From Pyrinomonas methylaliphatogenes (GTDB lineage: Bacteria > Acidobacteriota > Blastocatellia > Pyrinomonadales > Pyrinomonadaceae), in assembly GCF_000820845.2 (NCBI RefSeq), contig NZ_CBXV010000007.1, positions 186,082 through 250,081 on the forward strand: 64,000 nucleotides of DNA. The letters run 5' to 3'. A model generated the notes under the pieces. That model did no database searches, was not told the DNA's origin, and saw only the letters and a program-made list of their open reading frames with translations. The position numbers were made by a program, and so were the translations under genes. Positions within the stretch are counted from its first letter, which is position 1. Every line of letters starts with the position of its first letter. This document shows, one piece after another, positions 1-64,000 of this stretch.

Positions 1-434
1 TGGACCAGCCGAACGCGCGCGCCATCCTGATTGATGAACGTGAAAGGGGGGACTTCTGTGCCGGGAGGGGCTTCGGTTGAAGACGGCGGGGGTTGAGCTG
101 CCGCTTCGCCTCGCACGATGACTGGGTTTTCTAGCCAAGAGCGATCGCCGTCGACGACGAGCGTCGCCTGTATCTGGTCGCCGGGAGCGAGCGTGTCGAA
201 AGCCCAATCGCTATAGAGCGTAAATGGCATGGTCATCGCATCCATGAGACCGGGGATCGATTCGTGCGCGATGATAACCTGTTTGTGCGAGCGATCGACC
301 GAAACGACTGTCCCTCTTAAATCGTAGCGCTTGGCGTTCGGCGAAGCATGTGGTGCCTCTTGATTAGAGGTGCAGGCGCTTAATGGCGCATAGGAGAGCA
401 AAAGTAATATAAGCAAATTCCTGCTCATGATCAT
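1..434 (-). CDS. CusF-like/SCO1-SenC-type lipoprotein, partial
   Basis: This reads off the left edge, so only the first ~144 residues are visible. An N-terminal signal ends in the lipobox-like LSAC, so a lipoprotein is likely. Next comes a small beta domain containing GTVVSVD, IAHES and MDAMTMPFTL. That His/Met pattern is typical of CusF-like periplasmic copper-binding domains. After a Pro-rich linker the text TFINQDGARVRL matches the first strand of SCO1/SenC thioredoxin-like domains. The CxxxC motif of that family would lie outside the window. The inferred role is copper delivery to cytochrome oxidase in the periplasm. The start could be 434 or 428, two in-frame ATGs, and neither has a clear ribosome binding site. 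The call rests on the visible motifs only. Confidence 0.75.
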   Translation of the reverse strand, partial: MIMSRNLLILLLLSYAPLSACTSNQEAPHASPNAKRYDLRGTVVSVDRSHKQVIIAHESIPGLMDAMTMPFTLYSDWAFDTLAPGDQIQATLVVDGDRSWLENPVIVRGEAAAQPPPSSTEAPPGTEVPPFTFINQDGARVRLV

Positions 435-571
435 CTTTTTCTAAGGCATAAATTTTCGGTCTTTGGCAAAGTATAGCATCTCTTTAGAAGCAAGTTCATT
501 AAGGGATTCGAATTCGGGCCTAGCGGAATCATTATCCTTGTAATTGCAAGTGGAGAGAGAATAAAATTGCT

Positions 572-591
572 TCGCTGTCTTTCGGCAGCGA
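572..591 (-). terminator. possible terminator after the GEMGTG peptide gene
   Basis: The stem TCGCTG/CAGCGA has an 8-nt loop. Read on the minus strand it is followed by AGCAATTTTATT. It lies about 165 nt beyond the stop of the peptide gene. The stem is short, so this is tentative. Confidence 0.3.
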
Positions 592-612
592 GATCTTTAA
601 AAAAGAGTGGAG

Positions 613-726
613 ATGAGTGAGAAGGTACAAGTGTTGATTGAGAAAGAGCACGCTAAAGATATACCAACACCGCTTCGCCACGAATGGCGAAGAAAGATTG
701 CGCACCAACTTTGCCCTAACCCTTAA
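613..726 (+). CDS. possible small ORF, 37 aa
   Basis: An ATG-to-TAA frame would encode a short basic peptide beginning MSEKVQVLIEKE and ending HQLCPNP. A GGAG sequence lies directly against the ATG, too close for a good ribosome binding site. The frame converges on the GEMGTG peptide gene and overlaps the 673-692 hairpin. No family is recognised and there is no signal peptide. It may be chance; it is listed because of its position beside the peptide gene. Confidence 0.2.
   Translation: MSEKVQVLIEKEHAKDIPTPLRHEWRRKIAHQLCPNP
673..692. other. perfect 8-bp hairpin
   Basis: CTTCGCCA and TGGCGAAG are separated by the 4-nt loop CGAA. There is no T-run on either side, so a classical terminator is unlikely. 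It could protect an RNA 3' end or be a protein-binding site. Confidence 0.4.
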
Positions 727-738
727 GCTCTCACGGGA

Positions 739-764
739 GCCTATAGTTTAAGGGCCCTATAGGC
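739..764. other. 8-bp inverted repeat over the peptide stop codon
   Basis: GCCTATAG (739-746) and CTATAGGC (757-764) flank a 10-nt loop. The right arm contains the stop codon of the GEMGTG peptide gene (757-759). In the minus-strand mRNA it would form a hairpin at the end of the coding region. No T-run follows. Confidence 0.4.
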
Positions 765-993
765 GCGGCAATACTCCCTGTAGCGTTAGCAGGAAGATCT
801 GGACGAAAGAGCTGGAAGTCTGAGCTGATCCGGTACCCATTTCTCCAGTATATCCCGTCCCCATCTCTCCTGCGGCAGTGGTTGTGGGAGAGGATGTATA
901 GCCTGTGCCCATTTCGCCTGCGAAAGTAGAGAGGGTGAAAGCACAGGCGAGAAGGGCGATGGCGAAAAGTTGACGCAAAAATCTCATTTCCAA
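757..993 (-). CDS. small exported peptide with three GEMGTG repeats
   Basis: This 78-residue protein is of a kind I cannot assign. Residues 1-25 form a clear signal peptide (basic MEMRFLRQ, hydrophobic FAIALLACAFTL, cleavage-like STFA before G). The predicted mature part, about 52 residues, opens with GEMGTGYT, repeats GEMGTGYT and GEMGTGS, passes through a Ser/Thr-rich stretch, and ends in a hydrophobic segment, FVQIFLLTLQGVLPRL. The three GEMGTG copies (901-918, 853-870, 829-846) differ almost only at synonymous positions, so the peptide motif appears to be selected. A ribosome binding site, CAGGAG, lies 8 nt before the ATG. It is transcribed divergently from a TPR-AAA+ regulator and shares a 30-bp dyad with it. 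It could be a secreted signal, a modified peptide precursor or a small envelope protein. Existence as a gene is fairly sure; function is unknown. Confidence 0.7.
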   Translation of the reverse strand: MEMRFLRQLFAIALLACAFTLSTFAGEMGTGYTSSPTTTAAGEMGTGYTGEMGTGSAQTSSSFVQIFLLTLQGVLPRL

Positions 994-1020
994 TCTCCTG
1001 AAACTTATAAAGTTATAGTC

Positions 1021-1050
1021 AAACAGCCGAACCGATCGGTTGGACAGTTT
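1021..1050. promoter_or_regulatory. 30-bp dyad between peptide and regulator genes
   Basis: The core AACCGATCGGTT (1030-1041) is a perfect 12-bp palindrome. It is flanked by arms AAAC...GTTT that match at 6 of 9 positions. It lies 28 nt upstream of the peptide ATG and about 83 nt upstream of the regulator ATG. Fis-type HTH activators bind such dyads, so it is the natural candidate site for the divergent regulator. That link is inference. Confidence 0.45.
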
Positions 1051-1132
1051 GACCTATGTTGCTGGGATGTAAGCATGATAGCATCTGTGTTAGAAGGTTG
1101 TACAAGAAAATTTTGATAGGGAACCTCATCTT

Positions 1133-3466
1133 ATGTTGAAGACGAAAGCCGTGAGAGGGAACAGTGCAGCGGGTAGTTCAGATGCCCAAATCCTTCTACG
1201 GTGTGCGCGGGCAAAGGAGCTTGAAGAGATAGGTAATTACGAAGCGGCTGCGCGGGTGCTCGGTGAGATATGGCCTGGTTTTGATGAAGATCTTGCGCTT
1301 GATGGATTGAACCAGATAACAATAGGAGAAGTATTGCTTCGCGTCGGCAGCTTGACTGGATGGTTGGGCAGCGCGCGTCGCATTAAAGGAGCGCAGGAAA
1401 GGGCAAAAGATCTAATAACCAGAGGATTACTATGCTTTGATTGCCTCGGTGATGCAGAGAAGATCTTCGAGGCTCAGCTTGAACTAGCTTGGTGTTATTG
1501 GCGGGAAGGCTCGTTCAATGAAGCGCGCACAATATTGCAAGCAGCTCTTAGCTCGATTGAGTCTGTGGGTAATCATGAGTTAAAAGCGGTTGCTCTCATC
1601 CGTAGTGCCGAGGTTGAACGTTCTGCTGGTTCTTATTTGGCCGCCCTTGAATTTTTGAATAGAGCGAAACATCTGGTTGATTGTTGCAGCGATTTGGTTA
1701 AAGGGAGATTCCATAATACGTTTGCTATCGTTCTGCGTAACTTGGGTGATCTTGAGCGGAGATCTGACTATGTAGATCGAGCTCTGATAGAGTACGCCGC
1801 AGCTAGCTACTATTTCGAGCGAGCCGGACATCTGCGCTACTGTGCGCGCGTTGAGAACAACATCGGTTTCCTGCTCTTCAAGCTCAAGCGATTTGAGGAG
1901 TCAAGCTTGCACTTGGAGCGGGCGCGCCGTCTATTCAAGAGTCTGCGCGATATCGGCAGTTTGGCTCAAGTCGATGAGACGCGCGCGCGCGCGTTGCTGG
2001 CCCAGGGGCGCAATTCGGCGGCTGAGCGCACCATCCGTCGCGCGGTCAATGCGCTCGCGCGCGGGGATGAGCGTTCGCTCCTTTCCGAAGCGCTCGTCAC
2101 ACATGGTTCAGCGCTCGCTCGCCTGGGACAATTCGATCAAGCGAAGATGGCGTTCGAGCGCGCCCTTAAGGTCGCCGAAGAGGTGGGGCACGTCGAACAG
2201 GCGGTGAACGCTTCGCTCGCTCTCTGCGAAGAGCTCGGTGAGCGCTTAGCGTTCGAAGAGTTGCGCGAGGCATATGAACGAGCTGATGACTTGCTCGGTG
2301 CCGGATCGAGCGAGTTGCATGAGCGACTGCGCCGCTGCGCGCGCCGGATAATATCGGGGCAGAAACGCCCATCTCACCAGACGGTTTTCGTCCATGCCTC
2401 GCCGCAGACAGCTGCGCTGCTCGATTACGCGCGACGAGTGGCTTCGAGCGATGCCTCCGTTCTGATTCTCGGTGAGACCGGTACCGGAAAAGAGGTCTTG
2501 GCGCGTCTGATGCACGAATGGAGTGGAAGGCCGGGGCGTTTTGTGGCGATCAATTGCGCCGCTTTGAACGAGACGCTCTTCGAGTCGCAGATCTTCGGCC
2601 ATCGCAAAGGTAGCTTCACCGATGCCGTCAGTGATTATGCTGGCGCGGCGCGCGAGGCGGCGGGTGGCACTCTTTTTCTCGACGAAATAGGCGAATTGAG
2701 CGCAGCGGTCCAAGCGAAGCTCTTGCGCTTGATCGAACTCGGTGAGGTCTCTGCTGTAGGTGGCGGTAAGCCGGACCGGATCGATGTGCGCATCGTGGCG
2801 GCGACGAACTGCGATCTCGGGCGATTGGTTGAAGAGGGGAGATTCCGTCCGGATCTCTACTATCGTTTCGCCTTTCAAATCACCATTCCACCTTTGCGCG
2901 AAAGGAGTGAAGACATCCGTGCGCTCGCGCTCCACTTCATCGCCGATGCGCGGCGCCGCTATCGCAAGCGGATCGAGTTCAGCGACGAGTGTTTAGCCGC
3001 CATACAGAAATTGCCGTTGCGAGGGAATGTCCGCGAGCTGCGAACGCTCATCGAACGGACCTTCATCATGGCTGAAGATGGTGTGACTATCGGACCGGAG
3101 TCGATCGAGATCGTCGGTTTACGGATGGCGCAGCAGATCGGCTTTGTCGATGTTTGGGCCGGGTGTTCGCTCGAACGGGAGGTCCATCACTACGAGGCTG
3201 AGCTGATCCGCCGCGCGCTCGAACAATCCGGTTGGCGCGTTACGCGGGCGGCGCGCCTGCTTGGGATAACGCATCAGCGGCTTTCGTTCATCCTTCACAC
3301 GAGGCACAAAGATTTGGTGGCGAAAGGATCGGCTTCGTGTCGGAAGTCGATGAACGGGGGGGCGGCGCGGGAATCGGGTGGCGTGAGCGCGGCGCCCGAA
3401 AAAGTCAAGCGTGCGCGGGCTGAGTCTGGCCGAATTTTGGCGACGGGGAAGGTCGGATCGGGTTGA
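1133..3466 (+). CDS. TPR-AAA+-Fis transcriptional regulator
   Basis: This 777-residue regulator has an N-terminal half of TPR-like helical repeats (about 20-400, e.g. FNEARTILQAAL, GQFDQAKMAFERALKVAEE), an AAA+ sigma-54 activator domain (about 420-650) and a Fis-type HTH (about 695-725, VTRAARLLGITHQRLS). Walker A GETGTGKE is at 447-454 and Walker B FLDEIGE has D517/E518. The R-finger region FRPDLYYR is present. The loop that contacts sigma-54, normally GAFTGA, reads GSFTDA at 493-498, so normal sigma-54 activation is doubtful. The last ~50 residues are low-complexity and basic. TPRs in place of a receiver domain suggest sensing of a peptide, protein or small ligand. It is divergent from the GEMGTG peptide gene, which is its likely target or partner. 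No strong ribosome binding site precedes the ATG. Confidence 0.85.
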   Translation: MLKTKAVRGNSAAGSSDAQILLRCARAKELEEIGNYEAAARVLGEIWPGFDEDLALDGLNQITIGEVLLRVGSLTGWLGSARRIKGAQERAKDLITRGLLCFDCLGDAEKIFEAQLELAWCYWREGSFNEARTILQAALSSIESVGNHELKAVALIRSAEVERSAGSYLAALEFLNRAKHLVDCCSDLVKGRFHNTFAIVLRNLGDLERRSDYVDRALIEYAAASYYFERAGHLRYCARVENNIGFLLFKLKRFEESSLHLERARRLFKSLRDIGSLAQVDETRARALLAQGRNSAAERTIRRAVNALARGDERSLLSEALVTHGSALARLGQFDQAKMAFERALKVAEEVGHVEQAVNASLALCEELGERLAFEELREAYERADDLLGAGSSELHERLRRCARRIISGQKRPSHQTVFVHASPQTAALLDYARRVASSDASVLILGETGTGKEVLARLMHEWSGRPGRFVAINCAALNETLFESQIFGHRKGSFTDAVSDYAGAAREAAGGTLFLDEIGELSAAVQAKLLRLIELGEVSAVGGGKPDRIDVRIVAATNCDLGRLVEEGRFRPDLYYRFAFQITIPPLRERSEDIRALALHFIADARRRYRKRIEFSDECLAAIQKLPLRGNVRELRTLIERTFIMAEDGVTIGPESIEIVGLRMAQQIGFVDVWAGCSLEREVHHYEAELIRRALEQSGWRVTRAARLLGITHQRLSFILHTRHKDLVAKGSASCRKSMNGGAARESGGVSAAPEKVKRARAESGRILATGKVGSG

Positions 3467-3562
3467 AGAGTTTTGGTCGTGGTTCGGGGCGTCTCGCCAT
3501 AACCGAATCGGGACGAGCCTTCGAAAGGCCCATGTCCAGATGAGGCGGAACTCGGATTCGTT

Positions 3563-4567
3563 TCAAGCGGCGGCGCTGCGTTTCTCGGTGAGCGTAGTGT
3601 GCAGAAGAGAGTTGAACCTTTCGGCTTGTTCCTCTTGCACCATCATGCGACAGCGATCGAAGATGACGAGCCGCGCGCGCGGATTGAGCGCGAGAAGGAG
3701 CCTCGCGTTCTCAGCGGAATTGTTCCGATCCTCGCGTCCCCAGATGATCGTGACCGGTCGGCTGAGTCGCGCGAAGTTGGAGTGCATGTCGCAGCTCAAA
3801 GAGCCTGAAAAGAAAGCGGCCATCGCGTGCTGAGCGCCGGATTGATGGCTCATGGCGTAGTAGTGCGCGACGAGTTGGGGCGTGACCGAGTTGCGATCGT
3901 AGTAGAGATAGCGCCGTGCGTAATCGCGCAAGCTCCGTTCGCTTGCGATGACGTTGTAGAAAGAGGCGCCGAGGATGGGCGAATGAAGGAGTCCGTAGAA
4001 AGAGGCGCTCGCCGTTCCGGGCTGTCCGTGCGTGTTAGTCATGCCAGTTGGCGAGATGAGGACGAGGCTATCGACCAGATCGGGCCGTTCAGCGGCGAGG
4101 CGAACTGCAAAGGCCGCCCCGAGCGAGCTGGCGACGATATGAGTCGGTCGCTTGATGACATCGCGTATGAAACTGGTCAGTTGCTCGACGTATAGCTCTG
4201 CGGTGTAAGCGACGGCGGGTTTATCGGAGAAGCCGAAACCGAGAAGGTCTGGGGCGTAGATGCGGAACCGATCCGCCAAAGGCGCGATGTTGCGCCGCCA
4301 CATGTAACTCGATGAGCCGGCCAATATCGCATGGATGAAAAGGATGGGTTGGGCCGATGCTGGGCCGGCAGTTCGATAGATGATGTTCCATTGCTCCCAC
4401 CTGTAAGACTGAATCTCTCCGGGGCAGCCTTCTTCCGGCGGGTCGGACGTCCGATGGCGCCGTCGTTTAGCGATGGCGTTGAAGGTGACGAGCGTCGCTA
4501 AGCCAGCGCCGCCAGCGACTATCCCTTTCCAGCCCGTCCACCACTTTCTTCCCCTCTTCTCGCTCAT
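3563..4567 (-). CDS. alpha/beta hydrolase-fold protein lacking the catalytic His
   Basis: This 334-residue protein starts with a basic tail and one hydrophobic segment (about 14-32), so it is probably membrane-anchored. The rest is an alpha/beta hydrolase fold: oxyanion-side HAILAGSSSYMW (79-90), strand APDLLGFGFSDKP, nucleophile elbow ASSLG with S148, and the late acid strand IIWGRED. Where the catalytic His belongs, near 308, the sequence is DRCRMMVQEEQ, with no His. This suggests a non-hydrolytic or altered member; it may be a trait of its subfamily rather than a lesion. It stands alone, convergent with the TPR regulator and downstream of the RNase E/G gene in the same direction. The substrate is unknown. 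Confidence 0.75.
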   Translation of the reverse strand: MSEKRGRKWWTGWKGIVAGGAGLATLVTFNAIAKRRRHRTSDPPEEGCPGEIQSYRWEQWNIIYRTAGPASAQPILFIHAILAGSSSYMWRRNIAPLADRFRIYAPDLLGFGFSDKPAVAYTAELYVEQLTSFIRDVIKRPTHIVASSLGAAFAVRLAAERPDLVDSLVLISPTGMTNTHGQPGTASASFYGLLHSPILGASFYNVIASERSLRDYARRYLYYDRNSVTPQLVAHYYAMSHQSGAQHAMAAFFSGSLSCDMHSNFARLSRPVTIIWGREDRNNSAENARLLLALNPRARLVIFDRCRMMVQEEQAERFNSLLHTTLTEKRSAAA

Positions 4568-4596
4568 AGAGGATCTCTAAACTTTAGGCGGAGATC

Positions 4597-4630
4597 TGGA
4601 GCGCGGTCGCTGATCGCCCACCGCGCTCCA
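4597..4630 (-). terminator. GC-rich hairpin downstream of the RNase E/G gene
   Basis: TGGAGCGCGGT (4597-4607) pairs perfectly with ACCGCGCTCCA (4620-4630), 11 bp with a 12-nt loop. It lies 16 nt beyond the stop of the RNase E/G gene and before the hydrolase start. No T-run follows on the minus strand, so it may end or stabilise the transcript rather than act as a classical terminator. Confidence 0.45.
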
Positions 4631-4645
4631 TTCTCGCTTTCAACC

Positions 4646-6979
4646 TCAGACGAAGGCGAAGTCGAACTGCTCTTGATGAACGCTTTCGTCGCTCGTGATG
4701 TCAACTGCGCCGAGATATTCCTCCACTTCCGCGAGCACGTCGCGCTCCGTCGTCCGTAGAGCGCGCGCGACTTCTGGATTGACGCGCAGCGTCACTTGTT
4801 TGATCGGCTCGCCGTTCATGCTGCGCGCGAGTCGGCGCGCCTCTTCGAGGATCTCGTAGCAGATGGTCTGCGGCGATTTGACCAGACCGGCTCCCTGGCA
4901 ATACGGACAGGGCGAGCAAAGCGTCCGTTCGAGAGATTGCTTGACGCGCTTGCGCGTCATGATGACGAGACCGAAGTCGTTATAGGAGAGAACCTTCGTC
5001 GGCGACTTGTCATGTTGCAACGCCTCTTGCAGCGCTTGCAGAACGCGCTGGCGGTTGCGCCGCTCCTCCATATCGATCAGGTCGAGCACGATGATACCGC
5101 CGAGATCGCGCAAACGTATTTGACGCGCGATCTCTTCGACGGCTTCGAGATTGGTCTTCGTGATCGTGTCTTCGAGGCGGTTGCTGCCGCGTCCGACGAA
5201 CTTGCCGGTGTTGACATCGATGGCGACGAGCGCTTCCGTCTGATTGATGACCAGATAGCCGCCCGATTTCAGCCAGACGCGCGGTTTGATCGCTTTATCG
5301 ATCTCTTGCTGCACCCCATAGGCTTCGAGGATCGGTTCATCGCGCGTATAGAGTTTCACGCGATTGACGAGGCGTGGTTGGATCCGGTTGACGAATTCGA
5401 CGATCCGCAGATACTCCTCTTCGGAGTCGACGCGAATGGCCGTAAACTCATCCGAGAGTTGATCGCGCAGGATGCGTTGAACTAGGTCGAGATCGCGATG
5501 GATGAGCGCGGGCGCTTTGACCCTTTCGGCAGTGCGACGGATATCCAACCAAGTGCGGATCAAATAGCGCGCGTCCTCGCGCAGCGCCGCTTCGCTGACG
5601 CCCGTGCCCGCCGTGCGCACGATGAAGCCGCCGGATGGCACGTCCTCTTCTTGCATGATGGTTTGAATCAGCTTGCGCAGCCGTGCGCGCTCGTTGGCCG
5701 ATTCGATCTTTCGCGACACGCCGATGTGCTCAATCGTCGGCATATAGACGAGATAGCGTCCGGGAAGGGCGATATGCGAGGTGATGCGCGCGCCTTTCTG
5801 CCCGATCGGTTCTTTCGCGATCTGGACCAGTATCTCCTGCCCTTCGCGCAAAAGTTCCGTGATGCTTGGATGCGGGTGGCGCGATCCGTCGGCGCGCCCG
5901 GGGAGCGCTTCGGCGACTTCCGCTGCCGCGTCGGCGCCGTTGCCGTTTGATGTCTCGGCGGGCGTCTCTGGCTGTTGTTTCGCGCGTCGTCTGCGCCGCC
6001 GCCGAGCGAATTCGGCGCGCGATCGCGACGAAGAGAGGCGCGCCTCTCGGTCTTCGAGCTGGGTTTCGCTCCCCTCCGCTTCGGCCTTGCGCCGTTTACG
6101 CCGCGCCGTCGAGGTCTGTTCCGACGCGCCGCTTTTGCTCCGCCCGCGTCGTTTGCTCGCCGTCTCCTCGGTTTCACCAGCAGCCTTCTTGCTGCGCGAT
6201 CGGCGGCGAGGCTGTGTCTCGTTCTCGACGGGCTGGACCTCAGAGGCGAGCGAAGGGGGCGTTCTCTCCTCGTGCGATTGCGCCTCTGGCTCGATGTCAT
6301 CGACGCGCTCGAGTCCCGAAGGTGACGGGGTTGAAGAGGGAAGGATCGAACCGACTTCCGCGGTTGAGGTCGGTTCGATGTCAAACTCGATGGCCCGAAC
6401 CTCGTCAGAAAGCCGCTCTTGAAGGATGGCATCCTTGAAGAGTTCCCCTTCCTCGGCGGCGACCTCTTCATCGAGGATGCGCTCGAAACTCGATTCGGCG
6501 ACGAAGGGGGTGGTCAAATCTTCCACTGGACGCAGTTCTTCCGTTTTAGGTTCGGGAGACGCCTCTTCTGCCGATGGGGACGCGAGCGGCGATCCCTCAT
6601 CTTCAGCCAGTTCGATCGGGCTAGGCGTCGCCTCTGTGAGCAGATCCTGTGGGCGCTCTTCGGTTGGCGCCGATCGGCGAGATTGGGGCGATTCTGTCGC
6701 CCGCGCCGATTCGCCTGTTGGAACTTTTATGCGCTCGTACTCCTCCTCTTCGTCGAAGAAATCCGAGACGTAGAGGAATGCGTCGCGCTCCAACCCGATA
6801 TCGACGAAGGCGGATTGCATCCCCGGAAGGACGCGCATTACGCGCCCTTTATAAATATTGCCTGCGACGCCTTGATTGGCTTCGCCGCGTTCGATGTAAA
6901 ACTCTGTGACTTGTCCGTCCTCGATTATCGCGATCTTCTTTTCGCGTCCGTTGACGCTGATGATCATCTCTTTCGGCAT
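4646..6979 (-). CDS. rng: ribonuclease E/G family protein
   Basis: Endoribonuclease of RNA processing and decay, 777 residues from the start chosen here (MPKEMIISVNGREKK). The frame stays open to 7192, but the family N-terminus and an AAGAGGAG motif 14 nt upstream favour 6979. The S1 domain starts at about 36 (GNIYKGRVMRVLPGMQSAFV) and is interrupted at about 76-370 by a low-complexity insert, acidic/Pro-rich first and then Arg/Lys-rich. S1 resumes at REGQEILVQI. The nuclease core has metal ligands in AIDVNTG (D588) and VLDLIDM (D633/D636). A Cys cluster, CSPCPYCQG (688-695), corresponds to the zinc-link. There is no long C-terminal scaffold as in E. coli RNase E, so the disordered part may have moved inside S1. 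The symbol rne would be equally defensible. Confidence 0.9.
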   Translation of the reverse strand: MPKEMIISVNGREKKIAIIEDGQVTEFYIERGEANQGVAGNIYKGRVMRVLPGMQSAFVDIGLERDAFLYVSDFFDEEEEYERIKVPTGESARATESPQSRRSAPTEERPQDLLTEATPSPIELAEDEGSPLASPSAEEASPEPKTEELRPVEDLTTPFVAESSFERILDEEVAAEEGELFKDAILQERLSDEVRAIEFDIEPTSTAEVGSILPSSTPSPSGLERVDDIEPEAQSHEERTPPSLASEVQPVENETQPRRRSRSKKAAGETEETASKRRGRSKSGASEQTSTARRKRRKAEAEGSETQLEDREARLSSSRSRAEFARRRRRRRAKQQPETPAETSNGNGADAAAEVAEALPGRADGSRHPHPSITELLREGQEILVQIAKEPIGQKGARITSHIALPGRYLVYMPTIEHIGVSRKIESANERARLRKLIQTIMQEEDVPSGGFIVRTAGTGVSEAALREDARYLIRTWLDIRRTAERVKAPALIHRDLDLVQRILRDQLSDEFTAIRVDSEEEYLRIVEFVNRIQPRLVNRVKLYTRDEPILEAYGVQQEIDKAIKPRVWLKSGGYLVINQTEALVAIDVNTGKFVGRGSNRLEDTITKTNLEAVEEIARQIRLRDLGGIIVLDLIDMEERRNRQRVLQALQEALQHDKSPTKVLSYNDFGLVIMTRKRVKQSLERTLCSPCPYCQGAGLVKSPQTICYEILEEARRLARSMNGEPIKQVTLRVNPEVARALRTTERDVLAEVEEYLGAVDITSDESVHQEQFDFAFV

Positions 6980-7485
6980 CTTTCGAAATCCGTCTCCTCT
7001 TGCGCTGCGAATTCGCCTGCAAGCGTTGTTCTGAGAGCGGACGTTGTGCGGACCTTCGCTCCGGCGGGCAGAATGAGGGGACTTTTCGCCGCCCTTGCGG
7101 TCTTTCGGACGTGAGCTTAATAACGCGCGCGCGTCGCGCGCTGGTTCGGACGCAGCTTCGCTGAGTTGGAAGCCGCGGAACTTAACACGCAAGACCGTAT
7201 AAGCTTCAGAACTTGTCGCGGCCCGAACGTGACGGAACGGATTTCACCGTCGTCAACAATTAAACCGCAGCTTGCAGAACCTTTCCAACGGCAGCTTATC
7301 TGTCTGTCTTACGGTTGTCCCTGCCGCGCGGCGCGGAAAATCTCGCACTCATCCGCCAGAAAAGCAAGTCACCTTTACAACATCGCTTGCCAAAATCTTA
7401 GGCACCCGCCCGCCTGGATGCGTGCAACCCGAAGTCTTACGGTGCGCGCTTCGCTCAAAGCTTCCTAGCGCAGGGCGAGCAACAA

Positions 7486-7515
7486 AGTATAGCTGAGAGA
7501 TGGGGCAAAAGCCAA
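7486..7515 (-). promoter_or_regulatory. candidate sigma-70-type promoter for RNase E/G
   Basis: On the minus strand TTGGCT (7515-7510) and TATACT (7491-7486) are 18 bp apart. The gene starts about 500 nt further on, which would give a long 5' leader, as is known for rne genes elsewhere. It is based on pattern only. Confidence 0.35.
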
Positions 7516-7528
7516 AGGATGGATCGCT

Positions 7529-7614
7529 GAGCGCGATCAGGAAGCGAGCGGATAAGATGATGACTCGCTCGGCGAGAAGATCGGTTGGAGCGCGATCAGG
7601 AGGCGGATAAGATG
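7529..7614. repeat. direct duplication, period 59 bp
   Basis: A 31-bp stretch at 7529-7559 recurs at 7588-7614, identical apart from a 4-bp deletion. Both copies start GAGCGCGATCAGGA and end GCGGATAAGATG. A weaker ATCGGTT similarity follows each copy. No coding role is seen. Confidence 0.7.
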
Positions 7615-7782
7615 TGAGCGATCGGTTAAGAAATTCGCCTGCGAAGAATTGAACTCGTGGGATCTTCGCCGCAGGGCTAAGCATAGAGGCCACGCCGCTG
7701 CGTCGGCGACATCCCGAAAGCGGATAACGGACCTAGAACTTTAACTCGCAAGCTATGTCGGGTTGCCCCGGGAATCTGCTTT

Positions 7783-7858
7783 TGGAGCCGGCTGTGGGAC
7801 TTGAACCCACGACCTTCTAATTACGAATCAGACGCTCTACCAACTGAGCTAAGCCGGC
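7783..7858 (-). tRNA. tRNA-Thr (anticodon CGT)
   Basis: The minus strand folds into a full cloverleaf. The acceptor arms GCCGGCT/AGCCGGC pair perfectly. The D stem is GCTC/GAGC, the anticodon stem TCTGA/TTAGA encloses the loop TTCGTAA, and the T arm GTGGG/CCCAC encloses TTCAAGT. The anticodon CGT reads ACG (Thr). The discriminator base is T and the 3' CCA is encoded (7783-7785). A promoter ends just upstream of the 5' end. Confidence 0.95.
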
Positions 7859-7869
7859 TCGAAACTCAA

Positions 7870-7899
7870 AATATAGTGGGCACCGTTTCTGACTGTCAA
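7870..7899 (-). promoter_or_regulatory. promoter for tRNA-Thr
   Basis: On the minus strand a consensus TTGACA (7899-7894) and TATATT (7875-7870) are separated by 18 bp. Transcription would begin about 7863, a few nt before the mature tRNA 5' end at 7858. Confidence 0.7.
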
Positions 7900-8029
7900 G
7901 TTCGGGGCGAGGGGAGCGCTTGATCGACAACGGTGCGCTGCCGTTGTACGCTTTAAACTTAAGCGGTTGTGGTCGCGACTTTGACCGTCCGGTCTAATCG
8001 GCGTTCGAAGTTCGATTGAGAGAGTCGGG

Positions 8030-9589
8030 TTGATCGAAGAGCGTAAGGACACCTTGAGGCGCGATTCTGATAAACCCAGTCGGTTTGCCGCGGCGGCCCG
8101 CCTGTCACGTCGCGGGGATCGCTTCTGTCGTGCCTTGCTCGCCGCATTAGCGGTCTGTATCTTCGCTGGCGGTTCAGTCGCGCAGCGCAAGGAGGGGCTC
8201 CCTTCGGCGGAAAAGTTGATCGGCCACTATTCGAAAGCTTTGGGCGGCAAGGGGGCGGCTGGAGCGATCTATTTGTGGAGGATAGCTGGTAGTGCGCAAG
8301 GCACCGTGACAACGCGATTCCTTCGTCCGTCCTATTTCCGCGCCGATCTCGAGTTGAATGGCGACGAAAGGCGCATCGGGGTAAACGGGAACTCGGCTTG
8401 GGTGTCGATCGGTCACACCGTTCATACGCTCGCGGATGATGGGGCGAAGAGGGCGCGGCTCTGGGCGACGCTCGGCGCTATGCGTTTCGCCGAATTCAAG
8501 AAAGCGGGCATTCGCGCGCAAACCGTAGGACGCGCGTTCGATGGCGGCGAGTTGGTCTACATCGTCGAATTCACCTCTCGCGATGGAGCGCGTGTGCGAT
8601 GTTCGTTCAGCGCGCGGAGCGGATTGTTGCTGAAGACGCTCGATGAGATTGCCGGGCTGTCGATGAGCTTCAGCGATTATCGAACCGTAAATGGTGGACT
8701 TGAACCGCATCGCGTAGAAGTTTGGTGGCGCGGGACGCCCTACTTGGCGCTCGATTTGGTGGACGTCAAACGCGAGATCGGTTTGGAGAGGAAGGTTTTC
8801 GATCCGCCTCAAGATGAGACATTCGATTTCAAGGCCTTCCTTCGCCAAGCCGAGAGGAATCAAGAGGAGTTGGAGCGTCGCATCAGCGAGTACACCTTCA
8901 CGCTTAAGGAGACGAGGCGCGAGGTCGATGGTCGGGGCAATGTGAAGAAGGAGACGGTGCGCGTCTACGAAGTCTATCCGCTGTTGGGGCCGAAGAGGCT
9001 CTCCGTTCGCAAATTGGTTAGCGAAGATGGCGTTCCGCTCTCTCCGGATCGGGCGGCGAAAGAGGAGGCGCGGGTGGCGGGGATCATCGCCCGCGCTGAG
9101 CGCGAGAAGGAGAAGCGCGATGGAACGCAGTCTGACGATGAGTTCAAGATCACGGACTTCTTCAAGGTCTGTGAGATGGTCTCGCCGCGCTATGAGGATT
9201 TCCGCGGACGTCGGACGCTGGTTTTCGACTTCCGTCCGCGGCCAGATTATCGCCCGCGGAATCGCGTCGAGTCCGTTATCGCACGGCTCGGAGGCACGAT
9301 TTGGATCGATGTCGAGGATAAGCAGGTTGCGCGTCTTGAAGCCCGGCTGCTGCGCGATTTCAAGATAGGTGGAGGCTTAATCGCTTCGTTCCGCCCCGGA
9401 GCGGCCATCGTCTTCGAGCAGACCCGCCTCCCCGAAGGCGTTTGGCTCCCGCGGTTCGCCGAGTTCAACATCGCCGCGCGGCTCTTCCTCTTTTCAAAAG
9501 TGGAGCTCAACAGCACGCTGGAATACGGCGACTATCGCCGCTTCAATACGCGGGTCGAGGGCGTTAAAATCGAAACTGTGAAACCGTAA
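8030..9589 (+). CDS. exported protein of unknown function
   Basis: The protein has 519 residues if it starts at the TTG at 8030, after a GAGAG-rich stretch; no ATG precedes the signal region. A basic N-terminus leads into a hydrophobic signal segment (ALLAALAVCIFAGGSVAQ, about 36-53) with signal-peptidase-like SVAQ. The mature part begins with AEKLIGHYSKALGGKGAAGAI, a pattern common in acidobacterial LolA-like or outer-membrane lipoprotein-sorting-like proteins. A helical, charged middle (about 270-300) precedes a second beta-rich half (FRGRRTLVFDFRPRPDY, GTIWIDVEDKQVARLEA). The two halves look like related lipid-carrier-type folds, which is inference. It stands alone between tRNA-Thr and trmFO. 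The function is not known. Confidence 0.75.
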   Translation: MIEERKDTLRRDSDKPSRFAAAARLSRRGDRFCRALLAALAVCIFAGGSVAQRKEGLPSAEKLIGHYSKALGGKGAAGAIYLWRIAGSAQGTVTTRFLRPSYFRADLELNGDERRIGVNGNSAWVSIGHTVHTLADDGAKRARLWATLGAMRFAEFKKAGIRAQTVGRAFDGGELVYIVEFTSRDGARVRCSFSARSGLLLKTLDEIAGLSMSFSDYRTVNGGLEPHRVEVWWRGTPYLALDLVDVKREIGLERKVFDPPQDETFDFKAFLRQAERNQEELERRISEYTFTLKETRREVDGRGNVKKETVRVYEVYPLLGPKRLSVRKLVSEDGVPLSPDRAAKEEARVAGIIARAEREKEKRDGTQSDDEFKITDFFKVCEMVSPRYEDFRGRRTLVFDFRPRPDYRPRNRVESVIARLGGTIWIDVEDKQVARLEARLLRDFKIGGGLIASFRPGAAIVFEQTRLPEGVWLPRFAEFNIAARLFLFSKVELNSTLEYGDYRRFNTRVEGVKIETVKP

Positions 9590-9666
9590 GTCGAGCAACA
9601 GTCAGCTCCCGCGATCACATCGAAGTTCTCGTCTGAAGGGGGAGCGAAGCGGGTTAGGGAGTTAGC

Positions 9667-11013
9667 ATGAGTGAGATCATCGTCATTGGCGGAGGTTTGG
9701 CCGGCGCGGAAGCCGCTTGGCAAGCGGCGGAACGCGGCGCGCGCGTGCGCCTTTACGAGATGCGACCGGTCCAGCAGACTCCGGCCCATCGAACGGACAA
9801 GCTTGCCGAAATAGTTTGCTCGAACTCACTGAAGTCTGATGAGCCGGGCACCGCGCCGTATCTGTTAAAGGAGGAGTTGAGGCGTGCGCGCTCGCTGATC
9901 ATGGAAGCGGCGGAAGCGACGCGCGTTCCCGCCGGAGCCGCGCTGGCCGTCGATCGTCACGCCTTTGCGGATTACGTGACGCGCCGGATCGCGGCGCATC
10001 CGCGCATTGAGTTGGTTCGCGAGGAGGTGCGGCGTATACCTGCGCAGGGTGTGACGATCATCGCGGCTGGGCCGCTCTGCTCCGATGCTTTGGCCGAAGA
10101 GATCGCGCGCCTTACGGGGAGCGATCATCTGTACTTTTACGACGCCATCGCGCCGATCGTCGCCGCCGATTCGATCGATATGAGGGTGGCCTTCCGCGCA
10201 GCCCGTTACGGCAAAGGTGGGGATGATTATCTGAATTGCCCGCTGAACGAGGAGGAGTACGAGCGCTTCTATCAAGCTCTGATCACGGCCAAAAGCGTGC
10301 CATTACAGCGCTTTGAAGAAGCGCGTTGGTTCGAAGCCTGTCTCCCGATCGAAGAGCTTGCGCGTCGCGGGCGCGACACGCTCCGTTTCGGCCCGATGAA
10401 GCCGGTCGGTTTGATCGACCCGCGCACAGGGCGCGAACCATATGCCGTCGTGCAGCTCAGGGCGGAGAACGTTCTGGCCGATGCCTATAACATCGTTGGT
10501 TTTCAGAACCATTTGCGTTATGGCGAACAAGCGCGCGTCATCCGGCTGATCCCCGGCTTGGAGCGCGCCGAATTCCTTCAGTTCGGACAGATCCATCGTA
10601 ACACCTACATCTGCGCGCCGCGTCTTTTGCAGCCGACGCTGCAACTGCGCGCCCGTCCGCGCCTCTTCTTCGCCGGGCAGATCACCGGAGTCGAAGGTTA
10701 CGTCGAATCCGTGGCGATGGGATGGTTGGCTGGGGTCAATGCGGCGCGCGTGTTAGCCGGTTTGGAACCGGTCGTTGCCCCTTCGCGCACGGCGATCGGG
10801 GCTCTGGCGCGATACGTCTCGTCCGCCGATCCGAAGAACTATCAGCCGATCAACATCACGTTCGCGTTGCTCGAGCCGTTGAGTTCGGAGGAAAAGCGCG
10901 GGTTGAAGACGAAGCGCGAGCGCCATCAACGCCAAGTCGAGCTTGCCCTGCAGGCGTGGGAAGAATGGCTCCGCATGCTCGAAAAGGAAGAGACGGTCGC
11001 TTCAACCGTTTGA
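9667..11013 (+). CDS. trmFO: TrmFO, folate/FAD-dependent tRNA U54 methyltransferase
   Basis: This enzyme makes 5-methyluridine at position 54 of the tRNA T-loop, using 5,10-methylenetetrahydrofolate as carbon donor and FADH2 as reductant. The 448 residues fit the family. The N-terminal dinucleotide-binding motif is [14 protein letters not shown]. The family signatures [20 protein letters not shown] and [11 protein letters not shown] follow, and further on come [16 protein letters not shown] and the C-terminal [23 protein letters not shown]. The gene stop overlaps the next start (TGATG), so it is probably co-transcribed with the VWA gene, although the functions look unrelated. Confidence 0.97.
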
Positions 11014-12020
11014 TGCCCGCGTTGCTTTGGTGTTTCGTGGGGATAGCGTGCCTGCTGTTAACACAGAGCGTCCGATCGCAATCTGGGCGTAACGTCAAAA
11101 AGTCAAGCGACGCGAAAGCCAAACAGGGGCCAGCGCCGTCGCGGAGCGCCGCGCCGATCCGTTCAACCGTTTCCGAGCAAGACCTCGGCGATGAGATCAT
11201 TAAGATCGCCTCGCGGCTCGTTCCGATCCCCGCCTCTGTGACGGACGAGGCTGGGCGCCCGCTTACGAACCTCGGTCTTCAGGATTTCGAATTGCAGATC
11301 GATGGGCAAGTCAAGCCGATAAGCGAACTGATGCGTTCCGAATCGCCCGTGCGGATGGCGGTCCTATTCGATAACAGCGCGAGCATCACGGCGACGCGGG
11401 AGTTCGAAAAACGTGCGGCCATCAGGTTCTTCCAGCGCGTCATCCGTCCGATAGATCAGGCGGCGCTCTTCTCAATTTCGACGACAGCCGAACTCGTGCA
11501 GCCTTTGACGAACGATGTCGAAAAGCTTGTGCGCGCCATCGAGAGTTTCGGTAAGCCCGTTGGAGCCACAGCCCTTCTCGATGGCCTCGCGCAAGCGGCG
11601 ACCTATCTGCGCCCGCAGCAGGGGCGGCGCGTCATCGTCATCATCTCCGACGGAGCCGACACGATCAGCGATACGAGTTTCGAAAGCGCGCTCAGCCAGG
11701 TCATCGCCGCCGATTGTCAGGTCTATGCCGTGCAAACGGGCGGCAGCGACAATCCGAACCTGCGTGACCTAGTGGCGGAAAGGCGTTTGCAAGAGCTCGC
11801 CGAGCAGACCGGCGGGATGGTCTATGTTCCGTCTTCCACTGAAGATCTCGATCGGGCGTTTGCCCAGATAGCCGCCGACTTGGCCCAGCAGTATGTCTTG
11901 AGCTATTACGCGACGGATGATCCGCAGGATGGTCGCTTTCGTCGCATAAGCTTGTTGGTGAAGACGCATCCCGGTGCACGGGTCCGAACGCGCCGCGGCT
12001 ATTACTCGCCGAAAGGATAG
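11013..12020 (+). CDS. exported VWA-domain protein (acidobacterial type)
   Basis: This 335-residue protein is read from the ATG at 11013, which overlaps the trmFO stop by one base. The first residues form a signal peptide (PALLWCFVGIACLLLTQSVRSQ). The next part matches the short beta domain usual before VWA in these proteins (VPIPASVTDEAGRPLTNLGLQDFEL). The VWA domain has the metal-site motif DNSAS, the region GATALLDGL and the strand VIVIISDGADT. It ends YVLSYYATDD...GYYSPKG, the ending common in acidobacterial VWA families such as TIGR03436. It is probably periplasmic or surface-bound; the partner is unknown. It ends 3 bp from the convergent aminotransferase, with no room for a terminator. 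Confidence 0.85.
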   Translation: MPALLWCFVGIACLLLTQSVRSQSGRNVKKSSDAKAKQGPAPSRSAAPIRSTVSEQDLGDEIIKIASRLVPIPASVTDEAGRPLTNLGLQDFELQIDGQVKPISELMRSESPVRMAVLFDNSASITATREFEKRAAIRFFQRVIRPIDQAALFSISTTAELVQPLTNDVEKLVRAIESFGKPVGATALLDGLAQAATYLRPQQGRRVIVIISDGADTISDTSFESALSQVIAADCQVYAVQTGGSDNPNLRDLVAERRLQELAEQTGGMVYVPSSTEDLDRAFAQIAADLAQQYVLSYYATDDPQDGRFRRISLLVKTHPGARVRTRRGYYSPKG

Positions 12021-12023
12021 ACG

Positions 12024-13187
12024 TCATGCTGGGTTGCGGCGCAAACTTTGAAAAGCGCTCTTCATGCGACTCACGCCTTCGGCGAGGGCTTCCTCGTTGA
12101 GACAGAAGGAGAGGCGCAAAAAGCCTTCCGCTTCATCGCCGAAGGCGGAGCCGGGAACGGTGATAACGCCGTGGGCGAGCAGATGTTCGGCGATCGTCCA
12201 AGAGGGACCGTCAGCGCGCACGTCGAGCATCGTGTAGAAGGCTCCTTCGGGAACGATCGCGCGCCGCTCGAGGCGATCGACGATCATCTCAAGTAGATGA
12301 TCGCGCCGCGCGCGGAAGGTCGCGCGAATTTGCGCGCGCGCGCGTGACGCTTCATCGGTCCAGGCGACGAGGGCGGCCTTTTGCGCGATCGTCGAGGCGC
12401 ACGTCGTCACGTACCCATGAAGCACGAGGGCGCTCGAGACGACGTCCGCCGGTCCGCATAACCAGCCCAAACGCCATCCCGTCATGCTCAGCGCTTTTGA
12501 TAAGCCTCCGATGACTATCGTGCGTTCGTAGAATTCCGAGATCGAAGGCGGACGTTCCGGAAGGTAGTAAAGCTCGCGGTAGATCTCATCGCTGATGATC
12601 CAGGCGCCGATCTCGTCCAATGCCCGTGCGATGGCGATCAAATCCTCGCGCGTAAGGACGCGCCCCGTCGGATTGGATGGGCTCGTGAGCACGACGACTT
12701 TGGTGCGCCGATCGAGGCGGCGACGAAATTCATCGGGATCGAAAGCGAAATCGCGCGAGGCTGGCAGGCGATAGAAGCTCGCTTCGCCTCCGGCCATGCG
12801 CACGATCGCCGGATAGGCGACGAATCCCGGATTGGGAAGCAGGACTTTGTCGCCTTCTTCGACGAGCGTCATGAGGGCAAGATAGAGGGCTTCTTGCGAA
12901 CCTGCCGTGACGATCACCCGATCCGGTGAAAGATCGGCGTAATCGCGCGCGATCAATTCGCGTAAGGCAGGAAGACCCGCATGGGTCGTGTAACCGTTCT
13001 GCTCTTCGAGGACGATGCGCGCTGCCGTGCGTCGGACGATCTCCGGCGTCGGCAGGTCAGGCTCGCCTAAGCCTAGATTGATGCTGCCAGTCGGAGCGCG
13101 ATCGAAAAGCTGGCGGATGGCGCTCTTTTGAATCCCGCGCAAACGACGCGGCGGTTGAAATGCTGGCCACGAATCTTTCATCGGCAT
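12024..13187 (-). CDS. class I/II PLP-dependent aminotransferase
   Basis: This 387-residue enzyme of the aspartate aminotransferase fold type I family has the expected landmarks: GLGEPDLPTP, NGYTTHAGLPALRELIA, TAGSQEALYLAL, the SPSNPTGRVL motif, DEIYREL (Asp binding the pyridine nitrogen) and IGGLSKALSMTGWRLGW with the Schiff-base Lys. A C-terminal Arg region (FLRLSFC) would bind the alpha-carboxylate. The exact amino acid cannot be read from the sequence; aspartate, alanine or aromatic substrates are all possible. The start could be 13187 or the ATG two codons in. There is no clear ribosome binding site. It is a single gene. Confidence 0.9.
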   Translation of the reverse strand: MPMKDSWPAFQPPRRLRGIQKSAIRQLFDRAPTGSINLGLGEPDLPTPEIVRRTAARIVLEEQNGYTTHAGLPALRELIARDYADLSPDRVIVTAGSQEALYLALMTLVEEGDKVLLPNPGFVAYPAIVRMAGGEASFYRLPASRDFAFDPDEFRRRLDRRTKVVVLTSPSNPTGRVLTREDLIAIARALDEIGAWIISDEIYRELYYLPERPPSISEFYERTIVIGGLSKALSMTGWRLGWLCGPADVVSSALVLHGYVTTCASTIAQKAALVAWTDEASRARAQIRATFRARRDHLLEMIVDRLERRAIVPEGAFYTMLDVRADGPSWTIAEHLLAHGVITVPGSAFGDEAEGFLRLSFCLNEEALAEGVSRMKSAFQSLRRNPA

Positions 13188-13286
13188 CTTCGTGATGCGG
13201 CGAATTTGAAGGAAGAAGCAGGCGTGGCTTCGACGGGCCGCGCCTGCAGTTCTTCTCTGGGCTATGAGAAGGAGACGTTTGCCGGC

Positions 13287-13745
13287 TCAAGCCGACATGG
13301 CCTGTTCATCCAACTTAGCGTCGAGTTCGATCTCGACGCCGCCGCGAAGCGCGTTCGAGACGGGGCAGATCTGTTCAGCCTCGCGGGCCACTTGTTCGAA
13401 CGTCGTTTGGTCTAACCCCGGAACTTTGCCGCGGGTTTCGAGTTTGATCTTGGTGATTTTGAAGCCACCTGTCGGTTGTGGCGCGACTGTGCAGGTTGCG
13501 CGCGTCGTGATGCTTTGCGGTTGATGCCCTTTGCGTTCGAGCGTCGCGGCGAAGGCCATGCTGTAGCAAGCCGCATGTGCGGCGGCGATCAACTCTTCCG
13601 GATTGGTGCCCGGCGCCTGTTCGAAGCGCGTGGCGAAGTTGTAGCCCGCGTCGCGCAGCACGCCGCTCGTGCTGCTGATCTTGCCTTCGCCACCGCGCAA
13701 ATTCCCAGTCCACGTCGCTTCCGCTGTACGTTGAATATCTGACAT
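13287..13745 (-). CDS. OsmC-family peroxiredoxin
   Basis: This 152-residue member of the OsmC/Ohr family reduces organic hydroperoxides in the cytoplasm through two Cys residues. Both are visible: AAHAACYSMAF (the reactive one) and EQICPVSNAL. The opening AEATWTGNLRGGEGKISSTSG is typical of the OsmC rather than the Ohr branch. AAGGAG stands just before the ATG. A strong 12-bp hairpin lies 33 nt upstream of the start, in the likely leader. It is a single gene, divergent from the PhyH gene. Confidence 0.93.
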   Translation of the reverse strand: MSDIQRTAEATWTGNLRGGEGKISSTSGVLRDAGYNFATRFEQAPGTNPEELIAAAHAACYSMAFAATLERKGHQPQSITTRATCTVAPQPTGGFKITKIKLETRGKVPGLDQTTFEQVAREAEQICPVSNALRGGVEIELDAKLDEQAMSA

Positions 13746-13777
13746 AAGTCACGCTCCTTTCTGTATGCTGAGGTGGT

Positions 13778-13813
13778 GAAGCGATGGCGTTCGACAAAAA
13801 GCGCCATCGCTTC
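13778..13813. other. perfect 12-bp hairpin upstream of the OsmC gene
   Basis: GAAGCGATGGCG (13778-13789) pairs with CGCCATCGCTTC (13802-13813) around a 12-nt loop. It lies between the two divergent genes, 33 nt from the OsmC start. It could be an operator or an mRNA leader element. There is no T-run to suggest termination. Confidence 0.5.
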
Positions 13814-13932
13814 CGAAGAGAGATTTCTCCTGACTGTGGGAAAGGTTGACAGGTTCGACCGGACTTGTCAATCGAATCAGAAGTCGGCTATGTTGAAGCC
13901 GAGCCTTCGGAGGCGAAGAGGGGGCAAATAAG

Positions 13933-14757
13933 ATGCCGCTGCCCGCAGAGAACTTGCCCGAACTGGTTGAAGATTATCCTCTCACTTCGGAGCAGATCGA
14001 AAGCTATCGTCGTGATGGGTTCATCCTTCTGCGCGGCGTGGCTTCGGAAGAAGAGGTCGCCGCATATCGGCCTTTGATCGAGGAAGCTGTCTACGAGAAC
14101 GCGCGTCGCAAAGAGCCGCAGAAGATAGACGATTACAGCGAGATCTTCATTCAGGTGACCAATCTTTGGTTGAAGAGCGAGGCCGTGCGCCGCTTCGTCT
14201 TCGCGCGCCGTTTTGCGAAGATCGCCGCGGAGCTGATGGGCGTCAGCGGCGTTCGTCTATATCACGATCAAGCCCTTTTCAAACCGCCCGGCGGCAAACA
14301 GACGCCTTGGCATCAAGATCAGGTCTACTGGCCGCTTTCGACCGAGCACACGATCACGATGTGGATGCCTTTGGTCGATGCGCCGCGCGAGATAGGGACG
14401 ATGACCTTCGCAGCCGGATCGCATCGCGAAGGCCAGTTGGGAAGCTTGATCATCTCGGATGAAGCGCAGCGCTTCTTCGAGCGACTGATCGCGGAGCGCG
14501 GTTTCCCGCTCGTCAGCTACGACCTGCGCGCCGGCGATGCGACCTTTCACGCTGGCTACGTGCTGCACTGCGCTCAGGCGAATCGGAGCGATCGCGTGCG
14601 CGAAGTGATGACGATCATCTACTATGCCGATGGCGCGCGGATCATGGAGCCCGATAACGATTACCGCCGAGTCGATATGGAGGTTTTTCATCCCGGACAG
14701 CGGCCCGGCGAGGTGGCCGCTAGTCCGCTCAACCCGCTTCTTTATCAGGCCGCGTAA
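13933..14757 (+). CDS. phytanoyl-CoA dioxygenase (PhyH) family protein
   Basis: This 274-residue Fe(II)/2-oxoglutarate oxygenase has a cupin core. The opening LTSEQIESYRRDGFILLRGVASEEEV is the usual N-terminal helix. The iron motif HxD is in TPWHQDQVYW, and the distal His is in FHAGYVLHCAQANRSDRVREV, which also carries the Arg that binds 2-oxoglutarate. DAPREIGTMTFAAGSH matches the family. The substrate is unknown; bacterial members hydroxylate diverse small molecules. It faces the SDR gene convergently, 28 bp away. Confidence 0.9.
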   Translation: MPLPAENLPELVEDYPLTSEQIESYRRDGFILLRGVASEEEVAAYRPLIEEAVYENARRKEPQKIDDYSEIFIQVTNLWLKSEAVRRFVFARRFAKIAAELMGVSGVRLYHDQALFKPPGGKQTPWHQDQVYWPLSTEHTITMWMPLVDAPREIGTMTFAAGSHREGQLGSLIISDEAQRFFERLIAERGFPLVSYDLRAGDATFHAGYVLHCAQANRSDRVREVMTIIYYADGARIMEPDNDYRRVDMEVFHPGQRPGEVAASPLNPLLYQAA

Positions 14758-14785
14758 AGGGAGCGTCCGCCGCGTTTTTAACTCC

Positions 14786-15577
14786 TCAACCGCAGAGCAC
14801 CGAACCGCCGTTGATGTTCAGTATTTCGCCCGTAATGTGTCGCGCCCAGTCGGAGGCGAGAAAGACGATGGCGGTCGCTATATCATCCGGTTGCGCGACG
14901 CGCCGCAGCGGGATGGTCTCGATAATGCGCCGCTTGTAATCTTCGTCCGCGAAGACCCCTTGGCACATGTCGGTATCAACCCATCCGGGCGCAACGCAGT
15001 TGACGCGAATCTCGGGCGCCAGTTCGACGGCGAGCGATTTCGTGAAACTTATCTGCCCGCCCTTCGAGGCCGCGTAGTTCGAATAACCGGCTTCCCCGCG
15101 TTGCCCCGCCGTCGAACTGACGATGACGATAGAACCGCCCTTCTGCCTTTTCATGTAGGGAATAGCGGCGCGGCAGATGCTCCACGTCCCTTTAAGATTC
15201 AAGTCGATGACGCGATCCCACAGCTCTTCTCCCATCTCCTCGATAGGAGCTCCTTCCCAGATGCCAGCGTTGGCGACGATGACGTCAACGCGACCGAATC
15301 GCTCAATAGCCTTTTTGACGAGTTCGTTCGACTGGTCCAGCTTCGCCACGTCGGCGCGCACGGCCAGCGCTTCACGACCGAAGGCCCGGCACTCCTCAAC
15401 CGTTTGCTTCGCCGCCTCTTCGTTGCCAACGAAATTTATGACAACATGTGCGCCGGCCTCGGCCATGCGTTGAGCCGTCGCGCGCCCGATGCCGCGCGAG
15501 CCTCCGGTGATGATGGCCACTTTGTCACGCAACAGGTCTTGTGGAAAAGATATTTTGCGTTCGTTCGATCGTTCCAT
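14786..15577 (-). CDS. short-chain dehydrogenase/reductase, FabG-like
   Basis: This 263-residue enzyme is read from the ATG at 15577, which has AGAGGT 7 nt before it. The frame continues open to 15652 but without family sequence. The nucleotide motif is TGGSRGIGRA, NAG is in VANAGIWEG, the catalytic Ser is in VIVSSTAG, and the YxxxK motif is YSNYAASKGG. The ending ASDWARHITGEILNINGG is typical of FabG-type 3-oxoacyl reductases. The Asn/Arg pattern around INFVGN suggests NADP(H) or NAD(H) with no clear decision. No fatty acid genes are nearby, so the substrate is open. Confidence 0.9.
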   Translation of the reverse strand: MERSNERKISFPQDLLRDKVAIITGGSRGIGRATAQRMAEAGAHVVINFVGNEEAAKQTVEECRAFGREALAVRADVAKLDQSNELVKKAIERFGRVDVIVANAGIWEGAPIEEMGEELWDRVIDLNLKGTWSICRAAIPYMKRQKGGSIVIVSSTAGQRGEAGYSNYAASKGGQISFTKSLAVELAPEIRVNCVAPGWVDTDMCQGVFADEDYKRRIIETIPLRRVAQPDDIATAIVFLASDWARHITGEILNINGGSVLCG

Positions 15578-15681
15578 AGATGGACCTCTGATGCGGTTTG
15601 ACAGATCTGTTACGCTATGGCTTAATCTACGACTAAGGTTCAACAGGAGCAAATCGTAAGCGCAAGAGGGATTCGGGGCGG

Positions 15682-16023
15682 ATGAGACGGTTCAACTCCA
15701 AAGCGGCGATCGTTTTGCTCCTGCTCACCGTTTACGCCTTTCTCGTCAACGCGACGCACTATCACCGCCTAGAACGACCCTTGCACTCCCCTTTGGCCGC
15801 TCGAGTGGCAGGCGATAGCGAACCGGCCCATTCTTCAGGGCAGGACGGGGCGCCACATTGTCTGCTCTGTCAATTGCAGCGGGAATTCGTCAGCGATCCC
15901 GCTTACTCGCTGGTGAGCTTGGTCGCCCCGCTCAGCGTCTCGGCGCATCGCACCTCGTTTGTCGATTCATATCGCTATCTCGCTTGCCTAAGCCTTTCGA
16001 GTCGCGCGCCTCCGCGCATCTGA
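15682..16023 (+). CDS. small exported His/Cys protein, DUF2946-like
   Basis: This 113-residue protein has a signal or anchor segment (AAIVLLLLTVYAFLVNA), followed by the His-rich stretch THYHRLERPLH and a CLLCQL motif (HCLLCQLQREF). This layout resembles DUF2946-like proteins found next to metal-related TonB receptors. The ZnuD-like receptor follows 128 bp downstream on the same strand. A periplasmic metal-binding or helper role is an inference from the His/Cys content and the neighbour. The family match is by eye and not certain. Confidence 0.65.
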   Translation: MRRFNSKAAIVLLLLTVYAFLVNATHYHRLERPLHSPLAARVAGDSEPAHSSGQDGAPHCLLCQLQREFVSDPAYSLVSLVAPLSVSAHRTSFVDSYRYLACLSLSSRAPPRI

Positions 16024-16151
16024 TCTCTTAACCGTCGAAGCGCACCACATTCGCCGCTTGCGAGCGAGAACCAGGTCTCGCTCGTAGCATTCATGCGTTC
16101 GGTCGAGCACATCGGTCGTATTTGCACGGCCTTATTTAGGAGGAGATCGAT

Positions 16152-18344
16152 ATGCGGAGGAAGGATATCTTTAGGATCTTGGCATTGATCGTCGTTTTGA
16201 GTGGGACGCCGCGCGCGTTTGCGCAAGGGACAGGCAGTTTGCGCGGCACCGTCGTTCTGGACCAGAGCGGCGAGCCGCTTCATAACGCCAACGTCTCCAT
16301 CGTCCAGTTACGTCGCGCGACAAATACCGACGAGGACGGTAAGTACGAGTTTCAGCAAATCCCGCCGGGCACGTATCGCGTCATCGTCCACGCTGCTGGG
16401 TTCCCCGATGCTGTGGAAACGGTGACCATTCGCGCCGGTGAGACGGCGACGCTCGATTTTCGCCTGAAACTTGCGCCGATCCGCGAGGAGGTGACGGTGA
16501 CGGCGACCGGGCAAGAGCAGCTTGCGCTCGAGGCTTATCAATCTGTCACCGCCGTCAACTCCATCGATCTCGTGCAGCGCAGTCACACTTCGCTCGGCGA
16601 GGCGCTGGAGAACGAACCTGGGATCGCCAAACGTAGCTTCGGTCCGGGATCCGCGCGCCCGGTCATTCGCGGTTTCGACGGCGATCGTGTTTTAGTGCTT
16701 CAGGATGGACTTGGGGTCGGCTCGCTCGGTTCGCAGTCGGGCGATCACGGCGAACCGATCGATGTCCTATCTGTCGATCGAATAGAGGTCGTGCGTGGCC
16801 CGGCCACTCTCCTCTACGGGTCCAATGCGATCGGCGGCGTCGTCAACGCCATCAGCGGTCGTTTCGATAATCCGGACCGTCCGCAGAGCGGTCTGCGCGG
16901 CTATTTGACTGGCAGCGCTGGAACGGCCAATGCGCTCGGCGGGGGCGGCGGAGGATTCGAGTATGGGGCGGGCGATCTTTTGTTCTGGGGCAACCTCAGC
17001 GGACAGCGCACCGGAGATTACGAGACGCCGATCGGTCCAGTTCTCAACTCGAAGACTCGTTATGGAAACGGTGGAGTTGGACTCGGATATTACACCGGTC
17101 GCCGTTTCCTCGCCTTCGGGTACGACTACGATCGGAGAAGATACGGGGTGCCTTTTGCTGGAGAGTTGGGCGGCGAATCTGGGCTGATAGATCTTTCGAT
17201 GCGCCGGCACGATGTGCGCTTGAGCGGCGGATGGCATGAACTCAATTCGTTCATCGGCGGCGCGCGTTTTTCGTTCGACTACTCGGATTATCGGCATCAG
17301 GAGCTGAAGGACGGCGTAGCCGATACGACTTTCAATAATAAACAATACGCGTATCGTGGTTTTTTCGAACAGAAGAGGCGCGGGCGTTGGTCCGGCAGTT
17401 TCGGCTTCTCTGGGTTACATCGCGATTATGAGACGATCGGCGAAGAGGCTCTTGCGCCGCCGGTCAGGCAAAACGTCATTGCCGCTTTCACCTTGCAACA
17501 GTTCGATTTTGAGCGCGTCGGGTTCCAGTTCGGTGGGCGCATCGAGAACACGCGCTACGATCCCAGCGGAGCGCGGAGGCGATCTTTCACGGGCTTTTCG
17601 GGGGCGGCTGGGTTCCGCTTCAGCATCAGCAAGAACGCGACCTTCGTCGCAAATTATACGCACTCTTATCGCGCCCCAGCTCTCGAGGAGTTGTATAACA
17701 ACGGGCCGCATGTCGGGACGTTGACCTTCGAGATAGGCAATCCGAACTTGCGACGTGAGCTCGGCAACGGGATCGATCTCGCTCTTCGCTACGCGACGCG
17801 GCGGGTGCGCGGAGAGGCCAGCTTCTTCTACTACCGTATCGGGGATTTCGTCTTCCTCGCGCCGACTGGCGAGATCAAAGATGCTTTGCCGGTGGCCGAT
17901 TACTCACAGGCGAAGAGTCGATACATGGGGACCGAGTTGAGCGCGGAGATAGGACTGGTGCCCGATCGCCTCTTCTTGAATCTGGGGTTCGATTCGGTGA
18001 GCGCGCGGATCGTCTCGACCGACACGCCCTTGCCGCGCATCCCGCCGGCGCGCGGTCGCGTCGGATTGGATTTCCGCCTCAGCGGTTTGAGCGTTCGGCC
18101 TGAGGTCGTCATGGTCGATCGGCAAGATCAGGTCTTCCCGACCGAGAGGCCGACCGCCGGATACGGCATCGTCAATCTGCTCGCCTCATATACCATCCCG
18201 CGGCAACACCGTCTGCACGTGTTCGGCATAGAGGCGTTCAATTTGGGCGACAAGCTTTATCGCAATCACCTGTCGTTCATCAAGGATCTCGCTCCCGAGA
18301 TCGGACGCGGCGTGCGCGTCTCCTACACTTTACGCTTCTTCTAG
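16152..18344 (+). CDS. TonB-dependent receptor, ZnuD-like
   Basis: This 730-residue outer-membrane transporter has a signal peptide (ILALIVVLSGTPRAFAQ), a carboxypeptidase-regulatory-like domain (about 27-110, GTVVLDQSGEPLHNANVSI), a plug domain and a 22-strand-type barrel. The plug carries GDHGEPIDVLSVDRIEVVRG followed by PATLLYGSNAIGGVVN, a pattern seen in ZnuD-type zinc and related heavy-metal receptors. The barrel ends with LRFF, the usual C-terminal aromatic. AGGAGGAG lies 6 nt before the start. The small His/Cys protein upstream supports a metal substrate; zinc and copper cannot be told apart by reading. A strong terminator follows. Confidence 0.88.
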   Translation: MRRKDIFRILALIVVLSGTPRAFAQGTGSLRGTVVLDQSGEPLHNANVSIVQLRRATNTDEDGKYEFQQIPPGTYRVIVHAAGFPDAVETVTIRAGETATLDFRLKLAPIREEVTVTATGQEQLALEAYQSVTAVNSIDLVQRSHTSLGEALENEPGIAKRSFGPGSARPVIRGFDGDRVLVLQDGLGVGSLGSQSGDHGEPIDVLSVDRIEVVRGPATLLYGSNAIGGVVNAISGRFDNPDRPQSGLRGYLTGSAGTANALGGGGGGFEYGAGDLLFWGNLSGQRTGDYETPIGPVLNSKTRYGNGGVGLGYYTGRRFLAFGYDYDRRRYGVPFAGELGGESGLIDLSMRRHDVRLSGGWHELNSFIGGARFSFDYSDYRHQELKDGVADTTFNNKQYAYRGFFEQKRRGRWSGSFGFSGLHRDYETIGEEALAPPVRQNVIAAFTLQQFDFERVGFQFGGRIENTRYDPSGARRRSFTGFSGAAGFRFSISKNATFVANYTHSYRAPALEELYNNGPHVGTLTFEIGNPNLRRELGNGIDLALRYATRRVRGEASFFYYRIGDFVFLAPTGEIKDALPVADYSQAKSRYMGTELSAEIGLVPDRLFLNLGFDSVSARIVSTDTPLPRIPPARGRVGLDFRLSGLSVRPEVVMVDRQDQVFPTERPTAGYGIVNLLASYTIPRQHRLHVFGIEAFNLGDKLYRNHLSFIKDLAPEIGRGVRVSYTLRFF

Positions 18345-18372
18345 ACTGAAGCGCGCTTTACTCTCGCGAAAA

Positions 18373-18404
18373 TGAGGGGGCGTCGAGCCCCCTCACAGCT
18401 TTTT
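18373..18404 (+). terminator. intrinsic terminator after the ZnuD-like receptor
   Basis: TGAGGGGGC (18373-18381) pairs with GCCCCCTCA (18387-18395) around a 5-nt loop. Five T residues follow at 18400-18404. It is 29 nt past the receptor stop. Confidence 0.85.
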
Positions 18405-18479
18405 CGCAAATTCGTTGTATGCGATGCTCGTTGAGCTATGCGATTGAAATAATTCGCGCGTTCGCTCAAACTAACTCGC

Positions 18480-19967
18480 ATGTCCATCAAGCTCGCGAAG
18501 TGTCCTCCGCATTGCTTAGTCGCGATCGCGCTCTTCGTCCTAGCCGATGCGCGAGCGCAATCCGTCGCCACTGTCAGGTTGCAGGTCGAACCTAGCGTGG
18601 GCGTTCGCGTCGTCGGGGAAAGCGCCCGTGCGGTTACTGATTGGTCTTTTCGCCAAGCGCGCGCCGGGATTGGGGGAATCGCCGAAAGGGTAGGCGGATT
18701 CAGGTTGCGAAGTGATGATGGAGAGGAGATCGGCGCACGTCGGCTCGCGGCGGGCGAATATCGCGCGGAGCGCCCGGCCAGAAGGTTCGAGTACGAAGTG
18801 CGATTGAAGCCGATGGGGCCACCCGAGAACGCCGCTCATCTTTCATGGTTGACGGCAGAGCACGGTCTGTTGATCCTCGACGATCTCCTGCCGACGAATA
18901 TCGAACGAGCGAAGATCGATCTTTCGCTCCCTATCGGTTGGCAGGTCTTTTCGACCGAGCGGGAACGGGATGGCGCATTCGAGGTCGAACGGGTTCGAGA
19001 GGCGGTGTTCGTGCTCGGTGTCGGGGAGCGGCTCGTCGAACGCAGAGTCAAGGGGATGCGCCTTTCGCTCGTGATCGCCGGAACATGGCCGTTCAGAGAC
19101 GATGAGTTGGCGGACCAGTTAGCGCGCGTCATCGAGGCGCAGGAGAAGGCTTTCGGAGCGAGGCCGCGCGCAAACGCCCTCGTTTCGGTCGCCCCTTTCC
19201 CCGCCGCGGACAGCGCCCAACGCTGGAGCGCGGAGACGCTCGGCGGGACGGTTATCTTCTTAGCGCGCGCTGATCGCTCCCCGCTGGTTTTGCCTTCGTT
19301 TGCCGTCTCGCTCGCCCATGAACTCTTCCATCTATGGGTGCCGAACGGACTCGGCTTGACGGGCGAATACGCTTGGTTTTACGAGGGCTTCACGCTCTAT
19401 CAAGCGATGCGCATCGCACAACGGGTCGAGTTGCTCACCTTTCAGGATTACCTGCGCGCGCTCGAACGCGCCTATAATGCTTACCTCTCTTCGGGCGATG
19501 ATGGGCGTCAATCGCTCGTCGAAGCGTCTAAGCGTCGTTGGGCTGGGACGAACGCGCTCCTTTACAACAAGGGGATGCTGATCGCTTTCCTTTACGACCT
19601 GATGCTGCGACAGCGAACGAAGAATCGGCTGACGCTCGACGAACTCTATCGGCGTCTCTTCCGCCGTTACGGGATGGAGGAGGCATCTGGGACGGCGGCG
19701 GATGGGAACGAAGCTGCTTTAGAGATCCTGCGCGTCGATGGGATGATGGCGGACATCGTTGCGCGATTCATCGAACGGCCAGCCGTGATCTCCCTAGCTG
19801 AATTGGTCGCGCCATTCGGGTTGCGAACCGAGGCGATGAATGGGCGCGTGCGTTTGATGCTCAGCGATGAACTCTCATCGAGCCAGCGGGAGTTATGGCG
19901 CGAACTCGGTTACAATCCGCGCGCAGATGTTTCACCGCGGAAGCGGGAACGTCGGAGAGAGTTTTGA
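18480..19967 (+). CDS. M61-type (glycyl aminopeptidase-like) metallopeptidase
   Basis: This 495-residue exported protein starts with a signal segment (HCLVAIALFVLADARAQ). The zinc motif HELFH lies at 280-284, and a third ligand candidate, E302, lies in YAWFYEGFTLYQ. This HExxH plus E spacing and the motif YEGFT are typical of family M61 peptidases. The N-terminal ~250 residues are beta-rich, as in that family. There is no clear PDZ domain at the C-terminus, where many M61 members have one. The substrate is unknown. The next gene begins 32 nt after the stop and may be co-transcribed. No good ribosome binding site is seen. Confidence 0.8.
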   Translation: MSIKLAKCPPHCLVAIALFVLADARAQSVATVRLQVEPSVGVRVVGESARAVTDWSFRQARAGIGGIAERVGGFRLRSDDGEEIGARRLAAGEYRAERPARRFEYEVRLKPMGPPENAAHLSWLTAEHGLLILDDLLPTNIERAKIDLSLPIGWQVFSTERERDGAFEVERVREAVFVLGVGERLVERRVKGMRLSLVIAGTWPFRDDELADQLARVIEAQEKAFGARPRANALVSVAPFPAADSAQRWSAETLGGTVIFLARADRSPLVLPSFAVSLAHELFHLWVPNGLGLTGEYAWFYEGFTLYQAMRIAQRVELLTFQDYLRALERAYNAYLSSGDDGRQSLVEASKRRWAGTNALLYNKGMLIAFLYDLMLRQRTKNRLTLDELYRRLFRRYGMEEASGTAADGNEAALEILRVDGMMADIVARFIERPAVISLAELVAPFGLRTEAMNGRVRLMLSDELSSSQRELWRELGYNPRADVSPRKRERRREF

Positions 19968-19999
19968 AGGAAGCGAATGGAAGGCTTGGTTCAATTCCG

Positions 20000-21088
20000 A
20001 TGATGGTGCGTCGCCTACGGCGAATTATCGGTTGTCTGTTGTTGTCGGCGCTTTGCGCTTGTGGGTCGATCTCCGGCAGGAGAGATACGGGGATCGTCAT
20101 CGCCAGGCGCGCGCAAATCAGAAGCTCCACGGCTGTTGTGGCCGCCGATCTTCTGGCCGTCGAGCGCGGTGCCGTGCTCGACATTCTTGATGAGACGACG
20201 GCGGAGAACGGCGAACGGTGGTATCGCGTGCGGGCGCACGATCTGGATCAAACCGAAGGTTGGATCGAAGCGCGTTACGTCGTGTTGCAAGAGATGATCG
20301 ATCTATCGCGCAAACTCGCCCAAGAGGATCAGAATACTCCAGCGCAAGCCGTCGGCCAGCTTCGCGCGGCGAGCAATCTGCGGCTATCGCCCGATCGTAG
20401 TAGTGATGACAACATTTTGATGCGTTTGGAAAGCGGCGCCCATTTCGAAATAGTCGGTTGGAAATACACGCCCAAACCTAAAACTGCCGAGACCGAAGAG
20501 ACGGATGACGTGCCGAAGAGCGCTGCACCGCGGCGCGCGCCGCGCAGAGAGGATGAACAGGTTGGGCCAGAAGAGGAGTATGAGCTTTGGTACAAGGTGC
20601 GGTTGGATCCTTCGGTCTCTCCGGCTCCTGCTGGCTGGATCTACGGGAAACAGGTTGAATTGGCTGTCCCGAGCGACATCATCTTCTACCGCACGGGGCG
20701 TGAATTCGTCGCTTGGCAAAGGCTCGATGATGGAGCCGTTGCGAGCAACGACGCGAGAGGGGCGATTCCTGATGACGCGCGCCCAGGTAGTTGGGTTATT
20801 CTGGAAAGAAGCGGCGCCGGTGGTCCGCCTAGACCGACCGATCCGGATTTCGATCGCATCCTCGTGCTCGGATACGATGCCGATAAACAAGAGCACTACA
20901 TCGCGTATCGAAGCGGCGACGTGCGCGGCTTTTTGCCGCTTCGCGTCGAAAGGAGCGGCAGCGAAAAGACCTTCAGCGTGCGCATACAAGGCAGCGACGG
21001 GCAGATAAGAGAGGTTCGCTATCGCGTGCGACGCGATGAACGCGGTCTGATCCGCGTCGAGCCGCCCAGTGAGGTTCGGCGGCGATGA
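20000..21088 (+). CDS. SH3-like domain lipoprotein of unknown function
   Basis: This 362-residue protein is read from the ATG at 20000. The frame stays open to 19895, inside the previous gene, but the signal sequence MMVRRLRRIIGCLLLSALCAC fits a start here, with a lipobox-like LCAC. Two bacterial SH3-like segments can be seen: about 30-90 (VIARRAQIRSSTAVVAADLLAVERG, ENGERWYRVRA, GWIEARYV) and about 105-205 (NLRLSPDRSSDDNILMRLESG, ELWYKVRL, GWIYGKQVEL), the second interrupted by a charged low-complexity loop. Such domains often bind cell-wall material. The C-terminal part is beta-rich and unassigned. Follows the M61 gene closely. Confidence 0.7.
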   Translation: MMVRRLRRIIGCLLLSALCACGSISGRRDTGIVIARRAQIRSSTAVVAADLLAVERGAVLDILDETTAENGERWYRVRAHDLDQTEGWIEARYVVLQEMIDLSRKLAQEDQNTPAQAVGQLRAASNLRLSPDRSSDDNILMRLESGAHFEIVGWKYTPKPKTAETEETDDVPKSAAPRRAPRREDEQVGPEEEYELWYKVRLDPSVSPAPAGWIYGKQVELAVPSDIIFYRTGREFVAWQRLDDGAVASNDARGAIPDDARPGSWVILERSGAGGPPRPTDPDFDRILVLGYDADKQEHYIAYRSGDVRGFLPLRVERSGSEKTFSVRIQGSDGQIREVRYRVRRDERGLIRVEPPSEVRRR

Positions 21089-21138
21089 AGTGATTTTGAT
21101 CTTCGGTATAGATCGAGCCTTTACTAGATTGTGGGATG

Positions 21139-21228
21139 GAAGCGATCTGGCATAAAGCTTTGGTTCGAGTCGAGCGGTGGTGTGATTAGCTCTGTCCCAG
21201 ATAGAAGCGATCTGGCATAAAGCTTTGG
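21139..21228. repeat. 25-bp direct duplication, period 65 bp
   Basis: Positions 21139-21163 and 21204-21228 are identical over 25 bp. They contain CGATCTGGCATAAAGC and a central AAAGCTTT palindrome. They lie upstream of the riboswitch, where they could serve as paired protein-binding sites or be a chance duplication. Confidence 0.7.
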
Positions 21229-21338
21229 GCTCATCATTCGACGCGCCATCGAATGACTTGACGGTCTCTGCGCCCAAGTGGTAGATTCTCCGCCCTTCAG
21301 CAGGTGGAATTACGGCTCTTTGAACGTTTTGATCGCCT

Positions 21339-21361
21339 CCAGTTGAAGGCGTTTCAACTGG
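21339..21361 (+). other. 9-bp hairpin just before the riboswitch
   Basis: CCAGTTGAA (21339-21347) and TTCAACTGG (21353-21361) pair perfectly around GGCGT. It ends 5 nt before the riboswitch P1 stem and may be a 5' stabilising hairpin. Confidence 0.5.
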
Positions 21362-21365
21362 CCGT

Positions 21366-21519
21366 TGCAGGTTCAAGGGAAGTGGGTGGAAAACCCACAC
21401 GGTGCCCGCCACTGTAACCGGCGATGCAGCGCTTCCGTTCTAATGGTCACTCGCGCTGGAGAGCGGGGAAGGCCGTGAAGCGATGCGTTCGAGCCGGGAG
21501 TCAGGAAACCTTGCCTGCA
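21366..21519 (+). ncRNA. cobalamin riboswitch
   Basis: The closing stem TGCAGG (21366-21371) pairs with CCTGCA (21514-21519). Inside are the hallmarks of the B12 class: GGGAAGTGGGTGGAAAACCC, then ACGGTGCCCGCCACTGTAA followed by CCGG, a variable arm, and GAGCCGGGAGTCAGGAAACC. It would bind adenosylcobalamin or a related cobalamin and act on the terminator at 21652-21690. Downstream genes encode B12 uptake functions, which fits. Confidence 0.93.
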
Positions 21520-21651
21520 TTTGGGCGTGCGAGCGAAAGATGTGAAGCGATTCGCGCGCTCGAACGGAGGGCGACCGCTACGCTCCGGGAACAGAGCGAG
21601 TGGCGTCGGCGAGAAGAGAGCGATTGGCAGTCTTGACCTCTTTTGCGCACG

Positions 21652-21690
21652 GCCCTCGTCTTCCATCCGGAAGTCGAGGGCTTTCTTCTT
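21652..21690 (+). terminator. riboswitch-controlled intrinsic terminator
   Basis: The outer stem GCCCTCG/CGAGGGC (21652-21658/21675-21681) encloses an inner CTTCC/GGAAG stem. It is followed by TTTCTTCTT. It lies between the riboswitch and the receptor gene, so it is the likely off-switch when cobalamin is bound. Confidence 0.8.
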
Positions 21691-21754
21691 GCCACACCTT
21701 TCTATCCCCTTCGCTCGAGTGCACCATTCTTCCAAATCAGTCTCCGAGGTTGAC

Positions 21755-24184
21755 ATGAAGCTAGTGGCGAGATCGATCATTCTCATGTTCTCTTTGACCA
21801 TCGGTTCGACGATCGTTTCGGCGCAGAGCGCGGCTCGCCTCGACGGGCGCATCTTGGACGCGCAAGGCGCGAGCATCGCTGGAGCTTTAGTCACGCTCTA
21901 CGCGCGCGATCGTTCCGTCAGCCTTGCGACGGTTACAAACGAGGCTGGGGCCTATGTCTTTCGCGGATTGGCTTCGGGCGAGTATTTGCTTGAAGTCGAG
22001 GCCGCGGGGTTCGCGCGCGCGACGCGCACGGTGAGCCTCAGCGGAGATACGACTCTGGATGTCAAGCTTGAGCCCGCCGGGGTGAGCGCTAGCGTCATCG
22101 TCAGCGCGACAGATGCCGCACAAACGATCGACGAGGTGGCGAAATCGGTCAGCGTGGTGGACCGGCAAGAGCTCGAGGAGCGAGACGAGATCTTCATCGC
22201 GGAGGCCTTACGCCGGCTGCCCGGACTTCGCGTGCAGCAACTCGGCACGCCCGGCGCGTTGACTTCGATCAAGATCCGCGGTCTGCGCAATCAAGATACG
22301 GCTGTGTTGCTCGATGGCTTTCGTTTGCGCGATCCCTCATCCCCGCAGGCCGATGCGACGACCTTCTTGAGCGATCTGTTGGTGACGGACGTAAGCCGCG
22401 TCGAAGTCTTGCGCGGCTCTGGATCATCCATCTACGGGACGAATGCCATCGGGGGCGTCGTGCAGATCATGACGGATGATGGCGGCGGGCCGATGCGTGG
22501 CGAACTGCTAGCCGAAGGCGGTTCGCTCGGCCTCTTCCGCAGCCGCGCGCAGTTTGCCGGTGGGAGCGGTGATGATAGGTTGATCTACAGCTTCGGGATC
22601 GGCCACCTGAATATCATGCGCGGACTCGATCGCGATGATCGAGCGCGGAATACGAGCGCGCAAGGGCGCGCACAAGTGCGATTTACGCCGAACGTGACGC
22701 TGAGCGCACGCCTGTATGCGGCAGATTCATTCTTGCAGTTGAACGAAAGCCCGCAGGCCGTCGGCGCTCTTCCGCCGAACGGTATCATCGAAGCCGTGCC
22801 GCTTTCGCTGGCGGAGCTTCGGCGTTATGAGGCGGGCACGCCGATCTCGCAACTTCAGATCGGCACGGCGAACTTCATCCCGCAAGCCGACGATCCGGAC
22901 AACTCGCAAGCTCAGCGGTTCTTGAGCGGCGCCATGCGCTTGACGGCGCGTTTGCGTGATGGCTTGGGCGTCGCGCTCGCCTATCAAGCGCTCGACACGC
23001 GGCGCATCTATCGCGATGGACCGGCGGGCGTATCGCCGTTCGAACCAAGAGGAAACACGCGCTCCGATTACGATGGGTTGATTCACACGTTCGATGCGCG
23101 CGCGGATTGGCGCCCATCGAAGAGCAACTTCGTCATCGCTGGTTACGAGTTCGAGAGCGAGAATTTCAGGAACAGCTCGTTTCAGGTGAATCCGGCGGAT
23201 AACTTCGCCGTCGATGTGACCGAGCGCAGTCACGCCTTTTACGCGCAAGACCAATTTCGTCTTCTCGACGATCAGTTGCAACTTCTGCTCGCTTTCCGCG
23301 CGCAGTTCTTTTCTCTCGAGCGCCCGAGATTCGAGCCGATAGCGCGCGCGCCTTATCAGAACATCGCCTTCGAGGCTCCGCCGAACGCTTATACGGGCGA
23401 TGGCGCCATCGCCTACGTGTTCCGTTCGACGGGGACGAAACTGCGCGCGCATGTCGGCAACGGCTATCGTGCGCCGTCGCTTTATGAACGGTTCGGCGCT
23501 TCCTTCAGCAGCTTCTTCGGTTATTCGGTGTATGGCGATCCGCGGCTTCGGCCCGAAAGATCCATCTCGGTCGATGGCGGTTTGGACCAGACATTCCTCT
23601 CTTCGCGGATCAGAGCTTCGGCGACCTATTTCTACACGCGCTTGCAGGAGACGATCGAGTTCGACTTTTCGGGAGCGATCAACCCAGCGACGGATCCTTT
23701 CGGACGTTTCGGCGGATACTTGAATCGCCCGGGCGGAATCGCGCGCGGCGTCGAACTGAGCGCCGAAACATCTGTCGCGCGCTCTCTCAGCATCTCTGCG
23801 GCTTACACGTACACGAACAGCATCCAGCGAACGCCGCAGGTTGCCGGCAGCGGCGTCATCCGCTCTTTGGTCATCCCTGCGCATCAGTTCAACGTGCTCG
23901 TGACGCAACGTTTTGCGCGGCGCCTGACCTTGAACTTCGATCTGGCAGCGACGAGCAGTTATCTGGCGCCGATCTACGATCCGAATTCGTTTACGAGTCG
24001 CGTCTACCGTTTCCGCCCGTTGGTAAAAGCCGATCTCGTCGCCAACTACGCTGTGCCACTCTCCGAGCGGAAGATGCTGCGCCTCTTCGGCGTGATCGAG
24101 AACTTATTAGATCGCGACAACTACGAGAGCGGTTTCCGCACGCCGGGACGAACGGCGCGCGCCGGAGCCAGCCTCAGTTTCTGA
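21755..24184 (+). CDS. btuB: TonB-dependent receptor, BtuB-like (cobalamin)
   Basis: This 809-residue outer-membrane receptor is read from the ATG at 21755, preceded by GAGGT. A signal peptide (SIILMFSLTIGSTIVSAQ) is followed by a carboxypeptidase-regulatory-like domain (about 25-105, GRILDAQGASIAGALVTLY), a plug (VSVVDRQELEERDEIFIAEALRRLPG, IYGTNAIGGVVQIMTDDGG) and a barrel ending SLSF. The plug IRGLRNQDTAVLLDGFRLRDP resembles BtuB/vitamin receptors. Assignment to cobalamin rests mainly on the riboswitch in its leader and the BtuF/BtuD-like genes downstream. The protein sequence alone would only say siderophore/vitamin receptor. Confidence 0.85.
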   Translation: MKLVARSIILMFSLTIGSTIVSAQSAARLDGRILDAQGASIAGALVTLYARDRSVSLATVTNEAGAYVFRGLASGEYLLEVEAAGFARATRTVSLSGDTTLDVKLEPAGVSASVIVSATDAAQTIDEVAKSVSVVDRQELEERDEIFIAEALRRLPGLRVQQLGTPGALTSIKIRGLRNQDTAVLLDGFRLRDPSSPQADATTFLSDLLVTDVSRVEVLRGSGSSIYGTNAIGGVVQIMTDDGGGPMRGELLAEGGSLGLFRSRAQFAGGSGDDRLIYSFGIGHLNIMRGLDRDDRARNTSAQGRAQVRFTPNVTLSARLYAADSFLQLNESPQAVGALPPNGIIEAVPLSLAELRRYEAGTPISQLQIGTANFIPQADDPDNSQAQRFLSGAMRLTARLRDGLGVALAYQALDTRRIYRDGPAGVSPFEPRGNTRSDYDGLIHTFDARADWRPSKSNFVIAGYEFESENFRNSSFQVNPADNFAVDVTERSHAFYAQDQFRLLDDQLQLLLAFRAQFFSLERPRFEPIARAPYQNIAFEAPPNAYTGDGAIAYVFRSTGTKLRAHVGNGYRAPSLYERFGASFSSFFGYSVYGDPRLRPERSISVDGGLDQTFLSSRIRASATYFYTRLQETIEFDFSGAINPATDPFGRFGGYLNRPGGIARGVELSAETSVARSLSISAAYTYTNSIQRTPQVAGSGVIRSLVIPAHQFNVLVTQRFARRLTLNFDLAATSSYLAPIYDPNSFTSRVYRFRPLVKADLVANYAVPLSERKMLRLFGVIENLLDRDNYESGFRTPGRTARAGASLSF

Positions 24185-24210
24185 GGGGAGCGGAATAGAC
24201 TTCGTCAAGA

Positions 24211-24324
24211 GCAGCGTCGCAAACAAGTGGAACGAAGGTTTACACCTTTCAACCAACGCCGCTTGCGAAGCAGAATCGAGGGCAGCGTCGCAGACAGATG
24301 GAACGAAGGTCTACACTCATCGAA
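24211..24324. repeat. imperfect direct duplication, period 71 bp
   Basis: About 36 bp starting GCAGCGTCGCA at 24211 recur at 24282 with a few changes; both copies carry GGAACGAAGGT. The second copy contains the ATG of the DUF5522 gene and the first has GTG at the matching place, 71 bp upstream and out of frame. Confidence 0.7.
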
Positions 24325-24495
24325 GGCGAGGATTACTACTGGGAGGGTTCGGTGATGGTCTTTACGGCGCGCTTTCACTTGAAGCGCGGCTATTGTTGCG
24401 GGAATAACTGTCGCCATTGTCCATACGGTGACGAAGCTGCGCTTACGGCGAGGGAAGAGGCGGAGCGGGATGATCTGCGGTCGCAAAACGGATGA
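24298..24495 (+). CDS. DUF5522 family small Cys protein
   Basis: This 65-residue protein carries the hallmark string of DUF5522: DYYWEGSVMVFTARFHLKRG followed by YCCGNNCRHCPY. The Cys cluster, CC plus CxxC, suggests metal or iron-sulfur binding; the biochemical role is not known. It lies between the BtuB-like receptor and the BtuF-like gene and overlaps the latter by 26 bp, so co-expression with B12 uptake is likely. The start sits inside the second copy of a local duplication, and there is no strong ribosome binding site. Confidence 0.8.
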   Translation: MERRSTLIEGEDYYWEGSVMVFTARFHLKRGYCCGNNCRHCPYGDEAALTAREEAERDDLRSQNG

Positions 24496-25420
24496 ACCCC
24501 CCATCGCTCGCGCCGCGCTCGCCCGACTCCTAGCGCTCGCCCTGTCTTTCTCGGTTCTATCGCTCTGCTGTCAACGCGCCGCGTTGAATCATGTGGCGCA
24601 ACGTCCGCGGCGCATCATCTCCTTGAGCCCGAGCATCACCGAGATACTTTACGGCATCGGCGCTTTCGACCGCGTCGTCGCCGTCTCGGACTATTGCCAA
24701 TATCCGCCGGAAGTCGAGCGCTTGCCGCGTGTCGGTGGATGGTCCAATCCGAACGTTGAACGCATCGCATCGTTACAACCTGATCTGGTCATCGTCACAG
24801 AGGCACAAGCGCCGTTTGTGCGTGATCGCCTGGAAGGTTTGGGAATCAAAACGCTTGCCGTGCCCGGGCAGACGCTCGAAGATGCTTTCACGGCGATGCG
24901 TCTGATCGGAGAGGCAACCGGAAATCATGCCGAGGCGGAAAGACTCATCGCGCAAACGCGCGCGGCGCTGGAGGAGATCAGTCAGAGGGCGCGCGGATTG
25001 AATCGCCCGCGCGTCCTCTGCATCGTTGATCGCGTGCCGGGGACGTTGCGCGATCTTTACGCCGCTACCGAGGGAAGCTTCCTTTGTGATCTGATCAAGA
25101 TCGCGGGCGGCGAGCCTGTTGCGCCGCCCGCGGGCATCGGCTACGGACGAATATCGAAAGAGGCTGTCGTTGCGCTCGATCCGGATGTGATCATCGACAT
25201 GGTACAAGGGGCGCAAGGGCGATTTGCCGAAGACCCCGTCGCCGTCTGGAAAGCGGAGTTGCCGCAGTTGAAGGCCGTGCGCGAAGAGCGCGTCCACCCG
25301 ATCCGCGATCCGTCCGTGCTCCATCCGTCTCAATTCGTCGGAGCGACGGCGCGCCTTTTTGCTGAGATCATTCATCCGGAAGTCTTCAAAGCGAGCGCCG
25401 CGCCAGACGCTCGCAGTTAG
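24470..25420 (+). CDS. btuF: BtuF-like periplasmic cobalamin-binding lipoprotein
   Basis: This 316-residue class III substrate-binding protein is read from the ATG at 24470, with AGAGG about 10 nt before it. The N-terminal signal ends in a lipobox-like LSLC. Two Rossmann-like lobes joined by a helix are suggested by RRIISLSPSITEILYGIGAFDRVVAVSDYC, the GGWSNPNVERIASLQPDLVIV region, and later DPDVIIDM. The motifs match BtuF rather than iron-siderophore binders, and the riboswitch upstream agrees. It overlaps the DUF5522 gene, and an ATPase gene follows 16 nt later. No permease gene is present between or after them. Confidence 0.85.
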   Translation: MICGRKTDEPPIARAALARLLALALSFSVLSLCCQRAALNHVAQRPRRIISLSPSITEILYGIGAFDRVVAVSDYCQYPPEVERLPRVGGWSNPNVERIASLQPDLVIVTEAQAPFVRDRLEGLGIKTLAVPGQTLEDAFTAMRLIGEATGNHAEAERLIAQTRAALEEISQRARGLNRPRVLCIVDRVPGTLRDLYAATEGSFLCDLIKIAGGEPVAPPAGIGYGRISKEAVVALDPDVIIDMVQGAQGRFAEDPVAVWKAELPQLKAVREERVHPIRDPSVLHPSQFVGATARLFAEIIHPEVFKASAAPDARS

Positions 25421-25436
25421 CGCTTTGAATCTGAAG

Positions 25437-26252
25437 ATGAGCGGTGAACGAAGGCGAGATGACCTCGATCCGGGCACGCTGATGGAAGCGCGCTCGCTCT
25501 ACTTCGCTTACCCTAAAGGGCCCTGTGTCGTTTGTGGAGCCTCGCTACGGTTAATGCGTGGGACGGTCTCAGCGCTCATCGGCGCGAACGGATCGGGCAA
25601 ATCGACGCTGATTAAGTTGCTCTGCGGATTGCTTCGCCCACAACGCGGCACAGTGTCTTTTAAGGGGGCGGATCTTTACGAAATGGACGGACGCTTGCGC
25701 GCTCGGTACATCGCCTACGTGCCGCAGACTATGCGCACAGTCTTCCCGTTCACGGCGCTCGAAGTGGTCCTGACTGGGCGTAGTCCGTATACGCCACGAT
25801 TCCGTTTCGAAAGCGAGCGCGACCGTCGCCTCGCTCTCGATGCATTGGCCGCGGTCGAGGCGGCGCATTTGGCTGAGCGGCGAATGACCGAGCTTTCTGG
25901 CGGCGAGCGGCAGATGGTCATGTTGGCGCGCGCGCTGGCACAGGAACCGGAGTGCTTGTTGCTCGATGAGCCGTCATCCTCGCTCGATCTGAAGCATCGC
26001 GCCGCGCTCATGCGCCATCTGCGTCGATTGCGCGATGAGAGGGGATTGACGGCGCTCGTCGTCACGCACGATCTGCAACTGCTCGACGCCAGATTCGATC
26101 AGGTCTGCGCCATGCGTTGCGGAGCGATCGTCGCGGTCGGCGCGCCAGCGGAAGTCTTGCGCGATGACGTTCTGCGCGACGTTTACGACGACGAGCGCAT
26201 ACGAGTTAGCCTGAGCGGCGGACATCTTTTCGTCTGGTCCGAAGATCAATAG
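25437..26252 (+). CDS. btuD: BtuD-like ABC transporter ATPase
   Basis: This 271-residue ATPase of the FecE/BtuD type energises import of B12 or a chelate across the inner membrane. Walker A is GANGSGKST, the Q-loop is in YVPQTMRT, the signature is LSGGERQ, Walker B is CLLLDEPSSSLD and the switch His is in VVTHDLQ. The start at 25437 is chosen; an ATG 15 codons later is possible. The gene would need a BtuC/FecD-type permease, which is not encoded in the window. Confidence 0.88.
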   Translation: MSGERRRDDLDPGTLMEARSLYFAYPKGPCVVCGASLRLMRGTVSALIGANGSGKSTLIKLLCGLLRPQRGTVSFKGADLYEMDGRLRARYIAYVPQTMRTVFPFTALEVVLTGRSPYTPRFRFESERDRRLALDALAAVEAAHLAERRMTELSGGERQMVMLARALAQEPECLLLDEPSSSLDLKHRAALMRHLRRLRDERGLTALVVTHDLQLLDARFDQVCAMRCGAIVAVGAPAEVLRDDVLRDVYDDERIRVSLSGGHLFVWSEDQ

Positions 26253-26282
26253 GCCACCGGAGAAAAATCCCCTCAACCTCGC

Positions 26283-26311
26283 TTGACAGAGAAAGAGGCG
26301 CTGTGTATATT
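26283..26311 (+). promoter_or_regulatory. strong promoter of the str-S10-spc-alpha run
   Basis: TTGACA (26283-26288) and TATATT (26306-26311) are 17 bp apart, a near-perfect housekeeping promoter. Transcription would start about 26318. Confidence 0.85.
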
Positions 26312-26317
26312 TCGCCC

Positions 26318-26337
26318 TTTGGACTGCAACGTCCAAA
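26318..26337 (+). other. 5'-terminal hairpin of the rpsL leader
   Basis: TTTGGAC and GTCCAAA pair around TGCAAC. It lies at the predicted 5' end of the mRNA and could protect the transcript. Confidence 0.5.
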
Positions 26338-26726
26338 GCTTTCGTATCAGCAAAAGGCAACGTCGAAGAGGTTCTGTCGGTGCGGAGGCGTTGCTCGACA
26401 TCGGCGACGATTGGCGCCGATGTCGCGTGGTTGACGGTTATTGTGGCGTAAAGGCTCTTGCGCGAAACTGGGGCGTAGGAGCTCGCGATAAAGTGGAGAT
26501 CTCTCCTAGAGCGTGCGACGCCACAGATAAGTCGGGCTAGAAGGGAGCCAGGATCCGCACCCGCCAAGAGAGCGACATCAGAACTCCCTCGAATTTCGGG
26601 TCTTCTTAGAGGCTTTTTCGGAAGCGCGCCGCGAAGCTTGTCTTGTGCGGATGAGGGGTCCGACAAGAAGCAGGTGAGCGGGGTGAGTTTGCGCTTTTGC
26701 TAGGATGAGAAGGGGAGAAGAGAGTC

Positions 26727-27627
<901 letters not shown>

Positions 27628-27686
27628 TAGGTGTAAAGGGCGATCATCTTCGTCGCCCACAACACATCGCCTGATATCAGAGAGTT

Positions 27687-29783
27687 ATGCCTAAGCACGA
27701 TTTAAAGAGATTTCGCAACATCGGCATCATGGCGCACATCGATGCCGGAAAGACGACGACCACCGAGCGCATCCTGTACTACACGGGCGTTTCGCACAAG
27801 CTCGGCGAGGTGCACGAGGGCACGGCGACCATGGACTGGATGCCGCAGGAGCAGGAGCGCGGCATTACGATCACGAGCGCCGCGACGACCTGCTTTTGGC
27901 GTCGGTTCGGTCAAGAGTACCGCATCAACATCATCGACACGCCGGGCCACGTGGACTTCACGATGGAGGTCGAACGCTCCTTGCGCGTGCTCGATGGTGC
28001 CGTTGCCGTCTTCGACGGCGTCGCGGGCGTCGAGCCGCAATCTGAAACGGTTTGGCGGCAGGCGGACAAATACCGCGTCCCGCGCATCTGCTTCATCAAC
28101 AAGTTGGATCGCGCTGGAGCTTCGTTCACCCGTTCGGTCGAGTCGATCGTCAATCGGCTCGGGGCCAATCCCGTCCCCATCCAGATCCCAATCGGCCTTG
28201 AGGATGAGTTTCGCGGCGTCGTCGATCTGATCGGCATGCGCGGCCTCGTCTGGAAGGATGAGACCAAAGGGGCCGAGTACGTGGTGATCGACATCCCTGA
28301 GGAACTCAAAGAAGAGGCTGCCGCCGCGCGCGAGAAGCTCCTCGAAGCGGTCGCCAGCATTGACGACGACTTGATGGTCAAGTACTTGGAGGGCGAGGAG
28401 ATCACCGAAGATGAGATCCGCGCGGCGCTGCGGCGCGGAACCATCGAGCAGAAGCTCGTGCCCGTTTTGGGCGGCGCCGCCTTCAAGAATAAAGGCGTGC
28501 AACCGCTGCTCGATGCCGTCGTCGATTATCTGCCCAGCCCGCTCGACATCCCGCCAGTCGAAGGCACCAACCCGAAAACAGGAGAGAAGGAAACCCGTCC
28601 GGCTGATGAGAACGCGCCGTTCAGCGGTTTGGTCTTCAAGATCATGACCGATCGGCATCTCGGGCAGCTCTCCTACGTGCGCATCTATAGCGGCAAGATC
28701 AGCGCGGGGACATATGTCTACAACTCGACCAAGGATTCGAAAGAGCGCGTCGGACGCTTGATGCGCATGCACGCCAACAAGCGCGAGGACATAGAGGAGG
28801 CGAGCGCAGGCGAGATCGTCGCCATCGGTGGGATGAAGAACGTAACGACGGGCGACACCATCTGCGACGAAGCCCATCCGATCGTGCTCGAAGCGATGGA
28901 GTTCCCGACGCCGGTCATCCGCGTCGCGGTCGAACCGAAGACGCGCGCCGACCAAGATAAGTTGAGCACGGCGTTGCAACGTCTGGCGCAGGAAGACCCA
29001 TCCTTCAACGTCTCGACCGATCAGGAGACCGGCCAGACGATCATCGCCGGCATGGGCGAGTTGCATCTGGAGATCATCGTCGATCGCATGCGCCGCGAAT
29101 TCGGCGTCGAAGCGAACGTCGGACAGCCGCAGGTCGCCTACCGCGAAACGATCACGCAGCCGGCGCAAGGCAAGGCGATCTATAAGCGGCAAACGGGCGG
29201 GCGCGGTCAGTACGGTCACGTCGAGATCGAGATCGAACCGGCTCCGGGGCAGGGGTTCGTCTTCGAGAACCTGATCACCGGCGGCGTCATTCCGAAGGAG
29301 TTCATCAAGCCGACCGAAGAGGGGATCCGCGATGCTATGGAACGCGGTTACTTGGCTGGCTACGAGATGGTCGATATCAAAGTCAAGCTCGTCTTCGGTT
29401 CGTACCACGAAGTCGATTCGGACGAGCGTTCGTTCCATATCGCCGGCAGTCTTGCGTTCCAAGACGCGGTGAAGAAGGCCGCCCCGGTCCTGCTGGAACC
29501 GATCATGCGCGTCGAGATCGTCACGCCCGAAGAGTACATGGGGGCGGTCAACGGCGACTTGATGTCGCGTCGCGGTCGCATCGAGAAGATGGAAGCGCGG
29601 CCCGGCGGCGTGCAGGTGATCACGGCGCTCGTGCCGCTCGCCGAGATGTTCGGCTACACGACCGATCTTCGGTCGCTCACGCAGGGGCGCGCCACCTCGA
29701 CCATGCACTTCGAGCGCTATGAGCAAGCGCCCAAGCAGATCGCTGATGAGGTCATCGCGCGCGTGCAAGGGGTGGCCAAATGA
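27687..29783 (+). CDS. fusA: elongation factor G
   Basis: This 698-residue GTPase drives ribosomal translocation. The G-domain motifs are [27 protein letters not shown] and NKLD. Domains II-V follow, with the domain IV/V strings [14 protein letters not shown] and [14 protein letters not shown]. Third gene of the str operon. Codons are strongly C- and G-ending (ATC, GGC, CGC), which contrasts with tuf next door. Confidence 0.98.
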
Positions 29784-29839
29784 TCGACTAGAGATCTGAG
29801 GTTTGATGAGAAAATCTTGGTGAAGATGGAGAAGGGAAT

Positions 29840-31027
29840 ATGAGCAAAGAGAGGTTTGATCGGACGAAGCCGCATGTGAACATAGGGACGATAGGGCATG
29901 TGGATCATGGGAAGACGACGTTAACGGCGGCGATCACGCGGGTGTTATCGAAGAGGAATCCGCGTGTGCAGTATCGGTCGTTTGAGACGATCGACAATGC
30001 GCCGGAGGAGCGGCAGCGGGGGATCACGATAGCGACGGCGCATGTGGAGTATGAGACGGAGAAGCGGCATTATGCGCATGTGGATTGTCCTGGGCATGCG
30101 GATTATGTGAAGAACATGATTACGGGTGCGGCGCAGATGGATGGGGCGATTCTTGTGGTGGCGGCGACAGATGGGCCGATGCCGCAGACGCGGGAGCACA
30201 TATTGTTGGCGCGGCAGGTGGGGGTGCCGGCGATGGTGGTCTTTATGAACAAGGTGGATGCGGTGGATGATGCGGAGTTATTGGATTTGGTGGAGTTGGA
30301 GGTGCGGGAGTTATTGAGTCAGTATGATTTTCCTGGTGACGAGGTGCCGGTGATTCGTGGGTCGGCGTTAGGGGCGTTGAATGGGGAGGAGAAGTGGGAG
30401 CAGACGGTGTTGGAGTTGATGGAGGCCGTAGACAACTACATACCGACGCCTGAGCGGGATGTGGACAAGCCGTTTTTGATGCCGATCGAGGACATCTTTA
30501 CGATACAGGGGCGCGGGACGGTGGCGACCGGGCGGATCGAGCGCGGGCGGATAAGGTTGAACGAGCCGGTGGAGATTGTGGGTTTGCGTCCGACGCGGCA
30601 GACGGTGGTGACCGGGATCGAGATGTTTCGGAAGCTGTTGGACGAGGGGGTTGCAGGTGACAACGTAGGGTTGTTGTTGCGGGGTGTAGAGCGGCGGGAT
30701 GTGGAGCGTGGGCAGGTGATTGCCAAGCCTGGGACGATCACGCCGCATGTGCGGTTTCGGGCCGAGACGTATGTATTGACGAAGGAGGAGGGGGGTCGGC
30801 ACACGCCGTTTTTCAGTGGGTATCGGCCGCAGTTTTATTTTCGGACGACGGATGTGACTGGGGTGGTGAAGTTGCCTGAGGGGGTGGAGATGGTGATGCC
30901 CGGGGACAATGTGAATTTGGAGGTGGAGTTGATCACGCCAGTGGCGTTGGAGAAGGGGTTACGGTTTGCGATTCGGGAAGGTGGGCGGACGGTTGGAGCT
31001 GGCACCGTCACCGAAATACTGGAATAG
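29840..31027 (+). CDS. tuf: elongation factor Tu
   Basis: This 395-residue GTPase delivers aminoacyl-tRNA to the ribosome. The motifs are [43 protein letters not shown] and NKVD. Length and sequence are normal. The DNA is odd: most of the gene uses GGG for Gly, CGG for Arg, GTG for Val, TTG/TTA for Leu and several ATA for Ile, whereas fusA and the ribosomal genes use GGC, CGC, ATC and CTC. Only the last ~10 codons look like the neighbours. AGAAGGGAAT precedes the ATG. Closes the str operon and sits 25 bp before rpsJ. Confidence 0.98.
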
Positions 31028-31052
31028 AGGTTTGGAGCGCTGAAATAGGACC

Positions 31053-31376
<324 letters not shown>

Positions 31377-31384
31377 ATTGGCGG

Positions 31385-31449
31385 CTGGTGATAGGCGATG
31401 AACTCTGGCGGCAACCTATCGCCCCTCGCCTATTACCTCCGATCACCAG
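31385..31449 (+). other. inverted repeat in the rpsJ-rplC gap
   Basis: CTGGTGAT (31385-31392) pairs with ATCACCAG (31442-31449). An overlapping alternative pairs GTGATAGGCGA with TCGCCTATTAC with one wobble. The two pairings exclude each other, so the RNA could switch shape. It lies just before the L3 ribosome binding site. Confidence 0.5.
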
Positions 31450-31464
31450 TTGTTGAGGTTCAAG

Positions 31465-32121
31465 ATGATCAACGGCATCATCGGCAGAAAACTTGGGATG
31501 ACGCAGATCTTCGCGCCCGACGGGACGGTCACTCCGGTGACAGTGATCAAGGCCGGCCCGTGCGTCGTCGTACAGAAGAAGTCGGCGGCTGGGCCGGATG
31601 GATATAACGCCGTCCAACTCGGGTTGGTCGAGGATCGGCCAATCAAGTTGAAGCGGGTCAACAAACCCATGCGCGGCCACTTCGAGAAGACGGGTGGCGG
31701 TGTGCCGCCGACGCGCGTACTCAAAGAGATTCGACTGGAGCATTCGCCTGATGATATCAAAGTGGGCGATAAGGTCTCCGTCGATCAGTTCAAGGACGGC
31801 GAGATCGTCGATGTCACGGGGCGGAGCAAAGGGCGCGGTTTTGCCGGGACGGTCAAGCGGCATGGTTTCAATCGCGGCCCCGAATCGCATGGTTCGATGA
31901 ATGTGCGGGCGCCGGGATCGATAGGCGCATCGGCTTTCCCCTCGCGCGTTCTGAAGGGGACGCGCGCTGCCGGGCACATGGGGGATCGGCGCGTGACGGT
32001 CAAAGGGTTGACGGTGGTGCGCGTCGATGCGGAGCGGAACTTGCTCTTGGTGCGCGGCGCCGTGCCCGGCGCAAACGGCAGTGTCGTCATCATCAAGAAG
32101 TCGACCAAAACGAAGCGCTGA
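31465..32121 (+). CDS. rplC: 50S ribosomal protein L3
   Basis: This 218-residue protein starts at [16 protein letters not shown] (ATG 31465); a TTG five codons upstream is less likely. The family motif [18 protein letters not shown] is followed by [24 protein letters not shown]3 reaches toward the peptidyl-transferase centre. Confidence 0.97.
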
Positions 32122-32165
32122 GCCGATCCAAAGCGGGCTCGTCGAATTGAGGCGGAGTTTGATTT

Positions 32166-32822
32166 ATGCCAACCGTAAAGGTGCGCAATCTGAAGAACGA
32201 GGAGGTCGGGGAGGTCGAGCTTCCCGATGAGGTCTTCGGCGTCGAGCTAAACGAGGCGTTGATCTACGCTGCGGTGCGCAACTTCCTCGCCAATAAGCGC
32301 GCGGGGACGGTCGCGACGAAGACGCGCGGCGACGTTTCCGGTTCCGGGCGTAAGCTTTGGCGGCAGAAAGGGACGGGGCGGGCGCGCGTCGGCTCGATCC
32401 GCTCGCCGCTGTGGAAGGGTGGCGGCAACGTCCACGGACCGCAACCGCGCGATTGGTCTTACGCGCTGCCGAAGAAGATGCGGCGCGGCGCGCTGCGCTC
32501 GGCGTTATCGGAGCGTCTTCGCGAAGGCAATCTGATCGTGATCGACAGCTTCTCGTTGGATCAGCCGAAGACCAAGGAGTTCGTGCGCGCGATGGCGACT
32601 CTTGGCGTGGACGGAAGCAAGGCGCTCATCGTCGATTCAAAGGATAACCGCAATCTCATCTTGGCGGCGCGTAACGTCGAGCGCGTCAAAGTCGTCGAGA
32701 GCGACGAGGTGAACATCTATGACGTGCTCTATCACGAAAAGTTGCTGATCTCGCGCGCTGCCGCCGAGAGATTGGCGCAGCGGCTCGATCCTGAAAGGAG
32801 CGTTAGCCAGAAGGAGGCGTAA
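32166..32822 (+). CDS. rplD: 50S ribosomal protein L4
   Basis: The 218 residues show the usual loop [29 protein letters not shown], reported here in outline, that lines the exit tunnel, and the C-terminal [19 protein letters not shown]. In proteobacteria L4 also represses its own operon; whether it does here is unknown. Three bases separate it from rplW. Confidence 0.97.
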
Positions 32823-32825
32823 GAG

Positions 32826-33131
32826 ATGCGGACCATCTGGGACATCATCAAAGCGCCGGTCATCACGGAGAAGGCGCTCGTCGCCAAAGAGGAGGCGCAA
32901 GGTGGGCGCCAATTGCTCACTTTCCGCGTCGATCGCCGCGCGACCAAGCCGGAGATCAAGGAAGCTGTCGAGCGCATCTTCGGCGTCAAAGTCGAGAAGG
33001 TGCGCACGATCAACTGCCGGGGCAAGGTGACGCGGCGCGGACGCTTCGAGGGGCGGCGTCCAGCCTGGAAGAAGGCTTACGTGACTTTGAAGGCTGGAGA
33101 GAAACCGGTCGATTACGGCGAGATGGTCTAG
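32826..33131 (+). CDS. rplW: 50S ribosomal protein L23
   Basis: This 101-residue protein lies at the tunnel exit, where it docks trigger factor and SRP. The string [17 protein letters not shown] opens the protein and [19 protein letters not shown] follows, with the basic loop. Normal length. Confidence 0.96.
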
Positions 33132-33183
33132 GGGGCTCAGAGAGCTCGGCCCTTGATCTTCCGAAAACCGTACGGGGTGCATT

Positions 33184-34014
33184 ATGGGCATCAAAAAACT
33201 GACACCGACATCGCCAGCGCGACGTTATCAAACCTATCTGACGCGCGATGAGTTGACGCCCGGGGCGGAGCCGGAAAAGTCTCTGCTCGTGCCGAAGAAG
33301 CGCATCTCGGGGCGCAACAATTACGGGCACATCACCGTCCGGCGGCGCGGCGGCGGGCACAAGCGCTTCTATCGCATCATCGATTTCAAGCGCGACAAGA
33401 TCGGCATCCCCGGGCGCGTCACGCAGATCGAGTACGATCCGAACCGCTCGGCCCACATCGCGCTTATCACCTACTTGGATGGCGAGAAGCGTTACATCCT
33501 CGCTCCGGTCGGGTTGGAGGTCGGGAAGATGGTGATGAGCGGGCCCGATGCTGACATCTTGCCGGGCAACGCATTGCCGATCCGTAATATTCCGCTCGGC
33601 ACGCAGATTCACAACATCGAACTGCGCCCCGGCAAGGGCGGGCAGCTCGTGCGCGCCGCCGGATCGTTCGCGCAACTTCTCGCTAAAGAAGGGGATTACG
33701 CGCAGATCCGCATGCCATCGGGCGAGATCCGCTTGGTATCGGTCGATTGCATGGCCACCATCGGCCAAGTGGGCAACGTTGAGCACGAGAACGAAAGTTT
33801 GGGCAAAGCCGGGCGCTCGCGCTGGAAAGGGATTCGCCCGCACGTCCGCGGCGTGGCGATGAACCCGGTGGATCATCCGCACGGCGGCGGCGAGGGGCGC
33901 ACGAGCGGCGGACGGCACCCCGTGACCCCTTGGGGACAGCCGACGCGCGGCTACAAGACGCGGCGCAATAAACGCACGCAAAAATGGATCGTGCGCGATC
34001 GAAGGGCGAAGTAG
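33184..34014 (+). CDS. rplB: 50S ribosomal protein L2
   Basis: The 276 residues include [33 protein letters not shown] and the C-terminal [20 protein letters not shown] with its conserved His near the peptidyl-transferase centre. Required for subunit joining and peptide-bond formation. Confidence 0.98.
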
Positions 34015-34050
34015 TTCTCCGTAACTTGAGCGAAGCGGAACGGAAGATTT

Positions 34051-34347
34051 ATGGCACGTTCGGTCAAAAAAGGACCTTTCGTCGATGAGCACCTGTTGAA
34101 GAAGGTGCAGCAGGCGCGTGAGAGCGGGCAACGACCGCCAGCGATCAAGACTTGGTCGCGGCGCTCGACCATCACGCCCGAGATGGTTGGCCTCACCTTC
34201 GCCGTGCACAACGGGAAGAGGCACATCCCGGTCTATGTGACGGAGAATATGGTGGGCCACAAGCTGGGGGAATTTGCGCCGACGCGCACCTTCAAGGGGC
34301 ATCCGGGAACGAAGGCCGAAAAGTCGGCGAGGGTCGGAAAGAAGTAG
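34051..34347 (+). CDS. rpsS: 30S ribosomal protein S19
   Basis: The 98 residues match the family: [32 protein letters not shown] and the C-terminal [18 protein letters not shown]. Located in the 30S head beside S13. Confidence 0.97.
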
Positions 34348-34422
34348 GATGGCACGCGCGGTAACGCAAAGCGTCGAAACGGGCGCTTCGGCGGGCTGAC
34401 CGCGAAGGTTGTGGAGTGCGGT

Positions 34423-34842
34423 ATGGAAGCGATAGCAAGAGCCAGATATCAACGTGGATCGCCGCAGAAGACGCGGCTTGTCGTTGACCTGATCCGTGGC
34501 AAGAACGTCAATGAGGCGTTGGCTATCTTGCGCTATGCGAACAAACGCGCGGCGCGGACCGTGGAGAAATGTTTACGGTCGGCGATCGCCAACGCGACGG
34601 AGTTGGCGGAGAGAGACAACATCGCGATCGATCCAGACGAGCTGTGGATCAAGGCCGCATACGTAGATCAAGGGCCGACCAAGCGACGTTATCGCATCCG
34701 TCCAGCTCCGCATGGGCGCGCTTACCGCGAGCGACGCCACTATTGCCATATCACGTTGCTCCTTTCGACCGAGGAGCGCAGCGAGAAGGCAACGAGACGG
34801 GCGAAAGCGCCAGAGGCTGCGACCGGAAACCAAGAGGAGTGA
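34423..34842 (+). CDS. rplV: 50S ribosomal protein L22
   Basis: This 139-residue protein is longer than the usual ~110 because of a C-terminal Ala/Glu/Lys tail. The ATG at 34423 with GGAG 6 nt upstream is preferred over a GTG at 34411. [21 protein letters not shown] and [22 protein letters not shown] are diagnostic; the latter hairpin lines the exit tunnel. Confidence 0.95.
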
Positions 34843-34858
34843 AGAGGGAGCGAAGGAA

Positions 34859-35596
34859 GTGGGTCAGAAAGTTCATCCATACGGATTTCGTCTCGGGTAT
34901 AACAAGGATTGGCATTCGCACTGGTTCGCCAAGCGCAACTTCGGCGATCTTCTGATCGAAGATCTGAAGCTGAAGAAGGAGTTGAAGGAGCGCTTTGCGG
35001 GCGCAGCCGTCTCACACGTGGACATCGAACGCGCGGCCAATCGCATGAAGCTCATCATCTATACGGCGCGCCCCGGCATCATCATCGGACGCAAAGGCGC
35101 CGAGATCGAAAAGCTCAAGGAGGAGATCGGGCGTAAGACCGGGCGCGAGGTTCTCATCTCGATCCAAGAGATCCGACGCCCTGAGTTGAACGCTCAGCTT
35201 CAGGCGGAGAAGATCGCCGCGCAACTCGAAAAGCGCGTCGCCTTCCGCCGGGCCATGCGCAAGGTCGTCGAGGAGTCCTTGCGCTTCGGCGCCGAGGGCG
35301 TCAAGGTGATGGTCAGCGGTCGGTTGAACGGGGCCGAGATCGCGCGCAGCGAATGGTATTTGGAAGGGCGACTCCCATTGCACACGTTGCGCGCAGACAT
35401 CGACTACGGTTTCGCGGAGGCCTACACGACATACGGCGTCATCGGCGTCAAGGTCTGGATCAATCGCGGCGAGATCCTCGATCCGAAAGCGGCGATGGCG
35501 CGCGGCACGAACACCGATCCGTTGACCGAAACGCGCGGAGAAAGGCGCGGACGCCGACGCGAGGGGGAACGTCGCCCGCGCGGCGAACGGGCGTGA
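34859..35596 (+). CDS. rpsC: 30S ribosomal protein S3
   Basis: This 245-residue protein begins with the GTG at 34859, reading [20 protein letters not shown] as in other S3 proteins, with GAGGGAG just upstream. The KH domain has [22 protein letters not shown]. The C-terminal tail is long and rich in Arg and Glu. Part of the mRNA entry site with S4 and S5. Confidence 0.96.
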
Positions 35597-35646
35597 GCGA
35601 TCGAAATTGCACTGCACCTGAATCGTTAAGCGGAGAGTAGAGCGCT

Positions 35647-36075
35647 ATGTTGATGCCGAAGAAGGTGAAGCACCGCAAACAGATGCGCGGGCGCATGAAG
35701 GGCGAAGCGACGCGCGGGAACCAGATCAGTTTCGGCGAATACGGATTGAAAGCGTTGGAACCGGCGTGGATCACCAATCGTCAAATCGAGGCGGCGCGAA
35801 TCGCCATCACGCGCTATGTCAAGCGCGGCGGGAAGATCTGGATTCGCATCTTTCCGGATAAGCCGGTGACGAAGAAGCCGGCGGAGACGCGCATGGGGAA
35901 AGGCAAGGGCGCGCCCGAAGGATGGGTCGCGGTCGTCAAACCGGGGCGCATCCTTTACGAGATCGAGGGCGTAAGCGAGGAGATGGCGCGCGAAGCGATG
36001 CGACTGGCGGCACAGAAACTGCCGATCAAGACGCGATTCGTCACCCGCGCTGAACAGGAGAAAGGGGCGTTATGA
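35647..36075 (+). CDS. rplP: 50S ribosomal protein L16
   Basis: The 142 residues begin [19 protein letters not shown] and include the conserved [20 protein letters not shown] region, given in part. It binds near the A-site tRNA. Its last codon overlaps the rpmC start (ATGA), indicating translational coupling. Confidence 0.97.
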
Positions 36076-36293
36076 AACGACGTGAGGAGTTGAATCAGTT
36101 GCGCGAAATGACCGACGAACAGTTGCGCGAAGAGGCCGCGCGACTCAAAGAGTCGCTCTTTCGCTTGCGATTCAAACTTGCGCTCGGAGAGCTCGACGCC
36201 GTCAAACGCATTCGTCAAGAGAAGAAGACATTAGCGCGCGTGCAGACGTTGCTTCGCGAGCGTGAGTTGAAGCGACAGAAGAGCGCCGCCTAA
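36072..36293 (+). CDS. rpmC: 50S ribosomal protein L29
   Basis: This 73-residue two-helix protein has [21 protein letters not shown] and [14 protein letters not shown] followed by [20 protein letters not shown]. It lies near the tunnel exit. Overlaps rplP by 4 bp. Confidence 0.95.
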
Positions 36294-36317
36294 GGGGCGC
36301 GGGAGGTTCTCGCGAAG

Positions 36318-36656
36318 ATGGCAGAGATGAGCGAACAGGAGATGAACGTGGAAGGGATGGGTCAGGCGGAGCCGTCATCCGCCGGACAGATGACGACTGC
36401 GAAGAAGCGGGGGCGGCGTGTCGAAAGGATCGGCATCGTCACCTCAGATAAGATGGAGAAGACGGTCGTCGTGCAGGTGGATCGGCTCGTCAAACATCCG
36501 AAGTATCGTCGATATGTGCGGCGCAGATCGAAGTTCATGGCGCACAATGACAAAGGTGCCGCCATGGGCGATAAGGTGCGCATCGTCGAAACGCGCCCGC
36601 TCTCGCGCCGTAAGCGGTGGCGCGTCGTGGAGATCCTACAGAAAGCGGAGAAGTGA
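36318..36656 (+). CDS. rpsQ: 30S ribosomal protein S17
   Basis: The 112 residues carry a ~30-residue N-terminal extension (MAEMSEQEMNVEGMGQ...) before the usual core GIVTSDKMEKTVVVQVDRL and KYRRYVRRRSKFMAHND. A shorter start at an internal ATG (GQMTTAKKRGRRVERIG) is possible. Last gene of the S10 operon; a 127-bp gap follows before rplN. Confidence 0.95.
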   Translation: MAEMSEQEMNVEGMGQAEPSSAGQMTTAKKRGRRVERIGIVTSDKMEKTVVVQVDRLVKHPKYRRYVRRRSKFMAHNDKGAAMGDKVRIVETRPLSRRKRWRVVEILQKAEK

Positions 36657-36783
36657 GGGGACGGGTCGGAAGGATTCCGTTGAGGCTTTTGATCCCCCGA
36701 GGGGGCGAGCGACATGTTCAGCTCACGGCGCGGTGGGGAACTGCTCTATAGACTGACACCATGCTGGATGGAGTGAAGCAGCC

Positions 36784-37152
36784 ATGATTCAAATGCACAC
36801 ATCTTTGGAGGTGGCCGACAATTCCGGCGCGCGTCGCGTCGAGATGATTCGCCCGATCGGCGGCGCGACCGGGCGCACGGCGAGCCTCGGCGACAAGATC
36901 AAGGTCACGGTGAAGGAGGCTGCGCCCGATGGCGTCGCAAAGAAAGGGAACGTCTATTCGGCCGTCATCGTGCGCACGCGCAAAGAGGTGCGCCGCAAGG
37001 ATGGCACCTACATCCGCTTCGATCAAAACGCCGCCGTGCTCATCAAAGACGACGGCACGCCGATCGGGACGCGCGTATTCGGTCCCGTGGCGCGCGAGCT
37101 GCGCGATAAGAACTTCATGAAGATCGTCAGTCTGGCTCCGGAGGTGATATGA
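36784..37152 (+). CDS. rplN: 50S ribosomal protein L14
   Basis: The 122 residues open [20 protein letters not shown] and contain the signature [25 protein letters not shown] in outline. Normal length. Overlaps rplX by 4 bp. Confidence 0.98.
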
Positions 37153-37493
37153 GCAAGCGAGGCACGCGGCGGTGCAAGATCAAGAAGGGCGATCAGGTGA
37201 TCGTCATCGCCGGGCGCGATCGCAATAAGCGCGGGCGCGTGCTCGAAGTCTTGCCCGATAAAGGCAAAGTGCGCGTCGAAGGCATCGCCATCGTCAAACG
37301 GCACGAACGCGCCAATCGCGCAACAGGGCGCGGCGGCGGGATCATCGAGAAAGAGGCGTTGATAGACATCTCAAATGTTCAACTGATCGATCCGGAAACG
37401 GGGAAACCGACGCGCGTCCGTTACCAGATCAATGAGGATGGAACGAAGACGCGCATCGCCGTACGCAGCGGCGCCGCGCTCGATAAGGCTTGA
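37149..37493 (+). CDS. rplX: 50S ribosomal protein L24
   Basis: The 114 residues have the KOW motif [21 protein letters not shown] and the family stretch [23 protein letters not shown], given in outline. It is an assembly initiator of the 50S subunit. Confidence 0.97.
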
Positions 37494-37559
37494 GCGCGAG
37501 GTTCGGAAACGCCGATCATCAGGCGAGACCCGAACGATTCTTAGTGAGGCGATTGAACG

Positions 37560-38105
37560 ATGGTACCGAGGTTGAAAGAGAAGTACAAGAATGAAGTCGC
37601 TCCGGCTCTGGCCAAAGAGTTCGGGATCAAGAACCCGATGGCGATCCCGCGCCTTGAGAAGATCGTCATCAACATGGGGTTAGGTGAAGCGACGCAGAAT
37701 GTGAAGATTCTGGATACGGCGGTTGAGGAGTTGGCCGCGATCACTGGGCAGAAGCCCGTGATCACGCGCGCCAAAAAATCGATCGCCGCGTTCAAGCTCC
37801 GCAAGGGGATGCCGATCGGCGCGATGGTCACGCTGCGCGGCGATCGGATGTATGAGTTTCTCGATCGTTTGATCTCCATCGCGCTGCCGCGCGTGCGCGA
37901 TTTCCGCGGCGTTTCTCCTAACTCCTTCGATGGGCGCGGTAACTACACGCTCGGCATACGCGAACAGCTGATCTTTCCCGAGATAGATTTCAATAAGGTT
38001 GATAAGCTGCGCGGCATGAACATCTCGATCGTGACGACGGCGCGCAACGATGATCTAGCGCGCGCGCTGCTTCGCGGATTGGGCATGCCGTTTCGGCAGC
38101 AATGA
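37560..38105 (+). CDS. rplE: 50S ribosomal protein L5
   Basis: The 181 residues include [40 protein letters not shown] and [18 protein letters not shown]. It binds 5S rRNA and contacts the P-site tRNA. Confidence 0.98.
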
Positions 38106-38114
38106 GAGAGAGGT

Positions 38115-38300
38115 ATGGCTAAGCTATCGAAAATCGTTAAGGCAAAACGTCGCCCTAAATTCGCCGTTCGCGCCCATTCGCGGTGCGAGCGTTGCGGACG
38201 GCCACGTGGGTACTTGCGGCGATTCAAGCTGTGCCGCATCTGTTTCCGGCAATTAGCTTTGCAGGGGCAGATCCCCGGCGTGATCAAGTCGAGTTGGTAG
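38115..38300 (+). CDS. rpsN: 30S ribosomal protein S14, zinc type
   Basis: The short 61-residue form, with two CxxC pairs (CERCGRP and CRICFRQL) that bind zinc. Zinc-free bacterial S14 is ~100 residues. Ends GVIKSSW, as usual. Confidence 0.97.
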
Positions 38301-38331
38301 TCAAGCGAGCTTATATCGGGGTGAATCAACG

Positions 38332-38724
38332 ATGACGGATCCGATCGCCGATATGCTGACGCGGATGCGCAATGCGATCGCCGCAGGCCATTCGCGCGTC
38401 GATATTCCGGCTTCTAAACTGAAGTTAGAGATCGCCAGGATTCTCAAAGAGGAAGGGTACATCAACAACTTCGTCGTCAAGGGCGAGGGGGCGCGCCGCG
38501 TCATTCGCATCTTCTTGCGTTACGACACGCGCGGCGTCTCTTCGATCTCGCATCTCGAGCGCGTTTCCCGTCCGGGGCGGCGCGTCTACGTCGGCGCGCG
38601 TGAGATCCCGCGGGTTCTCGGCGGTTACGGCATCAGCATCATCTCCACGCCGCGCGGCGTGATGACGGGAAAACGCGCCCGGCGCGAGAACGTCGGCGGC
38701 GAACTGTTGGCGAAGGTCTACTGA
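38332..38724 (+). CDS. rpsH: 30S ribosomal protein S8
   Basis: The 130 residues include [19 protein letters not shown], the [14 protein letters not shown] stretch and the ending [20 protein letters not shown]. It binds 16S rRNA and in E. coli represses the spc operon. Confidence 0.98.
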
Positions 38725-38755
38725 AGCCGCAAAGGATCTATGTGAGGGTGGAGCG

Positions 38756-39319
38756 ATGTCAAGGATAGGAAAGAAGCCGATCCCGATCCCAAACAACGTG
38801 ACGGTCACCATCCGCGAGCGCGAGTTGGAGGTCAAGGGGCCGAAAGGGACGCTCGTGACGCCCATCCCGCCGGGCATCCGTTTCGTGCTCGAGGATGGGC
38901 AATTGCGCGCGGAACGGGAATCGGACCAGTACGCCGCACAGCATGGGTTGGCACGCGCGCTGGCGAATAACGCCGTGATCGGCGTCACGCAAGGGTTCAC
39001 CAAAGAGCTCGATATCGTTGGCGTCGGTTACAAAGCTGACGTGCAAGGGCGAACGGTCGTCTTCTCGCTCGGTTACTCGCACCCGATCGAATACAGATTG
39101 CCGGATGGGATCGATGTCAAGACCGAGCGCGTGCAAGCGAAGCAATCGATCCCGCAGTATCAAGTGACGCTCATTCTGAGCGGGATCGACAAACAGAAGC
39201 TCGGTCAGGTGGCTGCCGAGATGCACCGCTTGCGCAAGCCCGATGCTTACAAGGGGAAGGGAGTGCGCTACGCCGACGTGCCGTTGAAACTCAAACAGGG
39301 CAAGAAGTCGGGCAAGTGA
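38756..39319 (+). CDS. rplF: 50S ribosomal protein L6
   Basis: The 187 residues start [18 protein letters not shown] and carry the signature [21 protein letters not shown]. Normal length; contacts the sarcin-ricin loop region. Confidence 0.98.
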
Positions 39320-39379
39320 GCCGTGCGTCTGTGGTGAGACTGGAAGAGCGAACTAGAATTTTCATAAGGGAAGTCGGAG

Positions 39380-39793
39380 ATGGCGAAAAAGACTCGAGCA
39401 GAGATACGCGAAGCTATACACCGGCGTATACGGCGTCGCGTGCGTGGCACAGCGGAGCGTCCGCGCTTGGCGATCTTTCGCAGCGCGAAGCATATCTACG
39501 CGCAGATCATCAACGATGACGAGGGGCGAACGCTCGCGGCGGCCTCGACGCTCGATCCGGAATTGCGCGGCAAGTTGAACGGCGCGGGCAAGATCGACGC
39601 GGCACGCGCCGTCGGGCGACTGATCGCCGAGCGTGCGCTTGCCAAGGGGATCGAACGGGTCGTCTTCGATCGCGGCGGCTATCGCTATCACGGGCGCGTC
39701 AAGGCGCTGGCGGATGCGGCGCGCGAGGCGGGGTTAAATAAGGATGAGAAGCGGCGTGAGCGGCGCGAGAAGCCGCAGGCCGAGGCCGCTTGA
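39380..39793 (+). CDS. rplR: 50S ribosomal protein L18
   Basis: This 137-residue protein has [40 protein letters not shown] and [24 protein letters not shown], given in segments. The last 17 residues form a charged tail beyond the usual end. Binds 5S rRNA. Confidence 0.96.
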
Positions 39794-39830
39794 TGGGGGA
39801 GCGATTCTGTAAAAGATCTTGGAATCGATC

Positions 39831-40340
39831 ATGCGAAGACCGAGACAGAAGATTTCACCGGAAGGGCTCAATCTGCAAGACGAGGTCATCTCGATCAACC
39901 GCGTGACCAAAGTGGTCAAGGGCGGTAAGAACCTGAGTTTCGCCGCGCTCGTCGTCGTCGGTGACGGGGCTGGCCATGTCGGTTTCGGGACCGGCAAAGC
40001 GCGCGAAGTCCCGATCGCGATCAAGAAGGCGATCGAAGCGGCGAAAAAGAATCTGATCCGCGTGCCGCTGGCTGGGAACACTCTGCCGCATGAGGTCATC
40101 GGCGAGCACGGAGCCGGGCGCGTTCTTCTCAAACCGGCTGAAGAGGGCGCGGGCATTATCGCCGGCGGAGCGGTGCGCGCGATCATGCGCGCCGCTGGCG
40201 TGCGCGATGTGCGCACCAAGGTTCTCGGTTCGACCAATCCGCACAACGTCGTGCGCGCTACTTTCGATGGCCTGCTTCAGATCAAAGATCCGGTCGATGT
40301 GGCGCGGTTGCGCGGCAAGCAGCTGGAGGAGCTTCTATGA
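39831..40340 (+). CDS. rpsE: 30S ribosomal protein S5
   Basis: This 169-residue protein is read from the ATG at 39831; a TTG four codons upstream is less likely. The family core is [20 protein letters not shown], then [20 protein letters not shown]. Involved in mRNA entry and accuracy. Overlaps rpmD by 4 bp. Confidence 0.97.
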
Positions 40341-40540
40341 GCGAAGAGCGTCGCCAAGATCCGGTCAGGAAGATCCGCGTGCAATATTACCGGAGCGCGA
40401 TCGGGCGCTCGAAACATCAGAAGCGGATCATTCGCAGCATGGGCTTTACCAAACTCAATCAGATCATCGAACAGCCTGACACGCCCGCTATTCGCGGAGC
40501 GATTGCCAAGGTGCCGCATCTATTGCGAATCGTGGAGTGA
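40337..40540 (+). CDS. rpmD: 50S ribosomal protein L30
   Basis: The 67 residues include [18 protein letters not shown] and [20 protein letters not shown]. Overlaps the rpsE stop (ATGA), so translation is coupled. Confidence 0.95.
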
Positions 40541-40548
40541 GGTTAAGG

Positions 40549-41031
40549 ATGGCTATCGGTCTAAACAATCTGCGTGCTCCCGAAGGCGCGACGCACAAGA
40601 AGAAACGCCTCGGGCGCGGGCCCGGTTCAGGGTTGGGGAAGACCGCCGGGCGCGGCAACAAGGGGCAGAAATCGCGCTCCGGCTATCGTTTGCGGAGAGG
40701 GTTCGAGGGCGGCCAGATGCCGTTGCAACGGCGTTTGCCGAAGCGCGGGTTCAATAACGCCTTCAAGCGCGAATGGGTCGAGGTGAACCTCTCCGTACTG
40801 GACCGGAACTTCGAGGCCAATGCGGAGATCACGCCCGAGATCCTGCATCAACGCGGCCTCATCAAAAAAGCGAAGCGCGATGTCGTCGTTTTGGGCAATG
40901 GCGAGGTGACGAAACCGCTCCGCGTCTCGGCCCATCGTTTTACGGCGAGCGCGCGCCAAAAGATAGAGGCGGCGGGCGGCGCGGTGACTATCATCGAACG
41001 AACGACGGGCGGCGGCGAAAGTTCGAGCTGA
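40549..41031 (+). CDS. rplO: 50S ribosomal protein L15
   Basis: This 160-residue protein starts [20 protein letters not shown] (ATG 40549, GAGG 8 nt upstream). The Gly/Lys-rich region [20 protein letters not shown] is diagnostic. A 137-bp gap, including a weak 7-bp stem (41052-41058/41087-41093), separates it from secY. Confidence 0.97.
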
Positions 41032-41168
41032 GCGGTCGCGCTGTAAATCGTAAGGGCGAGGGGGAGGCAAAGGAACGTCTCTTCGCCGCCCTTCTCTTGT
41101 GGTGAGGCCATCTGCGATAATCAGCCCAGACTCGATCTCGCGCTTTCGCGCGAAAGAGGGGCAGCCGT

Positions 41169-42590
41169 ATGGAGAAATTCCTTAATGCCATCCGGAACAT
41201 GATGAACGTGCCCGATCTGCGCAAGCGGATCGTGTTCACGTTGGCCATGCTCGCCGTCTATCGGTTGGGCGCACACATCACGGCGCCGGGCATCAACAAG
41301 GAGCGCCTCGAGATGTTATGGGGCGAGGTCGGAATGACCCTGCTCGGCGTGCTCGATCTCTTTTCAGGGGGGAATTTCCGCACGATCTCGATCTTCGCGC
41401 TCGGCGTGACGCCTTATATCACTTCTTCGATCATCTTACAGTTGATGACCGTCGTCTCGCCGCAGTTGAAGAAACTGCAAGAAGAAGGCGAGATGGGGCG
41501 GCAGAAGATCAATCAGTACACGCGCTATCTGACGGTCGGTCTGTGCGCTTTGCAGACGACGTTCGTCGCGCGCTGGTTGCAGATCAATGGGGTCGGCGAT
41601 CCCGGATGGGGGTTCATGTTGAGCACGATCTTGACGCTGACGACGGGCACGATCTTCGTCATGTGGTTGGGCGAGCAGATCACCGAACGTGGCGTCGGCA
41701 ATGGGATCTCGCTGCTCATCTTCGTCGGGATCGTGATCGGCTTGCCGCGCGGTGTGGCCCAGGTCCTCGAGCGCGTCCGCAGCGGCGACACGCTGGCGAC
41801 GCTCGGCGTCATCGTCATGGTCGCCGTCCTCGTCGCTTTGATCGCGTTCATCGTCTTCATCGAATCGGCACGGCGCAAAGTGCCGATCAGCTACGCCAGA
41901 CGACAGATCGGGCGGCAAGTGCTTGGCGGACAGCAGACCTATTTGCCCATCAAGATCAACATGGGCGGCGTCATCCCGGTCATCTTCGCCGCTTCCGTCT
42001 TAGCGATGCCGCAAACCGTCTTGCAATTCGTGCCGTATGACCCGAACAACCCGACATCTTGGGCGAGTCGGATCCATAGCTTCTTCCAGCAGTTTCACGG
42101 CGGCGATCCGTATTACGAGCTGCTCTACATGGCGCTCATCATCTTCTTCACCTTCTTCTACATCACGATCATCTTCAACGTCGAAGAGGTGGCGGACAAT
42201 CTGCGCAAGCATGGCGGATTTATCCCCGGGATCAGGCCTGGGAAGAGCACCGCAGAGTATCTGAATACGATCGTCACGCGACTCACTACGGTTGGAGCGA
42301 TCTATCTGGCGTTCGTCGCTTTCGTCCCGCAGTTGATGCTGAACGGTTTCAAGGTCGGGCGGCTACCTGTGATCGGGCAGACGCTCGATGCTTTCTTCAG
42401 CACCACGCCCGGATTGTCATGGATCCCAACCGGGATGGGCTATCAGTTCTATTTCGGCGGAACCTCGTTGCTGATCCTTGTCGGCGTCGCGATGGATACC
42501 GCGGCGCAGGTCGAAGCGCAACTCATCATGCGCAACTACGAAGGGTTCATGGGGCCGGGCGGAAGACCGATGCGCGGGCGAAGACCGTGA
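41169..42590 (+). CDS. secY: preprotein translocase subunit SecY
   Basis: This 473-residue inner-membrane protein forms the protein-conducting channel with SecE and SecG. Ten hydrophobic segments can be traced. Family strings are YRLGAHITAPGIN, LFSGGNFRTISIFALGVTPY (with ITSSIILQLM next) and VEEVADNLRKHGGFIPGIRPG. The AARRKVPISYARRQIGR-like cytoplasmic loop (SARRKVPISYARRQ) binds the ribosome. The C-terminus is short and basic. Confidence 0.98.
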   Translation: MEKFLNAIRNMMNVPDLRKRIVFTLAMLAVYRLGAHITAPGINKERLEMLWGEVGMTLLGVLDLFSGGNFRTISIFALGVTPYITSSIILQLMTVVSPQLKKLQEEGEMGRQKINQYTRYLTVGLCALQTTFVARWLQINGVGDPGWGFMLSTILTLTTGTIFVMWLGEQITERGVGNGISLLIFVGIVIGLPRGVAQVLERVRSGDTLATLGVIVMVAVLVALIAFIVFIESARRKVPISYARRQIGRQVLGGQQTYLPIKINMGGVIPVIFAASVLAMPQTVLQFVPYDPNNPTSWASRIHSFFQQFHGGDPYYELLYMALIIFFTFFYITIIFNVEEVADNLRKHGGFIPGIRPGKSTAEYLNTIVTRLTTVGAIYLAFVAFVPQLMLNGFKVGRLPVIGQTLDAFFSTTPGLSWIPTGMGYQFYFGGTSLLILVGVAMDTAAQVEAQLIMRNYEGFMGPGGRPMRGRRP

Positions 42591-42642
42591 TGGATCTCGC
42601 GCGCGGGACGTTGGGAGCAAGATCAGCAAGCGTTTAGCTCTT

Positions 42643-43299
42643 ATGGCGAAGATCATCGTTCTCATGGGCGCGCCGGGCGCCGGCAAGGGGACGCAAGCGC
42701 GCCTCCTTCAGGAGCGGACCGGTCTGCCGCAGATTGCGACGGGAGATATCTTCCGCGCGCTCGCACAAGAGGATTCGCCCCTGGCCGAGGAGGTGCGCGC
42801 CGTACAAGCCTCGGGCCGCCTGATCTCGGATGACTTAGTGGTGCGCGTCGTGCGCGAACGGACGGGCCGGCCGGATTGCCGAAATGGCTACATCCTCGAT
42901 GGATTCCCACGCACCACGGTGCAGGCCGAGATGCTCGAAAAGCTGGCCGAAGAGCAGGGGCACGCGATCACAGCCATCCTCGTCGATGTTCCATTGGAGA
43001 TCTTGGAGAAGAGGATGACCGGGCGGCGAACGTGTCCGGTGTGTGGGGAGATCTATAACGTCTATTTCAAGCCGCCGCGGAACGATGAGCGGTGCGATCT
43101 GCATCCGGAGGCGAAACTCATCCATCGTTCTGATGATGTACCCGAAAAAGTGCGCGTGCGGTTGGAGACGTATGAACAGCAGACGCGCCCGTTGATCGAT
43201 TACTATGAGGCTGCGGGGAGGCTGCATCGGGTCGATGGCATGCGCGCGCCCGAGGAGATCTATAAGGACATAGAGCGGATCGTTCTCAACGGGGCCTGA
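42643..43299 (+). CDS. adk: adenylate kinase
   Basis: This 218-residue enzyme catalyses AMP + ATP = 2 ADP. P-loop GAPGAGKGTQA, IATGDIFRA and the AMP-site DGFPRTTVQAE are present. The long lid has CPVCGEIYN and later ERCDLH, so a Cys3-His zinc site is likely instead of four Cys. Start at 42643 by family alignment; the frame is open much further upstream into secY. Member of the spc operon, as in many bacteria. Confidence 0.96.
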   Translation: MAKIIVLMGAPGAGKGTQARLLQERTGLPQIATGDIFRALAQEDSPLAEEVRAVQASGRLISDDLVVRVVRERTGRPDCRNGYILDGFPRTTVQAEMLEKLAEEQGHAITAILVDVPLEILEKRMTGRRTCPVCGEIYNVYFKPPRNDERCDLHPEAKLIHRSDDVPEKVRVRLETYEQQTRPLIDYYEAAGRLHRVDGMRAPEEIYKDIERIVLNGA

Positions 43300-43340
43300 T
43301 GGGCAACGGATGATGGCGCAATCGGCGTCTTGTTGATACA

Positions 43341-44117
43341 GTGATAATCGCAAAGTCGAAGAAGGAGTTGGAAAAGATGCGCGCCGCGGGGCGGTTGGCG
43401 GCCCTCGTGCTTCAAGAACTGCGGCGGATGATCGTCCCCGGCGTCACCACTCTTGAACTGGATCGCATGGCGGAGAAGCTGATCCGCGATGCCGGCGGGG
43501 TGCCGACCTTCAAAGGGTATCACGGCTACCCCTTCTCGCTCTGCACTTCAGTTAACGAGCAGATCGTTCATGGATTCCCATCGAACTATAAATTGCGTGA
43601 AGGGGATATCCTATCGATCGATTGCGGCACAACGCTGAACGGGTATGTGGGCGATACGGCCTGGACTTTCCCGGTTGGGCGCGTGAGCGCCGAAAAGCTC
43701 AGATTGATCCGCGTCGCGGAGGAATGTTTGGAACGGGCCATCGAACAGTGTTATCCGGGCAAACATGTCGGCGACATCGGCTGGGCCGTGCAGCGACACG
43801 CTGAGGCCAATGGGTTTTCGGTGGTGCGCGAATATTGCGGGCATGGCGTAGGGCGACGGATGCACGAAGAGCCGCAGATCCCCAACTACGGGACGCCAGG
43901 GACGGGGCCTAAGATCAAGCCCGGATACGTCTTTGCCGTCGAGCCGATGATCAACATGGGGACCTATAGGACGCGAACGCTGGCCGATGGCTGGACAGTC
44001 GTGACAGCCGATGGCTTGCCGAGCGCGCACACCGAACATACGGTGGCGATCACAGAAGAAGGACCGGAAATACTTACGCTCGTCGAAGAAAAACAGGCCG
44101 TCCTGGTGGCAGACTAA
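43341..44117 (+). CDS. map: methionine aminopeptidase, type I
   Basis: This 258-residue enzyme removes the initiator Met from nascent proteins. The five metal ligands are seen in SIDCGTTLNGYVGDTAWT (two Asp), CGHGVGRRMHEEPQIP (His), VFAVEPMI (Glu) and EHTVAIT (Glu). GTG start. It follows adk and precedes infA, the usual order. Confidence 0.97.
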   Translation: MIIAKSKKELEKMRAAGRLAALVLQELRRMIVPGVTTLELDRMAEKLIRDAGGVPTFKGYHGYPFSLCTSVNEQIVHGFPSNYKLREGDILSIDCGTTLNGYVGDTAWTFPVGRVSAEKLRLIRVAEECLERAIEQCYPGKHVGDIGWAVQRHAEANGFSVVREYCGHGVGRRMHEEPQIPNYGTPGTGPKIKPGYVFAVEPMINMGTYRTRTLADGWTVVTADGLPSAHTEHTVAITEEGPEILTLVEEKQAVLVAD

Positions 44118-44134
44118 AGGAGGCTTCGCGCCAT

Positions 44135-44164
44135 TTGGCAAAACGAAAATCGTTGTGCTAGCAT
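44135..44164 (+). promoter_or_regulatory. candidate internal promoter for infA
   Basis: TTGGCA (44135-44140) and TAGCAT (44159-44164) are 18 bp apart, and a TG lies one base before the -10 element. The start would be about 44171, 40 nt before infA. An independent infA promoter would make sense for a highly needed factor. Confidence 0.45.
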
Positions 44165-44210
44165 ACATAGTTTGCCAACCGACAGATTTTCAAGATCATA
44201 CGTGGGGAGT

Positions 44211-44432
44211 ATGGCGAAGGAAGAGGCGATCGAAGTCACGGCCAAGGTCATCGAGACATTGCCTAACGCGATGTTTCGCGTCGAACTGGAGGACAGCCAT
44301 CATCAAGTGCTCGCGCATGTGTCGGGCAAGATGCGCAAAAACTTCATCCGCATCCTGCCTGGAGATCGCGTCCTCGTCGAACTTTCGCCGTACGATCTGA
44401 CTCGCGGTCGGATCACCTATCGTTACAAGTAG
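44211..44432 (+). CDS. infA: translation initiation factor IF-1
   Basis: The 73 residues start [26 protein letters not shown] is just before the ATG. The S1-like OB fold has [20 protein letters not shown] and ends [13 protein letters not shown]. Blocks the A site during initiation. Confidence 0.98.
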
Positions 44433-44453
44433 CCCTTGGAGGAGGTCGGATAG

Positions 44454-44567
44454 ATGAAGGTGCGAGCGTCGGTTAAGAAGATCTGTGACAAGTGTAAGAT
44501 CGTTCACCGCAAAGGTGTGGTGCGCGTGATCTGCGAAAACCCAAAGCACAAGCAGCGGCAGAAGTGA
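44454..44567 (+). CDS. rpmJ: 50S ribosomal protein L36
   Basis: The 37-residue protein reads [20 protein letters not shown], then [17 protein letters not shown]. It has the CxxC...C...H zinc site typical of the zinc form. GGAGG lies 9 nt before the ATG. Confidence 0.98.
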
Positions 44568-44604
44568 GGCAATCTCAAGGCAAATCTCTCGGAGCGGAGC
44601 GTAG

Positions 44605-44988
44605 ATGGCACGAATCGTTGGCGTCGATATACCGGCGAATAAGCGGGTCGAGATCAGTTTGACGTACATTTACGGGATCGGGCGCGCGCGCGCGAACGCG
44701 ATCCTGCAAGAGGCGGGGGTCAGTCCCGACAAGCGAGTGCGCGATCTGACGGACGATGAATTGAATCGCATCCGCACGATCATCGAGCAACAGGGGGATG
44801 TCGAGGGCGATCTGCGTAAGCGCGTGCAGATGGACATCAAGCGATTGATGGATATCGGTTGTTACCGTGGCCTGCGCCATCGTCGCGGATTGCCTGTGCG
44901 CGGGCAGCGGACGCACACCAACGCGCGCACGCGCAAAGGTCCTCGGCGGGCGACCGTGGCGAAGAAGAAGACGCCCGGCAAGAAGTAA
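44605..44988 (+). CDS. rpsM: 30S ribosomal protein S13
   Basis: The 127 residues start [20 protein letters not shown] and contain [20 protein letters not shown] and [18 protein letters not shown]. First gene of the alpha operon; contacts the P-site tRNA and L5. Confidence 0.98.
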
Positions 44989-45037
44989 GACCGAAGGGCG
45001 ATAGCTAGAAACAAATCTCTTAGACCGTTGGGGGGAT

Positions 45038-45436
45038 ATGGCAAAGGCTGGCGGGAAGAAGAAGACTTTTCGGAAGAAAGAGAAGAAGAACATCCCTGTT
45101 GGGATCGTCCATATTTCGGCGTCTTTCAACAACACCTTGATCTCCGTCACCGATCTCGAGGGCAACGTGCTCGTCCAGTCGTCGGCGGGCGCGCGCGGAT
45201 TCCGCGGTTCGCGTAAAGGGACTCCGTTCGCCGCCCAGCAGGCGGCTTTCGATGCGGCGAGCCGAGCCAAAGAGTTAGGGATGCAGCAGTGCGAGGTGCG
45301 GGTTAAGGGGCCGGGCAGCGGTCGCGAATCGGCGATCCGCGCCATTCACAGCGCCGGATTGAAGATCACGGCGATTCGCGATACGACGCCCATCCCGCAT
45401 AACGGGTGTCGTCCGCCGAAGCGGCGTAGAGTTTGA
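45038..45436 (+). CDS. rpsK: 30S ribosomal protein S11
   Basis: The 132 residues have [40 protein letters not shown] and the ending [18 protein letters not shown]. Normal length. The following 123-nt gap carries two hairpins. Confidence 0.98.
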
Positions 45437-45478
45437 TATGCCGGGGATGGCAGCGAAGGCCGTCTCCAAAGGATGAAG

Positions 45479-45530
45479 GGCCGATTCGATTCGGCCTGTA
45501 AACTTTTCCGCGCTCTGCGGGTTGCAGAGC
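45479..45530 (+). other. two hairpins in the rpsK-rpsD gap
   Basis: GGCCGA/TCGGCC (45479-45484/45491-45496) is followed by TGTAAACTTTT, and GCTCTGC/GCAGAGC (45512-45518/45524-45530) follows. The first could be a leaky terminator and both could be a site for S4 autoregulation. No function is shown by the sequence itself. Confidence 0.45.
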
Positions 45531-45559
45531 AGCTGAAGAATGGAGGCTTGAAAGGTTAA

Positions 45560-46198
45560 GTGGCGAGATACCATGGTCCGGTGTGCCGTCTGTGCCGCCG
45601 CGAAGGAGCGAAGCTTTTCCTGAAAGGGGACAAGTGTTACAAACCTTCATGTCCGATCGAAAAGCGGGGAACGCAACCGCCCGGACAGCACGGGGCGCTC
45701 GCGCGGCGCAAGGCGTTGGTCGGATACGGGCAACAGTTGCGCGAGAAGCAGAAGGTAAAGCGCATCTACTTCGTCCTCGAACGGCAGTTCCGTAACTATT
45801 TCGAGCGCGCCGCGCGCATGAAGGGCGTCACGGGCGAGAACTTGCTGATCTTGCTCGAACGGCGACTCGATAACGCTGTTTACCGGGCGGGATTTGCGAC
45901 ATCGCGTCGGCAGGCGCGTCAACTGGTCGTGCACGGGCATATCGCGGTGAATGGACGCAAAGTCGATATCCCATCGTTTCAGGTGAACGTCGGCGATCAG
46001 ATCAGCGTCCGCGAGGCGAGTCGGCGCATCCCACAGGTCGAGGCAGCGTGGCAGACGGCTGCCGGTCGCGGGCGTCCGTCATGGCTCGTGCCGGTCGAGG
46101 GAGAGGAGATGAGCGTGCGGGTCGCGCGCTTGCCGCAACGCGACGATATCGATCGGCAGATCAACGAGCAGTTGATCGTCGAACTTTACAGCAAGTGA
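45560..46198 (+). CDS. rpsD: 30S ribosomal protein S4
   Basis: The 212 residues start with GTG. The N-terminus has CRLCRREG and later [12 protein letters not shown], a zinc-type Cys cluster. The S4 RNA-binding domain reads [40 protein letters not shown]4 nucleates 30S assembly and represses the alpha operon in E. coli. Confidence 0.97.
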
Positions 46199-46272
46199 TC
46201 AGCCGGTTCAAGCTGCTGGTTCGGGGGTGATGCCGGTAGCCTGAATCAAACCTCTATATCCGAAAAAGAAGA

Positions 46273-47322
46273 ATGGCTATGGACCAGAACAATCTTTGGA
46301 CCGGATTTCAAATGCCACGTCGTTTGGTGGTGGACACCGAAACGCTCACCGAGCGGTATGGGCGGTTTTGGGCTCAGCCGTTCGAGCGCGGATTCGGAAC
46401 GACCATCGGCAACTCTTTGCGTCGCGCGTTGCTCTCTTCGATCGAAGGAGCGGCGATCACAGCCGTGAAGATCGAGGGCGTTGAGCACGAATTCTCGCCC
46501 ATTCGCGGAGTTGTCGAGGACGCGACGGATGTCATCCTCAATCTCAAACAGATCCCCTTCAAACTCCATACGAACGAGCCGAAGACGCTCTTCATCTCCA
46601 AAAAGGGGCCATGCGAGGTGACTTCGGGAGATATCCAAGCTGACTCCGATGTTGAGATCCTCGATCCGAACATCTATATCGCGACGATCAGCGAAGGCGG
46701 ATCGCTCAACATCGAGATGAGGTTGAAACGAGGGCGCGGATACGTGCCGGCGGATCGGAACTACGATGAAGACCTCTCGCTCGGATATATCCCCATCGAT
46801 TCAGTCCATACGCCGGTCAAGAAGGTCAACTACACGGTCGAAGCGGCGCGCCTCGGCCAGAACACCGAGTACGATAAACTGACGCTCGAGGTCTGGACGG
46901 ATGGCTCGGTCCGCCCCGAGGATGCGATCGGGTTGGCGGCGAAATTGATCAAAGACCACATGAACATCTTCATCAACTTCGAGGAGGATGCGGACGATTA
47001 TGCTTATACGAACGTCGAACGTCCGCCGTTGCCGCGCAACGACATACTCGATCGCTCGGTTGATGATCTGGAGCTCTCGGTTCGCTCGTACAACTGCTTG
47101 AAGAACGCGAACATTCGTACCATCCGCGATCTCGTCCAGCGGACCGAGGAGGAGATGCTTTCGACGAAGAACTTCGGCAAGAAGTCGCTGCAAGAGATCA
47201 AGCAGATCCTCCACAGCATGGGGCTCGATTTCGGTATGGAGTTCGATGAGCAGGGGAACCCGATCCCCGGAAGACGGCGTGGGAAGGCCAGTGGCGACGA
47301 AGAGGAGGGCGACGAAGAGTAG
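46273..47322 (+). CDS. rpoA: RNA polymerase alpha subunit
   Basis: The 349 residues include the N-terminal dimerisation domain ([40 protein letters not shown]) and the C-terminal domain ([34 protein letters not shown]) that contacts activators and UP DNA. The tail is acidic (DEEEGDEE). Preceded by rpsD and followed by a long hairpin and rplQ. Confidence 0.98.
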
Positions 47323-47332
47323 CGAACTTATC

Positions 47333-47364
47333 AAGCGAAGCGCCAGCTCCTGAGCGCTTCGCTT
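47333..47364 (+). other. 11-bp hairpin after rpoA
   Basis: AAGCGAAGCGC (47333-47343) and GCGCTTCGCTT (47354-47364) pair perfectly around a 10-nt loop, 11 nt past the rpoA stop. No T-run follows. It may stabilise the rpoA 3' end and lower readthrough into rplQ. Confidence 0.5.
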
Positions 47365-47442
47365 CTCATCCGGAAGGCACTCTCGCCGGTCCATTGAGGA
47401 ATGAGGCTGGGGCTCTTGTCCCGTTTGAGGGAGCGTTAAGCC

Positions 47443-47982
47443 ATGAGACACTTAAAGGCACATCGTAAACTGGGGCGGACGACCGAACACCGCCTCTCGT
47501 TGTTGCGCAATCTGGCTACCTCGCTGATCACTTCGCGCGAGGAGCGGATCATCACCACGCTGCCGAAGGCGAAGGAGTTGCGGCCGTTTGTCGAACGGGC
47601 GATCACCCTTTCGCGGCGCGCGCGCGCTGTGGAGAAGGAGGATGCGGCCAAAGCGCTCCACTATCGGCGCTTGGCGGCGGCCTACTTCCATGCGGGCAAT
47701 CGCGGAGCGGCGGTCGATGGGCGGCGCGGCGAAGGGCGAACGGCAGGCGTGGCGGCTTTGAAACGCCTTTTCGGCGAGCTGAGCGAGCGGTATCTGAACC
47801 GTCCGGGCGGTTATACGCGAATCATCAAGCTCGGACGGCGTGTCGGCGATAACGCTGAACTGGCGATCATCGAACTCGTGGATAACCCGCGCGAACGTCG
47901 CGAAGCTGAAAAGAGGTCGAACCAGAAAGCCTCGAAGAAAGGGCGCGATCGAGCCAAATCTTCGTCGGCGGAGAACGAGTAG
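47443..47982 (+). CDS. rplQ: 50S ribosomal protein L17
   Basis: This 179-residue protein is longer than the usual ~120-130. The core MRHLKAHRKLGRTTEHRLSL and the C-terminal GGYTRIIKLGRRVGDNAELA are standard. An internal insertion (about 70-98, HYRRLAAAYFHAGNRGAAVD and following) and a Lys/Ser-rich C-terminal tail account for the extra length. Last gene of the ribosomal run. Confidence 0.95.
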   Translation: MRHLKAHRKLGRTTEHRLSLLRNLATSLITSREERIITTLPKAKELRPFVERAITLSRRARAVEKEDAAKALHYRRLAAAYFHAGNRGAAVDGRRGEGRTAGVAALKRLFGELSERYLNRPGGYTRIIKLGRRVGDNAELAIIELVDNPRERREAEKRSNQKASKKGRDRAKSSSAENE

Positions 47983-48069
47983 CAGCGATCGGTCCGGCTA
48001 TGGAGAAGGGCCCGCCTGCGATGAGAGCGCGAAACCATTTCTGCTGAGGACGGTTCAACTCATTTTGTG

Positions 48070-48120
48070 GAAGCTCCAATCGCCGCTCTCAAACGCCGTG
48101 GTTGGAGCTTCAAATTTTGT
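48070..48120 (+). terminator. intrinsic terminator ending the ribosomal run
   Basis: GAAGCTCCAA (48070-48079) pairs with TTGGAGCTTC (48102-48111), a perfect 10-bp stem followed by AAATTTTGT. It lies 88 nt past rplQ and 22 nt before accB. Confidence 0.65.
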
Positions 48121-48142
48121 AGAGCGGATGCGGAGGTAAGGG

Positions 48143-48757
48143 ATGGACGAACAAGAGGCGATCACGGCTCCGGGAGGCGACCAGTTGCAAAAAGGGGGCG
48201 GCGCGCGGCGGAGATTCCAAAGGGCCAAGCATCGGCGTGAACCGCAAGGCGATCAGGCCGGGGCTGGCCCGGCGCCGGTCATCAACATGGCTGAATTGCG
48301 CGAGCTCGTGGGATTGATCGCCACGCATGGCTTTACCGAGTTCGAACTCGAACAGGAAGGTTTCCGCGTGCGCTTGCGCCGCGAACTGGCCTCTGTGCAA
48401 ACATCGGCGCCGGTAGGTCAAACGGGGATCGTCGCTCCGCCTCCGCCAAATAGTGGCCCAGTCGCTACGGTTGAGATCGAAAGGGAGCGGCGCGAGGATG
48501 AACAGCCGGAAGAGAAGCTGCACATCATCACTTCGCCGATCGTCGGCACCTTCTACCGCGCGCCCTCGCCGACGGCGGAGCCTTACGTGAAGGTCGGCAG
48601 TCACGTCGAACCGGAGACGGTCGTTTGCATCATCGAGGCGATGAAGCTGATGAATGAGATCAAAGCTGAAGTGAGCGGCACGGTTGAGAAGATCTACGTT
48701 GAGAACGCGCAGCCGGTTGAATACGGTCAACCGCTCTTTGGCATTCGGCTCGACTGA
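48143..48757 (+). CDS. accB: biotin carboxyl carrier protein of acetyl-CoA carboxylase
   Basis: This 204-residue carrier has the biotin-attachment motif EAMKLMNEI in the C-terminal domain and the usual Pro-rich linker (IVAPPPPNSGP). The N-terminal ~50 residues are low-complexity and basic; a shorter start at MAELRELVGLIATHGFTEFE is possible. It supplies malonyl-CoA synthesis together with AccC, 9 nt downstream, and AccA/AccD encoded elsewhere. Confidence 0.95.
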   Translation: MDEQEAITAPGGDQLQKGGGARRRFQRAKHRREPQGDQAGAGPAPVINMAELRELVGLIATHGFTEFELEQEGFRVRLRRELASVQTSAPVGQTGIVAPPPPNSGPVATVEIERERREDEQPEEKLHIITSPIVGTFYRAPSPTAEPYVKVGSHVEPETVVCIIEAMKLMNEIKAEVSGTVEKIYVENAQPVEYGQPLFGIRLD

Positions 48758-48766
48758 GGCGAGAAG

Positions 48767-50149
<1,383 letters not shown>

Positions 50150-50158
50150 GGGCGGCGA

Positions 50159-50188
50159 TTGACGGTGCGCGGAGATAGTCTCTATAAT
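50159..50188 (+). promoter_or_regulatory. promoter of rplU-rpmA
   Basis: TTGACG (50159-50164) and the perfect TATAAT (50183-50188) are 18 bp apart. The rplU start is about 28 nt downstream of the expected transcript start. Confidence 0.8.
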
Positions 50189-50222
50189 CGATCCCTTTTC
50201 CGGAGCCGAGAGGAGGAACGAC

Positions 50223-50531
50223 GTGTCATACGCAATCATCAGAACGGGCGGCAAACAGTTTCGCGTTGAGCCGGGCGCGACCTTACGCGTGCCGAGCCTC
50301 GACAAAGAGGCCGGTTCGCAGATTGAGTTCGATGTCCTTTTCTTCGCCGGAGATGAGGGCGTCCGCATCGGCGCTCCCGTCGTCGATGGCGTGCGCGCCG
50401 TGGGGACGGTCATCGAGCATGGGCGCGGTGAGAAGATCATCGTCTTCAAGAAGAAGCGGCGCAAACAGTACAAGCGTAAAAAGGGGCATCGGCAAGGCTA
50501 TACGACCGTAAGGATAGATTCGATCGGATAA
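50223..50531 (+). CDS. rplU: 50S ribosomal protein L21
   Basis: The 102 residues start with GTG after [27 protein letters not shown] and the C-terminal [20 protein letters not shown] are diagnostic. Operon with rpmA and perhaps obgE. Confidence 0.97.
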
Positions 50532-50541
50532 AGGAGGTCAG

Positions 50542-50826
50542 ATGGCACACAAGAAAGGCGTTGGCTCTTCGCGCAACGGTCGCGATTCGGTAGGGAAACG
50601 ACTCGGATTGAAGAAGTTCAGCGGCGAGCGCGTCCTTTGCGGCAATATCCTCGCGCGGCAGCGTGGGACTAAATGGAAGCCGGGCAAGAATGTTGGGCGC
50701 GGCAAAGACGATACGTTGTACGCGCTGATCGATGGGATCGTCCGCTTTGAGGATAAAGGGCGTTTGGGGAAATTCATCAGCGTTTACCCAGAAGAGGCCG
50801 CAGCCGCGGAGCAACTCGCCGCGTGA
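50542..50826 (+). CDS. rpmA: 50S ribosomal protein L27
   Basis: The 94 residues begin [20 protein letters not shown] and include the family string [20 protein letters not shown]. There is no N-terminal leader before the Gly-rich start, unlike Firmicutes. AAGGAGG stands before the start. Confidence 0.97.
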
Positions 50827-50848
50827 GTTTCTCCCCATCTGTGAGATT

Positions 50849-50894
50849 GAGCGACGCTCGCGCCTGATCGAAGTGCGGGCGTCGCTCTGTTCTT
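50849..50894 (+). terminator. terminator after rpmA
   Basis: GAGCGACGC (50849-50857) and GCGTCGCTC (50879-50887) pair over 9 bp and are followed by TGTTCTT. It would end rplU-rpmA transcripts or lower readthrough into obgE. Confidence 0.55.
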
Positions 50895-50957
50895 GGGCGA
50901 GGAGGCTGCGCGAGGGACGGCTGGCTCCCGGCGAGCCGAGCTGCGCATCTAAATCTT

Positions 50958-52007
50958 GTGTTCATAGACAGAGCGAAAATCAGGGTTCGTGGCGGTCGCG
51001 GAGGCAATGGCGTGACCGCTTTCCGCCGCGAAAAGTATGTGCCGCGCGGTGGTCCATCGGGAGGCGACGGCGGTCGTGGGGGGGATGTTTGGCTCGAAGC
51101 CGACCGTTCGCTCAATACGCTTCTCCATTTGCGCTACAATCCCGAACACGTCGCCGAGAATGGACGACACGGCGAAGGCTCCAATCGCACTGGGCGCGAC
51201 GGGGCGGATGTCGTGGTGCGGGTCCCGGTCGGAACGCAAGTCTTCGACGCCGAAACGGGCGAGTTGCTCTGTGATCTGGCGGAACATGGCGCTCGATTCC
51301 TCGCCGCGCGCGGCGGGCGCGGCGGATATGGCAACGCCCATTTCGCCAGTTCAACCAACCGCGCGCCGCGTTACCACCAAGAAGGGAGTCCCGGTGAGGA
51401 GCGGGAGCTTCAGCTTGAATTAAAGCTTCTGGCTGACGTCGGGTTGGTCGGTTTCCCGAACGCCGGAAAATCGACCTTGATCGCGACCATCTCTGCCGCG
51501 CGGCCGAAGATCGCCGATTATCCGTTCACAACTTTGGAGCCACACCTAGGGGTCGTAGATCTAGGCGATTTTCGCACCTTTGTCGTCGCGGATATTCCGG
51601 GGCTGATCGAGGGGGCGCACGAAGGTGCCGGGTTAGGCGATCGATTCCTTCGCCACATCGAAAGGACGCGCTTGTTGTTGCATCTTGTGGACATCTCCTC
51701 TTTCTCGGGGCGCGATCCGGTGCGCGACTATGAAGTGATCAATCGCGAGCTGGCCGAGTATAGCGGAGATCTGGCAAACAAGCCGCAGATCGTCGTCGCG
51801 ACGAAGGTCGATGCGCTCGATGAGCCCGAGCGGCTCGAGCGTCTGCGCACGCGCGTTTTGGCGGATGGGCGCGATTTCCATGCGATCTCGGCCGTCGCCG
51901 GGAGCGGGGTCGCCGAGTTGGTGCGCGTCGTAGGAAGGAAGCTCGATGAGATCAGGGCGCTCGATGAATTGCGTGAGGCGGCTGAAGTTCGGCCTGGCGG
52001 GGCTTAA
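50958..52007 (+). CDS. obgE: Obg GTPase
   Basis: This 349-residue ribosome-associated GTPase acts in late 50S assembly and growth control. The start is a GTG ([20 protein letters not shown]). The glycine-rich Obg domain (1-~158) has [10 protein letters not shown] and [20 protein letters not shown]. The G domain has [26 protein letters not shown] and ATKVD. There is no long C-terminal OCT extension. nadD begins right after the stop. Confidence 0.96.
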
Positions 52008-52010
52008 GTG

Positions 52011-52688
52011 ATGAGGCGAGTCGCTCTTTACGGTGGAACGTTCGATCCAGTCCACAATGGACACATCGCCGTGGCACGGGCGCTCATAAGCTTCTTCGCC
52101 TTCGATGCGGTCTCGTTCATCCCGGCCTATGTTGCGCCGCACAAACGGGCAGCGGAGGTCGCTTCCGCGTTTCACCGTTTTGCGATGCTCGCGCTGGCGA
52201 CGCAAGATGAGGAACGCTTTCGCCTTTCGACAGTCGAATTGGAAGCGCCAGAACGACCCTATACGGTTGACACTTTGACCCGTTTGCGCGCAAAGTTTAA
52301 CGATTCAACGCGCCTCTTCTTCATCATGGGCGCCGACTCATGGGAGGAGATCAAAACGTGGCGCGATTGGGAGCAGGTGTTGACGATGACGGATCACATC
52401 GTCGTCGCTCGCCCCGGTCACACCTTGCGGACCGATCACGTCACGCCGGCTATCAGAGCACGCATTGTCGATCTCTGCGGGGCGAAAGCCGATGAAGCGC
52501 GGCGAACGCTCGGAGCGAGCGAGGAGGGGAGGATCTTTCTGACGGACGTCGTGACGGTGGATGTTTCGGCGACGCAGGTGCGGCGTGCCGCAAGCGAAGG
52601 CAGAGAGCTCCGCTCGTTGGTGCCAGCGCCCGTGGCCGAATATATCCGAAAGCATGGACTTTACTCGAATCGCTTAAAGGGGGAATGA
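52011..52688 (+). CDS. nadD: nicotinate-nucleotide adenylyltransferase
   Basis: This 225-residue NAD-synthesis enzyme is read from the ATG at 52011 (a GTG at 52008 immediately precedes it). The family motif VALYGGTFDPVHNGHIAVAR and FIMGADSWEEIKTWRDWEQV are present, and VDVSATQVRRAASEGRE has the C-terminal SATxxR motif. Overlaps rsfS by 4 bp. Confidence 0.96.
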   Translation: MRRVALYGGTFDPVHNGHIAVARALISFFAFDAVSFIPAYVAPHKRAAEVASAFHRFAMLALATQDEERFRLSTVELEAPERPYTVDTLTRLRAKFNDSTRLFFIMGADSWEEIKTWRDWEQVLTMTDHIVVARPGHTLRTDHVTPAIRARIVDLCGAKADEARRTLGASEEGRIFLTDVVTVDVSATQVRRAASEGRELRSLVPAPVAEYIRKHGLYSNRLKGE

Positions 52689-53089
52689 GACGCGATCTAA
52701 CCAAAGGAACTTCGCCGCCCGAATTGGACCAGAGGCTGCGAACCGCGATGGAAGCGGCCAGCGACAAGAAGGCTGTAGAGCCGATCGTGCTCGATTTGCG
52801 CGAGATAGCCAATTTCACCGATTATTTTTTGATCGCCAGCGGGACGAGCGCCCGTCAAGTGCAGGCCATCGCCGATGAGGTCTTCGAACGGCTAGAAAAG
52901 TCGGGCGTCAGGGCTTCGCACGTCGAAGGGTATACGACGGCGGAGTGGATCTTGCTCGACTATGGCGATTTCGTCGTTCATGTTTTTGAGGAGCGCGCGC
53001 GCCGTTTCTACGATCTCGAGCGTTTGTGGCGTGAGGCGAAGAGAATCGAATTGCCTGAACTGAGCGGGCCGGGCGTGGCACGCGAGTGA
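52685..53089 (+). CDS. rsfS: ribosomal silencing factor RsfS
   Basis: The 134 residues carry the RsfS core: EPIVLDLREIANFTDYFLIA, SGTSARQVQAIADEV and WILLDYGDFVVHVFEERAR. It binds L14 and blocks subunit joining when nutrients are scarce. Coupled to nadD upstream and to the activator gene downstream. Confidence 0.95.
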   Translation: MRRDLTKGTSPPELDQRLRTAMEAASDKKAVEPIVLDLREIANFTDYFLIASGTSARQVQAIADEVFERLEKSGVRASHVEGYTTAEWILLDYGDFVVHVFEERARRFYDLERLWREAKRIELPELSGPGVARE

Positions 53090-54024
53090 TGGAACTTGTC
53101 GCCAAATCTCCAGCGATGCAAGAGGTGATAAAACTGGCCGAGCGCGTCGCGCCGACGGACGTGACTCTTCTGATAACGGGCGAATCCGGGGCGGGGAAGG
53201 ATGCTCTGGCGCGTTTCATTCACGCGCGCAGTCGGCGCGCTGCGGCCCCTTTCGTCAAGATAGATTGCGCCGCGCTCCCGCAGGAGTTGATCGAGGCCGA
53301 ACTCTTCGGCTATGAGCGCGGAGCGTTTACGGGCGCGATTCGATCGAAACCGGGCCGCCTCGAAGCGGCCCAGAACGGCACGCTCGTGCTCGACGAGGTC
53401 GCACACTTGTCGTTGCAAGCGCAAGCGAAGCTGCTTCGCGTCATCGAGCGGCGCGAATTCGAGCGGCTCGGTGGGCGCCGTCGAATCAGCATCGATGCGC
53501 GGATCATCGCTTTGACCAATGTCGATTTGGATGAGGCTGTGAAGAGGCGCACGTTCCGCGAAGATCTCTTCCATCGCTTGAACGTCGTGCGGATCGAGTT
53601 GCCGCCGCTTCGCGAACGGCGTATGGATGTGCGCGCCTTGGCGGAAGAGATCCTCGCGACGGTTGGCCGCAAACATGGCCGGCGAATCAAGGGGTTTTCG
53701 CGCGAGGCGATCGCCGCGCTGGAAGATTACGAATTTCCGGGCAACGTGCGCGAATTGATGCACATCATCGAGCGGGCCGTCATCATCTGCGACGGCGAGA
53801 GGATCGACATCGCCGATCTGCCTGAGGCCGTGCGCATGGCAGCGAAGGCTCAGCGGAGGCGCCGCGCGCGTCCGACGCTCGCCGAGGTCGAGGCCGAGTA
53901 CATTCGCGAAACGCTCGCTGCCACGCGCGGCAATAAGTCCGAAGCGGCGCGTATTCTCGGGATAAGCCGCAAGAACCTGTACGAGAAGATCGCACGATAC
54001 CACATAGAGAGCGTGAAAAGATGA
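53089..54024 (+). CDS. sigma-54-dependent activator without a sensor domain
   Basis: This 311-residue protein is an AAA+ domain plus Fis-type HTH. Walker A is GESGAGKD (31-38), the sigma-54 contact loop is a canonical GAFTGA (78-83), Walker B is LVLDEVAHL, and FREDLFHRLNVVRIELPPLR is typical. The HTH is GNKSEAARILGISRKNLYEK. There is no N-terminal receiver, GAF or PAS domain, so activity must be set by level, a partner or DNA state. The start ATG overlaps the rsfS stop by 1 bp (a GTG at 53086 is possible), and the end overlaps rlmH by 4 bp. The placement between two ribosome genes is striking. No sigma-54 gene is in the window. Confidence 0.9.
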   Translation: MELVAKSPAMQEVIKLAERVAPTDVTLLITGESGAGKDALARFIHARSRRAAAPFVKIDCAALPQELIEAELFGYERGAFTGAIRSKPGRLEAAQNGTLVLDEVAHLSLQAQAKLLRVIERREFERLGGRRRISIDARIIALTNVDLDEAVKRRTFREDLFHRLNVVRIELPPLRERRMDVRALAEEILATVGRKHGRRIKGFSREAIAALEDYEFPGNVRELMHIIERAVIICDGERIDIADLPEAVRMAAKAQRRRRARPTLAEVEAEYIRETLAATRGNKSEAARILGISRKNLYEKIARYHIESVKR

Positions 54025-54482
54025 GATTCCGTTTCGTCTGGATCGGTCAAACTAAGAATGAACACATTCGCGGCCTTTTGCAGGAGTACATACGTCGGTT
54101 GACGCGCTTCGTCTCATGCAAGATCATTGAGCTCCGTGAGGGGGTAGGATCGAGCGAGCGAGGCGTGCTTCAGGATGAGAGCAAGCGCATCCTAGCTTCG
54201 TTGCGCCCCGATGCTTTCGTCGTGCTTCTCGATACGGAAGGGGAGGAATGGAGTTCGCATGAACTCGCCTCACAGCTCGAGAGATGGCAAGTGAATGGCT
54301 TGAAGGAGGTGACCTTCATCATTGGAGGTCATCTGGGGGTTGCCCCGGAGATCAAAGAGCGCGCTAATCTGCGTTGGCGATTGTCACGATTGACGTTGAC
54401 GCACGAATTGGCGCGCGTGCTACTGGTCGAACAGTTGTACCGCGCGTATACGATCATACGCGGGTTGCCTTATCAGAAGTGA
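54021..54482 (+). CDS. rlmH: 23S rRNA pseudouridine-1915 N3-methyltransferase
   Basis: This 153-residue SPOUT-fold enzyme methylates pseudouridine 1915 in 23S rRNA. The family glycine loop usually reads GGPFG but here is [12 protein letters not shown]. The C-terminal [20 protein letters not shown] (then IIRGLPYQK) is conserved and binds AdoMet. Overlaps the activator gene by 4 bp. A short hairpin (54489-54516) follows. Confidence 0.93.
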
Positions 54483-54552
54483 GCCTGAGCGGAGGAGAGC
54501 GGTCTCTCTTCTCCGCATTGGTGCAAGGGGATGGAGGAATCTAAAAGCGCGT

Positions 54553-54930
54553 ATGGATAAGAAGAGGTTGAAAACGTTTCGCGATAGACTACTGGAAAGA
54601 CGTGAAGCCCTCTTTCGTCAGGTGATGGAAGCGGAGATGCGTAGCCGCGAGCGCGATATGGAGGAGACACAAGATCCAGCCGATATGGCGGCCAACGCAT
54701 ACGCTAAAGAGCTGATGGTCTCGATGTCCGACAACGATCGGCAATTGCTTCGCCTGATAGACGAGGCTTTGCAGCGCATCGAAGAGGGCGATTACGGCTT
54801 GTGCGTGAATTGCGGTGAACCGGTTCCGGATAAGCGTTTAGAGGCCCTGCCGTGGGCTCGATACTGTCTTCGTTGTCAGGATCTATACGAGCGCGGCTTA
54901 TTGGATCAGGAGGAGGAGAGTCAATCTTAA
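54553..54930 (+). CDS. DksA/TraR-type zinc-finger protein
   Basis: This 125-residue protein has a coiled-coil N-terminus ([20 protein letters not shown]) and a C-terminal C4 finger, [20 protein letters not shown] and YCLRCQ. DksA proteins enter the RNA polymerase secondary channel and potentiate ppGpp. The acidic pair (DxxDxA) at the coiled-coil tip of E. coli DksA appears as [10 protein letters not shown]. Single gene after rlmH, ended by a terminator. Confidence 0.85.
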
Positions 54931-54966
54931 TCGACGTGGCGTCATCCCGCGCGTCCATTTGACGCG

Positions 54967-55013
54967 GCCCTTTGCGGAGCGAGAGTCATTCGCAGGGGCT
55001 GCTTTCTTCTTTC
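54967..55013 (+). terminator. terminator after the DksA-type gene
   Basis: GCCC...TGCG (54967-54976) pairs with CGCA...GGGC (54991-54999) with small bulges. A T-rich stretch GCTTTCTTCTTT follows. It ends just before the ComF start. Confidence 0.5.
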
Positions 55014-55026
55014 CGATGGTTCGTCC

Positions 55027-55794
55027 GTGCTTGCGTCCGCCATCAAAACCGGCCTCGGGATAGGGCGCGATGCCGCCCTCGCGCTCATCTATCCGCAAGC
55101 GTGCGCCGTCTGCCGCGCAAGCGTCGAAAGTCATGACGATCTGCCCGCTTGTGCTGCGTGTTGGAGCGAGACGCGGTTGATCCGTGAGTTGGCGATCTGT
55201 TCGCGTTGCGGCGCGCCTCTGCTCTCTTCTGAAATCATCTCGCAATGTCAGCTATGCTCTTCGCTGACCTTCACCGCCGCACGCGCCGTGGGGCTATACG
55301 AGGGCGCGTTGCGCGCTGCCGTACTCGATTTGAAGCGCAAGCCATATCTCGGAACGCGGCTCCGCGATCTATTGCTCGAATTGGCGAGAGTCGAGCCACT
55401 TCATCGCGCGACGTGTATCGTGCCAGTGCCGCTACATCGGCAGCGCGAGCGTGAGCGCGGGTTCAATCAAGCGGCGATCATCGCTCGGGCGATCGCTCGC
55501 CGGACGGGTTGGCCGGTAAGAGAGGAGGCGCTCATACGTGTGGTCCATACACAGGTTCATCGCACGCTCATGGATGAACGCGCGCGCCGCGAAAGCGTCG
55601 CAGGAGCTTTCGCCGTCGCGAAGAGGCGGCTGATCGAAGGCGAAAATGTGCTTCTCGTCGATGACGTGTTCACCACGGGCGCGACCGTGTCAGCTTGCGC
55701 CCAAGCGCTTCTCGAAGCGGGCGCACGTGCGGTCTTCATCCTAACGATCGCGCGTGTCGTTCGCGCTGAGGCAGAAGCGGGAGGGATTCGGTGA
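55027..55794 (+). CDS. comF: ComF family phosphoribosyltransferase-like protein
   Basis: The 255 residues start with GTG. The N-terminal zinc region has CAVCRASVE, CAACW and CSRCGAP, CQLC. The C-terminal phosphoribosyl-transferase fold has the PRPP-loop VLLVDDVFTTGATVSACAQA. ComF proteins serve DNA uptake in naturally competent bacteria; no other competence gene is visible here, so the role is open. Confidence 0.88.
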   Translation: MLASAIKTGLGIGRDAALALIYPQACAVCRASVESHDDLPACAACWSETRLIRELAICSRCGAPLLSSEIISQCQLCSSLTFTAARAVGLYEGALRAAVLDLKRKPYLGTRLRDLLLELARVEPLHRATCIVPVPLHRQRERERGFNQAAIIARAIARRTGWPVREEALIRVVHTQVHRTLMDERARRESVAGAFAVAKRRLIEGENVLLVDDVFTTGATVSACAQALLEAGARAVFILTIARVVRAEAEAGGIR

Positions 55795-55816
55795 AATTTC
55801 AAAATCGGAAATCGCC

Positions 55817-55844
55817 TTGACAACGTCCCGAGCCGGCGTAAACT
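55817..55844 (+). promoter_or_regulatory. promoter candidate for the DinB-family gene
   Basis: TTGACA (55817-55822) and TAAACT (55839-55844) are 16 bp apart, 40 nt before the ATG at 55884. Confidence 0.5.
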
Positions 55845-55883
55845 TCGAGGGATCCGAGCGCCAAGTATTTAGGAGACGGAATC

Positions 55884-56411
55884 ATGATGGAAGACCTGCG
55901 CTACCCGATCGGTCGTTTCAATTTCAAGGACGAGGTCACAGCCGAACAGAGGCTGATCTTCATCGATGAGATAGCGGAGACGCCCCGCAGGCTCCGACTG
56001 GCGGTCGCAGGGTTATCGGAGGAGCAACTCGATACGCCTTATCGACCTCAAGGGTGGACCGTTAGGCAAGTGGTCCATCACCTGCCCGATAGCCATTTGA
56101 ATGCCTATATGCGCTTCAAGCTTGCGTTGACCGAAGATGAGCCCGTAATCAAGACATTTCTTGAAGGCAGTTGGGCCGAACTAGAGGATGCGCGAGCGGC
56201 TCCGATTGAAATCTCGCTCTCGTTGCTCGAAGCGCTACACATGAGATGGGTGATGCTGCTCAGATCGCTCGGCGAGGCGGATTTTGCGCGCACTTTTCGC
56301 CACCCCGAATGGGGGATCGTCTCCTTGGATAAACATCTCGCTTTATATGCTTGGCACGGACGTCATCACATCGCGCAAATTACTTCATTGCGTCAGCGCA
56401 TGGGATGGTGA
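55884..56411 (+). CDS. DinB/YfiT-type metal-dependent protein
   Basis: This 175-residue four-helix-bundle protein carries the three-His metal site of the YfiT/BstA type: WTVRQVVHHLPDSHLNAY, and WHGRHHIAQI at the C-terminus. YfiT proteins are zinc- or nickel-dependent and some transfer thiols such as bacillithiol; the substrate here is unknown. AGGAGACGGA lies just before the ATG. Confidence 0.9.
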   Translation: MMEDLRYPIGRFNFKDEVTAEQRLIFIDEIAETPRRLRLAVAGLSEEQLDTPYRPQGWTVRQVVHHLPDSHLNAYMRFKLALTEDEPVIKTFLEGSWAELEDARAAPIEISLSLLEALHMRWVMLLRSLGEADFARTFRHPEWGIVSLDKHLALYAWHGRHHIAQITSLRQRMGW

Positions 56412-56467
56412 TCAGCTTGTCGATGCGGCTCTCGCGATATATAGCAATGGGGTGTTTTGACGGAGCC

Positions 56468-56566
56468 TTCGCGCTACCTGCATTCGATCGGGAGGGGAAG
56501 AGAGAGCGAGATTGGTCCAGTTGAGCCGAGCGTCTTCGCGCCACTTGCGTTCGATTGGGAGAGGAA
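56468..56566. repeat. imperfect 32-bp direct duplication, period 67 bp
   Basis: Positions 56468-56499 and 56535-56566 match at 27 of 32 positions; both begin TTCGCGC and contain GGGAG. It lies in the gap between the DinB gene and the siroheme gene. No function is evident. Confidence 0.6.
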
Positions 56567-56577
56567 CGCGCGGGAGA

Positions 56578-57228
56578 TCAACGCCGCTTCGCCTTCTGTT
56601 CAGCTTCGGCGATGAGTTCGCCGAAGCGCTGGCGGGCGCTGGCGATATCCGCTCGGCGCAGGGTTTGGAGTATGTTCGAATCGACGAGGCGGTACCACAA
56701 TTCAGTGCGCGCTGTCAGATCGGGGACGCGCCGGGCGATCTCTTCGCGCATCTCGCCGGCGAGTTCGAGAAAAGCGGCGTATTCTGGGCCGACCTCGGCG
56801 GCTATCCGATCGCGCAAACGTACCGCGAGCGCCGGAGCCTTGCCAGAAGTCGAGATCGCGACGATGAGATCGCCTTGCCGATGAACGGCTCCGGCGATGA
56901 AACTGCAATGTGGCACATCGTCCACGGCGTTCAAGAAGATGTGCCGCTCTTCGGCCTCTTCCCAGATGGCGTGATTGATCGTGCGCTCTTCGCAGCAAAT
57001 CGCCAACCAGGCGCCCTCGAGATCGCCGCGCTGATAGTTCCGGCGGATGGCTTCGATCTTCCCTTCCGCCGCTAAACCTTCGAGTCTCGGAGTGAGCGCT
57101 TTCCCGATGACCGTGACTCGAGCGCCGGCCTCAAGCAACGCCCGAACCTTCGCTTCAGCTATCTCGTTGCCGCCGATGACGACGCAACGTCGATCGCGCA
57201 AATTGAGGAAGACTGGATAATAGCTCAT
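56578..57228 (-). CDS. precorrin-2 dehydrogenase/ferrochelatase (Met8/CysG N-terminal type)
   Basis: This 216-residue enzyme oxidises precorrin-2 with NAD and may insert iron to give siroheme. The nucleotide motif is CVVIGGNEIAEAKVRALLEAGARV (given in part as VVIGGNEIAEAKVRALLEAG), and ISTSGKAPALAVRLRDRI and DVPHCSFI are typical of the CysG N-terminal domain. There is no C-terminal methyltransferase domain, so SUMT must be elsewhere. Last gene of the minus-strand sulfur run; its product is the cofactor of the sulfite reductase two genes up. Confidence 0.93.
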   Translation of the reverse strand: MSYYPVFLNLRDRRCVVIGGNEIAEAKVRALLEAGARVTVIGKALTPRLEGLAAEGKIEAIRRNYQRGDLEGAWLAICCEERTINHAIWEEAEERHIFLNAVDDVPHCSFIAGAVHRQGDLIVAISTSGKAPALAVRLRDRIAAEVGPEYAAFLELAGEMREEIARRVPDLTARTELWYRLVDSNILQTLRRADIASARQRFGELIAEAEQKAKRR

Positions 57229-57302
57229 CTCGAACGGGGAGATTTTAATCGCGATCCGCGTAAGTTCAAACTGAAAGGGATCGCTCTCAGGCGAAATCGA
57301 TG

Positions 57303-57770
57303 TTAACCTGCGCTCAGGCTTTCGATTTGCACGCCATCGGCTCGTATCGCCAAAGTGATCGCTACGCCCTCGCTGCTGAGATGGAGCGTGAAGTGGCCCA
57401 GCGTGCGCATCTCCACGCGCACGCTGTCCAATCGACGCCCGATCAATGCTTGAAGGGCGCGGTTGACCGCTGCGATCTGCTCGCGAAGCTCGCGCCCGCG
57501 CGGAGTGTGGAGTAGTAGTCGCGTCCAGAGCCTCTCGCCCTCTGCCCCGGAGCGTTGTCGCGCGCGCCCGGTCTGCAACACGAGCACGGCGAGACCTTCT
57601 AAAACGTCGATCAATTCTGCCGGAATGGCCCCTTCGCGGGCTGCTTCGGCTAATAAAAGGGCGCGCGATCTTCGCACGCCCGATAAAGCTTCAGCTAAAG
57701 CCGAGGCCTCTTCGGCTATCGATGTGGCCTCCTCTTCGGTGAGCTTTAAGCCTTCGATCTCCTCAGTCAA
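57303..57770 (-). CDS. unknown protein in the sulfur/siroheme run
   Basis: About 155 residues if the TTG at 57770 is used, 17 nt after the APS reductase stop; the frame runs open further upstream into that gene. I do not recognise it. A helical N-terminal part (LTEEEATSIAEEASALAEAL) that may form a coiled coil is followed by a Leu/Arg-rich middle (LEGLAVLVLQTGRARQRSGA) and a beta-like C-terminus (HLSSEGVAITLAIRADGVQ). No signal, membrane segment or metal motif is seen. Its position between APS reductase and the siroheme gene suggests a part in the same pathway, which is inference. Confidence 0.5.
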   Translation of the reverse strand: MTEEIEGLKLTEEEATSIAEEASALAEALSGVRRSRALLLAEAAREGAIPAELIDVLEGLAVLVLQTGRARQRSGAEGERLWTRLLLHTPRGRELREQIAAVNRALQALIGRRLDSVRVEMRTLGHFTLHLSSEGVAITLAIRADGVQIESLSAG

Positions 57771-57787
57771 CGCCTTAATCCTAGCGG

Positions 57788-58594
57788 TCAGTTGCTTACT
57801 TGATGCTTCTCTGTCGCACCGTGTCCGAGTATGGCGTGCGCTTCGTGTTCGAAGCCGCCGGTCTCGATCGGGCAGTGAATGCCGCACTCTTTCGGCGCGC
57901 CCTGCTCCCACCACCATCGACCCGCGCGATCATCTTCCCCGGGTTGAATCGGGCGCGTGCAAGGATCGCAGCCGATGCTCGTGTAACCCTGGGCGTAAAG
58001 CGGATGCGTGGGGACGTCGTTATCCTCCAGATAGCCCCACACTTCCTCTTTGGTCCAATCGGCCAGCGGATTGACTTTCACGATGCCGTCGTGATCGTGG
58101 TCCAGTTCGACCTTGCGGATGTTGGCGCGCGAAGCCCATTGCTCGCGGCGTAGGCCGGTGATCCAAGCATCCAAACCTTCGAGCGCGCGCACGAGGGGGC
58201 GCACCTTGCGTACTTGACAGCACTGGAGTCGAAGCGGCACGGAACGATAGAAGAGGTTCACGCCGTGCTGTCGAACTAAAGCCTCCACTTCGTGGCGGTC
58301 CGGAAAGATGATCTCGAAGTTGATTTGCGGGTAGTGCTCTCGCACTTGATCCATGAAGGCGTAGGTCGCCTGTGGCAAGCGTCCGGTGTCAACTGTGATG
58401 ACGCGGACATCCGGGCGAAGGCGCGCCGCCATGTCGAGGATCGCCATGCCCTCAGCTTGTAAGGCGGTGACGACCGCCACGCGATCGCCGAAAGTCTCCA
58501 GCGCCCAAGCGATCACCTCTTGAGGATCGTGGTCGTCTAATTCCATGGCGATCTCGCCGATCTCCAAATCATCGAACGTCACGCGATGTGTCAT
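57788..58594 (-). CDS. cysH: adenylylsulfate (APS) reductase
   Basis: This 268-residue enzyme reduces APS to sulfite with thioredoxin. It has the four [4Fe-4S] Cys that separate APS reductases from PAPS reductases: QCCQVRK (C125/C126) and CDPCTRP (C209/C212). The catalytic Cys is in KECGIHC (C237). The PP-loop-like ITVDTGRLP and the WASRANIRKVELD region fit. GGAGG precedes the ATG. Lies 19 bp after the sulfite reductase gene. Confidence 0.95.
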   Translation of the reverse strand: MTHRVTFDDLEIGEIAMELDDHDPQEVIAWALETFGDRVAVVTALQAEGMAILDMAARLRPDVRVITVDTGRLPQATYAFMDQVREHYPQINFEIIFPDRHEVEALVRQHGVNLFYRSVPLRLQCCQVRKVRPLVRALEGLDAWITGLRREQWASRANIRKVELDHDHDGIVKVNPLADWTKEEVWGYLEDNDVPTHPLYAQGYTSIGCDPCTRPIQPGEDDRAGRWWWEQGAPKECGIHCPIETGGFEHEAHAILGHGATEKHQVSN

Positions 58595-58613
58595 CGAATC
58601 CTCCCTACGAAAT

Positions 58614-60548
58614 TCATCCGCCCGATAACGCCGGAAGGATGATCAACTCTTGACCCGCTGCCAAAGGCGCATCGAGTTCGCCCAGGCCGCGCACGTCCTC
58701 TTCGCCGATGAAGAGATTGATCGATGGAAGCAGCGTCCCGTCGGGGGCGACGATCTGGTCCACCAGACGCGGATAACGCTGGCGCAAGGCTTCCAAAGCT
58801 TCGCGCACCGTTCGCGCTTCGACTTCGATGCGATCGGCGCCTTCGGAAAATTGCAGCAGCATTCCGGGAACGCAGACGACCGGACGCTGCGCTCGCTCCT
58901 CAACGGCGTAACTCATCTCGCCGAGCGCGATCGCGCGCAATTCATCATCCGTATGCGCGTCGGCGAAGGCGCGGAAATCGAAATCTTCCCCGCGTTTCGC
59001 TCGAAGCGTGAGCCACGCGCCGACGAGCCGGCAAATGACCTCGGTGATTTGATCTTCGGGCAGGCGGCGCAACAGCGGCTTGCCGATCGCCGTCTTCGTC
59101 CCTAAGCCGCCGCGCAAACAGACGTCATAAGCTTCGACGCGCACGCCTTTGACCGGATGCGTGGTCGTCGTCCCCTGCAATCCAATGTCGCCGACCCAGT
59201 GATGAGCACAGGCGTGCGGGCAGCCATCCATGAAGATCCGCAGGTCTTGTACGGCGTCTCCAAATCTCAGTTCGAGCTCAGCGAGGATCTCCTTGAGTTT
59301 GCCCTTCGTCTCGGCCACCGAATAGTTGCAGAAGCGGTGATCGGTACATGCGATCGAGCGCCCATATACTTTGTTGAGCTGCGGTTCGAACTCGATCCGT
59401 GCTAACTCCCGCGCCAGATGCGCCAATCGTTCTTCTGGAACTCCGGTCACGATGAGGTTCTGCATCCGCGTGAAGCGCACATCGCCGGCGAATTCGCCGA
59501 CCAGTTCGCCAAGGGCGATCAATTGATCGCCACGCACCCAACCCATCGGGACCGGAACGCCAACGTAATAAAAACCTTCCTGCTTCTGCGGATGTATGCC
59601 GAGATGATCCGTATCGGCGGAAGGCGACGGAGCCTGTCCATCTTCGAGCCTTCTTCCGAGCCTCTCTTCGACCATCGCGCGCACGCCCTCAGGCCCGTAA
59701 TCGTCGACCAAGAACTTGATGCGTGCCTTGGCGCGGCTCACGCGATAGCGCAAATTGCTCTGCCACGTGTCGGTGATGGCGCGGAGGACCTCCACGGCCT
59801 CTTCCGGAGCGATGAAGACGCCCAAATCGCGCGAAATGCGCGGCGTCGAAGATAGTCCCCCGCCAACGCGCACAGCAAAACCGGGACGCCCATCCTTGAT
59901 CGTGCCGACGAGCGCCACGTCATGGATCTCCGGCGCGTTGCACTGGGCTGGACAAGCGCTGATCGTGTACTTGTGTTTGCGCGGCAAGTTCGAGTAGTCG
60001 CGATTGCCGTAGAAGAACCGGACCACTTCGGCAATCACCGGTCGCACATCGAATAGCTCATCGCGATCGACGCCGGCGACCGGACAACTCGTCACGTTGC
60101 GTACGGTATCGCCTTCGCCTCCCACCGTGGTGAGTCCTGCCGCTTGAATCGCGTCGAGCACTTGGGGCAACTCTTCGAGCCTCACCCAGTGAAACTGTAT
60201 GCCTTGACGGGTGGTCAACTCGCCGTAGTTCTTGCCGTATCGCCGCGAAAGCTCCCCAACGGCGATCAACTGCTGTGGGGTGATGCGCCCGCCGGGAACT
60301 TTGATGCGAACCATGAAGGTCCCGACCTTCGGCTTATCGTGGGTCAAGCCCCACCAGTTGAGCCGAACGATATCCTCTTCAGGAATCGCCTCGTAACCGC
60401 GAGCGATCATCTCGGGAAGTTCCTTGACGATATCGAGCGGGAACTTCTCCTGCTTCATGCGCTCGATCGAATTGCGCTTGAGCACAAGATCCCAAGTCGG
60501 CTCAACCGCTCTGCTCGTTCCACCGATTGCCGTCTGTTTCGCTATCAT
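58614..60548 (-). CDS. siroheme sulfite (nitrite) reductase fused to a MoaD-like domain
   Basis: This 644-residue protein has the two-repeat architecture of ferredoxin-type sulfite/nitrite reductases (about 55-550). The [4Fe-4S]-siroheme Cys are C401 and C407 (CTDHRFC) and C443 and C447 (CPHAC). TTRQGIQFHWVRL and CPAQCNAPEIHD are further family strings. Beyond ~555 there is an extra ~89 residues with beta-grasp features: VVCVPGMLLQFSEGADRIEV, VREALEALRQRYPRL, LLPSINLFIGEEDV and AGQELIILPALSGG at the very end. This looks like a MoaD/ThiS-type sulfur carrier with its terminal GG. Being next to APS reductase favours sulfite over nitrite as substrate. Divergent from hemD. Confidence 0.9.
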   Translation of the reverse strand: MIAKQTAIGGTSRAVEPTWDLVLKRNSIERMKQEKFPLDIVKELPEMIARGYEAIPEEDIVRLNWWGLTHDKPKVGTFMVRIKVPGGRITPQQLIAVGELSRRYGKNYGELTTRQGIQFHWVRLEELPQVLDAIQAAGLTTVGGEGDTVRNVTSCPVAGVDRDELFDVRPVIAEVVRFFYGNRDYSNLPRKHKYTISACPAQCNAPEIHDVALVGTIKDGRPGFAVRVGGGLSSTPRISRDLGVFIAPEEAVEVLRAITDTWQSNLRYRVSRAKARIKFLVDDYGPEGVRAMVEERLGRRLEDGQAPSPSADTDHLGIHPQKQEGFYYVGVPVPMGWVRGDQLIALGELVGEFAGDVRFTRMQNLIVTGVPEERLAHLARELARIEFEPQLNKVYGRSIACTDHRFCNYSVAETKGKLKEILAELELRFGDAVQDLRIFMDGCPHACAHHWVGDIGLQGTTTTHPVKGVRVEAYDVCLRGGLGTKTAIGKPLLRRLPEDQITEVICRLVGAWLTLRAKRGEDFDFRAFADAHTDDELRAIALGEMSYAVEERAQRPVVCVPGMLLQFSEGADRIEVEARTVREALEALRQRYPRLVDQIVAPDGTLLPSINLFIGEEDVRGLGELDAPLAAGQELIILPALSGG

Positions 60549-60596
60549 CTCAACTCATCAGGCGGGCGTCCCGCCGAAATCTCCCGCCAAAAGCCC

Positions 60597-60644
60597 TTGT
60601 CAATATAGCGGAGGGAATGTAAATTATATTGCCAAAGTTGTCAA
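60597..60644. promoter_or_regulatory. overlapping divergent promoters of sulfite reductase and hemD
   Basis: Minus strand: TTGACA (60644-60639) and TACATT (60621-60616), 17 bp apart, toward the sulfite reductase. Plus strand: TTGTCA (60597-60602) and TAAATT (60620-60625), 17 bp apart, toward hemD. The -10 elements overlap, so the two promoters compete. CAATATA (60601-60607) and TATATTG (60625-60631) form an inverted repeat between them that could be an operator. Confidence 0.6.
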
Positions 60645-60672
60645 GGCCCGTGAGGCGTTAGGATCGAGGCTC

Positions 60673-61539
60673 ATGTTCGCGGATACGCTTTTCGTCGGTT
60701 TCGATGGACTTCGCGTCGTCTCTTTCGAAAGTCGCCGCCGTGATGAGATGGCGCGGCTCATCCGCAATTACGGCGGCGAACCTCTGGTCGCGCCGTCCAT
60801 GCGCGAGGTGCCGTTGGACGGTAACGTGGAGGCCGAGCGGTTCGCGTGTGCGCTTCTCGCCGGCGATTTGGACATGGTCATCTTTCTGACGGGAGTCGGA
60901 GCGCGCTCTCTCTGGCGCACGATCACAGTTCGCCACTCGCCCGCGCGATTGACCGAAGCTTTGTCGCGGATAATCATCGCCGCCCGTGGCCCGAAACCGG
61001 CGGCGGCGCTCAGGGAGTTGGGCATACGGGTTGATGTGACGACCGGAGAGCCGCATACGTGGCGCGAGTTGCTCGCCGAGTTCGACGCGCGTCAACTTCT
61101 GCGCGAAGGATTGCGTGTCGCCATTCAAGAGTATGGCGTATCGAATGAGGAGCTAGTGCGGGAATTGGAACGGCGCGGCGCGCTCGTGCGGCGCATTCCG
61201 GTCTATCAGTGGGCTTTCCCGGAAGATATAGCTCCGCTTCGGCAAGCGGTCGAAGCGATCATCGAGGGCAGAGTTGATGTCGCGCTCTTTACATCTTCCG
61301 CGCAGGTTGCGCATCTTCTGCGGTTCGCTGCCGAGCTCGGGGTGGAGGAAAGATTGCGCGCAGCTTTCGGGCGCATCGCGGTCGCTTCGATCGGACCGGT
61401 CACCAGCGAGGCACTGCGCGAATGCGGGCTGCCGAGCGATATGGAGCCATCGCGCTCAAAGATGGGCGTTCTCGTCAGAGAGGCTGCCGAGCGCAGCCAC
61501 GATCTCTTGAAAGAGAAGCGAGCTATTGATCGTCAATAA
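60673..61539 (+). CDS. hemD: uroporphyrinogen-III synthase
   Basis: This 288-residue protein is read from the ATG at 60673, preceded by GAGG. It makes uroporphyrinogen III, the branch point of heme, siroheme and B12. The HemD fold shows in LRVVSFESRRRDEMARLIRN, YGGEPLVAPSMREVPL and the later VALFTSSAQVAHLLR and AVASIGPVTSEALRECGL. Divergent from the sulfite reductase, which uses siroheme made from its product, so the pairing makes sense. Ends 34 bp from the convergent porin gene. Confidence 0.92.
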   Translation: MFADTLFVGFDGLRVVSFESRRRDEMARLIRNYGGEPLVAPSMREVPLDGNVEAERFACALLAGDLDMVIFLTGVGARSLWRTITVRHSPARLTEALSRIIIAARGPKPAAALRELGIRVDVTTGEPHTWRELLAEFDARQLLREGLRVAIQEYGVSNEELVRELERRGALVRRIPVYQWAFPEDIAPLRQAVEAIIEGRVDVALFTSSAQVAHLLRFAAELGVEERLRAAFGRIAVASIGPVTSEALRECGLPSDMEPSRSKMGVLVREAAERSHDLLKEKRAIDRQ

Positions 61540-61573
61540 AGCTCTCGATCCCCCTGAGGTGAAAGCGTCAAAG

Positions 61574-63172
61574 TCACCATGCGCCCTCTTTGCGCCCGAT
61601 CCACCAAAGTAAGCCGAAGGTGACGATGTTTTGTGACCTCTTCAACTCACCGGGCCGCTCTGTCAGGAAGAAGGGCTGATTGGAGAAATCGCGGCGATAT
61701 TCAGCGCGCCACAGGAACCCGTCGGTCAGAGCGTACTCTGCCGTGATGGTATGCTCTTTGAGCGCTTGAGTGATTCCGCTGAACAACCCGCCAAGAGGCG
61801 ATGCCTTCTCTGAAATGTATTCGAATCGACCGGCGAATGCGAGTTTCGGGTTGACTTGATAGCGGATATACCCTGCGCCGCCCCAGAGACTCGCTGGCGG
61901 ACTGTTTTCGAAGACGCGCCCGATGATGTAATCGGCTTGGATGGCGAATATGAGCCGGTTCGACGCTTTGATCGTGTGGTAGGTGTCGAGGATATGGTAG
62001 CGCCCCGTAGGGATCGGGCGGACGATATCGGTCGAAAGTCCGGGTTGGGTCGGTAACGAGGCGAATTCGGGATTGAGAACGGGAGCGCGATCGCGCCCTT
62101 CGCGCCCGACGTAGTAGTTGAATTGCGAGGTCAAGCGCGATGATGGTTTGAGGCTCAATAAGACGGCTTGCGATTTGAAGCCGTTGAAATCTTCGGATTG
62201 TTGGAGACCGTTGACCAGATAGTAGGTCACACTGGCCCGATCGTTGATCGGATAAGAAGCGCGCATCCCGAAGTGATAAGCCGGAAGCGCGGCAAAGAGC
62301 AGCGAGCGCGAATAGTTGAAATTGTCCTTCGTGTAGGTCGTCTCGTATCCGAAGGAGCTGGCCCACTTGCCGAAATCGACCGTCAAGCCGCGCCCGATGT
62401 CAAAAACATAAGTCCCGTAAGCTTGCCAGAGGTTGCGATAGACTTGCGGCCTCATCTCATTGGCCGCGTTACCTTGCAGCGTTTCGGTCGCTTGCCCGAA
62501 TTGCAAGTCGAGTCGCACGCCGAATCTTCGCCCGCGTTCCACATCGGGCGCACGCTCGATCACGATGGCCGCTTGATTGAGGCTGAAGCTGTTCGATGAC
62601 ACGTCGTAGGAGTGGAGCAGGTTAACGCCACCAGCTGGGCGGTTGAAGTTGTAGCTATAGTAGCCGTCAAACAAAAGGTTGAGCGTCGTCCCGCGGAAGA
62701 ATTCGAGCACCTGGCGATTCTCCTCATCATCCTTCCGCTCGGTCGATGGCGGCGGGGCATCGACATTGGCGGTCGCATTCATCCCTTGCGCAATTTCGGC
62801 GTCAGTGGCGACTGAAGACCGTTGTCCTAATTTGGCTTCGACCTCCGCGAGTCGGCGCTCTAACTCTTCGATCCGTTTCAAAAGGCGGGCTTCGCGCTCG
62901 GTAGATTCCGAGTTTGGCTCATTCGCCTTCTCCTCGGGAGCGGGATGCCGATCGTGGCCCAGTTGGGTTAACGCTTCGACTTTGGCGCTTTGGCTAGTTT
63001 GAGCCTTGGCCATTTCGCTTCCGACGAAGAGGGAAGATAGAGCGAAAGTTAGCGCGATCCACAGCCTCAATCTGCCGATGCATCGGCACGCTCGCCGCGT
63101 CAAGCGATGACCGGGCTTTGGCAAAGAATGGTCCGATTCGGACGCTTCGCTTATGATATGCTCCTCGCGCAT
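61574..63172 (-). CDS. outer-membrane beta-barrel porin, BBP2/OmpL-like
   Basis: This 532-residue protein is read from the ATG at 63172, which has AAGGAG 9 nt upstream; the frame extends a little further. After a signal-like segment (LWIALTFALSSLFVGSEMAKAQ) there is a charged coiled coil (EREARLLKRIEELERRLAEVEAKL, cited in part), a linker, then ~400 residues of alternating beta strands (LNLLFDGYYSYNFNRPAGG, RFGVRLDLQFGQATETLQG, WAYGTYVFDIGR-like QAYGTYVFDIG). The ending LLWWIGRKEGAW is aromatic. The pattern matches the putative beta-barrel porin-2 family. Substrate unknown. Two 11-bp-phased repeat arrays lie upstream, next to a response-regulator gene. Confidence 0.85.
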   Translation of the reverse strand: MREEHIISEASESDHSLPKPGHRLTRRACRCIGRLRLWIALTFALSSLFVGSEMAKAQTSQSAKVEALTQLGHDRHPAPEEKANEPNSESTEREARLLKRIEELERRLAEVEAKLGQRSSVATDAEIAQGMNATANVDAPPPSTERKDDEENRQVLEFFRGTTLNLLFDGYYSYNFNRPAGGVNLLHSYDVSSNSFSLNQAAIVIERAPDVERGRRFGVRLDLQFGQATETLQGNAANEMRPQVYRNLWQAYGTYVFDIGRGLTVDFGKWASSFGYETTYTKDNFNYSRSLLFAALPAYHFGMRASYPINDRASVTYYLVNGLQQSEDFNGFKSQAVLLSLKPSSRLTSQFNYYVGREGRDRAPVLNPEFASLPTQPGLSTDIVRPIPTGRYHILDTYHTIKASNRLIFAIQADYIIGRVFENSPPASLWGGAGYIRYQVNPKLAFAGRFEYISEKASPLGGLFSGITQALKEHTITAEYALTDGFLWRAEYRRDFSNQPFFLTERPGELKRSQNIVTFGLLWWIGRKEGAW

Positions 63173-63241
63173 CGGCAAAACTCCTTGAAGGAAGGCTTTC
63201 CAGATTGAAGCGCAATAGTAGGCCAAGGCCTATAAAGATGG

Positions 63242-63268
63242 CGTAAAAGGTCCGTAAAGAATTCGTAA
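63242..63268 (-). promoter_or_regulatory. 11-bp-phased TTACG array upstream of the porin
   Basis: On the minus strand TTACG occurs three times at exactly 11-bp spacing (plus-strand CGTAA at 63242, 63253, 63264). Winged-helix OmpR/PhoB/KdpE regulators bind such one-turn direct repeats. It lies 70-96 bp upstream of the porin start. Confidence 0.6.
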
Positions 63269-63308
63269 GACTCGAACGGTTCATCGTGTCTATCCGCCTT
63301 CTAATTCG

Positions 63309-63335
63309 GGTAAGAGGTCCGTGAAGAGTTCGTCA
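63309..63335 (-). promoter_or_regulatory. second, degenerate 11-bp-phased array
   Basis: GGTAA (63309), CGTGA (63320) and CGTCA (63331) repeat at exactly 11 bp, a weaker version of the array at 63242-63268. The surrounding 25 bp (63315-63339) match 63248-63272 at 22 of 25 positions. Confidence 0.5.
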
Positions 63336-63356
63336 GACTGGTCCTTACCAGATGGG

Positions 63357-64000
63357 TCATTCGCCTTGGGGATTGAAGCGGTAACCGACCCAGTGTTCTG
63401 TCAGAATGTAGCGCGGATTGCTCGGGTCGGGTTCGATCTTCTTGCGCAAGTTTCCGATGAAGACGCGCAGGTATTCGGGCTGTTCGGTATAACTGCCGCC
63501 CCATACGGCGCTGAGCAGTTTCCGGTGGGTGAGCACCTTGCCGGCGTTGCGCATGAAGAAGGTCAGCAGATCGAACTCCTTCGGGGTGAGGCGCACGACG
63601 CGCCCGCACGCGAGGACGGTGCGCGTTTCGAGATCCACGCGAAAATCGCCCGCTTCGAGCACTTTTATGGAGTCGCCGATGGCCGGCATCGCCGCGCGGC
63701 GCAACGCCGCGCGCACGCGCGCCAGAAGCTCGGCGCAGCCGAAAGGTTTGGTGATGTAGTCATCGGCCCCGATATCCAAAGCTTCGACTTTCGCTCTCTC
63801 TTCGCCTTTAACCGAAAGTATGAGGATCGGCACTTGAGAAATGGCGCGCAATCTTCGGCACAGTTCTAAACCGTTGATCCCCGGCATCATCAGATCGGTG
63901 AGCACCAGATCGGGCGTCCACTCTTTGAAGATCTCAAGGGCTGAGAGCCCGTCGGTCGCGGTGCGCACCTCGTAACCGTGCGTCGCCAGGCTCGTTCGCA
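63357..64000 (-). CDS. KdpE-like response regulator, partial
   Basis: About 214 residues are visible; the start is beyond the right edge. The receiver domain has the phosphoacceptor in PDLVLTDLMMPGINGLEL and the conserved Lys in DDYITKPFG. The C-terminal winged helix reads VRLTPKEFDLLTFFMRNAGK, VLTHRKLLSAVWG and RVFIGNLRKKIEPDPSNPRY followed by ILTEHWVGYRF. The ending is KdpE-like. The upstream gene, which is not visible, may be a sensor kinase. The porin gene and the phased repeats downstream are candidate targets. Confidence 0.85.
   Translation of the reverse strand, partial: RTSLATHGYEVRTATDGLSALEIFKEWTPDLVLTDLMMPGINGLELCRRLRAISQVPILILSVKGEERAKVEALDIGADDYITKPFGCAELLARVRAALRRAAMPAIGDSIKVLEAGDFRVDLETRTVLACGRVVRLTPKEFDLLTFFMRNAGKVLTHRKLLSAVWGGSYTEQPEYLRVFIGNLRKKIEPDPSNPRYILTEHWVGYRFNPQGE

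Follow-up and report, generated by a model that had tools for sequence, protein, structure and literature searches.

The gene at 58614-60548 on the reverse strand of the 64,000-nucleotide stretch of DNA analysed here (the window), from the soil bacterium Pyrinomonas methylaliphatogenes, encodes a complete siroheme sulfite reductase carrying a CysO-type sulfur-carrier domain at its C-terminus, and the protein is confirmed as a real fusion. CysO is a small ubiquitin-like protein whose usual task is to carry sulfur to cysteine synthesis. The frame is open from an ATG at 60548 to a stop at 58614 and specifies 644 amino acids ending in ILPALSGG, with the stop codon (58614..58616) abutting the terminal Gly. 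The reductase part, of the siroheme/[4Fe-4S] NirA/SirA type, occupies residues ~1-549 (58902..60548, reverse strand) as defined by Pfam, fold and invariant residues, and the beta-grasp carrier domain with its C-terminal Gly-Gly occupies residues ~553-644 (58617..58892, reverse strand), as defined by Pfam ThiS, CysO structures in the PDB and the glycine pair of the aligned homologs. Along the protein Pfam places NIR_SIR_ferr and NIR_SIR twice each and then ThiS at 575-644, and a poorly ordered linker at ~545-552 precedes a tail of ~89-92 residues. An earlier note on this DNA had read the gene as a complete sulfite reductase with a beta-grasp-like tail ending in LSGG, and this reading is borne out by the frame, by the ThiS match and by the sequence and fold matches to CysO. 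The possibility that the tail is a product of chance or of a frame artefact is ruled out by the profile, the fold and the 19 homologs.

The tail belongs with CysO by several comparisons. It scores 31.4 bits against PF02597 (ThiS; cut-off 22.5), and NCBIfam finds a SAMP1-type similarity at 575-644 that lies under the cut-off of that model. Aligned with the CysO part of the CysO-MoeZ protein encoded in the same genome, the tail reaches a z of ~25 (1000 shuffles), as against a pair score of z ~5 with the genome's own MoaD and no alignment with its own ThiS. Searches against CysO chains in the PDB return E values of 5e-8 and 2.5e-6, the closest solved relatives by sequence being Amycolatopsis CysO (4n6e) and Mycobacterium tuberculosis CysO (3dwg). 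The full-length AlphaFold2 model (mean pLDDT 79.9) mostly reaches 73-94 in the blocks of the tail, with values <50 for the linker at 545-552 and for the last three residues, and Foldseek superposes the tail on CysO chains 3dwg_C, 3dwm_A and 4n6e_B with a target TM of 0.87-0.90; the beta-grasp fold proposed for the tail is thus upheld by structure prediction. A tree built from 71 carrier domains gathers 20/20 tails fused to sulfite reductase (SiR) into a single clade (100/99) nested in the CysO group and puts MoaD on a very long branch, the deeper forks being unsure because the alignment has only 89 columns. Identification of the tail as ThiS or MoaD is ruled out by the pair scores and the tree. 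A carrier that is specifically CysO-like favours cysteine as the destination of the sulfur over molybdenum cofactor (MoCo), thiamine and homocysteine, so that cysteine is retained from the earlier suggestion of cysteine, homocysteine or cofactor synthesis and the other outlets become less favoured.

The glycine pair, whose conservation among fused homologs had been put forward as a check on a carrier role, is invariant in 19/19 aligned fused proteins and forms the exact C-terminus in 16/19, as a figure within one clade; 8 of ~92 tail positions are invariant in the same alignment. In a comparison of the window's gene with its same-genus homolog, dN/dS is ~0.16 across the tail and ~0.11 across the reductase part, both values being rough because synonymous sites are saturated. 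To judge from these sequences the tail is under purifying selection, and a decaying domain is ruled out by dN/dS.

In two actinobacterial fused carriers the chain runs past the glycines, as GG-AR (L127) and GG-AV (L128), and these ends look like precursors made for trimming. An Anaerolineae metagenome-assembled genome holds a 926-aa SiR-CysO-CysH frame (L137:8323-11103, the same gene as L050), in which the glycine pair is followed by Ser, then a linker and then a whole CysH; this frame may be either a real fusion or the result of a lost stop. The two additional residues in two homologs and the CysH after the glycines in one suggest processing by a JAMM peptidase, which is a candidate for the enzyme that prepares extended carriers. 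A JAMM-family match occurs in 20/20 genomes of the set searched (above cut-off in 19/20), which is compatible with such processing, JAMM genes being common. The SiR-CysO-CysH frame resembles MoaX of M. tuberculosis in being a fused carrier with an internal GG followed by Ser, although MoaX joins MoaD to MoaE and serves molybdopterin synthesis. MoaX is cut between Gly82 and Ser83, and this cleavage is needed for its function (PMC4326299).

The reductase part has as its nearest fold M. tuberculosis NirA/SirA (PDB 1zj8; TM 0.84 normalised by target), which has no carrier domain. Two NIR_SIR_ferr/NIR_SIR repeats and the four cluster cysteines, both characteristic of NirA/SirA-type reductases, are present, and C401, C407, C443 and C447 are invariant among the 19 aligned homologs together with R81, R150, K191 and K193. 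K193 aligns with Asn226 of tobacco nitrite reductase (NiR), for which the N226K mutant is PDB 3vlx, and Lys occupies this position in all homologs. This lysine, together with the neighbouring cysH, favours sulfite over nitrite as substrate, and the reductase is accordingly predicted to be an assimilatory sulfite reductase of the NirA/SirA type.

The next gene of the operon is cysH, for a (P)APS reductase (57788..58594, reverse strand; NCBIfam PRK02090 / TIGR02055 above cut-off), and its order relative to the fusion is the same in other fused loci wherever the contig extends that far. It is followed by ORF3 (57303..57770, reverse strand), a conserved uncharacterised frame of ~155 aa with a likely TTG start at 57770 and homologs located after cysH, and by a gene for a protein with the siroheme synthase N-terminal domain (precorrin-2 dehydrogenase/ferrochelatase; 56578..57228, reverse strand; Pfam NAD_binding_7, CysG_dimeriser and Sirohm_synth_M, TIGR01470). 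Upstream and divergent lies hemD (60691..61539, forward strand, start approximate; Pfam HEM4), for the uroporphyrinogen-III synthase of the siroheme precursor pathway. A pattern search finds the promoter-like hexamers TTGACA-17-TACATT upstream of the fusion gene (60616..60644, reverse strand), a weak indication given that three sites of such a pattern occur in the region against 1.5 expected. A homolog of ORF3 stands directly 3' of cysH in 15 fused loci besides that of the window and in an unfused sister operon (L014), but none turned up next to the other acidobacterial reductases that were examined. No family in Pfam or NCBIfam matches ORF3 above its cut-off. The predicted structure (pLDDT 92.9) consists of a helical part and a four-stranded sheet, for which fold and PDB-profile searches returned no convincing PDB relative. 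In two acidobacterial genomes ORF3 is fused to the APS kinase CysC (L133:11448-12509 and L135:4403-5476), which ties ORF3 to sulfate activation.

The search for similar fusions proposed in the earlier note was productive, and the 19 aligned fused homologs come from Acidobacteriota, Chloroflexota, Actinomycetota and Tectomicrobia. Genomes with a fused protein number 6/296 in Actinomycetota, 4/400 in Chloroflexota and 4/396 in Acidobacteriota, counts that take in the centre genomes G136 and G133 and the source genome itself. The fusion also occurs in Tectomicrobia, in further Chloroflexota and in one Nitriliruptoraceae genome; an Armatimonadota candidate lies on a contig that ends before the tail region. 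Among 60 close relatives it is found only in the same-genus genome, and on plasmid records only unfused reductases appear among the 15 matches listed. The reductase tree unites the fused enzymes in a single clade (100/100), whose sister is the unfused reductase of the L014 operon, from a related acidobacterium. The fused proteins group as a single clade whether the tree is built from the reductase or from the carrier, so the fusion has a single origin; neither tree supports repeated independent fusions. The combination of patchy spread and one origin suggests that the fusion has moved by horizontal transfer.

The E1, CysM and JAMM partners that a CysO carrier would use are all encoded in the genome. 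The earlier note had pointed to a neighbouring E1 or JAMM gene, and both are found with cysM in a cluster of cysM, a JAMM gene (HxH...S..D motif intact) and a CysO-MoeZ-rhodanese fusion on the same contig, though ~15 kb from the sulfite reductase gene and not adjacent to it. Other fused genomes likewise have their E1 or CysO-CysM cluster away from the fusion, and neither E1 nor JAMM adjoins it in the fused loci fetched. PDB searches place the genome's CysM nearest to 2jc3 and 2bht, both chains of cysteine synthase B (CysM), and not to M. tuberculosis CysM. The genome encodes two ThiF-family proteins and two close cysteine synthases, one of them CysK-like, the second E1 and the CysK-like protein having been identified from sequence by eye. 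Four ThiS-family domains are present (a ThiS with an extension, CysO-MoeZ, MoaD-MoaE and the reductase tail), and of these only the tail ends exactly in GG. The GG is internal in both the CysO-MoeZ and the MoaD-MoaE fusion, so that the CysO of CysO-MoeZ has to function either after cleavage or within the intact fusion. The arrangement with CysO at the N-terminus of MoeZ-rhodanese (L002:1489-2955) is seen here and in many relatives. The ThiS encoded beside thiG (L001:1450-1749, reverse strand) is extended far beyond GGG (FGGKLSAHRLFDLDRSS), and its Gly end is consequently not exposed. In a related acidobacterium (L036, genome G058) a CysO-like domain ending IIPSIAGG lies mid-way in a 619-aa open frame. 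A second CysO, free or fused to MoeZ, is encoded in many fused genomes.

The reading that is somewhat favoured is that MoeZ, acting in trans, uses sulfur from the attached reductase to thiocarboxylate the CysO tail, which then feeds CysM. CysH, encoded next door, would supply sulfite, from which the reductase would make sulfide or persulfide-level sulfur; MoeZ, acting as E1, would adenylate the terminal Gly of the tail, and the reductase-made sulfur, either directly or by way of the rhodanese cysteine of MoeZ, would turn the adenylated Gly into a thiocarboxylate. CysM would then move this sulfur onto activated serine, after which cysteine would be freed by the JAMM peptidase, an enzyme that would first have trimmed any residues following the GG. 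The tether would keep the sulfur acceptor close to its source. An E1 in trans is required before any thiocarboxylate forms, and since it must reach the tail, the benefit of the tether would be proximity and not a closed channel. The scheme follows precedent in mycobacteria, where MoeZR thiocarboxylates CysO, CysM uses CysO with O-phosphoserine and Mec releases cysteine (PMC3227635). According to the same 2011 paper, it was not known where the sulfur for CysO comes from (PMC3227635). In 2026, four assimilatory sulfite reductases were reported to form zero-valent sulfur directly (PMC13188885); if this holds for the Pyrinomonas enzyme, which was not among the four tested, the rhodanese route becomes easier.

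A carrier role is supported by the operon, which couples the fusion with cysH and siroheme synthesis, whereas E1, JAMM and CysM lie outside it. Relatives without the fusion commonly have the cluster of cysM, JAMM and CysO-MoeZ as well, and its co-occurrence therefore adds little. Free sulfide could serve instead, given the CysK-like synthase, and the rhodanese domain of MoeZ takes persulfide sulfur, not sulfide. Because many fused genomes also have a free or MoeZ-fused CysO, CysM may draw mainly on a substrate other than the tail. A wider proposal is doubtful: in it the CysO pathway would physiologically obtain its sulfur from the reductase, which would load its own tethered carrier (with MoeZ in trans) and so take sulfur protein-bound from sulfite to cysteine with little free sulfide, and ORF3 would be an unrecognised partner in this transfer.

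Other functions of the tail are each considered unlikely. The thiocarboxylated tail could serve another acceptor, namely molybdopterin synthase (through MoaE), homocysteine synthesis or tRNA thiolation: mycobacterial MoeZR sulfurates MoaD proteins as well (PMC3227635), the GG of the genome's MoaD-MoaE fusion is internal, and Iyer et al. connect such operons with O-acetylhomoserine sulfhydrylase (PMC1779556). This is improbable given that the tail groups with CysO and not MoaD, that its ILPALSGG end is CysO-like and that no moa or met gene is seen in the window's fusion operon. A docking or sensing module, which would recruit MoeZ or CysM or report sulfur status without carrying sulfur, would accord with a possible scaffold role of tethered carriers, with the second CysO of many fused genomes and with the disordered linker. 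A pure dock would have no need of an exposed GG, yet this pair is invariant while most tail positions vary, which leaves this reading about as improbable as an alternative acceptor.

It is less likely still that the gene is a co-expression device from which proteolysis of the linker frees an ordinary CysO uncoupled from the reductase. The variable linker with its low model confidence and the precedent of fused MoaX, which works only once cleaved (PMC4326299), would fit, but the MoaX cut falls after GG, on the opposite side of the carrier domain, and the aligned homologs show no conserved cleavage motif in the linker that leads into the carrier. The least probable reading is a chiefly nitrite-reducing enzyme with an incidental carrier, for although the top NCBIfam score belongs to a ferredoxin-nitrite reductase model (under cut-off), the lysine at the Asn226 position in all homologs (compare N226K in 3vlx) and the operon partner cysH both point away from it.

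Fusions of this kind were already known, since Iyer, Burroughs and Aravind in 2006 described actinobacterial sulfite reductases, from Nocardioides and Acidothermus, with a ThiS/MoaD-like domain fused C-terminally, and predicted that assimilated sulfur is passed to the carrier (PMC1779556). By their published description those proteins share the architecture of the Pyrinomonas protein; the operons listed with them include JAB, E1 and SirA, whereas the fusion operon of Pyrinomonas, an acidobacterium, has neither JAB nor E1. Among the open-access papers searched, none after 2006 was seen to describe the fusion. Within the reach of these searches, what is new is its occurrence in Acidobacteriota, Chloroflexota and Tectomicrobia, its single origin, the CysO identity of the carrier and the GG statistics, along with the variants that have an extended GG or CysH behind it (SiR-CysO-CysH) and the ORF3 family linked to the fusion.

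A reductase joined to a CysO domain, with a GG invariant across phyla, is a candidate sulfur source for CysO, and provides one protein on which that source could be tested by mass spectrometry. The carriers with GG exposed, with GG followed by two residues and with GG followed by CysH offer a means of testing whether carriers of this kind are prepared by JAMM enzymes. With the M. tuberculosis CysO/CysM/Mec/MoeZR pathway, Pyrinomonas shares the CysO fold, the GG end and the genes for CysM, JAMM and MoeZ-rhodanese, but it carries this carrier on a sulfite reductase and its other CysO on MoeZ. HcyS of Wolinella is likewise a carrier encoded in a sulfate-assimilation operon, with a C-terminus trimmed by a JAMM enzyme, but it is a free protein and serves homocysteine rather than cysteine synthesis.
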